Shown: in pieces, positions 1 through 64,000 of the stretch
Layout of the letters: each line of letters opens with the position of its first letter
Position numbering within the stretch: the stretch's first letter is position 1
NCBI RefSeq assembly: GCF_921293095.1
Contig: NC_060252.1
Span: 6,076,001-6,140,000, forward strand
Direction: 5' to 3'
Length of the DNA stretch: 64,000 nucleotides
Origin: Ischnura elegans
Taxonomy: Eukaryota; Arthropoda; Insecta; Odonata; Coenagrionidae
Position numbers and translations under genes: made by a program
Notes under the pieces: generated by a model
Seen by the model: only the letters and a program-made list of their open reading frames with translations
Told to the model about the DNA's origin: nothing
The model's database searches: none

Positions 1-1426
1 TATCTGTAAAAATCTTAATTGTATTTTTCTGCCTCTTGCAAATGTGATCAATTTTTTATGTATGAATCAAATGAGGTTTGTTTTTATATGATATTTATTT
101 GCTTCTTGAATATGTGATCAAATGTATTTTTCCAGCTTGATTGACAGTCTTTATACTTTTGAAATTACCTTAAGTGAAAAACTGTGGCAAAATGCTTTCA
201 TGTCTACATATTTAGGTAGCTGTTTATGTATGGTTTCCTGTGTGTTTTTTTTATTTTTTTACTCATGGAATTCTGAATACATTTGCATATTTTCTCTCTT
301 TCAAGATAAATGTAAGAGAAAGTATGGACTTAAAGAGTAGCTACTCGAGCTAAGTGAGGACCATGGTATATTTTTGTACATCTTGGTGTGAGATGTGGTG
401 ATTTGAATTTTTCATTGAGAGGACGCATCACTCCTGCTCAACTTGTCTTTTTTTACTTCAAATTTCTCATTTAAAATCTATGTTTTCAACATCAAATTGT
501 CAAAGCATATAGAAGAGACCATTGGCAATGGATGAGTGTATTTCAAATTTGAAATTAATTTAATCTCGGTATAATTTCAGAGATAAATTCTTCATGTTAG
601 ATGTTGGATGTCAGATACAGACAAATACAGACAAAGTTCTTCTCTTTAAATCTCAAAAGGTTTAAAATGATAGGCCGAGGTTTAAATGAGCAATTTGTTA
701 TGAAAAATGGCAAAAGCAACATCAGCAAAAACGTCACATACCGAATGCAAACACCGATTAAGGTGTTTGGAAGGCTCTGGGTTCAATTCCCAGTCAGGTC
801 ACTTTTTAACCCTTTAAATTTATACTTGTACCATTCTTCATATCACCGTTGCCTCATTCATTTTATGTTATTGCCCCTTTTTGTGTTATTGTAATCAAAT
901 TGAATTGATTTATAGGAAGAAATAATGTGCCTAATTGCCAGTGATATTTATAATGCTCTAACATTTATTCTAAGGTAAAAATGCTGGTGTTTATGGGTTT
1001 TATTCAGGGAAAAGCTTGATTAAGGATGTCTGACCTGTTAACCATAAGTTTGGAGGAATGTTATGTAATTTTGTCATTTTTATAGTTGAAGAAATCATCT
1101 GAATTTTGATGTGAAGTTGCTTTAATAAAAATGTTGATTTTGATGAATTTTATGGCTCGTTAAAGTGTTGATGCTTTTTTGAGCCCTGTAATGATGTTGA
1201 TAAATAAACCTCATATTTCATAATAGTTGTTTCCATCTCTCATACTGCCATCCGCATTAGTCTAACATCTAGCGTCATGAGCCTCAGAAAAATTAACTCG
1301 GTAATCAATGAACACAGATAGCAAAGAAAGCAAATGTCTGCAGAGGAATATTTATGCTGCATTTGAACTTTAACTCATATGTTTGGAAAATACATTGTGT
1401 GTGTCAGGGGATACAAAGTTAATTTC
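1..1426. other. Upstream flank without a recognisable gene
   Basis: I see no conserved coding sequence here on either strand. Two imperfect direct copies of a short motif around GTGATCAA lie near 32-60 and 102-125. A tRNA-type T arm (5-bp stem CTGGG/CCCAG with loop TTCAATT) is at 777-793 and probably marks an old tRNA-derived SINE. A splice-acceptor-like sequence followed by a short open frame ending in TAG at 338-340 could be the last exon of an upstream gene, but nothing supports this beyond the motif. Confidence 0.4.
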
Positions 1427-1499
1427 TCAGTGAATATAATTATTAACAGTTAACTGTACTTCCAACTCTATCCTGGGAACAGAGGTGAAATTCAATGCA

Positions 1500-3123
1500 T
1501 AATAATAATAAACTTTATTGTTCCACTGGTCATGTGACATATAACTCGTCAAATTGGAAACATACATATTGTATACAATACTAATACAATTTACAAATTT
1601 ACAATATATGCAATACACAAAAAATCAATAGGAGAATATCTTCCAGGTATTCAGTCAAGTTGTAATACCGTTTGTTTCAAAGAATTTTACATAATCTGCT
1701 TTTGAAAATGGCCTGAGAAGAGACAGGCTTTAAAGAAATTGGGAGCTTATTGTAGTATATTTGGGAAGCTGGGTGGAAAGGACCTCGCCTCAAATGCTCT
1801 AAATTGTGCCCAAATGCATGTATATTGCCTCTACCACGTGTATTGCCTGAATGGTAGTCACTGTTTGGAGGGAATAGAGAAGGATTGTTTTTAACCAACA
1901 TAGAGCATTGCAGAATATATATACAGGGGAGTGTAAGAATGCCAAGAGCTTCAAATATTGGCCTACCTGGAGTCCTAATGGACACACCTAAAATGGCTTT
2001 GATAGCTTGTTTTTGTAATGAGAAAGCTTTAGCAGCTGCTGTCGTGTTCCCCCAAAAAATTAGGCCGTACATCAAGTGAGAATAGACATTGGCATAGTAC
2101 ACCATTTTTAGTGTGGTAGCGGAGGTAGTTGGTCTAAGTTTCCTAATCATATAAATGCCAGTATAGTAGCTTTTTGGATAGATGTTCAACATGAGTAGAC
2201 CAGTCAAGATCCTCTGTTAAGTGGAGGCCCAAGAATTTAATTGAATATGAACGTTGAACTATGCTGTTGTTTAGAGTTAGCCGTGGACTACTTGTAGGAG
2301 GAGATATTTTGCAGTGAAACTGCATGAAGGATGTTTTATTGAAACATATTAAGGGACAGATTGTTTTCATGACACCATTGAGACATATGTATGTATTATT
2401 GAGGTTTTTGTGTTCGAGAAAAGAACTTCTGGAGTAACTGCTGAATTCAGGGAGGAAGTATCATCTGCATACAATACCACATCACTGTTTGGTAGAAAGA
2501 GGGGTAGGTCATTGATGAAAATTATAAATAGTAGAACCCTGGGGAACTCCGCAACTAACTGCAAGTGGTGTATATCTAAAGCTTTTTATTCCCATTTCGG
2601 ATTTACTTTTCCATTGAACAATTTGTTGGCGATTTGACAGATATGACATTAGCCAAGAATGAGCTATACCAGAGATACCCATACCAAGTAATTTGTGAGA
2701 TAGTATAGAATGGTCAATGTTGTCAATCAAATCAAAATCATAAAAGGTACCGATAACCTGATGGTGGTTGTTTATTGATTGGCAAATGCTTTGAATTAGT
2801 TGGAAAGCAGCTGAAGTTGTCAATCGACCTTCACGGGAACCATGTTGATTTGGATGCAGGAGGTTATAATGTTGCAAGTAATTTACAATACGGTTAAACA
2901 TCAATTTCTCAAATATCTATTTTAGAGAAGGTTGAAAGAATGGAAATCGGTCTATAGTTTTCTGAGACGTACTGTGGACCTCTTTGTATGTATGGGAGAA
3001 ACAAATTGCTGTTTTCAGCCAGGATGGAAAATGACCATGAGAAATGGATAAGTTAAAGATATCAGATAATGAAAGATAAGTGAAACATGTTTCTCCTGTC
3101 AAGCACAGCTTAAGTCTAAGCAA
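1500..3123 (-). mobile_element. Degraded jockey/CR1-like LINE, reverse transcriptase region
   Basis: A non-LTR retrotransposon fragment read on the minus strand, broken by frame changes. From its 5' side (about 3123) to its 3' side: the RT fingers with NQHGSREG and GVPQGS (2509-2904), the catalytic box YADD (2367-2564), a FLGLHLTEDLDW thumb segment (2143-2370), and the C-terminal region with YSHLMYGLIFWG (1677-2207). The 3' end on the minus strand lies near 1500 with AATAAA and a short TTATTATTATT tail, as in many LINEs. The EN domain and 5' end are missing, so this is a dead 5'-truncated copy. The clade is a judgement from motif style. Confidence 0.85.
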
Positions 3124-3317
3124 TTATATTCATTGCAGCTACGTAAATGGCAAAAAGTAGCACATAAGTCCTTATGTTATTTGTTCAAAAAAAAAAAAAA
3201 AAAAAGAAGACAGGGTCTGCATTTTTAGCATGAGATCAAATATGTACTTTATTATCTTAAATAATAACAATAATACCTGATAATCTCTCAGTCCTATTGG
3301 CTATATAAGCATACAAC

Positions 3318-3577
3318 CAGTGGCGGATACAGAAAATACTCAAGGGGGGGGCGCAAAAGATATCTTGAGCTACCTATACTTTTATCGTGATAAGAAATTA
3401 ATCAATCCACATGCGAAGTTGAAGAAAGTTTTATTTAAACTCATTATACGCGTATATAAGTCAATATATTACGATAAAAAAAAGTTACAACTGTGTTTCT
3501 ACAATGTTCGGCTATGTGAGCGGCCCCACAAAGGGGGGGCGCGCGCCCCCTGCGCCCCCCATCTGTATCCGCCTCTG
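3318..3577. mobile_element. 260-bp hAT-type MITE (CAGTGGCGG termini)
   Basis: The termini are CAGTGGCGGATACAGA on the left and TCTGTATCCGCCTCTG on the right, flanked by a perfect 8-bp duplication CATACAAC (3310-3317 and 3578-3585). An 8-bp TSD with CAG...CTG ends is the hAT signature. It has no transposase. G- and C-runs sit just inside each end. A second copy in opposite orientation is at 51842-52103. Confidence 0.93.
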
Positions 3578-3903
3578 CATACAACTTATGACATGGTCAG
3601 AGTAAGAGATATAAGGATGTATAAATAAGGAGACAAATATAGTAACGTAAGAGTCTACAAAAATCAAATCTTCAAATGCTGTAGTAATACTTGAGAAAAG
3701 GCAGTTCTTTGTATATGTCTTTGAAGAAATTTTGGCTGCATTAATTTTTAATTGAAATATTATTGGAATTGGAATCTTAATATTGATCAAGAAGCTTAAA
3801 GATACCTGTTAATAAAGACCTCTATTACTCATGCTTAGTGGCATGCAATCTCAGAGTAAGGTTACAATTGCCGCCGAAATATCAAATTTTACCATTCGAT
3901 TGA

Positions 3904-3911
3904 TATCGATC
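3904..3911. promoter_or_regulatory. DRE-like site upstream of RBM28
   Basis: TATCGATC matches seven of eight bases of the DRE (TATCGATA) that binds DREF at insect housekeeping promoters. It lies about 235 bp before the RBM28 ATG. It is a motif match only. Confidence 0.35.
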
Positions 3912-4022
3912 ATTCGAGTCAAGTCGATGTTGCACCATTTATTTCGATTGATTAAAATCGAACTTTTAAAAGTTGAAGCTCGCATCGCGCCTAGGAACAT
4001 GCTGTTTTCAAAAATATGTAAA

Positions 4023-4028
4023 CACGTG
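4023..4028. promoter_or_regulatory. CACGTG E-box upstream of RBM28
   Basis: A palindromic CACGTG lies 117 bp before the proposed ATG. CACGTG is the Myc/Max site enriched at ribosome-biogenesis promoters in animals. The SDAD1 gene has the same motif at a similar distance. The hexamer also occurs by chance elsewhere in the window, so the call rests on its position. Confidence 0.4.
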
Positions 4029-4144
4029 AATGAAAAGAAGAGATGTGAAAATTTTACGTAAAATATTGTTTCGTAGCAGTAAAATATAATTTCAACCAGC
4101 TTTTAAAAAGTTCGACCCTTTTGTGTCTGCAATAACGCTGGGAA

Positions 4145-4154
4145 ATGCCTCACA
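4145..4154 (+). CDS. RBM28: RBM28 coding exon 1 (10 nt, start codon)
   Basis: ATG CCT CAC A followed by GTGAGT (4155-4160). The phase-1 end joins exon 2 to give [12 protein letters not shown], a basic nucleolar-type start. The Kozak -3 position is G. The 87-bp intron has a pyrimidine-rich tract before its AG. Inferred from splice signals and reading frame. Confidence 0.65.
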
Positions 4155-7100
4155 GTGAGTGTTACAGTTTTTATATATTTGTTCATTACGCCTGTTTATC
4201 AAATTTTCTTATATTTTCCCAACTGATCTTTTTGTGTTCAGGAGGAAAGAAAGTCCGTAGGAGGAAGGTCATAAAAAGCAAAACCCAGCCATCTTCTGCT
4301 CCGAAATTCAAAGCGAAGAAAGATAATATAACTCTCAAGGAACTTAAAGCATCGAAAGAGAGCCAGGACTTCATCCCTTTAAGTACTATTGGCAACAAGG
4401 TGCCAAAAAAGATTAAAGATGAACCAATTGAAAAGGAAGTGGAGGAAAATGACGCAGTGAGGCCACGGAGTAAATCTGGGAGGATAATAATTCGAAATTT
4501 ACCATTTAAGGTTAGTGCATGTATGTATTTAAGCCCCTAGTGTGCATGTAATTACCGAGACCTTAAGTCGAGCGGGAAATATTTCTTTACGGGATGTTAT
4601 GTATGATCTCTGTGTGCACACTGGAGATTACCTTTACGAGTTTTCACGGATATAAGGCTCTCGCAGTTATAAATTTATTGCCCGGTTATATAAAAGTTAT
4701 GTTGTATGTTTCTAGGTTACCGAAGAAAATTTGCGGGAACATTTGAAAAGTTATGGAACCATAGAAGAAGTTAATCTGTTGTACAAACCCGATGGAAAAC
4801 TAGTGGGCTGTGGATTCGTGCAATTTTCCAGCAAGTCTAGCGCTGCGAAAGCCATCGAGGATTGCAACGCTAAACCGTTTTTAGGTAACTACCCAATAAT
4901 TAGTACCGCTATTGATATTTTAGAGGTACGAAGGTACAGAGAAATAAGAAAGCCGTGCATTCCAGTCAGACAAAAATACCCAGATAGCCCAATACGCACC
5001 TATCGAACCTTTTTATTTATGTTGGAAACGTCTCAATAAATAGATAGAACTGTATGCATTCCAACACTCCACCTCAACTCCAGCAATGTCCAAAAAAACG
5101 AAAAGAAAACAAGCATTCAAATGTGGAAACACACATGACTCAAATTCTTTTAAATGTATTCTCTAGAACATATATATATTTCTTTCAGAAAAAAAAGAAA
5201 AACAACAATAAATATAAACAATTTAAACGAGTTCTAGTTCAAACTATTTGCTTCACACCCAAACCAGTGCGATGATTGAGAAAAGATCCAATCACTAGTC
5301 CTTTAGTTAATACATATGTCTGCCTTCTGTTGAGCAGTTTGTATATATTTTCTTCTCGACTAAGTCTCTCACATAGTGATACTTAACATTCATATGCTTA
5401 AGTCTTTTGTGTTCCCACTTTGTTAAACAGGCAATACATGAACTATTACCCTCATAAACAGTAGTTGGGTCGTCTACCCTTACACCCAAATCATCAAGAA
5501 GATACTTCAACCACAAAAATTCTGTACATGCCATTGCAAGAGCTACATACTCGGCCTCAGTTGTGGAAATGGCTACAGTGATTTGTTTACGAGTGCCCCA
5601 GCTTGTAGTTGCTCCAAACACCTGGAACAAATAGGCAGATGTAGACTTGGAGTCTGTAGTGTCTTTAGCCCAATCTGAGTCTGCATATCCTACTAATATT
5701 GGTGTGGAGCTTCGTTAAAAAACAAGGCCATAGTCCATGGTTCCCTTTAAGTAACGTAGGATTCGCTCCAAAGTCCCACCCATTGGGCCTCTGTGGCTGT
5801 AGTTTGATACCTGCTAAACACATTGACACAAGCACTAAGATCCTGCTGTATGGTGTACATCCAATACATAAGACATCCTACAAGCTCTTTGTATGCCTTC
5901 TCATTAATTATACAGGGACCTTCCAAAGTTGTTACAAATCTGGCTTCCATAGGAAACTTGATTGGATGACAATCTTCCATACCAAAATGCTGCAGCAGAT
6001 TGTTGATATAGGACTGCTGGCTGAGGATGATTCTGTCACTGTATCTGTCAATCTTTGTGTTTAGGAAACATCTCAAAGGACCTAGAGCAGTCATTTTAAA
6101 TTCATTCTTGAGTTTCTCTTTGAAGATTTGAAGATCCCCTTGAAGACTGGCTGCAACAATAATGTCATCAACATAACATAAAACATATACGTATTACTCT
6201 ATTAACATTACCTTTAATATACAAACACCTAGGGATGAGTCAATTCCACTTTTTTTCGATTCCAATTCCGATTCCTTCAAATTGATTCCCGATTCTCGAT
6301 TCCGATTCCATCGATTCTTACTCCTTCTAACTGGTGGGATATTGATTTATCTGTAGCATTGCTGTCATTAAAATTTAGAATTGAATGGAATGAAATAACT
6401 AGGGATGGACGGATCCAGGATTTTTTTCGGATCGAATCCTTGATTTTCGGAGCTGGATCTCTCGGATCGGATATTTTTGGATCCAAATGCATTTTCAAAT
6501 TCCTGCTATTGAATGAAGTACAGTAGAACCTTGGATTAAGACCACATTCCATAAAGCTGGTCGTTATCTGAAATGTTTGCTTTTTTTTTCCCAATTAGAA
6601 ATAAAGGAAATAGGAATAATTGGTTTCTAGCTCCTATTGACCTGCTATTATATGAAAATTACAGGCTATATAGGATTTTAAATGAGAATAGTTATAATAC
6701 TGTACAAATTGAGTTAAATGTAAATAAAAACATTAAAGAAAGCATTTAAGCATAAGGAAACATAAGAAAACTAACCGTTTTTACTGCCATGTGATGGCGT
6801 GAGTGGGTGGAGGTAATACTTCGTATCCATCTGGGATCTGCATCGCCGAACAAAAACATGTCCGCTACACATCTATTCACTAACCGAAATTTTGTTCGCT
6901 ATTCGAGGCAAATTTTTTGTGGAATTTTTGGTCGTTATCCGAATTGTTCGTTATGAGAGGCATTCGCTAACCAAGGTTTCACTGTAATTGTTCAAGTTTA
7001 TTCTGGGTACATACATTCAAAGGAATGCTTTTTAGATTTTTATACACAATTAATATTTTTATAATTTTTTTTAAACATATTTTTTTTTTAATTCTGCTAC

Positions 7101-10100
7101 GTAACCTCTGCGAGAGCTTTCAAACAAAACGGTTAATGAGTAGGACAAGAATTGCATGCGACAGCGCATTTGAAGAGAGAATCAGAACTCTTTCCACCCT
7201 TATTCACTGAAGCTATTATTTAAAATTTTGGATCCAGATCCGATGTCTTCCGCGACTTTGGATCCGATCCGACCATCCCTAAAAATGACAATAGCCGCGG
7301 TGGCTACATTGTCGTTTGGCCGCGGTGGCTAAACAATAATGTAGCGTTCATTGCATCCATACATACCAGAGCAGCCTGGCGGGTGTGCGGTGGCGGCCGT
7401 ATGCAAGCTGTTGAGTCCGCCCAGAGGCTGCGGCAGCTTATGCCAAGCAAGTACCAACTGTTTCAAGGGTTGCATTGATGAAACTGGGCTATAAAAACAC
7501 GAATGTGTCTAAATTTTTATTATTGACGCAGACCCGTTTTAGTAAAAAGTTATACAAAAAACCCGCTCTCTGCGCGTATTTATAAGAATTTTTTTCGATT
7601 TTCCGTGACCAGCGGTTAATAAAAGAACGAAAAATGCATGTATTGCTTCCCGATCCCGTGGTTTCCAATTTTTTTTTCTCTGAGAGTTGCTCATGAACAC
7701 GTGCCATTTCAGGGTTCGTCGGTTTGTCGCTCTTGCCGACATTTTCATGTTTCCGAGGCCTCTTAGGCATGTTCCTCGCAGCACCCACGTGCCGGGCGTA
7801 TCCTCCACGCGGGCAAGGCTGACACCGTGTCTGCTTACATGTGTAGTGGCCTTTATGCCCCATGCTTATAGGCTATTCTCAAAACATTTATCTTCTGGAA
7901 TCGATGGAATCGGAATCAACTTTAGGCGATCGATTCTCGATTCCGATTCAGTGCCCGAGAATCGATTGGAATCTAGAATCGACATTTGGAATCGACTCAT
8001 CCCTACAAACACCAATCATGTTGGGAGTGAGTGAAGCCCAGTCGTTTTATGAAGGAATCAAACTTCTTGTTCCATTCTCGTGGAGCTTGTTTGAGACCAT
8101 ATTATAGGCTTTTTTTAAGTTTGCAGACTAGCTTTAAATTGCCTTCAATATAGCCTTCTGGTTGTTTCATATAAATATCGTCACTGAGGTTCCCAGGAAG
8201 AAATGCACTCTTGACATCCAGTTGCTTTGCATGGCGTCCATCTTGATTTCATTTTGCCAGCAGGATTCATAAAGTTACAAGGCTTGTTACTGGTGAATAG
8301 GTTTCTTTGTAATCATACCCCTTGCGCTGAGCACATCCTTTCGCAACAAGACGAGCCTTGTAGCGATCGACATCCCCATTTTCACTCCGCTTTACTTTGA
8401 AAACCCACTTGCAGTCAATTGCTTTGCTTGCAGGGAGTAGTGTAGTTAAACGCCAAGTTTCATTTTCTTCAAGAGCCTTCATTTCTTCATTAACTGCATT
8501 GTACTACTTGTCTTGATCCTCTTTCCCTTTGATACTCGATAATACTCGACAGGTACATCATCAAGAAATGCTTCAGCACTCATAGCACAAGCTATTCCAT
8601 ATCCTGTATCATAATCTTCTAGATAAGTAGGTCTTTTCCTTTCTCTGAATGACCTTCTGACTTGATCATCTACTTCCCATTCTCCACCTAAATTCTTGTC
8701 TCCACCTGAATTCTGCTCTCCACCTGAATTTCGAACTCTCTCTGCTGGGTAGTACTCTTCATTTTCACCTTGATTTCCTTGATTTTCATTCCAGTATCCT
8801 AATTCCCTCATAGCTTAGAACATTTTTGCGTCAAAAATTACATCTCTTCCTCTGACTATCTTTTTTAGTTCTGGATCCCAAAGTCTGTACCCATTAGTGC
8901 AGTACCCTACAAAAATGTACTTCTTATATCTGGGATCTAGCTTACCACTGATTAATTGTTTAGGAGTGTGCAGGTAGGCTGTACATCCAAAACTTTTCAT
9001 TTTATTTAGATTTGGTATTTTTTGCATACCAGAGATGAGCTGGAACTTCATTTTCCAGGGCTTTTGTGGGAGTCCTGTTGATTAAATATACAGCAGTAAG
9101 TACTGCTTCTGTCCACAAAGCTTTTGATAAACCAGAGCTGTGTATCAAACATCTTGCTTTTTCAAGCATTGTACGATTCATTCGTTCCACCACCCCATTT
9201 TGCTGTGGTGTGTATTGTAATTTGAACTCAAATTGTATTCCTCGTTCTTCAAAGTAGGCCTTAATTTTCATTGGTAACATACTTCCTGCCATTATCACAC
9301 CTGAAATGACTTATTTTTGTACTCAAATGAGTTGTTGCCATTTTCTCATAAATCTTCAGATAATGAAAGGCCTCTGACTTTGTTTTAAAGAAATACACAT
9401 CTGTAAAATGGGTATAATCATCCACAAATGTCATTATATACTTCATCCCATCATACGACATTGGAAATACTGGTCCAAGCAGATCACTATGCACAAGTTC
9501 TAATGGACGTTTTGCTCGAGTCTTTCGTGTAAGTGTGGTAGTTTTGTTTGTTTTCCAGTGACGCAATGCTCACGAATACTCTTGAACTTATCTTCTTTAA
9601 TTCCATCCACAAGTGTGGTTAATTTCTTTGAACCATCTTTGGAGATGTGCCTTAGTCTTTGGTGCCACAAATATTCTGCTTCCATTGAAAGCCAAGCTGT
9701 GTGTGCTCTCCGAAAAATAATCTTTTGTAATTTTCCATAGCGCCTGGCAACTGCTGTTTGACCACCTGATGATGATTGTTTCCGCCATGTTTTTATAGGG
9801 TTTAGGGCTGGTTTGGGGGGTACCCTACAATAAGTAGGGCGCATTTAGTTCCAAAAACGGCCATATGTAGGGCTTTATGTGGCGTGTGTAGGGCGAGATC
9901 AGTTTATGTAGGAGCTGATGACGTATCCAGGGTTAGGCCCACATCCTTAGTTGGCCCCATGGGGTCGACTAAGAATACGGGCCTAAAAGCACGGAAAATA
10001 TTTTTTTTAAGGTGGTTTAATGCACAGTCACACAGTTATAGCACAGTCAGTCAGTAGTCAACTGGCCAATAGCAAGCATTTATAATATGCAAGGTCACAT

Positions 10101-13100
10101 AAACTGACATCTAATCTTCAATGATGCTAAACATGGTTTAGCCGTTCCAGCAGAAAACATGCTTGGAAGGCATGGTAAATGGATTCAGAATTAGAAACAC
10201 AAATATGAAAAATAAATCATCTAGACTTCTTATGCCTCAGTACCAGGAAGCAGCATATAACACTCTTTGTGTATCTTTCAGTGAAATCAAATAAGTTCAC
10301 CCTGTTTCTGTTCTGACATCAACCTTTGTAACATTGTCCTTCTTGTCCACAGTAAGATGCAAGGTTTCTCAGGGTATACATATGAAGTTAAATGAATGCA
10401 ACAAAAGCTTTTAATTTGTCTCCAAGGTTTTCCAGAAAGTCTTCCACGGATTATACACATGTCTCGAGAGTTGTTCTATCTGGCAACTTGTTTGATTTGA
10501 CGTACAGTGAACTTAATATGCATGTTCATAGAACAAACACTTGAGATGAATCTATGAATCATTCACTCATTAAACCGGCATGACTGAACAACAAAGTTTA
10601 TGCCTCGCAAACCTTCCTATAGTTCAATACTTAATGTAACACTCATGCATAAGAGCGCGGAAAACAATATTCTAATGATATTTCCTTGAATTTACTTATT
10701 TACCACTGGAGTATTGCGAGACTTTATTCAAGGCACCATGATCAGGCAAATCATTCAAAGTTAGCAGACCAAATATTTCATAAAGTTACTCAGACATTAA
10801 TTTTCACACAACTTGTTATTTTCACTCCCGATACTTATTTTTAAGTAGAAATTAGGGGCATTTTTGCTCAGTTCACGAACACACGTCAGATTGTGCAATG
10901 ACGTGCCCTGTGTAAAACAGCCTTTATAAATATTTTCATGATATTTGGTTTCCCCCACAAAGGTTTCGATTTTTGAGTAACCGAGAGCTTCCCTATTTAT
11001 GTATGTATTGTTCTAATTATTGTACATGCTTGGGAGCATTAAAATATTATTTCTATGTAATTAAATATGAATATAATATCAGTTTCTCGTCACATTGACA
11101 TACATATGTATAAATGTTAGTTTTTGTCTTCATATACTTCTATCCAGAGTAGCATCAATATAAGAGTAAGTTAAAACTTGTGTATGATTTTTCAATGTAT
11201 TTTCCAGAATATTTAGTGTGAAAAGTCCAATTTTTCATTTTTAGTTGATGAAGAATAATACATATACATATTTTGGAATTTTCATTAAAATCACATTTCC
11301 TTTGTTTATCAGTCGAACCATTGGACAGAATTTTCTTTAGGGCTGCTTTAAACTCAAGTTCTCGTATCTAAGCAATTCCTTACATGTACATCTTCATATG
11401 TTAATTGGTAATCATTATTACTTTACTTCTCTGGTGCATGATAAGTTTTTCATATGTATTTTTTCAGGGAGGATCATTATTCTTGATTGGGCTGTTCCCA
11501 AAGATGTTTTTAAGAAAAAATATCACCCTCCCAATCATGACTCAAACGAGATTGGTGTAAAATCTGAAGCAGATGAAGTGGATGAGCAAGAGTCTGAAGT
11601 TGTGCCTCAAGATGAGGTGTTTGATGTTCATGACAGTGATGAGGGGGAGGAAGAGGACCAAGGAGATGAAGATGACCAATCTGACCACGGAGAATTGGAA
11701 GAGGACAGTGAAGAAGAGCTGGACGAGAAGTATGTATGCCAATGGTTTTTTTTTATTCTAGCCATTGTTATTTTGTGATTGTAAGTGGAAAGAGTTGATG
11801 ACAGGATCTCATGTTAAAAGGAAGAGTGTAATACGTTCAAGAGTGTTTAGCTTTAGCAGTGCAGATTCCTCTGGAAACACCCTGTATCTGTTTGTAGCGA
11901 TGTGAAGCCATAATTCCCTTGGTGCTTAAGTTAAAGGGCAGGCTAATGCTTGGGTTTGATTCTCTGCTTTGGTGGAGATTTTTCAAGATTGCCTGATCCC
12001 TGCTTGAGTGTAAGAGTACAAAAAATCGAGCAATTAATTTGTCGGATTTGACGTATAGCAGGAATCAACTTGGTGCCTTTGCCTTATTTCTCTGTGGCCT
12101 TTCCTTATGTAACTGTGAGAAGGGTGAGAGCGATGTCGTTGCTAGGGGCAACACGATTCCCACGACGGAAGGTGATAGCAGCGATTATGAAACCGTGATC
12201 GCACTCTTTATCACGCTGCGAGCGTCATCGGCCTATCACGTTCGAAACAGATGGTGACAAGCATATGCTGACATAAAAACGAGCACTAAATGCAAATATT
12301 AGCAAAAAATAATTGTTTATTTAATTTAAAAATTCCCTATAATCGATTAAAAACCAATAATATTCGTAATTATTTCTACTGAAGTGCTCTCTTGACATTA
12401 CTAGTTGTCCACTTTGTTCAATTGTTATATGCGCACGGTAGTGAATTCGATTGAGCTGCTTTATTTCCACACAACAAAATGGAAAGTACTGCTAATTGAA
12501 GTACATCCGTGATTCAAACGTCAATTACTTTATATCGAAGTTTAATTATCAACATTTGCCAAGTGCGTTCTCCAACATATCAACATCGTTAAACTCAACT
12601 GATTTGGGCGTTACTTGTTGGAACGATGAAATGTTCATGGTGAAACAAAACTCAGAAGTATTCCACAAACTTTTATTTTAACAGTCAGGTTAGTCTTGAT
12701 AATGACGGTATAAACGTCGAAACTAGTAAACTGTTAAAATAAAAGTTTGTGGAATAGTACTGAGTTTTGTTTCACCATGAACATCGTTAAACTCCTTTTC
12801 GATTTTTTAATCATCATAAATCAACTATTAACTACTTACGTTCAAATCGCTAGCGCGATTACACTTCCATTATCATTTCAACATTAATTAGTTTCAATCC
12901 AAGATCATGACTTTTCGGCCATTCTCTACGATATTGTAAATATAATGACTGCAGCATCTCCCGGCGAGCATTAGCATACTGGATTACGTTATCACGCATC
13001 GAAAAGTAATACTACACTTTCCCCTTAACTTTACCATAATACGAGTACTTTATCATAATATTATCTATTGGCGAAGCGAAGCACTTAGCTTTGAACTGCA

Positions 13101-16100
13101 TCCATTTTAAGTTTTCGTTGTTTGTTATTGTTATTTCAAAGACTCCGCAGACGACGCATGTTTGGAAAGAGATGTGTCGAAGGACTTCATTGGCTCTTCA
13201 GATTTCTCAATGATACCAACCTCAAGGGCTCGTGCCTATACGATACGCGCGATGACGGTGGCTTACATGATCGCGGGATACAGCGGAACGTGATAGGAGA
13301 ACGTGATGGTCATCTATCGCCGTCGTCGCTGTCACATTTACATAATCGAGGTGCTGTCTTCAGTTCAGATGACTTACGGTCACCTCCTCTAAATATATAC
13401 CAGCCTACATAATTATTTGGTTGAATTATTTGAAAATATTATGGTCGTTTCATTATATTTTGGTAGAATTATATGGAAAACAGAAAAAAGTACTTGGTGG
13501 TAATCAATGAGGAAATTTGATTCATGTAAGAAATTAATACTGGAAAAGAAGTTTCTTAAAATTTTAAAAGTTATTATTTATATTAATACTAGGTCTGTAA
13601 CTACTATTACCTTTACATGTTTGCATTTTATGACCTATACATATATGTACACATTTCTGAGGCATAGTCCACTCAACAGAAATATGAAAATGTCTATTAA
13701 TGAAAAAAATGCATGTATAAGTTGCCACCAAATGTTATTTTGGGAATATTACAGTGAATGTGTATAAATTGCAAGAACAACCTTTTGCCAATAATGAGAT
13801 GTCATTGATTGTCAATTTCTTATGCAATATAAGTTTACTTTAGTTAGAAATAGAATAAAACTCATCTAGTAATTTGAAGAATTAGCTTTGAATTGAACCT
13901 GCAATATCACATAAATGAGATGATATTGGAAATGTTAATTGCTTGATTTTTAGGTAAAAATGTGGAAAAATTAAAATAGGCATGAATTTCATAAAATATT
14001 TCTTTTCCAAAAAATGTCTAGTTATGTGTAATTTGAAGATCTTGTACATCATCCATATTTCTGTGTGTTGAATGGAGGTAGAGTGATATGCATAGTTTGT
14101 GCCTTGTATGTTTCTGTCATTTGTATTCTTAGATTGGAATATTTATTGGTACACTTGTTCTTTCTCATCCATAAACATTTGCTATTATTAAATTAAATTC
14201 ATTGAGCAATTTTCTTCTCAGGCCTCGAGGCAAAGGCAGTCAAAAGTCTCGAAAATTTGAAGAGGAAGAAGAACCACCAAAGAGGCCACCACCCAACGTC
14301 TTGGACCGAGACTGTACTGTGTTTTTGAGGAATGTTTCATTCCAAACAACATCTGAGGAACTGAAGGAATTCATGGAAAAGTTTGGGCCCGTGACTTATG
14401 CTCTAATCTGTGTCGACCGTGTCACCGACCATTCCAAAGGCACAGCATTTGTCAAGTTTAAGGTAGATTAAGTCATTAAATACTTTTTAGTGAATGGAAA
14501 CCCTGCAATATTAGTGTAAAATCTTTCCTGTGGATATATTTTATTTTAAAAACAGTCAAGAAAGCAAAACTGGTGCATATTTGGGCATTTTTGACTCCTC
14601 CCCTGAAACCATGTAAATAAATTAAGCATTTGTTGAACCTCTCCATCCACTTGAGTACACATTTTTTTATTTTCTTACTAAGAAGAAAACAAAGTATTGA
14701 ATGAGTACTATTTTGGAAGTGTTTCATTGACAATTTCACAAACTTACTGTAAAAAAAGCATACTATTTAAGTGTATGAATATTTACTAAATGTATTACTT
14801 AGTCATAAAGTACTTAATTAGCATATTTTAGTAAATTAAATTTAGTTAAGTGTTAAATCATAATTAGTGTGTTGAATACTTTACACTACCTTGGTGTTTT
14901 GTGTGGGTGGAAAAAATTTACTTTGAGGGTAAAACTAACCAAATCTATTCAACCACTTCTCCTTTTAAATTGATTGTTTGAGACGTAACTTGGTGAAAGC
15001 GATTCATAATTAACATTAAAAAGAAGAACTTTGTGCTTTCACATAAATATTTATTCACGACCATGGTTTCAACGTTAGACGTCATCATCAGGTGAACTCT
15101 ACAGAGGTCCATCACATCCTTTTATACCAGGCTAGGAGGGGGAGGGAGGAAGGTAACTAGGTTGAATGGATTGGTCAACAGAGAAGAGGTAGAGGTCTGT
15201 AGAGTTCACCTGATGATGACGTCTAACGTTGAAACCATGGTCGTGAATAAATATTAATGTGAAAGCGCAAAGTTCTTCTTTTTCATGTTAATCACTTCTC
15301 CTTTGTTCACAGAGAAGGGAGAACTTTCTATCTTACGTACCCATTTGTTTTGATTCGCCATACGGTTTGATTCCCCACCTATTTTAAGCTAAAGTAAGCA
15401 AACTAATATCCCCATACCTGGTACTGGTAACATAATACAGGTATCCCCCAAGTTACGTAAGAGATGCGTTCCGGCAGACTCTGCTTAAGTCGAAATTTAC
15501 GTAAGGCAAACCTTTGTGTTAGTGCTTCAGAGATTTCGATCAGCGTGGTGAAATTCTCAGCCAAGAAATGCGCGGTAAATTCTCGGTGAAGTTTCATTCA
15601 ATTCACTGCGATATTCATGAACTCTACGGCATATTCTTACGTTATTAGATACAGAATCGATAAACATTAATATAGTCTGAGAGTTGCATCTCGAGCATTG
15701 CCAATCAAAATGTGCAAAATGCTCAGAGTTGACCGATCGCGTGGATTCGGGAAAGTACGGTATCTCAACGCTACATTACTAAACTGAATACTTAAATTGA
15801 TTCATTATGTTATACTGCAATCTAAGGGCCCAAAGAATGGATTGTCTACCTACCTATAATCATTATATCTTCTGCCTTTTATATATTACGTTGATCGATG
15901 AATCTGGTGGTTTCACTGTCACAGTTAATACACGTAGGAGTAGTGTCTAGGATTACGAGCAAATAATACACAAAAAAATACCAGTAAATTACTATATTCT
16001 TAGATACATTCACATGCACATACACTCAATCTTTCACTCACGGAAACATACTTTCATTCTCTCATATCTCAATAAATAACGTGAAAATATCATCATTTGA

Positions 16101-19100
16101 ATATTTACTTCGCTGGAAACATGGAAGAGTATTTCCAAAGCACGAAGCTAATTAAAAGTGAGCTTTTATCCAGCCAAATCCGTCATTAACGTGCAACAAA
16201 GCTAGTGGGGAAAAGCTTTCAATGACGCAATATTCATTTACAGTTGCACACAATATGAGAGAATGAGAAAATGCAGCTTCATAAAATTTTCCGCCAGAAA
16301 CATGTAAACAATTACGCAATTAATATCGTGTGTCAACTTTTTCTTAACTTTTTCGCGGCGTTCATTGCCAACACTCAAAATTTTAATGCCACTACGTGGG
16401 TACTAAACAATTCTTTTCCGCAATAAAGATTTCTGCCTGAAATTCATTTTCTTTTAATTCCCCAGATGGAAATGTCCAAACTTAAGGATACAATTTTTAA
16501 ATAGTTGAAAGTCGGAGTTCGGGTGTGTATGCTGTATAACAAGTTGTATCGTACAGGAATGAGCGCAACCACATCCATCGCTAGAACTGCAAATTTCACA
16601 TTGATTGCTGACTTGGGATTATAAGTGATTTTTCTACAGAAATTAATGAAAATTCCTTCGAGGAATGACAAATATGGGTCACTTTGTTATTTTTAGCACG
16701 TAAAAAACTCTATAACTACGTATTCGATATTTTTTCTACCATAGGTTGTACGAGCGAATATCTACTTCTTCGCGCTCGCATTCGAAAATTAACGTAATCA
16801 TTTGAAATACGGTTATCACTTACGTAAGTACGGATTTACGTAAGTCGAGACATACGTAATTCGGGGGATGCCTGTACTTGAACGTCCCATGACCCCTTGC
16901 TTTTTGGTTTTACCTATTTTGAGGTTTCTGTGATTAATTATGATTTTGGTGGTAACTAGAGATTTGTTTGAATCTCTTTATTATCACCCACCAAACGTAG
17001 GGCACAACACCTGAAAGAAAGTGACATGTACAACTAGATTCAACGCAAACAGCCTAAAGATCTACCACCACAACAATGTTAAGCTTTTTAGTCCTCTAAA
17101 GCAATGTCTTTTCTAAAATATTTATAAAAATATTGCTTAATTCATTTATATTTTAGATAGGGGCTTATTGTTATTGTGTTTTTTTAAATAGATCCCATAG
17201 CCATCTAGTTGTTTTGCTTTATACATATATTGTTCTGATTGCCCATTTCTGTGAGTTTAAAAATTCAGATTTATGGGAGTTTCCCTAAGTTGAAATTCCC
17301 TACTTCAACATACTCTAGAATTGTGTACTATAGAAGCTAATGACTTTTTCCATGTATGTCAAGTTAATCATTCTCTTTGTCATTATGAATGTTGACATTT
17401 TTTTTGAAATGGTATTCAGTGTTGAACTTTTGTGTTGCTATAGAACAGTGAAGGTGCTAAAGCATGCTTAGCTGCTGACAGTGATGAGCTGACGTTGGAC
17501 TGCTCCAAAATTGTTGCTGCTCCTGCAGTTAGCCGTGAAGAGGCAAGGCAAAAGATTGATGAGCAAAAGCAGAAAACTCCAAAAGACGGTCGTAATTTAT
17601 ATTTGGTGAAAGAGGGAGGTACGACATGAACTCAAATGCTTCCTGAATTTTAATTTCAAGTCCTAATGTGGTAAGGTGTCACATGTATGTGCATGTTTGC
17701 TCAATATTTTGAACCATGTCGCTGGTGTAACTGTAAGGCTGAGGAAGAGGTGAAGGAAAGTTAAAATGGTGAGAGATGGGTAAATTTGAAGCTTGTCTTG
17801 TGGGCACTTCCTCTGAGGAGCCAATAATTTGGATTCTTACTCTTGGCTGAATTGATTTTCATCTATGTGGAACTTAATCTGATATTGACGATTGGTCTCA
17901 TTCCATCTTGATCATGCTAATCATGTTTCTTTGATCATGGTCAAACTGTATCATTCAATGATAGATCGAATATATTATAAGACTTATTTCATCAGTCAAC
18001 CCTTTTACTGTAAACCTTCTTACTGGGATACTAGCTAGATATTATGAGGAAAATTTGATGTGTTGCAGGAATTAACCTTACCTTATATTGGTCTCAACCC
18101 CCTTGTTATTTTGATCCTTGTTACTGCCAAGCAGTAGATGTGGAGATTTGTGCATGAGATTGAGAGAGGCAAGCCCAAAGGACTGAATTTGACTAATATT
18201 CCAGAAGTGTTGTGACTGGCACAGTTGCCTCTTGTCACTAAGTTTGTGCTCTTACTCTGAATGAAAGCCTAACCAATGTTGCAAATGACAGTCCCATCAG
18301 GGTTAAATATGGTAGGGGGACCCCAATCCCTCTGAAATGAGTATCTTAACTCTTCCTGTTTTATAAACCTTCTGAAAGGAATGCAATGGAACAGCGTTTA
18401 AGCGAGAACGGGCTATTGCGAGACCCCCACCGTTACAAGAGATAGCCGAAGCACCATCAATTGACCCTATGTTAAGCATGTAAAAAATTCGTTTTTACGA
18501 GGCCCTTTTGGTGTTGGCATTCGCTGTAGTGAGAGTTTCTATCACTGGAAAGCCATCACCAAGGGTCCCTAATCTCTGTAATTGTTGGCAATCTGTTAGA
18601 AATGAAGTTAACATGGAGTGTAATTAATAGTAGCGGGCGTAACTTGGTGGAAATCCATAATCGCAGGAATAGAAGGATCAACAACTTTGCTATTTCCACA
18701 TTGTAATTTATTGACACCGACCATGGTTTCATTACAGAGTAATATTATCAAGGTGATGATGTTGATAATGATACTCTGTAACGAAACCAAGGTTGGTCTC
18801 AATAAATAACCGTATGGAAATAGCAAAGTTGTTGATCTTTCTATTCCTGTAACATGGAGTGCTCAGTCTCAAACTCATGTGGTAAACTGTCATTTGATAA
18901 ATGAGTATGTAGTTCATTTTGGTGAAAATATTGTGGCAATAACATCCGCGAATGCTTGATCTTCTTTTGTTCCTCGCATGGCAGAAAGCAGTCGACAGCA
19001 TACCCGCACATCCATGAGTTGCGTGAGTAGAGAGCATTTGAAGGTAGACATCATGGCCAAAAATTGCAAAACACGTATAAGCGAGAAAATGAAAATAATT

Positions 19101-22100
19101 GAGCAATAGGAGAGTGGTATACTTAATTTATCTTCGTATTTGCTCTTCACAATTTAACCCTTAGAGTGCGGGAATGTTTTTATACATTTTGTGAGCTGAC
19201 TGCAGCATTCACCCAAAACTTTTATTGCTACTTGGACATCTTGCACTTGGGCACTTTCCCTCACCTCAAGGATCGCTAATGGCCTTAACTCAGAGCAGCC
19301 CTCGTGGCGGGGGGTGCGCCTCCTGCAAAAGGGGTCTCTTCTGCACTGGCAGCTGGTAGCTAAAATCAATAACTCCCACAGCCCAAGGTTAAAAAACAAA
19401 GGGAAGATTAGGTGTGTCGTGGTGTGGGAGGGCAAACTATCATAACAAAATCACCCGAGGAATGCAGAATATGAAGAGTTAGAAGGAGCCTTGCTCAGGA
19501 GGTTTAGCCCTCTTCAATCTGCGGGAACTAATGAGAAAGGGGCTATGCTTAAGGCTAAAGCAGAGTATTTCAGTGATTGAAAATCGAGACCTTGTGTGTG
19601 GGAGTGTGCGGAAAGTTGGTTGTACTAATTCAAAGCACGAAAGCGTTATCTCCAACCATAATTGCTCGTGATGCCTGCGGCATAAACCCGAAGACATGGA
19701 AGAAAGGACTCAGAATCTAGCAGAATATCTTTAGAAGTATTTCCTGCGTGATAAAACACAGAGGAAATGGAACTCTTATACAACCTACAAAGTTCCATGT
19801 ACATATAAAAAACGGCATTAAGGTGGATATAAACTACGCTAAGTTTTAATAATCACGCCACGTTTAAGTTCTTCTCATGTACTGTGCCCAACAGCGTAAT
19901 TATGCTTCTTTACTCAGTTTACAAGCAACATCATATATGTAGTAAGCTTCATTCCTGTGGAGTCATGGTGACCCACTAATAACCGCTCATAAATTGGATG
20001 TACAGGTAGTCATTTGATTTACGAAGTTTCAGGGATATGAGCTTTCAAAAATGTCAAATTTTGAATTTGGTGCCTTTCGATTTGACCAATGCTACATGGT
20101 GCGGCGTAGAATAACTCGTACGTTGGGCATGATCTGAACTAAGTATCGTTGAATCTGGTGTGATTTAGGAACTGTTCAGCGTTTCGCCCATTCTTCCTTA
20201 CTGCGGGGAGCTATTTTTGTTGCTCCGGATGCGTCTCACGCCTAGCTAGATCAGTTCGTAATATCGTGAGTTAGAGCGCGATTGTGATGCTGTGTTGCAT
20301 TCTGCAGGATAACCTTACTCCTCGATTCTTTGCATACAGTTTGGCCAGCGAGAGTTGTCCAATGTTGTAATCACATCATTATGCATGCTTAGCAGACTTT
20401 TTAGTGTAGATAATGAAGATATTACATTGGATGATGGAAAAAGTCATCCGAGGCTGTATTGTTCTACGGGCTTCCACCGTCTTCGTCTGCAGAAACAAAT
20501 GTGATACGTCATTTCACATGACTTACACGAAATGTATGGGAACAATAAACAAACACCAATGGAAGTGTTTGAGGCATTTAGGTAATAACCGTGATACTAT
20601 TTTATCAGTAATTGTTTGAATTTTTAGCAAAAAATAGCAAAGTTACAGAATGATCACGTTAATACACTAAGTACAAAGAATAGTGACTTTGCTGGTGGTG
20701 CATTGGGATAATGATTGACAAAGCAATTCTTTACATGATTTTCAGTCAGTATGGCACTTATAAATTGAATGGCTTGTTTTTTTTATTAAGGTAAGGAAAT
20801 TTATTGATGCAAAAACATCGCCTTTCGTCTGGATTTATGCTTAAGTTCATGGGATAGAAATATCTCTGTCGCCACACCAATCCTGTTCCTATATAAGTGT
20901 TGACAATAGGTTTATTGGCTATTATTTGTTCCACCCCCAGTAAAGCAACAATTCGCTATAGCCAGTGTTTATTTTAGCTCCATGAGGGTCTTGTTTTATT
21001 AAGGTTGCACCATAATAATCAATTAAAGGCATCTGCACTAATTGGGTTGTTCTCATTTTGGCACTGCTGGAAGCTCAACCATTGCATAACAAGTTTCTAT
21101 TCTGCCAGTGGTTCTAATTGTCCAGGTTGATGTAGTAAGGGGGAAATAGTATCCTGATGAAGTTTGTGCTGCCACAATTGGTCTGTGAGAAAATATGTTT
21201 CCTCTCTAATGGTATGCTGTTCTTGGGCAAATTCCAATGTGGGAAATCTAAACATGCCACATCATTTTCTTCTACATAACCGTCCCAGCTGAAGACCTAG
21301 AACATGCAGCTGGCCTGGCCAGAGTGTAATTGGCAGAAGTTCCTGAGTGTGAAATGATTTAAATGTGTTAGGATACCAGCCATTAAAAAGAAAAGCCAGT
21401 AAAAAGAAAAGGATGAGAAGGTGGGCATTAGGCATATTTGACTGACTGCCCAGCATTTATTGAAAAATGTCTAATGTGTTGCATTTATTGGAATAATGTC
21501 TTATCCTAATCTTACCCTTTTGGCAAAATAATTCTCTTATTTTATGATTTCTGTTGGAATATGTGTCAGTGGTTCCTGTAAGTGTAAATGAATATACACC
21601 ACTGCTTTTGTTGCTTTTAAATAGAAATTGGAAGCTATGCAATTGTGGGAGGGCTCCATAATAGGAATGAAGAGGCTTTGTGACTTTCACAGTTTATTTT
21701 ACATGATGGTGTTCATCAGTGCACCCGAACATGGCTTAAGAGCCAAAACTTATTGTTCTGTGTTAAGTAAATTGTTAAACCGCAAAGTCTTGTCATTGTT
21801 GTTCTTTGCTATTTTTTCAGTGATAACTGCTGGAAGTAAATCAGCTAATGGTGTATCTGTGAGTGACATGACCAAAAGAGTGAAGCTGGATGAGTGGAAG
21901 ACCAATATGTTGAGGAATTTAAACATGTTTGTATCCAGGTACAGACTGGCTGTGCATAATCTTCCAATGGAGTTCTCTGATCGTCAGCTCAGGAGGCTCT
22001 TTCAGAAGAATTCTGATCGCGAAGCAGTCATCAAGGAGGTAATATATTTGAAACATTGATCTTAACAGTTGCATGTACTGCAATCCTTAGAATTTTACTG

Positions 22101-25100
22101 CTGCAATTAAGTTTATAGTTGCAATGACATAGCATCGTAACCAGGTTTTGGGAAATTCGAGAGGTTGTAGTGCAGAGAAGATGATGATTAATTGTATAAG
22201 CTCAAGTAGTACATACGGCACTCGTCCCCATTTGCAGATATGGTAGATCAGTTTACAATGATATATTTTTATAGTGATAAATTAAAAAATTGACATTGCC
22301 TGTATTGAACAGAGATAATTTGGATGTATTTTTGTCAAGTTAGAACATAGGTTTCCGCGGCGATGGTTTGATCTCTGCATTTCTTCCGGGTTTCCTTCGG
22401 CGTCAGCTTGTTTGTAGACAACAGTTTTGCTGGCTATCCTGCCAGCATCTTCAGGTCGAAGGTCAATTTTAAACTTGGGCATTTTTGTCAATTTCAAACT
22501 TGGGCATGCATTGTCAACTGCATATATTTTTTCTCGGGGTAGTACAGTGCTACCCAAATTATTTAATTTTTTGTAATCATTGTTGAGATGTAATGTGTTT
22601 AATTTTGATTTTCCAGGCCAGAATAATGAGAAACCTCAAAGTTGTGGATGCCGATGGTGTTGGGCAATCAAAGGGCTATGGTTTTGTGTCGTTCACAAAA
22701 CATGAGCATGCCTTGCAAGCATTGAGAAATATCAATAACAACCCTGACATCTTTACTTCTGAACAGGTGAGGAACCTCTTATCATGCAAATATATATGTT
22801 TGATTTTTAAGGTTGCATTCTTTTCTTAATTTCAATCTTCTCTGTTATGCTTCATTACATATTCTTGCATATCCTAGAAGTATAATTTGCGAATCATGAT
22901 TCCTCTCAGTTGGTATTGAATGGACTACAGATTGATGGAAGATAGTCTGATGAAAGATGTTATAAGATTATAAAGATGTTACGGTGACAAGGGAATATAT
23001 TTTGCCAAGTATTCATGAAAATTTACCCCAGGCCAAATTCCAATTTACTTTGGGGTATCCTAAACTTACTTAAATTTCCTGTTTAAGCAGGGATAAAGCT
23101 AACAGAGCTGTACCAGGCTTGCTAATGAAACATATGAACTTTTTGTTTGATCTTCTAATAGGCTACACTTTTGGGTTAAATGTGGTTTTTCAATATAATG
23201 CATTCATGTTTAAAATCCCCCACATTGAACACTTATCACCTTATTTTTGACCTGGTGAGTATCGATACCTCCACTGCATAAGTGCTCAACAATCGCCTAC
23301 CGAATCAAATCCCCTCATCTAGTACACTATTAGGGCTATCTAGATGAGCGGATTTGATTCGATGGGCGTTTGTTGAGCGTTTATGCAGTGGAGGTATCGG
23401 TATGTTAACATCCAACATTTTAAACATTAAATGGTCTAATTTACAATTTTTTTTATTTTACATGAAGCAATTTCACCAAGTCACGCCTAAAACTTAATTT
23501 TATTAAATGTGCTATTTTGTTTGACTTCTTATATTGGTAAATGTCCACTACCAACTGGTCATTTATGATTGTGTTTCAAAGTTTAATTGGAAATTACCTC
23601 TTTTAGAACCAAATTATTTAATGCATTAATAATGGAAGCTAATTGCTTCCAAATTATTGCATAAGAAAGGAATTCTCATGCTTTGCACTAATCTGAGAAT
23701 TATGGAATGAGGGGAGTGCTTACTTTCAAGCCCATTTTCCGACTTTTAAGTTGCACTTTCCAAAAAGATTCACTGCTGCACCAAACCCTCGCAAAAATAC
23801 AATATTAAGGTGCTTGTAATTCAATCTTCATGTTTGTGTCCTAGAATAACATAAGTACTACAATAAAGAAAGACAAATGTCGTTTAGGAGCTGATGTGGC
23901 ACCTCTACATTTTTGGAGATACTTTTTGGACCGATAATAAGTGCTGTCTGCGGTGTTATACTTGGGTTGGATTTCAGCCTTTGTTATTAGTCTAGCTTCC
24001 ATGAACATATTTGCTAATTTGTATTCCTAATGATTACTTTGGCGATATGATAAATTTTTCCATTTTACATCCAATTCTTCCACCATCTAGAGACCGATAG
24101 TGGCATTCTCAATAGAAAACAGAGCTATCCTGAATGCCAGGCACAAGCGCCTGCTGAAAAGTCAAGCAATGAATCCGCTGTACCAAGGGAGTGCCAAAAA
24201 ACTCTCATCCGGCAAAGGTGGTGCCGAGAAAGGTGGGCGTGGGCGCAAGAATTTCCAGGGAGCCACTGCCGAGGAACAGGCGGACGAAATGGTGCCCAAA
24301 TATGGTGGGCTGACAGGCAAGCCGGGAGTCAGCTCGCTGAGGTCCAAGAAGAAACTGCAGGGCCAGTTGAAAACTCACGTGGAAAATGTGAAGAAGAACA
24401 AACAGAAGAAGAAGAAGGCTCAGCTGCAGCAGCCCAAACTGCGCAAAGTGTCTGATGCAAGGTCACAACCTAGTCTGGTATGTAAAATATCTAAGGAAAA
24501 TGGTTATTCTTGTGTTGAGGAGGTTCTTGTGTGACTATATGGTTCTGAAAACAAATACACCCATGCCTCGTATAGCACAAGGGATGCATTCCTAGGGGTC
24601 TTTGCGCTTTACGAATTTGCGTTATACGAGAGCGTTATAACATTGGGAAGATAGGGATGCGTTCCTGGTAGCATAGGTCTTGGGTATTGAATTTCCTGTA
24701 AAACATATATATTCCCATAAATAGCCTTAGAAAACCTTATTTATATAAATGTTTATAGTGTAAATGTTTATGTTTAGATAGTAGGCATGCATTCAAAGAC
24801 TTTTATTCATGTTAAAAAAATTCTTACGTTCTTTTGAAATTCCCTCCTGTCGTGCGGCATTGCTGGCAGTTGACTATTTTTCAAACCAGTCCAAAAACAA
24901 TTAATGTGTCACCCAGTCCCTTTTGTCGCTCATCGAAATGATAGGCAAATGCTACTTGGAATGCCATTTCATAGCTAGCAGAGTTTATGAATGATAAATC
25001 ATTTTAATTTGAAATCCTCCGAGGCATTAGCAGCTTTGTGAAACAGTCTCTAAATGCCTTGAAACCTGACCCAGGTTTTCCTTCCCTGAAAATGAATGAA

Positions 25101-28100
25101 CGAAATTGCATTCTTTTCTAAAACAATATCATCTCATCAACACTAAAAACTAGTTGAGGGGGAAAGGAGATACTTTCAATCACAGCTTGGAGTTCATCAG
25201 AAAATGTTGAAGTGACTGCGCTATAAGCACTTGCAGATTCACCTGATATCGCCGCACTGAAAATACCTGCTTGCCATTAAAAATTCTTGAACCAACCGGA
25301 GCTTTCACTCAATGTCTCGGAGCGATTACCACCCTCGTCTTTTTGTACAGATTCATAATGAACTTTCCGTATGTCTTGACCGCTTGGTTGAAGTTAGTGC
25401 GGCTGAGGTAACTGATGTTTTAACTTAGTCTTTATTCAGAATCAGGCATCGTGAGTTTAAACTTCCACGCAATATCGCGTTGACGCTCTCCATTTTCAAA
25501 GCAATTGACCTCTTTCAATTTCTCTTTTAGGTTTATGGTTTTTCTTGATTTTTCTACCCGCATTCCTATTTTTTGCCATTGCTCTTGGTTTCTACTCTGT
25601 ATGGCTCTATCGAAATTACCTACTAGTGCTGAACTGTATTCCTGAGACGCAGAGGGCCTACGACTACTGGGAGGGAATGAAGCCATTGTTTTTGTGACTC
25701 TATGGTGGACCCTTTTCTGTGTTGATGCTATTCATACGCAACTCGTCCACCACTCCATTTCTCCCCTTGAATACCGATGACCTTGAAGGCTTTAGCATTG
25801 ACCCTCTACCTGGAATTCAGTCACCCGATAACCTATGACAGCAAAAATGATGTCTCAAACTGTATGTTAACCGTTAAGGAGATGAGATAAATTACTTCGG
25901 TAGGCCAGCTATCTGGACCCAATGACGAGTTATACTTTTGGCCATTGCACAGCAATTGATTTGGATTAATATAAAAACAAAAAAGCAATACTATTAATAT
26001 GCGTGAAATGATAGCAATTTTGTGTGTATGTCGCCAGGGATGCCGACTTGCAAAAAATATTGGGGGGCCCAAACTGGGGGGGGGGGATCTTGCCCTGGGG
26101 AATTTTATAAGTATGAGTTTTAAGTTTTTTAAGCATTTTAGAAGAATCATATGATCAACATTAGAACCCTGATAACTCGAATCTCGATATCTGGACACTC
26201 CGGGGAAAATTGGAAAGCCTGACTCATTTTTTCCTCACACCCATAACGAATTTTTGAGGGGGCTCGGGCCCCCTCAGGCCCCATGGAGTCGGCGCCACTG
26301 TACATCGCGCAAGTTCACATTTTATCATGAGAGCGTTTAAGTTTTTTGATTAGGCTACACTGCGTTGCGATGTTTCCCCGAGGAACCAATTTGCGCTATA
26401 TCGAAATTGTGCTAATCCAAATTGCACTATACGAGGCATGGGTGTATATCCTTTGACATGACAGCCTCACCTGCTTTGTTAATAAAGAACTTGCAATGTT
26501 TATCTACAGCCACTTCAACCCATACATCTTGTAGATAACCAATATTATGCCATTAATATTCTTTTCTTATAAACTAGGGATCTGTGTTTATTGTATTGAG
26601 CTGAATCAAAGACACTGCATGGTTTCAAACGCAGGTTTCTGCACGCCATTTTGGGAGACAGGTGTGTGACATCATTATACTGCTCAGTGGCTTAACCAAG
26701 GGGGATGAGGAAGATAGGTCCACCCCAATGCCTCAGAGAGTGAGAAGCAAATTTTATTGTATACTTACGTTCTTCCTATTGTGATGATTTCTGCAGAATT
26801 ATGAGTGAAACCCAAATTTTAAGTGCCGAAGTGATGTCAAATGTATTTCAAGGCTTATAATTTTTTTAAACATTTTCCCAGGACCCTCTCTTGCCTGACA
26901 TGACCCTCAAAATATCCTCCCAGAATCACATCAGTTTCTGTTGCATATACAGGGTGGGGCAGAATGGACTCCCTGATTTGACGGGTGAATTGTGAAAAAA
27001 CTAACAAAGATAGTTTTAAAACGTTTATATTTCCCAAAACTGCATTCAATGCTATTTTATTTTTATTTGAATTTGAAAATTTTTTCATCTAGGTGACGAC
27101 CTTGGCGAGCGATGCACATATTGAGTCGTTCAAAAAAGTTTTCGAAAACTCTTCTCAGCATATCTTCTGATATTCCAACGATGACATCTGTAATTGCCTC
27201 CTTAAGAGCTTCCAAGGTCCTTGGTCGAACTTTGTAAACCTCAGCTTTGACATATCCCCAAAGAAAAAAATCGCATGGACTCAAAACCGGGGAGCGAGGG
27301 GGCCACGGAACATCGCCTCGTAATGAGATCAGGCGGCCGGGAAACTGACTTTGCAGGACTTGGCGTGAACTAAGGGCGGTATGAGCCGTGGCACTGTCCT
27401 GTTGAAACCAGAAGGCTTATGTGTCATATTGCTGACCATACTCTTCCATTTTAGGTTGAAAAAAGTTCTCCAGCATTTCACAATAACGCTCAGAGATAAC
27501 AGTAACAGTTAAACCTCGAGATTAAAAAAAGTGAGGCCCAATAATGCCTATGGAGGACACGGCGCACCAAACTGTCACTTTGGGGCTATGAAGATGTCTT
27601 TGGTGAAGTTCATGAGGATTTTCAGTCGCCCAGTACCGAAAATTTTGCTTATTAACTGTGCCGGAGAGGTGAAAATGCGCTTCATCGCTAGACCACAGAA
27701 TAGCGTCGGGTTGCACAGAGGTTAAAATTGCATTGCAAGCATCCGTACGTTTCAGTCTTGTGGACTCAATTCTTGAACGACCATCATCTTGTAGGGGTGT
27801 AAGTGAAGGTCAGTGTCTAAAATTCGCCTTACTGTTCTGGACGATATTCCAAGGGCAGCAGCATGTTTCCGCGAAGAGCGCGATGGGTACTGCTCAATGG
27901 ACGCTCTCACTGCCACGATGTTTTCAGGTGTCCTAACACTTTTAGGTCGCCCTGCTGGTTTTCTAGGAAGTGCAGATCCTGTCGCCCGTACACTAGTGAT
28001 CCATTTCCTAGTGGTTTTTGCATCAGGAACCTTGTTATGACGAGGCAAACCAAACTGCCTACGAAAAGCCCTCTGCGTCGCCAATACACCATTCTTGTTT

Positions 28101-28505
28101 ATAAAGAACGTTTCTATGACAAAGCCTTGATGCTCACCAGACCACTTCATGGCGATTACTAAAAAATGGCATCGCTTCCCAAACCAAACGACACTACTCC
28201 CACCCCGCTAACTCACCTGCGCACTCTACAGTGATTGTCTGAAACTAGGGAGTCCATTCTGCCCCACCCTGTATGTACCAGTAAAATGAGGAATCCTCAA
28301 ATTTGTTCCGATCCCAGGGACCTCAATCAGGCCAGACTAAACCTGTCACCATGACATTATACATTTTAATTCCAATCGATTTTGTATATTTTTACAGGAA
28401 AAGAAGTTAAAACGAAAGCTGAGTACTGGAGATGAGGCTTTCACGCAACTTGTGAAGAAGTACAAGCAACAACTTACGTCTAATGTTCAAAAATGGTATG
28501 AGTGA
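4145..28505 (+). CDS. RBM28: RNA-binding protein 28 (RBM28/Nop4-like), complete, 10 coding exons
   Basis: A nucleolar RRM protein needed for early 60S pre-ribosome assembly. Coding exons: 4145-4154, 4242-4510, 4716-4884, 11468-11729, 14222-14462, 17444-17618, 21821-22038, 22617-22766, 24091-24477, 28398-28505. All introns are GT-AG, phases agree throughout, and the sum is 1989 nt (662 aa plus stop). Domains: basic lysine-rich N-terminus; RRM at about 83-160 ([22 protein letters not shown]); acidic Asp/Glu stretch about 175-235; RRM at about 267-345 ([19 protein letters not shown]); RRM at about 414-507 ([29 protein letters not shown]); basic tail; final helix [12 protein letters not shown], close to the vertebrate C-terminus. 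The start is the ATG whose 10-nt exon ends in a consensus GTGAGT donor and joins in phase. The vertebrate first RRM is absent; I found no exon for it upstream. Identity is secure; the 5' end is inferred. Confidence 0.92.
4242..4510 (+). CDS. RBM28: RBM28 coding exon 2
   Basis: Acceptor TGTTCAG ends at 4241 and donor GTTAGT begins at 4511. It encodes a lysine-rich region and the first beta strand of the first RRM (RNP2 motif IIIRNLPF). Ends in phase 0. Confidence 0.9.
4716..4884 (+). CDS. RBM28: RBM28 coding exon 3
   Basis: Acceptor TTTCTAG, donor GTAACT. It encodes the middle of the first RRM, including the RNP1-like VGCGFVQF. It ends one base into a glycine codon that exon 4 completes, although the intron between them is 6.6 kb. 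Confidence 0.92.
6400..7281. mobile_element. Second hAT-type MITE nested in the first
   Basis: Termini TAGGGATGG and CCATCCCTA with subterminal GGATCC/GATCCGATCC words. Flanking octamers GAAATAAC and AAAATGAC are a duplication with two changes. It carries its own insertion at 6521-6984. Confidence 0.8.
6521..6984. mobile_element. Pogo/Tigger-like MITE nested in the second hAT
   Basis: Inverted ends CAGTAGAACCTTGG and CCAAGGTTTCACTG, each bordered by TA (6519-6520 and 6985-6986). Subterminal words such as GGTCGTTATC fit the class of Tigger-like MITEs. No transposase. This is the fourth layer of nesting. Confidence 0.8.
11468..11729 (+). CDS. RBM28: RBM28 coding exon 4
   Basis: Acceptor TTTTCAG, donor GTATGT. 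It finishes the first RRM ([15 protein letters not shown]) and then encodes a strongly acidic linker with runs of Asp and Glu, as in the vertebrate protein. Confidence 0.93.
12597..12779 (+). mobile_element. Hammerhead-bearing foldback insertion, locus 1
   Basis: Flanked by a perfect 15-bp direct repeat AACATCGTTAAACTC (12582-12596 and 12780-12794). Near-identical inverted arms (12632-12685 and 12730-12783) surround a hammerhead-like core on the plus strand. A leader GGGCGTTACTTGTTGGAA at 12606-12623 is shared with the insertions at about 15.0 and 18.6 kb. The direct repeat partly overlaps the right arm, so the exact end is uncertain. I infer a Penelope-type non-autonomous retroelement. Confidence 0.7.
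12691..12733 (+). ncRNA. Hammerhead ribozyme-like motif, locus 1
   Basis: Core TTGATAA, one extra T, helix II GACG/CGTC, then GAAA, and a two-pair helix III AC/GT closed by a 2-nt loop, with A at the cleavage position (12728). Helix I is four pairs plus one mismatch. The C3 and G8 positions are T and A, a paired change. Activity is unknown. Confidence 0.45.
14222..14462 (+). CDS. RBM28: RBM28 coding exon 5
   Basis: Acceptor TTCTTCTCAG, donor GTAGAT. It encodes a basic/proline stretch and most of the second RRM ([10 protein letters not shown] and [10 protein letters not shown]). The last base of a split lysine codon opens the exon; the exon ends in phase 0. Confidence 0.93.
15054..15096 (-). 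ncRNA. Hammerhead ribozyme-like motif, locus 2 left arm
   Basis: Mirror image of the motif at 15205-15247, with the same core and all helices intact. Confidence 0.55.
15205..15247 (+). ncRNA. Hammerhead ribozyme-like motif, locus 2 right arm
   Basis: Helix I is TTCAC (15205-15209) with GTGAA (15243-15247). The core CTGATGA (15210-15216) is canonical. Helix II is ACGT/ACGT with a 3-nt loop plus a G.T wobble, separated from the core by one extra T. GAAA (15231-15234) is followed by a short helix III CC/GG with a 2-nt AT loop and the cleavage triplet GTC (C at 15242). Very short helix III is known from hammerheads of Penelope-like elements. The extra T could lower activity. Confidence 0.6.
15438..16874. 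mobile_element. 1.4-kb Tc1/pogo-class non-autonomous element
   Basis: Inverted ends CAGGTATCCCCCAAGTTACG and, read from the other side, CAGGCATCCCCCGAATTACG, each bordered by TA. Subterminal copies of TTACGTAAG recur at both ends. Internal sequence has no transposase I recognise. It is inserted in RBM28 intron 5. Confidence 0.82.
17444..17618 (+). CDS. RBM28: RBM28 coding exon 6
   Basis: Acceptor GCTATAG, donor GTACGA. It encodes [20 protein letters not shown], the end of the second RRM, then a helix and [10 protein letters not shown], a motif conserved in RBM28 proteins. It ends one base into a valine codon. Confidence 0.92.
18715..18755 (-). ncRNA. Hammerhead ribozyme-like motif, locus 3 left arm
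   Basis: Read on the minus strand: helix I CACC/GGTG, core TTGATAA, extra T, helix II ATTAC/GTAAT with TCT loop, GAAA, short helix III with AT loop, cleavage triplet GTC. All helices pair perfectly. C3 and G8 are replaced by T and A. Confidence 0.55.
18762..18800 (+). ncRNA. Hammerhead ribozyme-like motif, locus 3 right arm
   Basis: Core TTGATAA with extra T, helix II with one internal mismatch, GAAA, a longer helix III (CCAA/TTGG) and GTC. Helix I is poorly paired, so this arm looks decayed relative to the left one. Confidence 0.4.
21821..22038 (+). CDS. RBM28: RBM28 coding exon 7
   Basis: Acceptor ATTTTTTCAG, donor GTAATA. It encodes [20 protein letters not shown] and the start of the last RRM ([18 protein letters not shown]), very close to the equivalent vertebrate segment. 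Ends in phase 0. Confidence 0.94.
22410..22460 (-). ncRNA. Hammerhead-like motif, locus 4
   Basis: On the minus strand: CTGAAGA core, extra T, six-pair helix II GCTGGC/GCCAGC with a 6-nt loop, AAAAC in place of GAAAC, 4-nt helix III loop and GTC. G12 is lost and helix I does not pair, so this is probably inactive. Its helix II matches that of locus 5 at 40.46 kb. Confidence 0.4.
22617..22766 (+). CDS. RBM28: RBM28 coding exon 8
   Basis: Acceptor TTTTCCAG, donor GTGAGG. It encodes the last RRM's centre ([38 protein letters not shown]). Both ends in phase 0. Confidence 0.95.
23261..23402. repeat. Foldback repeat with about 62-bp arms
   Basis: Arms at 23261-23322 and 23341-23402 are inverted copies with several mismatches; the loop is 18 nt. 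Shared words include CCTCCACTGCAT and GATTTGATTCG. No TSD is obvious. Lies in RBM28 intron 8. Confidence 0.75.
24091..24477 (+). CDS. RBM28: RBM28 coding exon 9
   Basis: Acceptor CACCATCTAG, donor GTATGT. It begins [20 protein letters not shown], the conserved end of the last RRM, then encodes a basic tail with a run of lysines. Composition is more GC-rich than the introns around it. Phase 0 at both ends. Confidence 0.94.
24558..26444 (-). mobile_element. 1.9-kb Tigger/pogo element with transposase remnant
   Basis: Inverted ends CACCCATGCCTCGTATAGCA and, from the right side, CACCCATGCCTCGTATAGTG, both bordered by TA. On the minus strand an open frame at 25432-25686 includes [20 protein letters not shown], typical of the CENP-B-like DNA-binding N-terminus of Tigger transposases. 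The catalytic DDE part is not readable, so the copy is dead. A hAT MITE is nested at 26035-26300. Confidence 0.88.
26035..26300. mobile_element. 266-bp hAT-type MITE nested in the Tigger element
   Basis: Ends CAGGGATGCCGACTT and GAGTCGGCGCCACTG. Flanking octamers TATGTCGC and TACATCGC form an 8-bp duplication with two changes. A truncated relative with the same interior (ACACTCCGGGGAAAAT) is at about 31850-32095. Confidence 0.82.
26950..28271 (-). mobile_element. 1.3-kb Tc1/mariner-superfamily element with broken transposase
   Basis: Inverted ends start CAGGGTGGGGCAGAATGGAC at both sides and are bordered by TA (26948-26949 and 28272-28273). Minus-strand frames give a helix-turn-helix N-terminus ([29 protein letters not shown], 27752-28150), the first catalytic Asp ([11 protein letters not shown], 27522-27716), the second (QQDSATAH, about 27400) and the third region ([16 protein letters not shown], 27063-27284). 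Frameshifts separate these, so it is inactive, but the ends are nearly perfect, suggesting a fairly young insertion in the last RBM28 intron. Confidence 0.93.
28398..28505 (+). CDS. RBM28: RBM28 coding exon 10 (last)
   Basis: Acceptor TTTTTACAG. It encodes [20 protein letters not shown] and then KYKQQL...QKWYE with a TGA stop at 28503-28505. The match to the end of vertebrate RBM28 (FNQLVEQYKQKLL...KWF) fixes both gene identity and the C-terminus. Confidence 0.95.
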   Translation, partial: EKKLKRKLSTGDEAFTQLVKKYKQQLTSNVQKWYE

Positions 28506-30576
28506 TTCTTTGAATCAAAAATGGACTGATGAGTCTTTGAGAGACATTATCTTGATCTGTGCACTGAAATCAATGAACTTGTTATTATTTTTGTTACTGA
28601 ATGTTGTATGTGGGCAATCCTGTGAACTATAAATGAATTTTTTAAGAAATTTATCTCAGTATGTTTCAATATCTTTATTTACTCATTTTATTGTAACCAA
28701 ACAAGTGCAAAACTATGACTGGCGTCATCAAAAAAACTTATTAATGTAATTTTATGATTGGGTTTGATTTCAGGAGGGATTGAATTGCTAAATGGGGAGA
28801 TTTAAAAAAAAAACGTGAATTAATCATTCGTCTTCGGCATCAATTTGCTGACATTTAGACTTGCATTCATCAATACCAATATTTTTAGACAACCAATTTC
28901 AGAACCTAATATGTTATACCCAATACATATACTGTAAACCCTTGCTTTATGATATTACATAATCTGTTCCAGAGGATGCGAATGGTATTGTATGTTGAAT
29001 CGGCATTTTTTTCCATACAAGGAAACAGTTTTGAGAGCATGAGGGCATGCAAGCTTAAATATGTTTAAGAATGTGTTTCATTTTTAAATTAGGTGTAGAA
29101 TTACATAAATGATAGCATATTATGTGAATGGAATAAAAATCAGTCAAATTGGAATAGCACACGTAAAATCAACTTAGATTGTATGTCGAATCTATTGCTA
29201 GTCAAACTCATTGTAAAGCAGGAGTCTATTGCATACATATACACACCAATCCTTGCCAAGGGACTAACATAAGCCAATTTTGCTCTCCTTTCTTTGCAAA
29301 ATTAATAAACCAAAAGATGCTTACTCCCTAGTATCTTGTGATGTCCTGAAATTATTCAATTATAATACACACATCTTGCAAAATCATCTTAATCAGGAAT
29401 ACACAATGTGAAATTATATAATATAAATCACGACGTGAGTGTATCTGTCCTCATTAGCAAGTATGATTTTATTCTCTGAGAACCTGCATTAGCACTAAAT
29501 AGATGGAATCAGATAGCTGAAAGCAATTAAAAATATGTGGTGGCATTTTGATTTGCCTGTTTTGTGTTATTGTTTGGGGTATGGATTCTACTATGTACTC
29601 TTATGTCTCAAAACAGGATGATATGCAGTGGGTAATCCAGTTGGAAATATGTTGAGAAATACATTTTTGTCTTTTTGTTCCTGGAGAGAACCTTATCATC
29701 TCTCTTTACTTTTTCTACCATGGTATATATGCTGTACATACTTATCAAGACTTGTCCATCAAAATGTCTGTAGGTAAAAATGGAGAGGGGAGGATCTAGT
29801 GGCAAACCTGAAATTAATTATGATACCTCAATGCCTTCAAAATTTCCCATATCATACCTCCAATGATTGTTCTCATTTCCTGATTCCCTGGCTACTGTTT
29901 ACAGTGAGTGCAAAGAAACATAGGGCAACATTCATTGCGTGACCTATAGTAATGATGACAAATGTGACTCCTTTATGAGAGCTGCCTTGCTTCACACAGC
30001 ACTCTCCTATATGCAACTCCCCAGTTATGGATTCAGGAATGAGTAAAGGGGGGTGGAAGGGAGGGTTTATGGATAGAGGGGACAAGGGAGTGGGGATGCA
30101 AGGCAGAAGAAATAGCTCAGAGCAAACTATGGACATGGAGTACATATTTAAATAGTTTTTCAGTTAAATTAAGACTAATTGAAGCGTTGAAATGGGAAAG
30201 GAAGTAAGTCAGAAAAAATCAAAATTTCGTCTTTTCATAGAGAGGGTGGTACATGGTAACATGCATGTACAAGGTGGTTGTGGCAATGGCATGGACAAGG
30301 TAGAAAGTTAATTGGTACAATATATCACTTGCACTAATTGATGAAGTGTGTACACTAATATGAGCTTCACAATGTTGGCAAACCTTTCTTTCGTCTCCTG
30401 TACAATTTGCATTTAGTTGACTTACTACCTGTGGCATTTTTTTAAGTGTTGCCCCCCCCCAAAAATTTCTGGTACCCCCCCCAGAAATTCCTCGAACTTC
30501 CTCCGAACTTATCCGCAGAACTTCTCCCGCCAAGAACTTTTCGCGCAAAGGATTTTTCGCGCAAATGGACCCTGTA
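28506..30576. other. Intergenic stretch after RBM28
   Basis: No gene seen. A decayed Tigger-like MITE may lie at about 28932-29232 (ends ...CTGTAAACCCTTGCTTTA and TAAAGCAGGAG... are roughly inverted). Runs of C at 30451-30461 and 30474-30482 flank AAATTTCTGG-type words and may be the end of another MITE. Confidence 0.4.
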
Positions 30577-30675
30577 GCAAAATCCTGTCTCTGCAAAATC
30601 CTGTCTCTGCAAAATCCTGTCTCTGGAAAATCCTGTCTCTGAAAACCCTGCCTCTGGAAACTCTGCCTCTGGAAT
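30577..30675. repeat. 16-bp tandem repeat
   Basis: About six units of AAAATCCTGTCTCTGC; the first three are nearly exact and the later ones degenerate to GAAACTCTGCCTCTGG. It is followed by a C-rich tract. Confidence 0.85.
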
Positions 30676-30830
30676 CAGCCCCTGAAACAGCCCCGAAACA
30701 ACCCCGAACCAACCTACCTGCAATGCAAGACTTACCTAATTAGGACTACTGCGGAGAAATACTTACTCCTTGGCAAGCAAGGGGAAATCGGTGCTAAGGC
30801 TTTAGTATTGCACTTGGAGGGAGAATGCGT

Positions 30831-31040
30831 GCGAAAAATCCACAGAGGAAAAATCATTCGCCTTGACCGGGATTCGAACCCGGATCCCTCGATTTCCGGT
30901 TAAGCTACCGAGGCGTCATTCTCCCCTGTGGAAATGATGCCTCGGTAGCTTAACTGGCTAAAGCACTCGGCCGGAAATCGAGGGATCCGGGTTCGAATCC
31001 CGGTCAAGGCGAATGATTTTTCCTCTGTGGATTTTTCGCA
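30831..31040. repeat. tRNA-derived palindrome, copy 1
   Basis: Inverted arms (about 30831-30920 and 30933-31040) share AATGA...GCGAATGATTTTTCC sequence and a full tRNA-like body. The left arm lacks about 17 nt corresponding to the D-loop/anticodon 5' side, so only the right arm has a complete tRNA fold. The arms are separated by about 12 nt. Confidence 0.85.
30939..31011 (+). tRNA. tRNA-like sequence, 73 nt, probably a pseudo-tRNA
   Basis: Folds as a class I tRNA: acceptor GCCTCGG/TCAAGGC (one mismatch), D stem GCTT/AAGC, anticodon stem CTCGG/TCGAG with loop CCGGAAA, T arm CCGGG TTCGAAT CCCGG. The anticodon by position is GGA, but position 33 is C instead of the universal U, and GGA would be serine, which needs a long variable arm absent here. 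So it is a tRNA-derived repeat rather than a working gene. Internal A and B boxes may still recruit Pol III. Confidence 0.45.
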
Positions 31041-32840
31041 CTATTTGTGCATTGCGGGTGACTCCGTAAAAAGTTATCACCGTGGCTAGTCCCGGTATAC
31101 TTTCATTGGAGGGAGAAGTTTTACCATTGTCCTATCACAACTCTCTCTCCCTCCAACACCTCACCCCAGTATCTCCTTCCCCTCCATGTGTTCCAATGAA
31201 TATCCCTCTGATTCAACTGATGTCTCCAACCCAGAAGTTGAGGGGAAAATTCTGGCTGGTATGCTGTTGTCTCAAAACCAGGGAATGGTGTTTTGCGGAG
31301 CGGCCGTTTCTGCAGGGGCAGTGAGGCATCAGTGGGCAGTAGTTGAATTCGCCTGGCTACCCCTCCACTCCCTGGAAGAATCCCTCCCCTCAAATCCTGT
31401 CTCGCCTTGCATGGGCAACCTTTCTTCTGCTCGTGGGCCGGTCGGGGACACATGTCTAGTGAGACATGGCAAATTTTGAGCAATTATTCTGCTGGTATTT
31501 AGCTGGTAATGTTTTCTTTGGGATCATGAATTACTATCATTGCTTTCTGTAATACTTGTGATTTTGACTCTACTTTTGAATAGATATCGAATGGTAATAA
31601 CTCATAAATTATTTTTGGCTACCTTTTTCTTGTGAGCTGTTTTTCTTGTTTGTGGAGTTTTTCCCTGATCCAGCATGTGACTGACGGTTGGAGTATTTCC
31701 CTTGTCTGGACTCACGTGAAAAATCAACTAGATTTACGACGTAACGTCACACTATGTCCAAGTCATTATCGAGGAACAATATTGTTTTTATTTAGATTAA
31801 AAAAGTTTTCCTCTAAAATAGTAAATCATAAGTATTTTATCCAAGGACTTACAAAAAATATTGGGGAATCTGGACTGGGAATCAATCAATCAATCCAAAC
31901 TGGAAATCCTGCCCCGGAAAATTTTTTAAGTATGTAGTGAGTTTTAAGTTTTTTAAGCATTTTAGAAGAGTCGTATGATCAACTTTAGAACCCTGATAAC
32001 TCGAATCTGGATATTTGGACACTCCGGGGAAAATCGACAAGCCTGACACATTTTTTCCTCACACCAATAACGAATTTTTGAGGGGGCTCGGGCTCCAAGG
32101 AGGAGAGTTGCACATAGGAGGGGCACACAAAGACATGTTGGGTGAAGAGCAAATCACACTCTCAGAGGGGGAGTCATGGCATTAGTCATTGTGAGATGCA
32201 ATTTTTATTTGCCTGGAAATCTCATGTCATGATTATTTTCTCTTTGAAAAACTCTTGTTGATGCCATCTATTCTCCAAAGTTAAAACGTATCTGTTCCAA
32301 AGGAATCCTTTTTTGACTCCTTGTTGAATTCTTGGTGAAAAATCAAATTCAGCTAATAAGAGACATGCTAGCTAAGTTGTGGGAAGGAAAACACTGACAT
32401 TTATGCAAGGAATTATGGCATGCGGTCAATTGGGGATTAGCACAAGATTATTTATCTCTTACGTTTTTTTCTTTGCATGGTGGAACGAATGTTAAATTAT
32501 CTGTGACAGAGGCATTATTGTCTTTTCCTGTATCCATCGATCAGTAGCATTATTCATGTCTATGATGATGGTAATATTTCCGTGAAATGAAGTACTTAAA
32601 TATCGAAAACACTTATCTGCGGGTGTGTTTACAGTACTCACTTGATTTATTTTTACTGTAAACCATGGGAGTTGTATCATTTATGGTTTTAAAATATGTT
32701 GACTAACAGCATACTGAGGACTGCGAGCATGTGATGTTAAGAGCAAAAAGATAATCTTTGCAGTATAATTCGACATTTTTGATTACGCGGTTGTTGGTTT
32801 AAAAGTAACAAAACAATAACGATAATCTCGTGTTCCGATT
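31041..32840. other. Intergenic stretch before SDAD1
   Basis: The part at 31082-31483 is GC-rich with overlapping open frames on both strands, none recognised. A truncated copy of the hAT MITE family of 26035-26300 lies at about 31850-32095. No gene seen. Confidence 0.45.
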
Positions 32841-32848
32841 TCCATTCG

Positions 32849-32856
32849 TATCGATA
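32849..32856. promoter_or_regulatory. DRE (TATCGATA) upstream of SDAD1
   Basis: A perfect TATCGATA, the DREF site of insect housekeeping promoters, 133 bp before the SDAD1 ATG. Motif match only; position supports it. Confidence 0.5.
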
Positions 32857-32891
32857 TTCTTATCATAACGATTGTTACAATCGATTAGAGC

Positions 32892-32897
32892 ACACGT
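32892..32897. promoter_or_regulatory. CACGTG E-box upstream of SDAD1
   Basis: CACGTG within ACACGTGT, 92 bp before the ATG and 36 bp after the DRE. Myc/Max sites at this position are known for ribosome-biogenesis genes. RBM28 has the same pair of motifs. Confidence 0.45.
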
Positions 32898-32988
32898 GTT
32901 TTTGTTGTGGTGCTATGGAAAGGTAGTTAGTTATACTTGTCAAATTTGTTCATCGTAGGATCGCTGACTGCTGGCAGACTGTATCAAA

Positions 32989-33078
32989 ATGGTTAAGCGA
33001 AATAATAACCGTTTGCCCAGTAACCTCCCGCAGCTTCAGAATCTTGTGAAGAGGGATCCTTTATCTTACAAAGATGAA
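32989..33078 (+). CDS. SDAD1: SDAD1 coding exon 1
   Basis: Starts with ATG in ATCAAAATGG and ends at donor GTACGC. Encodes [20 protein letters not shown] and [10 protein letters not shown]. Phase 0. Confidence 0.96.
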
Positions 33079-36000
33079 GTACGCTCATCAGAATTGTGTG
33101 TGATTTTGTATTATTTTTTGTGCACGTTACCTACTTATGTGTTTCAATTGACAGTTTTTGCAGCAGTATCGTCATTTTCAATCAACTCTGGAAGTTTTTC
33201 GACTGAAGCCCGATCAGTTCAACAAAAACCTGGACGAGTTGGTTATGTTTCTAGCTCAGGTACGTATAACAGGGCTAGTGATTGACAATTCCTTCATTAT
33301 TGCTTAGAATTTTTGACAATGTGTGCAATCGTGATATCGCGGCTACTTCTATCAAGTTAATGCTTTGTTTCGCTGTTACAATAGCCATTAGTCAATCGGA
33401 AGAACAGCCGAAGAAGTGTCCTCGACTATGAGGAAGGATGAAGGTATGAATAACACTTTGACCCACAGTATGGTCATATTTCTTCAAGCTTCTAAAGATT
33501 TTTTGTTGTATATATATTGTGAACATAGAACAAAAAAATGGTGGAAGATATTATATGATATCTTCCACTGTGGGAATATGGATCACTACCCCTATGAAAA
33601 AATTGTATAAACCTGTATAAAATTTGTATACATTCTTATACAATTGTCATGACAATGTATAAGAATGTATACAAATTTTATGCAGGTTTATGCAATTTTT
33701 TCATAGGGGTATGTTTTCTGTTAATGGAGAAAGAATAGAGAAAATGAAGTAGACGTAGAGGATTAGAAACGACTGTAAGTGCTGAAGTTGTTGGGTGTAG
33801 AGAGCCAGCTTCTAGATGAGGTACGGAGGAAACGCATTGTTCCGATTGGATGAGTTTTGAGGGTGGAGGGGGATCATAAATGCTGAGTTAAGGTAAGGAT
33901 GCTTAGTGTGCGAAGGAGTGGAAAAGTAGTACCACACCTATCTTCCATTAGCACCACATAAATTAATATCGTAATTATGTACTATGTAAGCACACCCAGT
34001 TTTAATGATTCTTACTTCTCACTATTCTAAATTTCGGCAACCATAAAAATGAAGAAAAAAGTCAATTTGCCATCGCGCTGGGCATTACTTGGATGTGAAA
34101 TTCTGCTCTGTCAAACTCTAGCGAACTTATTACATTTACACGAATAGTATCATGTATGTAGGAGTGTCTCTGCATGCTGCTGCCATGGCCTCACTAATAA
34201 AGTTTGAGATAATGCAAACAGCGCAGTGTTTCATTTTTCTACATTCCCCTCGTTAGAGAAGGGGACCCTCCCCCTTGGATATAACCTCAGTATTAGTATT
34301 TATTTTGTCCTTCTGATGAAAAGGTTTGGAATTATTGTCTCTTCAATTTCACTTTTCTTTTCCAGGTGTCACACTGTTACCCTGTACTGCTGGAAACTTA
34401 TCCTCAGCAGTTAATGGACATCCTGGAGTCTCACCATACTGTTTTAGATAGTAATATGCGAATGGTAATTAATTTATAGGGATTGGAATTGTTTTTAAAG
34501 TATTAGTTAATGCTAATTTAATTTTTTTAATCCATTGTAACTTTTAAATGTCTTTAACTTTCAGTCATTTTGTAGAGCTCTCATCCTCCTCCGGAACAAA
34601 GGACTTCTGAAACCAACAGCCTTGTTATCTTTATTTTTCTCGCTTCTTCGCTGCCAGGACAAGAGCCTGCGAAAATTTCTTAAAAATCATATTGTGTCTG
34701 ATATATTTAACACAAATGTGAAACACAAAGATGCTCGTCTGAATGCCGTGAGTAAAGAATTTGTTTGGATGATGTAGAAAAATGAGAAAAACTATTTGAA
34801 ATGGAATTGTTGACGATTGGAAGTCCACTTAGCATTCTCAATTTTTTGTTTCAATATTGTTTGTATGAAAAGGGTGTGATGGTAGACGTTATAGGTTGGT
34901 GTACAGTGTTTTGATGTGGATTCTATTAACAGTGGTCGTTTACTTTCATTTAGGCTTTGCAGAACTTCATGTTTGGGATGCTGAAAGACAGTAATGCCAA
35001 AGCTGCAAAGATGTCTGTTGTAAGTAGATAAAAATGTGTAGTAGTCATGATGGTCCCCCCTCTTGTGTAGCATTATCCTTCCATTCCATTCTTTTATTAG
35101 AAGTAATTATCGTATTACATTTAAGTCTAGATTGTCAATGGGCATATTATCAGATTTGAGTATTTTCTTCGCAAGATATATTGTTCTCATTTGGCATTTT
35201 ACATTTTAAAAGTCAGATTGTGAGCAATACAAGATTTTCAAATAGGAAAGCAAGTCTACCCTTGACTTTTATGGCTACTCCAGTGTCTATCTCTATCAAT
35301 TAATTGAATTTGGTATTATGTATGTATGTATGTATAATGATATTTGGTTCTCCATTTTTAGGATATAATGATAGAATTGTATAAGAAAAATACGTGGAAT
35401 GATGCTAAGTCAGTGAATGTGATTGCCACAGCTCTCTTCTCCAAGGTCACCAAGGTAATTTTATAATATTTTTATCTTCATCTTTAATCTAAGTGTCAGA
35501 CAAAAGTAGGCAAACAAAGTTGAATGTTGAATTTATGGAAGATGAATACCAAAAGACAGACCAATGAATACAATCTTGCCAAAATGTGCTAATCTTAGAC
35601 CTCATGTACACCAAAGCACAGTCAAATGTAAAAAGCTTGAAAATGAAACAGCTATCTTGTTGTTTTGCCTCTTGTGGATTTAATACTCTATCAAATACGC
35701 TGTAATATATGCTCTATAATATGTTGTGGGTTATTAAAGCCAGAGCAATGAGTGAAATTTCAGCAGTTTGATCGTATGGCAGTGAGTTTTCCAAAATTAG
35801 TACCGTGGAAAGTACCTAGTGAAGCACTGCCAAGACATAAATGATCATAGTCCACCTGAGGTTTTTTTTACATTTATATGTATATGGACTGAATATTTTT
35901 CAAACAAGTTGAATGTGTTACTAGGAATTGATTTGGTGAATATTTTTGTTTCTAATTTTTCAGGTTGTGGTTGCTGCTTTGAAGTTCTTCCTGGGGTCTG

Positions 36001-39000
36001 ACCCCACTGAGAAAAATTCTGATGAAAGTGATTCAGATGTAAGTATAATAGTGAGTATGTACGTACCAGTCCCCCAGAACTAGGGCTTTAGGCATGTTCC
36101 TATTTTTTATATTGCTATACCCCGCAATCTTGGTCTGTATGCTCCGAACTTTCACTATTCACGACCACTACACCAGGAACTCTAGCAATTTACATGTAAA
36201 GTTCATCAAAACCAGTAAAACCAGCCTTTCCCCCCTTAACATGGGACTACTACTATACAAGCTTCCTAGAAATATTAAGATGTTTTAAAAAATGTCGTGT
36301 TTTAAATTTAAGGTGAAGGAGTTCTTTTTGATACATTTATTTTATTCTATTGACGAATATTTAACTATGTAAATATGTTCTGTATGGGTAATGTTTATTA
36401 TTATTTCCTTAATGTCTTTTTTTGTAACTAAACATTGATGTGCCGTATATCATGGAACATCTTTGTACCAAGATCTCCAGGCAAATAAATATTATTATTA
36501 TTATTATTGTTATTTTGAAGCCAGTTCAGTGCTGTGGCCAGTAGAGGCGCCACTAGACGAAGAGCCCAGTGGGAGCATTACGTTGCATTGCAAAGCATTG
36601 GATTTTGTTGGCAATAGATACTGAATTTAAGGTGAAAACCGTCTATATAATACATTATTTGTAATGCAAATAACATCCAAATTAAATGTTCAAGTTAAGA
36701 TGTATCTTAAGGAATGCAATTATTTAACCAGGCGGAGAAAAGAGATAGTTGTAAGGGCGACGAAACCGGGAAGGAAATTATTATGTTCGCTTCAGCACTG
36801 CGGTGAATTAGGAGTCAACATAAATTAAGGAAAGAAAGGAATTAGGTGTCAGCATAAATTAAGGAAAACGTGCCACCTTTAATTGAGGTCAAAATGGGAC
36901 AATTGCTCCGGAAACCAGTAAAATTCTACGTGTGAAGGCAAGGGGGCATGGCCAAATTGCGCATTAGCCATGTTACCGGAACCTGCTATAACACAGTCCT
37001 ACGAGGCAACGTCCAATTTCTAATCTTTAGTCATTAAAAACAACTTTGGGCATTTTTCGTGGCAGTTGCGATGAAATTAAATAGTACATGCCCTATAAAT
37101 TAATTCATGCTGGATTACAGCCATTGTGACCCGCAGGAAGACAATTAACAACGGCCAATGAGGTGTTCAGTCAAACATATTTGACTCAAATGTTACTTGG
37201 AAAACAATGTCTGGCAATACGAAAATTGCATTAATTTTAACTTTCTGAGTCTTAATCTGGAAATGAAAGATCGATTGAAGATGCTGCTATGAAATCGTCA
37301 TTTCTTCTCCGAACATAATTCGCATTCGATCGTCGCCACTGAACTCGTCATGAACTGCTCCTGTAGGATATAAATATTGACCAAACCCCAAATTAAAATA
37401 ATTTTTTTCAGTGGCACTACATGGAAATACCTTAACACTTTAATTTATATGATTCCATTTCTACTGTCAAGGCCCCTGAAAAAGAGCTAAGCCACCTCTT
37501 GTAATGCAAGTTAGCACTGAACTCAACTACAACCGAAAAATTAATCAATCACCGCGTTTCCGTATAAATTATTAAATGTTTAAAATCCATACGAAAAAGC
37601 CGAAACATTTTGATTTTCAAAGAAAAACATAATCAAACATAAACATTTATTTAACAGCCAAATTTCAAAACATAAATTCATGTTACATAAATTCAGGGTA
37701 AAATCCTTTCGAGGAATAGCTTTTTGCCATAAATTCTGTATTTCTGGCTTCGACGGGACTTTGAATAAAGAGTATTCCGTCTTGGAGCTGCCATAGCCGG
37801 TGGAACAATTCGGCACAACACACGACCACGGCATCTCTCTGAAAGAGATAAACAATCGGAATTTAAAAAAAAGGAAACCATTTCTATGTTCACTATAACA
37901 AACGAACTATATTGCTGTGGTAAATAGCCTCCGTAGCTCGCTCAATCTTCAAATTGAAGTTTTTTACAAATGTGCTCTCGATCGCAATTAATGCTGAATC
38001 ATATCCTCAGGGCTCTTGAGGTTGGGCTCTTCTACTGGTGGCACTACTCCCAAGCCAAAGCGGAGAATGCATGAACTGGCTTCAAAAAAGGAACGTGGAT
38101 TCCAATGGGCTGGGATAGGGAGTTCCAGGGGGCTGGTACGTACGTATTGTTCATTGAAACGTTGGAAGGAGAAATGGAGGACCTGACCCGGTGCGAAATC
38201 CGAGAAAACTTTTCTGCGTTACATTATTTCTTGCTAAAACTGCATACCAGAGTTGATATCAAATCTGGCTGCTGGAAGAATATTTCTTAAACATTCTTAT
38301 ATTTTAAAATGTTAGCTGAGCTTGCAAGGCAGCGTAGCTTTTCTGAAAAAAATGTCAATTGCACACAATTAACCCTCGTGTCCATCAACATTAGAGAGGA
38401 TTCCACTGGGCAGTTCTGCAGGCATTTTAACTTTTTCGTCAACGTCTAATATCTCCCCTAGCAATTCTCTTCTCACAACATTCCATCCCTTGTTTCACTT
38501 CCTATTGTGTAGTTATTGTTGGTGCATTAATGCCTCCATATAGTGTACGAGGGGACCAGTGAATGATGGCTTCACTTATAACAGAGGTGTTGTGAGGTTC
38601 TGTTGACACAGGATGAGAAATGCAATCATGCATTTTGAAAATGCACCCATAAATGTAGCAACTGCCGTCTACCTTGAGGACTTCAGTTTTGAAGGAATGA
38701 GAAATTCTGATCTCATTAACTTACAAAATGTATTTGATGATACTGGAATTGGCTTTTGAATGTTACTCCATTTGCGGGGTCTTTTGTTTTGGATCAGAGC
38801 ATCTGATATGAAGACTGGAGCTATTCAGGAGTTCTTTTCGCAGAATTCCTGAATATTATTCATCAGGAGAAATGAAAACTGGAGATATTTATCATAATAA
38901 AAACACCCTAACCTAAAGAATGTCTGAAAATATATGTGCACATTTCACTGTTTACAAAGGCAATACTTAATTCTAAGGAGGTCTCATAATTTTAGATGCT

Positions 39001-42000
39001 GGTTTCAAGTGTTTTTTGTCTATTCATTGTGAATGGGACGGGCCCCGGAGCCGAGTTAAGGCTTTGTAATACCTTCGTTTTCTAGAAATTTTACAATATG
39101 GAGCTTTGTAATCTGGGGCATACAATGGTTATCTTTTATTGAAGTGCATCTTTCCTGGTCTAATGTGTTATGTTTTTGTCTGTAGGAAGAAGAGGTCACA
39201 GCCAAAGAGATAATGAAGGCAAATAAAGTGAACAAGAAGAGCCGAAAGCGAGGAAAGCAGTTGAAAAAAGCGAAGCAAGTGCTAAGTGTAAGGACACAAT
39301 GTAAATCCATATTTTCCTATATAACTTCATAGTTTATTTTATTTTATTTTTTAACCTCCCAAGATTTACATAATGGTATTATTGTGTTTTTTATTGATAA
39401 ATTTATATACTGATGAACGTCTCATGTTGCGAATGGATTCACCTTATCACTGTGACATCAGGGTCAGAATTTGACCTCTCCTAAGTATAATCCTCCCCGA
39501 AAAGTCGCTTGCTTATCCAAATATTAGCATTCATGGAACAAAGAATTCAATCAAGTAGGAACTTACAGTTTTAAAACTTTAAAATCATCTGGCTACTTTA
39601 GCTGAGTGGAAGAAAACCCACGTACTAGCCAGGTGTCTACAGAATCATTTGTCTTCTCCTGTAATCAAATGAAAATCTGCCAAATAATGCTGAGTACTCT
39701 AACTACTAATAGTATATATTTTCTTTTGGTAATCATTGTATGTTTCAGTAGCATGTAAGTTTAATCACTACTAAACAAAGATTGAAGTATGATTTTTAAA
39801 TTGCAAGTTTGACATCTTCTATAGCTCATGAACTACAACTCCTATTAAAAATACAAGAAACTTGTTTCTTGCACATTTTATGCACTTAATTTTCTCCCTT
39901 TTTATGTATTGTGTCATTGGAGGTCACAGTTTTCCCATTGTAGGCAGAAAACATTTTAAAAGGTCGCCTTGGTGTGAGGTCTGCCTCACCCCCATCTTAC
40001 CCCAAGGGTGTTGCGGTTTGTGGTTGAAATATGGCCCAACTGCTGTGCAAAATTTTGTAACTAAACAATCTTTCTCTCCTATTTTCCATTGACTATACTG
40101 ATGTGGTTATACTGAAGGTTTTTTTTTCTTCTTGTGCTAGATCTCTGTTCAAATTATATTAAAATTGTGGTCATACTTGAAGTGGGGGTACTGAATTTTC
40201 CAAAATGGATTTCATGAAATCAAATACATTTTACAATTAATTCGTTTTTCTCTCCGTTTCTGGATTTCCAGTGTGTTGTTTAATGTCTGATGACAAGTTT
40301 CCCCAGCATCTAAAGGTCAGAAGTAGAGTTCTATGCAAAATGGGCCTAAATATGTGGCCAAAGTGGTCATAGTATGGGTCATTTTTCAGTTTCACCTCTT
40401 ATGGGTATGTGTATGTGCAGCACCATTTTGCTCCAAACTCCACTTCTGAGCTGAAAATGCTGGCAGAACTGCCAGCGAAACTGTTGTCGTCAGGTGTGTG
40501 TAGCAACAAGGTGGCAACCCAGAAGTCATGAGAGCATCTAGTACTCATCCCATTTATTTTTGCGAGGAAAACATGAGTTACCTATCAACGCTAAACTCTA
40601 GTGATCAGATTAAGTGAAGCTCTTCTAATCAAGCTCATCAATATAAAATGTATCTTGACGTAAGTTGAAGTTGTTGTTATGAGCTGGTCTCCTTTCTGAC
40701 TGCCTTCGTTAAAAGCAGAATTTTTTAAATGGTGAATGGGTATTTTGTAACAGGGAATGGCTTTCACTTTTGTAAAAGCTGGACTTAGCTATTAAGTGGG
40801 CTCTGTTATAACAAGTGTACTCAGCTTTTGCTCATTCTCCACTCACTGCGAGGGTAAGTCAATTATTATCTGCAATGTAGTTATAAAAAATTATATATAT
40901 GCAATATTAATTCCATACTGCTCACGAATTTTATATAAAATTCATAGGCAGAACCATGACTTATTTACAGACAATGTGCCACTTCATCAATTGCACTAGT
41001 TTGTCTAAGAGAACCATTTCACGTGAACGCTCAATGTTTTCTTCATTTGTGGTGGTTTAACGGTTGTCCGTCTCCTTCATAGTGAGAAACCCTTGTGCTA
41101 CCATTTTGGAATTTTTCAATCCATTCATAGGCACTCTGTTGTGGCAAAACACTGTTCCGGTACAATACAAAAGTCTTTGATGAATTTTGGCCCCTGATAC
41201 TCCTTCCGACTACCAAAAATGGATCACTGAACGTTGCTCTTCTTTGGTGCAAGTAGAAAGCGGAACAGCCATGATTAACAGCACGACAGCGATAATTAAA
41301 CTAATCTAGAATCTTGAAACTTGCAAAAATATTAGAGCAAATAAACAAAGATTGTGTCTTCAGAAAATGACAGAACTACCAAAATAAACAAAGATACAAT
41401 TTCCGTATATGCCTGAATATAGTCCCCCCTTTTTTTCCAAAAATGCCCGTGGTAAAAGTAAAGACTATATTGAAACGCATTTTTTTAACTTTTCCCAAAA
41501 CTGAAGCCTCAGAATTAGGGGGGGACTATATTTGGAGAAATACGGTAAATTGCGGATAATAATTGACTTTCCCTTGTATTTTATCTCAGTTGCTTACTTT
41601 TTTCCATTCTTCTGTGCTAATCTGTGAGGAAAAGGAAGACGTGGAAAGGCACCATGATACAATTGTTAGTCACATCACATCAATTCCAGAATTAATTTCC
41701 TTTTCGCTTTCAGTTGCCCAATTTGACATTTACTCCATAAAATTATATTGTGTATGGCTTTTAAGTATAGAATTTTATTGATTCACTTTTCACTGGAATT
41801 AATTAATTGAAAAGTTATTCGAAAGATTCCAATTATTAAAATGCTCTTATCAAATTTGCAATTTCAGAACAAGAAGAAGAAAAACTCTGCTCCTGCCTTT
41901 AACTTCTCAGCATTACACCTTATACATGATCCACAAGGTATTTCTCATCTTAATTTCCTCTTCAATTCCCTTTGCTTGACATGATTCCTTATTGAGCATA

Positions 42001-45000
42001 GTTGATCGGCTAAAGTGTAAGCAGTGTTTTCTACATTTTAGGGACCCTTTTTGTTGACTACTTTTTCTAGGAGTACATTTTTGTCTAGTGTGGTCAGATT
42101 TATTTTATCTTGTGTTGAAGTGTAGTGAGTGAATAGTGATAGCTTTAATTATCTTGTGTTTAGGGATTTTAGCATAAAATATTAAGGAAAGAAATCTTAG
42201 AGGTCATCATCATAGCCTTTGCCTCATTTATGTGGGAGTCAACATTGTAAGCTCATCAGCGTCATTAGGTGGGGGTCCTCAGTTTAGATAAACAATTTTT
42301 AAATTACAGAATGAAGCTTCGTACTGCTTTCTTGTGAAGGCAAATTAATTTTTCACAGTGAATTTTGGGTATGTTGGTACAGTTCTGTTCATAGAAATAG
42401 CCCAAAGCCATGCAATGTTTGTTGTGAGTTGATGCCAAAGTCACAACTCAGCTGAGCCCCACTCCTGTGTAGGGCAATGTGCGTTCACTCACCCACTGGG
42501 CAAAGTAAACCTATCCAGTCATTCAGAAGTTCTGTCCAGAGGATATCAGTTAGATGACTGGCAAAATTGTCATCACTTGAAGAAACTGAAATGCCTAAGA
42601 GCCTCTTCCATCCATTTATAAAAGCTTTACCGTGTTACAACGTCCATAATTTCTTATTCCTGTAACAATATACCTACTGGATACCTAGTTGTTAAAATTT
42701 TGAGTAGTGTCATTGAGAGATGCATGTCTCTCTGATGCCCCTGGTGTAAATGCAACCAGCACAACACTTTTGTGTAAAAAGTACCATAACCTCAAAGTCA
42801 CCATTTTTTGGGTTGAATTTGTTTCAGTGAGGTTTCACAATACTGAGGTTTGGTGTTGATCGTCAGAAGTTCGACGTTCTACAACCATGAATTATGATTT
42901 TGGTCGATTATTACTAATTCCTTAATTGAGAAAATTCTATTTGTTATTGTTCATGCTAAGTAGTTATTTAAATAGCCATGTACCCTACATTCTTGGATTT
43001 CAGGGCTTGCAGAAAGATTATTCCAGCAGCTGGAGAAGAAAAACGAGAGGTTTGAAGTGAAGTTGATGACACTGGATATCATTTCGAGACTAATAGGCTT
43101 GCATCAACTCTTTCTGTTCAACTATTACCCATACATTCAACGCTTCATGCAGCCACATCAAAGAGGTAAATTCTTGAGAGGTGGAGAGAATTTGAGAATT
43201 CTGAATTGCTGTGAGATTTTTTTTAGCTCATGTAGAGCAGCAGTCGGTCTTTTTGCATCAGCAATTTACATAGTACAATATCTTCATTTATTTAAGCCTT
43301 GTGTGGGATGTGTGGTCCGACTACTTTGCTCATTGCTCCTACTATATTGGTTTTTGTATTACAATCCTCTAGTGTATACCAGCTCAAATTCTCTACAGTT
43401 TTTAAGAAGGATGGTTTGGTCTGGTTTTTAGTTCTACCGTTACTTGAGTTAAGAACTGAAATTGGAACAGATCCCAAAAAGACTTTACACCAAAATAATT
43501 TGTGCGATTTTGGAAACTTTTATTGAGCATAATTTACTTGAAATGGAATTGTTTCTTGAATCCAATCAGCTGTGAGTATTATTTTAGGTAGCTTCCCTCA
43601 TGAAACTCCTTTGACTTCAATTTATTCTCTGAATATCGTGCTCCTATCCTTTATTTGTATTTTCTGTGGTTCTTTTTAAATGAAATGAAATTTTTTTAAA
43701 TGGAATTCTTTTTGAATGGTAGGTAATGAAATGACATTTTGTAGTTTTTATAATCAACACAGAAGAGTGAAATAAAAAGTGAATGCTATTTAATAAATAT
43801 TGTAAAGCATCTAGTTTCATACATCAAGAACACAGTTATCGCTACTCGTATATAATCATTATATTACTTCCAGTGCATCATTTTTTATGAAATACGAGTT
43901 CTTTGTGTACTTTATGGTTGTTTAACAATGTTAGACTTTGAAAATATGTATATTGGTTCCCCTAAACACTGCTAAAATCATTAAAATCTGATGACGAGCT
44001 GCACTCGTAATTGCGCCATATGGCATTGGAAGTTAGTTCGTGACGTGCCAGACTGGTCATTTCAGTGCATGGGATTAACTTTTGAAAATTAAGACATGGA
44101 AATTAAAGCATTAAGAACCTGCTGTGACGTATTTCAAACCTGCTGCATTAGTGATGTGGTGGTGATATTATATTTTGCAATAATTGCAATGGGAAAAAAT
44201 TCCGCCGGACCGTGAATCAAAGCATGGACCTTTGGAATTCTAAACCACTGTTCCATCCAAGTTCCTAAATTCCTATGGCAATCAACCAAGGTTAGTGGTG
44301 CTGGATGTTAGGTGAACCATTAACTTGTTAAAATTGCCATGGGAATCAAAGAACCGTAGTGGTCTGCACTATGGGGTGGGAAGCCGAGGGTCAACGGTTT
44401 GAATGATGTTAGCCCTGGGGAATATTTTCATATGGCTAATATTATGGAAGAAAAACATTAACCAAGAATCGATACCAGGAACCAAACTGGAGTAGGAACT
44501 GACTAAGAAGTGATACCAACCCATTCTTAATTTTATGTAAACAATAAAGTATAGGATCTGTCATGGAGAATTCTATTTCAGCCTTCTAGAGCTGAATTAA
44601 CTTGATGAAATTGTCATTGCACTATGGAACATATTTTATCCACACCTCTCAAATCTGATGGTGAACAGGTGGACCTCACATAACACTGTGGATATGTTCA
44701 TAAAAAGTGTCGTGATAGGTGAGAGATCTATTTCATGTAGTATAATTTACATTTGATGTGCTTTAGGCTGCCTTTTGTGTGAAGACCCTTATACAGTTGA
44801 TATGGCTCAATGATCCGAAATCCAAGTGATTACTGTATTTGCACGAATCTAAGACGAGGTTTTTTTCCCTCCTAACTCCTGCAGAAAAGAGGGTTCGTCT
44901 TACAATCGGATGCAAAATTCTCGATGTCAATCAGGTTGCATAATTTACGTAAAAAAATATGGATACTTGAGTTTGCCACCTGATAGCTATACAACGAAAA

Positions 45001-48000
45001 ATCAAAGTCAAAAATAGCTAAACATTAATTTAGCTTATTTAATTTTGCGTTCAAGTAAGTAAACAAACATTTTCCATTTTTGGCAGCAGGCAAAGATTCG
45101 GTGCGTGCCGCGGATCAGTCGCCGGGTGCACTTCTGCCATATCCGCGAGATCGCCTGCTTTAGCCTGTGTTCGGCTCCATTCAAGTTAAAGCTCGATCAA
45201 CTCACAAAGAGTTCGTGTGATTGGTTACAATTTACCTAAGTTGTTACGTTAAAGCCTCAATGCCGTCGCGGAATAAACTGCTACAAAGTCGTTGCATTTT
45301 TCTCAGAGCAACAGTAAGAAGGCAACATGATTTGCCTCTGATTTGAGAGATCGATTCAGTTGTGATCCTGTGCCTTTCAGAGTATTATGATGGCAGAGAA
45401 AAGAAGTCATTACACTGCCGCTTTCTAAAGAAAAGTTATACGGTGGAACCCCGATCTATCGTTCCCGCATTGATAATTTTCCCGCATTCATTGTTCGCCG
45501 TTTCTGGTCCCAAATAAAGTTCCATATAGACAATGTAATTTTTTCGCGCATCTATCTATCCCCGAAGTATCGTTTTCCCACATTGATCGTTTGAAGATCT
45601 CGGTCCCGACTCACAATTTTCCCGCATCCATCGTTTGACGAAAATGAGACGAAATAAATAAATGAATACAATGTGTCTTTAATTATGGCTAATAACAGGC
45701 ACATAGTATGAATCTTCCCTAGGAGATGGAACTACCATTGGGAGAAGATCAGTGCCGTGGGAGATCAACATTAGCGCATTTCCCAAGATCCGTTATCCCC
45801 CTCCATTCAGCACTCGCCTCCCCCCCTCTGAAGCTTTCCTCTTCTCAAAAATCAAACTAAAGGTCCCAGCCCGCGCAGGGATCGTATTGCGAAGACCTTA
45901 GCTTCGAAAGAAAATATCAAGTTACTCGAGAACAAAAGAAACCTTTTCATTCCTCTCCCTTTCTCGTCCGCTGACTTTTTTTAGCCGACTTGCTTCAAAG
46001 TTCCCCTTTCCTGGAGGTCAACTGCTGCATGAATCACCTATTAGCCCTAAGGGTGTCTAAAAATGAATTTTGGCAATTGGTATTATGCTTTTATTATATT
46101 GAGATATTAGTCACGTGCACGTAAATCGAAAAAGGACGAGACCAAACACGATGTATTTCTAACGTTATTTAAGCATTTTTAAGCAAGGAGCTAGTTGGAA
46201 AAATACGATGGTGATTTTGGCGAAACTCGAAATCCTCATGGCTGAGCTTCTCGGCAGTTAATGCAACATATTTTTCCAAAAGCAGGATAACAGGTTGTTA
46301 TCAGTTATCAATTTACGAGTTATACCATAAGTCTCTCTTGTCAGTGTTACTGACGAAGGTATATCTTCTCAGGATATTTTGTTTCTGCCTACAAACAATC
46401 CGAATTCATCTGCCCATCTGATGCTACGCTAGAATTGCGTACGCCATACGGGATAGCATCAGTTCCGAACTTCACATCGTACGAGTGGTTCCCTACTTTC
46501 CAGGGTGGCTTGCCTTCATACCACCGAGTGTTTTCCGTGTGGGTTTAATATAGTCAGGTTTCATTTTCACTAGTTTAATTTTTTTCGTCTTCGGACCATA
46601 TAAACAGTATGATCTAAATGTCTCGATAAAGTACTAGTAATCCTGTAATTAGCTAAAATCTTGTTTGAATCCTTTACTGAATATCATAATTAGGCGCCAA
46701 AAATCCTGCGGTTCCTGGGACATAGGCAACCTAGCCTAACATTCTCGCATTGATCGTTAATTCGTATCGTTATTCGGAAAAAAAAAATTTCCCTAGTGGA
46801 GTTCGAAAAAAGGGGGGTCGTCTTAGATTCGTGCAAATACGGTATTATCTTTTGTGGAGCCAGTTACTTAGTGAATGTATCAAGCTAAGTCGTGTTCTTC
46901 TTTGCTTTTCCAATGCTCATAAATAGGTGACATGAAAGTTGTGGAAAGCTCCTTTGTTGAGCTGAAGAAAGAAGATGACATGAAATGGAGATAAATCTTG
47001 AGACTCAGTGGTGTTATACCAAAAACAGTGTTAAATGAGGGATGTATGTTGTTAAGATGGACTCGGCATAAAAAAAAAGCAATAATTTTTTCCTGAGTCA
47101 CGGCTTCATTTTTTGCTGCAAGTGCATCCATTTCTTGATAGAATTTCTCCTGCTTCAGTCCCAATATCGGAAGAATTTTAACCTCTGCATCTTCTGAGGC
47201 TCATAGGCACTTTTGGCAACTTCCAATGACTTGTGCCTTTTTACTTGGTACACATAAGGCATGCAAGGGACAGGGAGAGTTATGGAACGGTGTTATTGTT
47301 AAAAAAGGCCCATGTTTTTCTGAGTTCATAAATCCCAGGGTAAAACATTGGAGCTGTTTATTCCTCTGCAACAATGGGCTAGAATTTCTTTTAAGAAGTG
47401 GGTCAACCCCTGAGCATCAATCGGTGAAAATTCCTGTACTTATTGGGTGAATATCAAATTGTAATAGTTTTTATGCTAATGCAAATGAGTGAATCTGAGT
47501 GAACTGCGCAATTGCATACTTTGGCAGTGAACTCAAATAGCAAATAGTTTTGCTGATTATTTCGCATCCATTTTTAACTTGATGTTTTTCTTGCAGAGGT
47601 CACTCGCATTCTTCAGTTTGCTGCACAATCTGCTCATGAGCTTGTTCCACCTGACGTAAGACATCAATTATATTTCCTTTCTTCATTACCCTTATTACCA
47701 TGAATACTTTTTAACCTTGCAGCACTGAACTTCTAAAATTATGTTTTTTTTTCCTCTGTTATAATCATTGCATGCTCAGTTGTTTTAACACCATATTTTT
47801 TCTGTTATTGACTTTCAATGGTATTTCTTCCTTTATTCTCATGACCTTTCTCTTCTTTTGCACTTGCAGATTATTGAGCCTGTCCTCAAAACTTTGGTGA
47901 ACAATTTTGTTACTGAGAGGAACTCATCAGATGTAATAGCTGTAGGGTAAGTAGCATAACATTGTGTCTACAGTTTAGTGATTACAGTCAACTCTCTATT

Positions 48001-51000
48001 TCCCATATTAATTGATTTTAGACAAGTCCCATGTAATCATAAAATGCAGTTAATCAGAAATATAATAAATTTGATCGTATTGTGGACATTGTTCTTTGTA
48101 ATATGGAAAATATTTCAAATGAATCTGATAGTCTTATTCAAAGTACTGATAGTGAAAAATTAAAATATTTCCTTTAATAAATACAATATTATTCCATATC
48201 TTAGACTAGCTGCAGCCTTGAGAGAAATAAATTCACTATTGATAGGCTAATAATGAGTGAAGGAGCATTGAGTATTGTACATTTTATTTGAGGGAGTTTT
48301 CAAATGCCCAGCTGCTGGACACCCTGTGAACATTCTTGTATTGTGATTTTTGGCTCACTATAATATGTTCTTTTCAGGTTGAATGCTATGCGTGAGATTT
48401 GCATTCGGTGTCCCCTTGCAATGCCTGCCTACCTTCTCCAAGACCTTGTCATGTACAGAAATTATCGGGAGCGAAGTGTTGCCATGGCCGCACGCTCTCT
48501 CGTGTCGCTCTTCCGCATTGCCAATCCGGATCTCCTGAAGAAGAGAGACCGGGTGAGTGGGGCAGATTTCTGTTCACTTTTACTCTGGAGATGCCTTCTG
48601 TAATATCTAATCCACTGAGTGTGCATCGAAATGTGGTTTATTTTATTTCGTTGCATTTGTTATTTCAACCTCCTCATAGGGACAAGAATGGGAATCTTAA
48701 AAAAGGTTGCTTTTTTTTAACATGTAGAGGTCTCTCAAGAGGCCTAGATGAAGTGAACTATCATTATTCTCTGAAAGACGAATAGGTTATTTTTCCTTTC
48801 TCTTGGTTTTCAAATATCATCATCATATGAAGAAACCTCCTCAAGGGAAGGAGAAACGTTAGCTAATCCTCAAAAAACATCTGGAAATAACTTTAAAGTT
48901 AATTTTTGTTGATATTTAATGAAAAATGCATTGGGTGCGTGTATCTTTGACAGGGCCGTCCGACAGAGGCCAGTTTGGAGTTGAAGGTGAAGCAGTACGG
49001 AGAGATAGACGCCAAGGATTACATTCCTGGTGCCGAGGTGCTCTTGGAAGAGGGTGCTGATGGTGGTGGGGGTGGTGATGATGGGAGCGATGACAGCGAG
49101 TGGGAGGACGTTTCGCATTCGTCAGACGAAGAGGTGGAAGGGGAGGGGAAGAGCGACGAGGAAGGGGTGGAGAGCTCAGAGGAGGGGGAAGAGGGGGAGA
49201 GCGATGAGGAGGGGGAGAGTAGTGGGACTGATGAGGAGGAGGATGTGGATGAGAAGAGCGAAGCAAAGAAGAAGAAGGAGGAGGGGGGTGGAGGGGGTAA
49301 GGGGAAGACGAACTCCAAGGGTGAGGACTCAAAGGACAAGGTGGAGGAGGCAGCAGCCATCAGCGTGTCGCGCATATTGTCTGATGAAGACTTCAAACGC
49401 ATAGAGGTGGCGAGGCTCAAGAAAGAGATGACCGTAGCACGCAAGGGCAAGAAGCGCAGCCGCAGCTCAGTGGAGACGGAAGACGCCAAGACGCTGCCCA
49501 ATAACAGGTTTGCTGTTTGGTCCTCTCTTTCCCGATAGACTGATTGTATATCCTCTCTGATATTGCAGAGATTTTTAAATTCCAAGTGCAGCTATTGCAC
49601 CTTGCATGAGCCCTTCTTTCACTGGTTTATTTTAAATACTTTTATTTTATGCGGTTCTCAAACTTTGGTCCCTATGAATGTCTACAAAGAAGGAGTTACT
49701 GTGCTCAGCCTCATAGCCAGCCAGCGTGGAGCCATTGAGCCACCCCAAAATTGTTTACCTTGTAACTACTGCCCACAGTACAATACCCTTCTAGGAGGCA
49801 GGTCTTCCAGACTTTCTCTCAACTATTTAAAGTTGTGGGCTGAGATCAGGGTCTCTCATCTGAAATATTCTGAAAATCAGATAGATGATGCTGACTACTA
49901 TTGTCACTGCTCTAAAGTTGAAAACTTTTTCAAAAAAATTGGCAGATATCAGAAACTTACACCTACAGAGACCAAGCCATATTACCTATGGCCATTTCAA
50001 TTAAAATCAATGATGAATGTAAAATTCAGCATTATGCAATGAAATGTGTAGCTTATCAAATGAAATTTTCTATTACATATTGTATGTCATTCTAAGGCCT
50101 TACTCATAAAGATCAATATCCAAATATCTTACTGTTCTTAGCCATCATCCATGAAATAAAAGCCAAGAAAATTTCCGTACATATTTTATCTTTAACCTTT
50201 TCCCTACGAATGCTGTGTTTTTATGGCTTTGCGGTCAAGCATGCCAAGCAGGTCCCAAGTGCCATTGGGATCCCTAGGCACGAGAGGTCCGACTCTTTCT
50301 TATTGTCCGTGTGGGGATTATCTCGGCTCATTCCGGCACTTAATGTCCCACTCAACGAAGGTGCTCATGGTCACTTATTTGTTTATAAGTTAGAATAACT
50401 AAAAATGTACATGTTGCATTTTTTGAAAATCAATGCCTAGAATTACATTCTGGTTGTTCTGCTTATCGGTTCCAAATTTTAAACGGAACTCTAGCGTTTA
50501 TATTAACGGAGTTCATCATCATCTAGAACAAATTTTGGAGACGCTAAGGTTAGATGTTAAAATGTTATTTTTAAACCTTACTAGCAAATTTATAGGAGCG
50601 ATATTGTTATGGTTTATATCTAAAGATATACGTTACGTTACTCTTTTAGCCACATTCTAAATGTACATTTGCGGTTAAATCTGGTATAATATCCGATTGA
50701 ACTTCTTATGAAAAAAAGCCCTCGTAATGTATTAAAATATGATTCTCTCAGTTCTTTGTCGTGAGCCAAACTTACAAAATTATTTCGTGCATAATCTGAA
50801 TTTATATTTATCTAAGTGAAATTGCTTTAGAAATATAATTTAGCCATTTCAAACGACAAATTTGTAAGATTCAAGTATTTTTATGAGAATTTTTCGGGAA
50901 CATATTCTTGAAAAAAAAAAATCGAATAACTGTAGAACTTCGTTTAAAAGTTCTTGAGGCATTGCAAAATGAAAGGTATACATTAGTGATGGGTCGATTC

Positions 51001-54000
51001 CAAAATTTTATCGATTCCGATTCTGACATTTCGATTCCGATTCTACCGATACCGATTCCATCGATTCTGATGCCATAGGCTCCAAGAAAAATATCACTTA
51101 ATTCCAGGCAACAAGAAAACTACTTTTAAAAACATTACTCTGTGAAAGAGTCAGTTGACAAAGGAATCTTTCATATCATTACTATGTAATTAAAATATAA
51201 TAGCTAAATTTCAAAACAGAACATACCTGAAAAGTGGTGTTACATGATAGGTATTACTTTAGAATATTGGCACTCTTTATAATATGTCGACAATATATAT
51301 ATATATATCCAAACTACAAGGGAGAGCCCTGAGTACAGGAATTTTCATAGCTGTAATAAAGATTACATACTAAGTATATGAATCATGTAATATTTGGCCC
51401 TTTCAAATTCTCAAGCAGAAAATCCAATTATTCTACATGCTCAGCCAGCAGGTTTTGACGTCTCCATGTTACAGCATTACTGCCTGCCGAAAATTGCCTT
51501 TTGCTACTCATGTGTGTTATTGGGCAAGTACTTTCCCACCAAAATTGCAAGATTTCGGAGACTTTGGAATTTTTATTAAAAATTATATCAACGATTTGTT
51601 GGATCTTGAATCTTAATGGAATTCAAGTGGACGAAGCGAACAACTATAGAACTAAACTTTAGTTTTGTAGAGCCAAAAAAAATGCTATACTTCTCACGTC
51701 ATTCAATCAACCTTACCAATACCAATACCAACGCAAAACCACTGGGATAAATTCAAAGATTTTTTGAGGAAAAACGATATCTCGTGTGGCATTGAAAAAT
51801 TGGTCATGTTTGGGCCTCTGTATCTCACTAAAGGTTCGCATCAGTGGCGGATACAAATGGGGGGCGCAGGGGGCGCGCGCCCCTCCCTTGCGGGTCCGGC
51901 CGCATTGCCAAACATTGCAGAACCACAATTGTGACTTTTTTATATCATAAGATGGCATTGTCTTAAATATGTGTATAATTACTTTAATTAAAATTTTATT
52001 TTACTCTACCTGTGACTTGATTATTTTTTATCATGATAAAAGTAAAAGCAACGGAATATATCTTTTGCGCCCCCCCCTTGAGTGTTTTCTGTATCCGCCA
52101 CTGGTTCGCATTCATGTAAAATGGCATATAAATCAATATTTGGTAATGATTTATGAGTATTTACGCTGAGTTTCAAGTCTCTATCCCCAAAAAGGTCATT
52201 TTGGACTTTATTCCTGCGTTTTCCGATTTCAGACCAGTGTGCGCGGGGTAGGAAGACGATCGGCCGCCGTGGCTGGCGTAAAGGTATTCGGCGCCCACGT
52301 CGACAACTATAGTGTATTCGGCAAGCTGAAACTACCAGGCCAAGGCATTAGAATGACTTCTCGGCTTTAAAAACTGCATTATTACATGAGTTTCATGATA
52401 GCGCTTCCTGTCGGCAGATTGCTGGACCTACTAGCCTCGAATGCTCTGTAACCTTAACTATTCGACTCGACATTCGTAATGCTACTCGAAACGCTCGAGT
52501 CGAGTACCAACTACTCGATCGACTTGAATTTTCGAGTACTCGCACATCCCAAGAAGATATGTGTTTTGTTATTACGGTTACGTGGCGCGAAAATTCAAAT
52601 GACTATTGGAAATGCGGTCGTATATTTTGTTGTTTGAAGTACTGCTGGAATCGGAATCGATTTTTCGCCTTGGCAAGTACTCGTTTTCGATTCCGGTTCT
52701 TGGCCGAGAATCGAGGAATCGAAGAATCGAGGAATCGAACCGACCCATCACTAGTATACATTGATAAACTGACATTTGCTGCAATAGTAACAATTTAAAA
52801 AAATTAAAACCGCACTGGTAATAATAAACTGGCCGCAAAAGTACACCGCGATGGGCTTCCTTTGGGAAAAGGGTCGAGGATTATATTTGCCCATGAATTA
52901 TATTATATTTGCCGAGGAAAGGGTCCAGCACCCCGCTAGGCAAGGTCATTAAGTGGAGGAAGCGACTACCTGGACAATTCCTTGCCAAGAAAAAACTCCG
53001 TTCAAGGCGAAAAAGAAATGCTCTAAGCCTGCGTAGAGCAAAAAGCAACTTTCCGTGAAGGAGCGAAAGGCGCGAATGGGTTAACATGTTGCTTTCAAGC
53101 ATGGCAAATGAAAAAGCCCTCGCATCTGACTCTGTTCTGTGAGCGAAAAGTTTATACATGCACTTGCTACTGTCTTACCCTGCAGGGTATGTGATCAAAC
53201 ATTATTGAAAACTGGTTGCTCCGTTGGTATTACGAGACCTTACTCAATTCCCGAAGCTCCATCGGATTATACTCATTGAGTTAAATTGAGTGACTGAGTT
53301 AGCTGTTGCCTCACATTAAAGAATAAAATGTGCCTTGTAATAATACTTCTATCTGTGATTTAGTGCTCCAGCAATGCTACTTTTTTGATGTGTGGGAGGC
53401 AACAAATGAAAAGAGTTGAGGTTAATGTATTTTTTGTAAATTTTACCACACAACGTTACCACAATTACTGTAGCTAAAGTGAGTTCAGTTGAAGTTAGTT
53501 TCTATAATACCAACTCAAACTTTAAATGAGTTTGAGAGCTGAATCACCAAGGGCTCAAGGTTTTGGAAATCAGCCCAATTTGTTTCATTTGGTATGAGTT
53601 TTGGGCAGTCAATTATGCAGAGATTGTACAAAACCACTTTGTAATGACCACCCATGTCTCTGAAGGCTTTGTCCGCCCATGTCTCACGATGATCTTGAAG
53701 AATGTCATATCTGAGAGAGATGAAGCTAAATATGTACTCAAATAAAACATTTGTGTTGTTTTTGCATTTATTGGGAAACTTTTTCGAGCCATAGTTTTCA
53801 TAATTTCCATTTGTCTCCTCAAGCCTTTGTCGAATTTAATCCGTATGATTTCTACGTTGCTGCTTTTTTTATGAATATTACTTTTATCATACTATTATAT
53901 TCATTGGAGCATTTTGGAAGTACCAATTGTAAAATAACCTCAATTCATATGAACTTCGAGTGATCACAATTCTGAAACTATATTTTTAGCCTAATTTTTT

Positions 54001-55542
54001 TTATTGTTACTTTCATCTAAGATGCTTGTGTTTTTTAAAGAGATAAATATTTGACATTGTGCTTTATCTTTAACTCTTACAGGGCTGAATTAGTTTCACT
54101 CGGTGACATTGAAAATATTTTTAAGAAGAAGAGGCACGATAAAGAAGCAAGGCTGGAAACTGTGCGGGTGAGTGAGAATATTTAAATATCTTCTAATTAT
54201 AAGATTATTTAGATGTATTTTGGACACCAATTCATATGAAAGCTCGTGCAAGATAGGGAAATAATTAGAAATTTATAGAATTAATATTTTTAGATGGAAA
54301 TAGGCTGCAATCACAATCAATGCATGGAGGCTAAACACTCGCATTTTAGTTGAGTTGCTTTTCGCTACGGTCGTTGCCCTCTTGAGTTAACCCAGCCTTC
54401 ATTTTTTCTCTCTTTGGTTTTCAGAAAGGGCAGGAAGACAGGATGAAATTTGGATTCCAGGATCGAAGGCAAAACCCATTTTCCAGTAAAACTAATCGGG
54501 AGAAGAAGAAGAATAAAAACTTCATGATGGTGAAGCACAAGGTATTCAAGAAGCAGAAGAGGTCGTTCAGGGATAAACAGGTGAGTTGCTACTAGGATGC
54601 TGTAAGCATGACTCAATTTTTTGAGAGATGGCCAAGGAGCCAATTAAAACTTCGTAATTTGCGAGTAAAATCAATCACTATTAGTAAGAACCACAATCTT
54701 ACCAAACAGCAGAATTTTAAAAAGTAAACTTTTTGTTCATTCTCTCTCAATGGCATTAAATGCCTTGCAGTAATATTTTTCCACCCATAATGATATTTTT
54801 GTATTGTTAATGAAATTCCCATGGTTGGTCTTATCGATTGATTATTCATTTCCTTTGATTCAGTATATTTCAATTTTCTTTTGTCATCCTTCTGCTCTTT
54901 TGGCCATACTTACGAACAGATGTGCACCTTTATGCATGCAGGTGTTGTGGCAGTTAGTCCCAACATAAGCCCAGATCACTGACATCACACTGAATATATT
55001 TTCAATCGAGTTACCAATCCGTGGCATGGCTTTCAGGCCGTGGTTTTGGGTTGTGTGGGCGCAGCATGACTCACAAGGCATATGATGCCAGTGGAAGCTC
55101 CTCATGATTACTAATGAAAAAGTGATGATGCCTAAATCTGTATTTTGCCCTAACAACTTATGCATCTGCTGTTGACATGATCTCTTTGGTATCTCGGGCA
55201 TTAGGTTGGTGTTTATAAATATTCAGCGTGGAATGTCCAAGGTGAATTTTATTTCTCTAAGTCAAGGTTCCACAAAGTTAAGCATACCAAGTTCAGCTCC
55301 ATCTGTGGTACATTATCATCATTTTATATCTAGAAGTTAAATCTGCTGCACCAGAAATCATTTTGTTGAGTTATGATGCCATCATGTAAACTGCCATTCC
55401 TTAAGTGTACAGCCATTCTAAAATCATGGGAGTAAATATTCATATTTTTAATGATAATTCTTACTGACTGCATTAATTTTTTCTTTCACTTTTTCAGGCT
55501 TCTCTTCGAAATCACCTCCTGAAACAGTGTCGCATGAAGTAA
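32989..55542 (+). CDS. SDAD1: SDA1 homologue (SDAD1), complete, 17 coding exons
   Basis: A nucleolar protein needed for 60S subunit maturation and export. Coding exons: 32989-33078, 33155-33259, 34366-34464, 34565-34747, 34954-35019, 35362-35454, 35964-36038, 39186-39287, 41868-41937, 43004-43165, 47597-47655, 47870-47946, 48378-48552, 48954-49507, 54083-54167, 54425-54580, 55498-55542. All are GT-AG, in phase, totalling 2196 nt (731 aa; human is about 690). The start [20 protein letters not shown] nearly matches vertebrate SDAD1. An alpha-helical N-terminal region (about 1-240) with FLAQVSHCYP is followed by a lysine-rich stretch (240-285), [13 protein letters not shown], the SDA1 core with [20 protein letters not shown] and [12 protein letters not shown] (about 290-480), an acidic Ser/Glu/Gly tract (about 490-570), and a very basic tail. 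The extra length is mainly in the acidic tract. Identity is secure. No AATAAA is seen in the first 200 nt after the stop, only AATACA variants. Confidence 0.96.
33155..33259 (+). CDS. SDAD1: SDAD1 coding exon 2
   Basis: Acceptor ATTGACAG, donor GTACGT. Encodes [20 protein letters not shown], matching the vertebrate FLQQYNHYKSNVEIFKLQP segment. Phase 0. Confidence 0.96.
33587..33711. repeat. Foldback MITE with about 62-bp arms in SDAD1 intron 2
   Basis: A near-complete palindrome centred on TTGTCATGACAA at about 33649. Outer ends TACCCCTATGAAAAAATT and AATTTTTTCATAGGGGTA. Almost no loop, so it would extrude readily as a cruciform. TA at each end could be a TSD. Confidence 0.88.
34366..34464 (+). 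CDS. SDAD1: SDAD1 coding exon 3
   Basis: Acceptor CTTTTCCAG, donor GTAATT. Encodes [20 protein letters not shown] and [13 protein letters not shown]. Phase 0. Confidence 0.96.
34565..34747 (+). CDS. SDAD1: SDAD1 coding exon 4
   Basis: Acceptor AACTTTCAG, donor GTGAGT. Encodes [20 protein letters not shown] and [20 protein letters not shown], a HEAT-like helical part. Phase 0. Confidence 0.96.
34954..35019 (+). CDS. SDAD1: SDAD1 coding exon 5
   Basis: Acceptor TTCATTTAG, donor GTAAGT. Encodes [20 protein letters not shown] and SV. Phase 0. Confidence 0.95.
35362..35454 (+). CDS. SDAD1: SDAD1 coding exon 6
   Basis: Acceptor ATTTTTAG, donor GTAATT. Encodes [20 protein letters not shown] and [11 protein letters not shown]. 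Phase 0. Confidence 0.96.
35964..36038 (+). CDS. SDAD1: SDAD1 coding exon 7
   Basis: Acceptor TTTTTCAG, donor GTAAGT. Encodes [20 protein letters not shown] followed by a short acidic end. Phase 0. Confidence 0.95.
36080..36515 (+). mobile_element. 3' end of a LINE with (TTA)n tail
   Basis: A plus-strand frame at 36094-36288 includes [13 protein letters not shown] and KLPRNIKMF, the style of the extreme C-terminus of jockey/CR1-like ORF2. It is followed by a short 3' UTR and a tail of repeated TTA units near 36487-36510. 5'-truncated fragment in SDAD1 intron 7. Confidence 0.7.
36518..38087 (-). mobile_element. Possible P-like or THAP-type DNA transposon remnant
   Basis: Inverted sequence TTGAAGCCAGTTCA marks both sides, and GAAGAGCCC is repeated in inverted order further in. 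Between them, on the minus strand, lies a THAP-domain frame. No TSD is clear. The limits are tentative. Confidence 0.4.
37580..37855 (-). pseudogene. THAP zinc-finger domain fragment
   Basis: The minus-strand frame contains [14 protein letters not shown], then [20 protein letters not shown], matching the start of a THAP domain (C2CH zinc finger: Cys-X4-Cys, then FxxP and a Trp). The second Cys/His pair is not reached before the frame loses similarity, so it is a first exon or a broken copy. THAP domains occur in P-element-like transposases and in host regulators derived from them. The setting, inside an SDAD1 intron among repeats, favours a transposon relic. Confidence 0.6.
39186..39287 (+). 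CDS. SDAD1: SDAD1 coding exon 8
   Basis: Acceptor TGTCTGTAG, donor GTAAGG. Encodes [20 protein letters not shown] then a lysine-rich stretch, a likely nuclear/nucleolar targeting region. Phase 0. Confidence 0.94.
40287..40320 (-). ncRNA. Hammerhead-like motif, locus 5 left arm, shortened
   Basis: On the minus strand: CTTTAGA, T, GCTGG, GGAAAC, TTGTC. The 3' half of helix II and its loop have been lost, so it is unlikely to fold. Confidence 0.3.
40446..40493 (+). ncRNA. Hammerhead-like motif, locus 5 right arm
   Basis: Helix I CTGA/TCAG with one mismatch next to the core; core CTGAAAA; extra T; six-pair helix II GCTGGC/GCCAGC with AGAACT loop; GAAA; two-pair helix III with a TGTT loop; cleavage triplet GTC (C at 40488). 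G8 is A, which should impair catalysis. Confidence 0.5.
40849..41576 (-). mobile_element. Deleted mariner element
   Basis: Ends CGAGGGTAAGTCAATTATTA and, from the right, CAAGGGAAAGTCAATTATTA; TA follows the right end, and the left flank is TG, probably a mutated TA. On the minus strand, 41043-41252 encodes a mariner-type N-terminus with [18 protein letters not shown]. The catalytic part is missing. A 143-bp MITE is nested at 41403-41545. Confidence 0.85.
41403..41545. mobile_element. 143-bp MITE nested in the mariner copy
   Basis: Inverted ends CCGTATATGCCTGAATATAG and, from the right, CCGTATTTCTCCAAATATAG, followed by C-runs. The end sequence resembles that of the 2-kb element at 44833-46842, so both may use the same transposase. 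Confidence 0.75.
41868..41937 (+). CDS. SDAD1: SDAD1 coding exon 9
   Basis: Acceptor GCAATTTCAG, donor GTATTT. Encodes [20 protein letters not shown] and [15 protein letters not shown] is an SDA1-family signature. Ends one base into a glycine codon. Confidence 0.96.
43004..43165 (+). CDS. SDAD1: SDAD1 coding exon 10
   Basis: Acceptor TTGGATTTCAG, donor GTAAAT. Encodes [20 protein letters not shown] and [20 protein letters not shown], conserved in SDA1. Ends one base into a glutamate codon. Confidence 0.96.
44833..46842. mobile_element. 2-kb pogo-class element in SDAD1 intron 10
   Basis: Inverted ends CTGTATTTGCACGAATCTAA and, from the right, CCGTATTTGCACGAATCTAA, bordered by TA on both sides. 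No intact transposase. A nested stretch starting near 45441 (CGGTGGAACCCCGATC, with repeated CCCGCATTGAT words) and ending near 46775 looks like another Tigger-type element, whose right end I cannot place. Confidence 0.8.
47597..47655 (+). CDS. SDAD1: SDAD1 coding exon 11
   Basis: Acceptor TTCTTGCAG, donor GTAAGA. Encodes [20 protein letters not shown] with the first codon split. Phase 0 end. Confidence 0.95.
47870..47946 (+). CDS. SDAD1: SDAD1 coding exon 12
   Basis: Acceptor CACTTGCAG, donor GTAAGT. Encodes [20 protein letters not shown] then DVIAVG, ending two bases into the glycine codon. Confidence 0.96.
48378..48552 (+). CDS. SDAD1: SDAD1 coding exon 13
   Basis: Acceptor TCTTTTCAG, donor GTGAGT. 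Encodes [20 protein letters not shown] and [20 protein letters not shown], close to the vertebrate INAIKEITARCPLAM region. Phase 0 end. Confidence 0.96.
48954..49507 (+). CDS. SDAD1: SDAD1 coding exon 14 (largest, acidic)
   Basis: Acceptor TTTGACAG, donor GTTTGC. Begins [20 protein letters not shown] then [10 protein letters not shown], an SDA1 hallmark, followed by about 90 residues rich in Glu, Gly and Ser (about 49040-49330), and [20 protein letters not shown]. The acidic part uses GAG/GGG/GGA codons almost exclusively, giving a purine-rich strand; the long antisense frames here are side effects of that bias. Confidence 0.95.
50984..52753. mobile_element. 1.8-kb hAT-type element in SDAD1 intron 14
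   Basis: Ends TAGTGATGGGTCGATTCC and GGAATCGAACCGACCCATCA(CTA), with a perfect 8-bp duplication GTATACAT (50976-50983 and 52754-52761). Subterminal arrays of CGATTCC words resemble the element at 6230-8005. No transposase recognised. A MITE is nested at 51842-52103. Confidence 0.92.
51842..52103. mobile_element. 262-bp hAT-type MITE, second copy, nested
   Basis: Ends CAGTGGCGGATACA and TGTATCCGCCACTG with a perfect 8-bp duplication GTTCGCAT (51834-51841 and 52104-52111). It is the inverted relative of the copy at 3318-3577. Confidence 0.94.
52762..54082. other. Rest of SDAD1 intron 14
   Basis: 52850-53160 has an unassigned moderately GC-rich block with short open frames. The remainder is AT-rich with no gene or clear repeat border. 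Confidence 0.4.
54083..54167 (+). CDS. SDAD1: SDAD1 coding exon 15
   Basis: Acceptor CTCTTACAG, donor GTGAGT. Encodes [20 protein letters not shown] and EARLETVR, matching the vertebrate LLSLRDIERLHKK segment. Phase 0 end. Confidence 0.95.
54425..54580 (+). CDS. SDAD1: SDAD1 coding exon 16
   Basis: Acceptor GGTTTTCAG, donor GTGAGT. Encodes [20 protein letters not shown] then a basic stretch with [20 protein letters not shown]. Phase 0. Confidence 0.96.
55498..55542 (+). CDS. SDAD1: SDAD1 coding exon 17 (last)
   Basis: Acceptor CTTTTTCAG. Encodes [14 protein letters not shown] and TAA at 55540-55542; the family ends similarly (ALRDALLKKRKRMK in vertebrates). Confidence 0.95.
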   Translation, partial: ASLRNHLLKQCRMK

Positions 55543-56086
55543 TACCATTCATTGGTTATATTTGTAATTTATATACATTTTGTAAATACAACCAACAGAA
55601 ATTTTTAGTTAATACAATTTAATTTTTTTCCCTCATTAATATATTATGTATTTTGGGTTCACTGTCAAGTGTTGATGTTCAAGGGAAGTCTCTCTCTCCG
55701 TCAATCAAAATTCTTGTGCCAAGGGGAACTGCACAGCCCTATTAATGTTGCCACTGAGGGGGCATTGTAATCAGTTTTCAAAAATGTCTGCGGCGCAGCA
55801 ATAAGTGCAGAGCAATCCATTTGTTCTCAATGTTAAGAGTAACAGCATTGAAAAGTTATAATTTCATAGTCGTTTTGGGGCAAAACAACCTGTGCATAAA
55901 AATGTTCTGATTTTTCCACTTATTATGCACTAGATTTAGGTCATGAATATTTGCTCAGACATAGAAAATAGTGAACACAAGCTTTTCATCACACTAGAAG
56001 GAAGATCCAACACTGACTACTAGAGTCGTGAAGAGGGATTTTTTAACATAATTTTTTTTTAGCAAACAAAGCAAGCAAAAAGCCAT
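55543..56086. other. SDAD1 3' flank
   Basis: AT-rich sequence that should hold the SDAD1 3' UTR. No canonical AATAAA in the first 200 nt. Nothing else seen. Confidence 0.4.
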
Positions 56087-56271
56087 AATACACCAAAGGA
56101 TGAAGTTCGCCATGAAAAAATATTTGACTTAGCCGGGATTCGAACCCGGATCTCCCGATTGCCGGTCAGTGTGTAACTGGTAGCACGCCTGACCGGCAAT
56201 CGGGAGATCCGGGTTCGAATCCCGGCTAAGTCAAATATTTTTTCATGGCGAACTTCATCCTTTGGTGTATT
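56087..56271. repeat. tRNA-derived palindrome, copy 2, perfect 83-bp arms
   Basis: Arms 56087-56169 and 56189-56271 are exact inverted copies as far as I can read, separated by 19 nt. Each arm includes the tRNA T arm (CCGGGTTCGAATCCCGG) and an anticodon arm (CCTGA/TCGGG, loop CCGGCAA). The loop between the arms supplies the D stem. The 5' acceptor half is replaced by the inverted arm, so no complete cloverleaf forms; instead one long hairpin would. The tail after the right arm (CACCCGTGCGCGTGACTGCG) is shared with copy 3. Confidence 0.92.
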
Positions 56272-57202
56272 TAACTTTGCACCCGTGCGCGTGACTGCGT
56301 ACAAAGTCACTTGTTCCTTCAGTGCTTTGAAAAAGCCATAAATTTTATTTTTACATGTGGTTTAGGTCATACCTTAAGAAATACTAAAAATATTCTAGCT
56401 TGATTCACTTATTGCCTCAGGTGGAAATTTGATGTTTTATATAACCATGTTTTTGACATTTAGTTAATAATAATTTTCTAAAATCTTATGAAAAATCAGA
56501 GTTTAGAGAATTTTCAATATCTCGTAGTATATTTTTCTATTAGTGCATATTTGAAATCCTAATGACTTCTTCAGTAAGCCTGCAAAAAATTGGATGAAAA
56601 GTATGGCTGAGACAAATGATTTCCCTCTGGAGGTACAAGTGCCTCTGGAGACTGCATTCACTGAAAAACTGCAGTTTCACCCAAACTTCCAATGGTCATG
56701 AAAAAGAAAACTAGAAGAGATAGCCAAGAAATATTTTACACTGTTTCATTCACTGTTCCCTGGAAGGAGGAAAATTGCCAAGTTTCATCAAAATCCAAGT
56801 GGGTGGGTGTCCTGCCTGGATGATCTGACATGGAATGACCCCCTTGACATTTTCCTCTCAAACTTGGCCTTCCATCCCTTGTCAAACTCTCTCCTCCCTC
56901 TGTGAGAGCTCAAACCACTTTGTGGACCTGGCCTGGCCTTATACACGTGTCTTCTTCCATTGTGACTTACCTGTCTGTGTGTTTGTTAGTATTAGTGATG
57001 TATATATACCCGGGAACCTCTCTGAACGATCACTCCTCTTACGAGACCACCCCTCGTGAAGACCAATATCTGACCGAACCAATTGTAGTGCCCATAGGTT
57101 CATGGTACATATTTAATAGCCCTGTTCAAAGACCACTCCAACCAAAGACGTCCACTTTGAAGAAAATTTCTCCCTTTATTGAGCAAGTGAATTACATAGC
57201 TA
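56272..57202. other. Intergenic stretch
   Basis: No conserved coding sequence seen. Short open frames at 56835-57219 match nothing I know. Confidence 0.4.
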
Positions 57203-57786
57203 CAGTGGAACCTCGTTAAAGCGAGTACGGGCTATAGCGACACCCCGGCTATTACGAGAGATAGCCGATGCACCGTCAATTGACCCTATAATAAGCGTGT
57301 TAAAAATTTCGTTTTTACGAGACCCTTTAGGTGTTGGCTCTCGCCATAACGAGGGTTTCACCGCCGGAAGACTTTCATCAAGACTCCTTAACCTCTGTAA
57401 TTGCTAGCGATCTGTTAGAAATGAAGTTAATGGAGTGCTCAGTCTCAAATTTATGTGGTAAACTGTCGTTCGATAAATATAATGATTGACGAAACAATGC
57501 TTTGCATGATTTTAAGTCAGTGCGGCACTTATAAATTGTTTGAATAGTTAGTCGTTATTTGAGTAAGGAAATTTAGTGATGCAAAAAAAACATCGCCTTT
57601 CGTCTGGATTTATGCTTACGTTTGTCGGATAGATGTTTATCTGTCGCCGCACCACTCCTGTTCCTGTATATCTGTTCGCAACAGGTATATTGGCTATTAT
57701 TTGCTCCACCTCCGGTAAAGCGACAATTCGCTATAGCGAGTGTTTATTAGTGCACCGTGGGGTGTCGTTATATCGAGGTTGCACTG
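57203..57786. mobile_element. 584-bp pogo/Tigger-like MITE, short form
   Basis: Ends CAGTGGAACCTCGTTAAAGC and ATATCGAGGTTGCACTG with TA on both sides (57201-57202 and 57787-57788). It is an internally deleted relative of the element at 18384-21012. At 57425-57445 it has the uninterrupted form of the site where hammerhead locus 3 inserted. Confidence 0.9.
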
Positions 57787-58764
57787 TACATATTGTAGGC
57801 AAAGAAATGTCTGCCTGTTAATACATGCATTTGTAACTTTTATATCCCAAATGTGTTTAATTTACTTGCCAGTGTATGTATGTATGTATTAACATTAGCA
57901 ATTCGTTTCCAGTGCAATGTCTGTCATTTTATGTATTGCAATGGAAAATAATGAATGAAATTATTGATTAGATAATTTCTGGTGAATTGGTCAAGATAAG
58001 TACACAAAATCTGTGCTTACTACTTTTAACGATTTATTTAACGATAACGGTGAGCTCAATTTGTTCAATCTTGCCGTTCACCTCTTTTATATGTATACTG
58101 AAAGAACCAACCCATCCCTACCTCTCCACCTTTGTCCAACGACTATTTTTCTGTGGAATGATTAATGCAGGTGGTTGCTTGACACAGGTTTCACTGTATG
58201 TAAATTTTTCATACCCTCACATTTGCTCTGATACTATCCTTTCCATTCATTCTGGTATCTTAAAATGTTGTTTTCATGCTGCCCAGTATACCAAAAGTCA
58301 AGGTTTATCCATCTTTGTTTCTCTGGGGATCTCATCTGTGCATTTGTAAGAACTATTCTCTGCTTCTACAGGCAATGTGGTGGGCAAAGAATATCAACTC
58401 TTTTAAAAAACCTCCTCTTCAAGAGAGGGTAATTTAAAATGTCCACACTGTATTTTTTAGTGTTTCTCTGGCTACATCAACCCATCCTCTAAAAATATGT
58501 TGTGATTATCTATTGAGATCTAAATTCTTAGGTTACTGTCAGTTCAGGCAAGAAGTCGGTACATATGTAGTTTATGCTCCGTTTGGTTTAGGTGGATCAG
58601 AGTGATGGTAATTAATCATTTAAAAACTTATATAATGTTAATCATACACTATTTACACCAAGAAACTGAGTCAACAGGGAGTTTACATAAAAAACCTAAT
58701 ACATATATATTGCACAGCCGTTTCATTTAAATACACAGTAGCAAGTAATTTGATGAATATTCAT
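57787..58764. other. Likely GALNT 3' UTR and flank
   Basis: AT-rich, no gene seen. On the minus strand an AATAAA occurs at about 58032-58037 and could be the GALNT poly(A) signal. Confidence 0.35.
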
Positions 58765-58944
58765 TCACTTCCAAGGAACAGGGTCGAGGATCCACTGCTG
58801 TGTTGATTTTCCCATGCAGTGACTTAAAGCCACAATGGTGGCTGGTGTTTTCTTGTCTTGAGGCTTTGAAGAGCTATTGCCTCCTGATCCTCGTGATTGC
58901 ACATCGAGACAGAGTCCGGTTGATGAATGAACCAGGGATCTCGC
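58765..58944 (-). CDS. GALNT last coding exon
   Basis: Acceptor on the minus strand CTTTTTCAG. Encodes ARSLVHSSTGLCLDVQSRGS, an Ser/Lys insert, TIVALSHCMGKSTQQWILDP and VPWK before TGA at 58765-58767. It is the gamma repeat of the lectin domain and joins the previous exon in phase. Confidence 0.93.
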   Translation of the reverse strand, partial: ARSLVHSSTGLCLDVQSRGSGGNSSSKPQDKKTPATIVALSHCMGKSTQQWILDPVPWK

Positions 58945-61900
58945 CTGAAAAAGTGAAAGAAAGCCAATGTATGTTATATATAAAAAGTATACAATGTATG
59001 TTATATATGTATATGAGAGAAAGTCAAAGTTTGTATGCAGAATGGTTCACGTGAATCCAGGTTTATGTACATATTTCATTGCCTTGGTTGTGGGTATACA
59101 TAGTATTGATTATCCATTACAATGGACAGAGAGCCAAAAAAGCTTCTAAATTTCTCTAAATATTGTTAAATATTGTTCTCCCCAATTTTTTAGTCTATTA
59201 GGGGAATCATTTCTTCAGAGCAAATGAAGCCTATTAGCTTTAGGTTCTTGTTAAATTCCTATGGTATTCACGTGAGTATATATTAATGAACTGAAACACA
59301 TGAAACAATCCCACATATTTTTTTCAGAACAGAGAGCATTTGACTCTCAAAGTCACTGTAAAAGGTGTAAGACAAGCTGATAACAAGGAAGGAAGCAAAT
59401 ACAGAAGGTGCAAACTTTGGAAAGAGAAGTGGTCTGTGGTCATTGGTCAGTTGATGGCATCGAACCCACCAGGAAATACTTGTGTGGTGGCAGAGTTTGG
59501 ATTTTTGGTATTTTATTGGGAGATTATTTTCTGGGATTTTCCGATGCATGGATTACAAAACTTTCAAAAGTCATGAGCAGAAATTCTTTATTTTACGAAA
59601 AAAGAATTTTTATAAGAGTGCCATTTTCTTCCTTGAGGCACATTTTCAGTACATGCAAGTCAGTGGCGTAACAAGGAATATGTTTTGGGGGATGGTCAGG
59701 GGTGGCAACGGGGGAAGGGGTAAATCGCAAATTTTTGAAAAATGACATGCCTGGAAATACATTTTTACATAGTATTGGCACTACAAATTTAACTTTAAGC
59801 CGATGCAGTTAATACATGTCATAACTAGACAATATCTTAAAATATTTTTTTTTCTCTGAGGCTTTGGGGGTACGGGGGATCGATCCCCTCACCCCCCCCC
59901 CCCCATTGTTACGTCAATGATGCAACTCATATTTTCATGTGGCAAGTTTGCTTGAGCAAAATGGGTAATTATAGACTGGAAGTGCCACACGCAAGCTGAC
60001 CTCATCTTCTCTGGTCAGGGGTGGTTTTAGCATTGTAAACAGGTGGCTGAAGTCCTCCTGAAAGTTTATCCCCCATTCTTACTATGTGCATGCCTCTGTC
60101 AATGATTGAAATAAAGTTGATGCCATTTGGCATCATCTCAAAAGAATTGTTCATCACAAGACCCCCAGAATTTACAGCAGTCCAGGTCTAAAAATGGATC
60201 CACATCAAAATATCTAGGAGAGAGAGGAAGGGAAGCAATATCTGCTCATGTGCCATGCGTTGTTGGGAAGGCAAACGGAAAACTGATGCAAAATAGCAAG
60301 CAGCTGAAATAATGGCGTGGTAAAAATATTTGAGAAAATCATAAATTATTTCATACTCAAGATTAAGTTATAATTTTTCGCCAAAAATACATTTATAGTT
60401 TTCTTCAAATTTGATATGCAACATACGTGGAACTATATATGTACATAGTAAGATATGAAAGTTGAAAAATCTTCTCGGGATACATTTGGCACTTTTTTCA
60501 GACAGGTAAAAAACTCTGAACTCACGTGATTGTCACCTCAAAATCGTCATCGCCTCGCTGTTAACGAAGGAGAGGGAAATAAAGAAAGATTTTTGAATTT
60601 GCTCCTTCCTCATGTATGAAAATATATTCTGAAGCAGAAAGGGTTGCCATGTTTAGTGGTGACAAGAGTTAGTCAATTTTGTTCATAACAATAGTTATGA
60701 AAAATATTTTCTTGAATTTTGGCTAATAACTAGGCTTTTCCAAGTTTACATTCCTAATCCAGTTGCCAGCAGACTGTTCTTAGTACTAAGTTGAAACTTA
60801 CAGGAAACGCATATTGTAGATTTTTTTCCATACTAGTCAACTCTAATTTGCTCTCAACTCAGTTTAAATCTTGCTACGCTTGTCTGTATATCTTTTGGAT
60901 GAAAAATATGGAATTTTGCAAGGTACAAATCAATCGCCCGCCAACTTTCATATATATGATTTTACACTTTCCCGGCGAACAACTTTAGAAAAATCTTCTC
61001 GGGATACCGCGCGGGTTAGATTATTTAAGAGCGCCGACGTTTCGGGTACCGACTCGCTACCCATTCTCACGGCTACCAGAGTCGGTACCCGAAACGTCGG
61101 CGCTCTTAAATAATCTAACCCGCGCGGTATCCCGAGAAGATTTTTCTAAAGTTGTTCGCCGGGAAAGTGTAAAATCATATATATGAAAGTTGGCGGGCGA
61201 TTGATTTGTACCTTGCAAAATTCCATATTTTTCATCCAAAAGATATACAGACAAGCGTAGCAAGATTTAAACTGAGTTGAGAGCAAATTAGAGTTGACTA
61301 GTATGGAAAAAAATCTACAATATGCGTTTCCTGTAAGTTTCAACTTAGTACTAAGAACAGTCTGCTGGCAACTGGATTAGGAATGTAAACTTGGAAAAGC
61401 CTAGTTATTAGCCAAAATTCAAGAAAATATTTTTCATAACTATTGTTATGAACAAAATTGACTAACTCTTGTCACCACTAAACATGGCAACCCTTTCTGC
61501 TTCAGAATGTATTTTCATACATGAGGAAGGAGCAAATTCAAAAATCTTTCTTTATTTCCCTCTCCTTCGTTAACAGCGAGGCGATGACGATTTTGAGGTG
61601 ACAATCACGTGAGTTCAGAGTTTTTTACCTGTCTGAAAAAAGTGCCAAATGTGCCATAAGAAGTTTTCACTTCAAAAAATTATTTGGCATAGCTAGGATT
61701 TTGGAGGTCAAAGCCAGGGCTAGCAAAGACACTTGGGCTAATGGTCCATTATCAAGTAAGGAAAGAAATCTTCTGGGAGTTGCTGAAACGGCTGAATGTA
61801 GATGGTGTCAGGAATATGATGAAATAACAGTTAATCTTTTATGTGAGTGTCCCACCATCACGAGAACCCAAAATAGACACCTGGCCTCACCATTTTTGAG

Positions 61901-63690
61901 TCCAAGAGACCCTAAGGATTTACCCATGGAGGACATATCTTCTTTTAGCGAGGACTTAGGGCTCTACTGATATCCAATGAAGAGTGCATAGCAAAATGGT
62001 CCTTTTAGGTCTTAGTGCCCAGGAGACACCTGATTTCTCTCCACCAATGAGGAAATTTAACCTAGCCAGGATTTGAAACTCATCTCCAGATTGCCAGCGA
62101 GGCATACTACCACCAGTTTATTTGTCTTGGAATAAGTGGCCTGCTGGCATAACTGACTCACAATCAGGAGATGTCGGTTTGTATCCCAAGCTAAGCCTAA
62201 TAATTTTTTCTTCTTTGGTGTAATGAACATTACACCCTTGGGCACAATTGTTCGTGAAGTCACGTGTTGCATGCAGTGCGTCGGCACCCCTTTTTTCCTG
62301 AACTACGCAGGCTTTTATCGATAGGCCCCTATACATTTTCTTCCCTCATTGCATGGCGATTCTCTGGCTGTGACACGAACAACTGGGTGGTTGATCTTCG
62401 GTGTCACATGGGTGGGCATGAGCAAGGGTATGGACAATGAACTGAAATGGTTCGGGAAAGATGGGGTCTCCGACTGCTGGCAGGCCTCTAAATTTTACCT
62501 TAAATTTCTCTGATTGCTAAGAGGTTTAGAACTGAAGTCCCAATGAAAACTTATTATTTTGAGGAAGCATGGGTATCCCAACTCACTGTTTTATCGTAGA
62601 CCCATTTCTGTCGGTTGGTCCCAGTGCAGGCCAACATGGTCACTCTCAGGTTGGGCTTCTCGAGTTGCTGAGTCGTCACCGAGGAGTCCAAGCATACGGA
62701 TTCATCCGTCATGACGGCTCCACTCGGTGTGAAGACAAAGAGCTGCTGCAGGAGGACGGACAGGGACGAGGAGACATTGGTGTGATCAGCACACTTACCC
62801 ACGGCAAGGTGGCCAACAGGCTGACGTACACCCCCAGGAGGCTTCTGAAGGCATGTGTCTCCATTATGTTGGCGCACCTGAATAAGTACACAATTATGAA
62901 ATACATAATAAACATCTCGTTTTAAAAGTAAGACAGGCAAATAAATGCATGCTCATGATTTTTTTGTGTGGCTTCAAAGAGTGCACATGAGCAGACATAT
63001 GATGAATGTCGTCTCCAATGAGAATAATCATGGAACAAGGGTCATGATGAATATAAAATAAAAACCACATTTTTTCCGCAATTTTTCTGAAATTCACCTT
63101 GACAAAAGTAATCAATTTTTGATGAATCATATCAAAAGTGTGAGAATTTACTACCTAGAATTTAGAAACTATAACTTTTGCCTGTACATATATTACTTTA
63201 AGATAAAAGTTTAGATTTTATTCTAGATTGCTTGTGTTTTCAAGACTACTTTTGCACTCTACTCTCCACTTTCAGCAGGAGATGCAAAACATTGAATGAT
63301 TGCAGACATGAGCAAACTACAGCATTAAATCTAAAGCATCACTGGGTAATGATTCATACCACACACCTGTCCGAAAAAGCGATCATCCATTGGAAAGAAA
63401 TGCTCTGGCCAGATGGCATTCAGGAACCAGTGGAAGTTCCTGCAATGCAGTTGGCGTCGCAACTGCAGACGCTTGGTCACAGACACAGAGTTCTTCAACT
63501 TTGCCGCCTCCGGATTCACGTGGAAGAAAAACTCCGCCCATTCGTCCATCCAAACGAGAGCCACCCGAGCCAAATTTGTGTAGAGGACATCGCCAATGCC
63601 TCCGGGGAACGAGTAAGGGGACGACTTTCGGAACAAGTGACCCACGTGGGAGCACGGAGCTATCTCCACAGAGCCACCACACTGCCACAC
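58765..63690 (-). CDS. Polypeptide N-acetylgalactosaminyltransferase, C-terminal part (three exons)
   Basis: A Golgi type II membrane enzyme that starts mucin-type O-glycosylation by moving GalNAc from UDP-GalNAc to Ser/Thr. Exons in order: 63367-63690, 62587-62877, 58765-58944; all GT-AG, all phase 0, together 263 residues plus stop. The first holds the end of the catalytic domain: GGSVEIAPCSHVGHLFRK, whose His is the metal ligand equivalent to His359 of GalNAc-T2, then VWMDEWAEFFFHVNPEA. The other two form the ricin-type lectin domain with three repeats: TCLQ...LFVFTPSG, VCLDSS...RQKWVYD and LCLDV...QQWILD. The first repeat lacks CLD and QxW residues, so its sugar site may be weak. The DxH and WGGE exons lie beyond 64000. 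I do not assign the isoform. The last exon has no internal Met and is easily missed. Confidence 0.94.
59661..59919. mobile_element. 259-bp hAT-type MITE in GALNT intron
   Basis: Ends CAGTGGCGTAACAAGG and CATTGTTACGTCAATG; flanking octamers ATGCAAGT and ATGCAACT differ at one base. C- and G-runs inside both ends. Non-coding. Confidence 0.9.
60482..61652. repeat. Very long palindrome, 574-bp arms with 23-nt loop
   Basis: Arms 60482-61055 and 61079-61652 are inverted copies with at least one mismatch seen (near 60630 against 61510); the loop is 61056-61078. A 20-bp motif GAAAAATCTTCTCGGGATAC lies just outside and overlapping the left end (60464-60483) and again inside the arm (60988-61007). GCGC-rich sequence near the centre ends in CCCGAAACGTCGG, a pattern common at Penelope-like element ends. 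Identical open frames occur on both strands because of the symmetry and are not genes. Confidence 0.95.
61033..61073 (-). ncRNA. Hammerhead-like remnant at the palindrome centre, locus 6
   Basis: On the minus strand: GCC, GTGAGAA, extra T, helix II GGGT/ACCC, GAAA, CGTC, GGC. Helix I is three pairs and helix III has no loop. Core bases C3 and G8 are altered. Probably a relic, but it follows the same plan as the other loci. Confidence 0.3.
61690..61970 (+). mobile_element. LINE ORF2 C-terminal fragment
   Basis: A plus-strand frame encodes CRWCQEYDEITVNLLCECP, the CCHC-like zinc motif that ends R1/jockey-type ORF2 proteins, then a short tail to a TGA. The RT is absent. Old fragment in the GALNT intron. 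Confidence 0.7.
62045..62290. repeat. tRNA-derived palindrome, copy 3, degenerate
   Basis: The left arm (about 62045-62105) and right arm (about 62145-62235) align with copy 2: T-arm-like sequence, AATTTTTT stretch, TTTGGTGTAATGAACATTAC and a tail with CACCCTTGGGCAC. Many substitutions break the stems. It is the oldest of the three copies. Confidence 0.75.
62587..62877 (-). CDS. GALNT lectin-domain exon
   Basis: Minus-strand acceptor TTATTCAG, donor GTGAGT. Encodes VRQHNGDTCLQKPPGGVRQP through NLRVTMLACTGTNRQKWVYD and KT: the alpha and beta repeats of the ricin-type lectin. Phase 0 at both ends. Confidence 0.95.
63367..63690 (-). CDS. GALNT catalytic-domain exon
   Basis: Minus-strand acceptor GTTTGTAG, donor GTGTGT. 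Encodes VWQCGGSVEIAPCSHVGHLF, then PYSFPGG, VALVWMDEWAEFFFHVNPEA and RNFHWFLNAIWPEHFFP. Phase 0 at both ends. Upstream exons are outside the window. Confidence 0.96.
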
Positions 63691-64000
63691 CTACAAACGA
63701 TAATTTCACATCAGCTACTGATTGGCAAAAAGTGAATATATCCAAATCCCACTTGAAGTTGGAAGGAAAACATCTCTGAAACAGACTTTTTGATCAACAG
63801 GGAGGAGTTAATCTGCCAAGGGTTATCTCTCAGCCTAGCCGTAGGCAGGTTCACACCCGTTCTTCTCCCCATTACCTATGACAATCAAAAAGTCCATTTC
63901 ATCAGTTGGACATACAGTTGAGGACCTCGAATCCAGGTAGCTTGGGACCGAAGGGCTTCTGGATTTCTGGTTTTTCTGGTCTTCATAGTATATTTAGTAA
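63691..64000. other. GALNT intron (partial)
   Basis: No exon of the catalytic core is visible in this last stretch on the minus strand; it is taken as intron. Nothing else seen. Confidence 0.5.

Follow-up and report, generated by a model that had tools for sequence, protein, structure and literature searches.

The three foldback insertions found in a 64-kb stretch of Ischnura elegans NC_060252.1 (hereafter the window; A, 12597-12779; B, 14966-15292; C, 18621-18849) are probably miniature copies of Penelope-like elements (PLEs), built at the target by reverse transcription that was primed internally and from both ends; most likely, two short cDNAs of the start of the element's RNA were stitched head to head at each site. 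All three are shorter than 330 bp, are bordered by perfect direct repeats of 15, 12 and 12 bp, respectively, and are self-complementary over 12631-12784 (82%), 15009-15292 (79%) and 18664-18849 (85%). A first-pass annotation of this DNA had described a common leader, inverted arms, hammerhead-like cores and perfect 12- to 15-bp border repeats, all of which were confirmed at A, B and C, with the leader located on the plus strand at 12607, 14982 and 18636, respectively. Each insertion also has a minimal type I hammerhead core; A has only one, in one arm. Since it corresponds to a 3' tail in reverse complement, the leader puts the element orientation of A, B and C on the minus strand. An empty site for C is present in the window, with one target copy at about 57430 and a 2-nt gap within. 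The features are collected in Table 1.

Table 1. Features of insertions A, B and C and of the empty site for C (window positions)
Feature	Position	Strand	Remark
A TSD, left copy	12582..12596		15 bp, perfect
A tail	12597..12638	-	PLE ORF codons 1-14; holds leader
A tail-bearing arm	12639..12685	-	inner end at most 1 nt from hammerhead cleavage-site equivalent
A tailless arm	12686..12779	+	contains core
A hammerhead core	12689..12735	+	U3-A8 type; covariance model 34.9 bits
A TSD, right copy	12780..12794		15 bp, perfect
B TSD, left copy	14954..14965		12 bp, perfect
B tail	14968..15007	-	PLE ORF codons 1-13; with leader
B tail-bearing arm	15008..15195	-	L001 1696-1468; extends upstream of hammerhead beyond TATA box
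B core, element sense	15052..15098	-	C3-G8 type; 43.4 bits
B tailless arm	15196..15292	+	L001 1697-1793; head-to-head join without filler
B second hammerhead core	15203..15249	+	43.4 bits; self-cleavage assay target proposed in first-pass annotation
B TSD, right copy	15293..15304		12 bp, perfect
C TSD, left copy	18609..18620		12 bp, perfect
C tail	18621..18663	-	ATG at 18658-18656 (minus) opens 12 codons; holds leader
C tail-bearing arm	18664..18755	-	ends at CACC, the 5' edge of hammerhead helix I
C core, element sense	18712..18758	-	U3-A8 type; 40.1 bits
C second core	18755..18801	+	decayed; 23.6 bits
C junction filler	18756..18761		6 nt
C tailless arm	18762..18849	+	
C TSD, right copy	18850..18861		12 bp, perfect
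Relative of C's host repeat	57203..57478	+	empty site, without insert

Read in reverse complement, the leader common to A, B and C is the PLE "tail", made up of the first 12 to 14 codons of the PLE ORF; where PLEs have a long open frame, the start of that frame matches this tail. A, B and C belong to three PLE families rather than, as had been proposed, to a single dispersed family with its own leader. The assignment to Penelope-type elements itself was borne out, since relatives in the genome that encode RT and GIY-YIG domains in one ORF share arm, core and tail. RVT_1 was detected in L069 and L074, and GIY-YIG (PF01541) in a C-terminal piece of L069, with no Pfam GIY-YIG match in the whole L069 or L074 frames; the L074 protein matched no solved structure. 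These domains were read in relatives, and the family A ORF is known from its start only (L108/L109). Other PLE hallmarks are head-to-head arms with TSDs in A, B and C, a 30- to 40-bp tail at one end that overlaps the ORF start, and tandem as well as inverted full copies. The insertions encode no protein beyond the ORF start, in line with the earlier view that they are non-autonomous. An ORF-bearing parent of family C was not found with patterns extending past the tail, which gave 5 and 2 places: of the 5, the three fetched (L098-L100) had no ORF continuation by eye, and the other 2 past-tail places both overlap known foldbacks (L017 and L028).

As no Rfam hammerhead model matched in the window at gathering scores, nor in 15 loci at E values up to 10, a covariance model was derived from 16 PLE families found in this genome; B, C and A's relative L108 were among them, so these loci score by construction. 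In a search of the 64 kb, the top five matches all fell at the A, B and C loci (43.4 to 23.6 bits), followed by one match of 16.9 bits (E 0.046) and a remainder of at most 10.9 bits; the model found no core in L087, L090, L103 and L115. Across the 16 families, 96.5% of 144 helix cells were paired, compared to 65.7% after shuffling, and the covariation score was 0.93 versus 0.30, with none of 500 shuffles as high. The conserved core and the strongly covarying helices support that these are type I hammerheads, with catalysis as a prediction. Core pair 3-8 was C-G in 7 families and U-A in 9, with no mixed pair. We considered U3-A8 as a new core variant and rejected it, since natural U3-A8 covariation is reported for several examples in PMC3088659. 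Further departures from the core are A4 in L110 and L083-like loci and an extra U after the core in all 16 families; palindromes were found in 14 of 16, a count slightly tilted because the choice of helix III length awarded palindromes one point. The type I topology and very short helix III resemble those of PLE minimal hammerheads and animal retrozymes, and a salamander hammerhead has a palindromic tetraloop above a single base pair (PMC7229834). An Anolis PLE hammerhead required protein for self-cleavage (PMC11167929). Of 14 families examined for a TATA-like box, 10 have one 31 to 42 nt upstream of the core and 4 have none at the right distance.

Family C is abundant: exact 28-mers from mid-arm, core end and across the tail boundary occur 513, 392 and 300 times in the genome, respectively. 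Further copies therefore exist, and the core is about as common as the arm; with covarying helices, none of the findings that the annotation had named as speaking against its proposal was obtained. We examined 30 fetched C copies; as the query used to pick them contained the tail and both arms, this sample alone cannot prove a one-tail pattern. The two arms of these copies share a single end point at the hammerhead's 5' edge, where the TATA boxes of related families predict the transcription start. The sense arm begins at reference position 1 in 21 copies and at 2 to 6 in 9, while the inverted arm ends at 1 to 9 in all 30. One arm carries the tail and the opposite arm halts just short of the ATG, stopping in 29 of 30 copies at 89 to 100, the ATG occupying 98-100. 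Among 41 listed C junctions, one exact tail lies nearby in 6 and two in none; exactly one tail is present in 7 of 8 B loci, and L008 has no tail. Exact flanking repeats measure 9 to 14 nt in 21 of the 30 copies and only 5 to 8 nt in 9. The junctions differ in all 30 fetched copies (27 distinct fillers and 3 filler-less joins with different arm ends) and in 40 of the 41 listed. Filler sequences are similar to the proximal 50 nt of the arm (7.2 versus 4.9 shuffled, 0/500 as high) and unlike its distal 50 nt (4.9), which suggests that filler is copied from the adjacent arm ends.

These features are probably best explained by the following course of insertion. The PLE mRNA would begin at the hammerhead 5' edge, and PLE protein would cut both target strands some 9 to 15 bp apart. 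Each cut end would prime reverse transcription within the RNA at a different start site, about 40 nt into the ORF for the tailed arm and just before the ATG for the tailless one. Both cDNAs would reach the RNA 5' end, about 95 to 140 nt away on a single-unit transcript, and host end joining would seal them head to head, adding filler templated locally. For a full-length copy, the transcript would have to be tandem or read-through; the B arms, extending past the TATA box, would also derive from such an RNA. The minimal insertions would then be by-products of PLE activity, each built anew, and not self-copying foldbacks. In vitro, PLE protein cuts both strands and extends them from two internal start sites, the tail corresponding to the sequence between them (PMC11167929). 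That work, however, saw no difference in start sites between the strands and therefore leaves the one-tail pattern unexplained.

One finding counts against two cDNAs: the arms within a copy are more alike than chance, differing by 4.9% within versus 6.6% between copies, with none of 5,000 re-pairings as low. Diagnostic site 41 likewise agrees in 26 of 28 copies (C/G in both arms) and site 54 in 27 of 30. This is also predicted by self-priming, in which a single cDNA snaps back and the second arm is copied from the cDNA or from an antisense template, as the 2013 paper proposed for inverted pLTRs of rotifers (PMC3846280). We nevertheless consider it unlikely, because a second arm made in this way should include the tail as well; in 29 of 30 copies it ends before the ATG instead. 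In addition, snap-back should cost one arm its annealed stretch, but both arms reach the RNA 5' end, with fillers sitting between the two arm ends, and the two arms of A differ in their 5' ends. Copy-private variants occur in both arms in 2 cases versus one arm in 64, although later mutation also yields the latter.

The first-pass annotation had suggested that these elements may circularise or self-process. In a self-propagating scheme, a non-autonomous foldback or retrozyme would propagate with a hairpin RNA or a hammerhead-made circle as template and PLE protein acting in trans. The high copy number (the mid-arm count above), the hammerheads and the missing ORF-bearing C parent would suit it, but junctions are not inherited and the arms stop at the predicted linear 5' end. 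Retrozymes are direct tandem repeats of hammerhead monomers that give circular RNAs (PMC7229834), whereas 100 listed of the 392 family C places contain 16 core pairs within 400 bp, 15 of them head-to-head and a single one direct. The RNA needed for the Anolis reaction, moreover, includes ORF downstream of the start sites (PMC11167929), which is absent here. A self-propagating unit is thus very improbable, and a retrozyme or circular RNA was rejected as the main explanation on the per-copy junctions and the head-to-head pairs. A DNA foldback transposon or MITE with a fortuitous hammerhead likeness would account for the foldback shape with flanking direct repeats, but symmetric TIRs and a fixed TSD length would be expected of it; instead the ends are asymmetric, with a tail on one side only, flanking repeat length varies, RT-encoding elements have matching arms and tail, and the fixed point that copies share lies at the inner arm end instead of the outer one. 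We give this origin almost no credence.

PLEs, tails, inverted pLTRs and U3-A8 cores are already known. Like Poseidon of Anolis (PMC11167929) and the Adineta vaga Penelope families (PMC3846280), the elements studied here have an ORF with RT and GIY-YIG, a minimal hammerhead in the pLTR, inverted pLTRs with TSDs (8-10 bp as described there) and, optionally, a tail that overlaps the ORF start and sits 3' of one of the inverted pLTRs. Unlike them, the insertions here consist of two arms only (the sizes above), reach high copy in family C, and have a uniform inner end with a junction that differs per copy. In the literature, we came across no description of the minimal form at high copy number, of junctions particular to each copy or of the one-tail pattern.

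Within two-ended insertion, a tentative further step, which we hold to be possible but somewhat less likely than not to be correct, is that double target-primed insertion is symmetric, with each of the two RNA start sites serving one DNA strand. One RNA, or two from one locus perhaps paired via the self-complementary loop III, would be used, every insertion would receive one tailed and one tailless arm, end-joined head to head, and the hammerhead at the RNA start would mark or organise the 5' end, the meeting point of the two cDNAs. If so, inverted pLTRs, the optional tail and solo foldbacks would be one product class. The insertions would provide a readable record of how PLEs, a poorly understood class of retroelement, integrate, and with hundreds of minimal copies whose junctions are legible in a single genome, sequence alone can test the question. 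A further suggestion from these copies is that a PLE may litter a genome with noncoding, ribozyme-bearing foldbacks, and a hammerhead placed at the presumed mRNA start bears on the hammerhead's purpose.

Insertion A lies inside a larger repeat, of which at least 1,200 bp are common to 23 of 30 loci (the window's own counted), with a mean identity of 94.9% across 30 matches. Being carried along in this repeat, the A copies examined represent one old insertion, and A was therefore rejected as an active family. In A, the inner end of the tail-bearing arm is no more than 1 nt away from the predicted cleavage site, which may be one hint toward self-processing.

With the window lying at C7:6076001-6140000 of the genome searched (1,722.7 Mb, 110 contigs), every feature that the first-pass annotation had named for its three foldback insertions A, B and C, i.e., leader, inverted arms, hammerhead-like cores and perfect flanking direct repeats, was found again at each of them. 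That C is a true insertion follows from a relative of its target without the insert, located inside the window itself. The repeat carrying A is approximately 1.25 kb long and has other copies with inverted ends, by eye like those of TIR DNA transposons.

Positions of the insertions and of other features in the window
Feature	Position (strand)	Direct repeat	Tail translation	Description
Insertion A	12597-12779	15 bp	14 residues	
Carrier of A	12105-13354			repeat
Predicted cleavage site, A	12728/12729			
Insertion B	14966-15292	12 bp	13 residues	
Insertion C	18621-18849	12 bp	12 residues	
Relative of C's target	57203-57478			no insert
Sixth-best hammerhead match	22413-22461 (-)			16.9 bits, E 0.046
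tRNA-like palindrome 1	56087-56271			95%
tRNA-like palindrome 2	30829-31041			82%
Long palindrome	60482-61652			1.17 kb, self-complementarity 98.8%
Short palindrome 1	33587-33711			95%
Short palindrome 2	23260-23402			86%

The leader is indeed present, and its nature could be revised: translations of the tails of A, B and C identify it as the reverse complement of the first codons of the open reading frame (ORF) of a Penelope-like element (PLE). In several copies, e.g., L074, L091, L095 and L096, the tail continues into the ORF, which starts with MDFHKVKAESIEFI in L091 and with MEFYKVKASTIEFI in L095 and L096, and of which the first 17 residues were read in L074; by eye, the ORF of L108 and L109, which have A's core and arm, starts with MNISSFHQVTP. 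Full elements with reverse transcriptase and GIY-YIG domains had been sought, and L069, found as a B-like place without a second arm close by, has both domains together with B's sequences: a 517-aa open frame is followed by the arm, core and tail of B, and the other side holds an inverted copy of its own 3' end (526 bp). Pfam placed reverse transcriptase in L069 and in an 843-aa frame of L074, and recognised GIY-YIG within the C-terminal piece of L069. Excerpts of PMC3846280 describe tails overlapping the ORF start in rotifer PLEs, and excerpts of PMC11167929 present the tail as the stretch between two internal reverse transcription start sites.

A hammerhead covariance model was built from 16 PLE families, including B, C and A's relative L108, and its five best window matches on both strands (43.4, 43.4, 40.1, 34.9 and 23.6 bits) all fell at the A, B and C loci. 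The next-best match has, by eye, a six-pair helix II and AAAA replacing GAAA, and is perhaps a decayed PLE relic. The model also found the core in 9 of 13 more loci where regular expressions had found none; judged by eye, a single family accounts for seven of the nine, another is B-like and L082 is aberrant (24.8 bits). Helix I, helix II, pair 3-8 and the helix III element were scored in the 16 families with a readable core, and the pairing count was redone on a MAFFT alignment of them. Compensatory changes, which had been sought in the helices, were evident: 96.5% of 144 cells were paired compared to 65.7% with shuffled partners, and the covariation score was 0.93 versus 0.30 (0/500 shuffles), with shuffles overstating independence because the families share ancestry. 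Two of the five measures (counts of pairs, pair types) were not clearly above shuffles (80/500 and 39/500). Core pair 3-8 was C-G in seven families, U-A in nine and mixed in none; excerpts of PMC3088659 already describe U3-A8 in several hammerheads from nature. All 16 families have an additional U after the core, and 14 have a perfectly palindromic helix III element, compared to approximately 2.8 expected with random interiors. Judged by sequence, the A, B and C cores are predicted hammerheads. Two PLE families (L110; L083 745-789 (-) and its likes) have A for U at core position 4 (CAGATGA).

Family C had 2090 first-look candidate places, 40 of which were scored and 30 fetched, window copy included. 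Against a reference running 1-135, both limits being ceilings for measured arm ends, the sense arm started at 1 in 21 copies and at 2-6 in the other nine, and the inverted arm ended at 1-9 in 30/30. The tailless arm stopped at 89-100 in 29 copies and at 106 in L034, with the ATG at 98-100; as the query contained the tail and both arms, these 30 copies alone cannot prove a one-tail pattern. Exact flanking repeats measured 9-14 nt in 21 copies and 5-8 nt in nine. Genome-wide counts of exact C 28-mers (300 crossing the tail, 513 mid-arm, 392 at the 5' end) indicate that most C arms extend to the 5' end and that slightly more than half have the tail; the tail/mid-arm ratio is 0.58, where one tail per insertion predicts 0.5, and single arms also exist. 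Within 200 bp of 41 C junctions, one exact tail was present in six and two in none. Among the matches listed (100 of the 392 5'-end places), 16 neighbour pairs lay within 400 bp, of which 15 were head-to-head, one direct and none tail-to-tail. Eight B loci, the window's included, were head-to-head with differing inner ends, and exactly one arm reached the tail in seven, neither in L008.

Close heads (gap 0-30) were found at 263 family C places and at 0 in the reversed control; junction letters from 41 of these places gave 40 distinct versions. Fillers between the heads of the 30 copies were 0-16 nt long, the 27 non-empty ones all different. The evidence is against foldbacks inherited as units, which would have junctions in common; the C copies read do not. 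The 43 fillers of at least 8 nt from both sets resembled the 50 nt of arm closest to them (longest match 7.2 on average versus 4.9 shuffled, 0/500) and not the distal 50 nt (4.9). Such locally templated filler would be the expected residue of joining two DNA ends, and is like that of theta-mediated joining. C core pairs also lie head-to-head 100-310 bp apart (C2:101354035-101354374, C3:122386751-122387067 and others), which may reflect long fillers, or DNA captured between the heads.

The arms differed by 4.9% within one C copy and by 6.6% between copies, with 0/5000 re-pairings that low. At site 41, both arms had C or G in 28 copies and agreed in 26 of these, two further copies having A in one arm; at site 54, they agreed in 27 of 30. 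Copy-private variants numbered two in both arms and 64 in one. Both arms therefore derive from a single RNA or from RNAs of the same locus, which fits self-priming as the source of the second arm and two-ended priming equally; in our reading, self-priming is opposed by a second arm that halts before the tail, by both arms reaching the 5' end and by filler sitting between them.

Transcription starts approximately 30 nt downstream of a TATA box. Of the 14 families examined, 10 (L091, L092/L117, L106, L108/L109, L110, L111, L112, L113, L116 and B) have a TATA-like motif whose start lies 31-42 nt ahead of core position 3; the motif is absent at that distance from L101, L105, L107 and L114. From these motifs in other families, the predicted RNA start coincides with the 5' border of helix I, the point at which C arms end. 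The A arm with the tail terminates no more than 1 nt from the predicted cleavage site, a single event that may be chance, and the second arm passes right through the ribozyme.

Altogether, the best reading is that two-ended, internally primed reverse transcription plus end joining built the insertions. The PLE protein would cut both target strands, the two cut ends would prime within the RNA, each using its own one of the two start sites, both cDNAs would extend to the nearby mRNA 5' end, and host end joining would seal them. C's size would follow from a single-unit mRNA having only 5' untranslated region upstream of the start sites; B arms extend beyond the TATA box and so would require a longer RNA. 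In the biochemistry excerpted from PMC11167929, a PLE cuts and extends both strands from internal starts, start sites are alike on both strands, hammerhead mutations have no effect on insertion, and no reads end at the cleavage site; given these strand, mutation and read results, the one-tail pattern and a hammerhead role are what we infer. PLEs and their hammerheads, inverted pseudo-LTRs (pLTRs), tails and the U3-A8 core are already known. In the literature searched and in excerpts of PMC11167929, PMC3846280, PMC7229834, PMC6155905, PMC3088659, PMC12910113 and PMC8969392, we found no minimal head-to-head insertions of PLEs at high copy number whose junctions vary from copy to copy, and no one-tail pattern; the novelty of minimal insertions, junctions and pattern is provisional.

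Other palindromes also occur in the window. The hammerhead model had no match in either short one, and no direct repeats were seen by eye at the borders of the two with tRNA-like sequence. The first of the latter is one member of a family; 1413 candidates came up at first look, and the 40 of them that were scored range in length from approximately 169 to 200 bp, with matches in both orientations.
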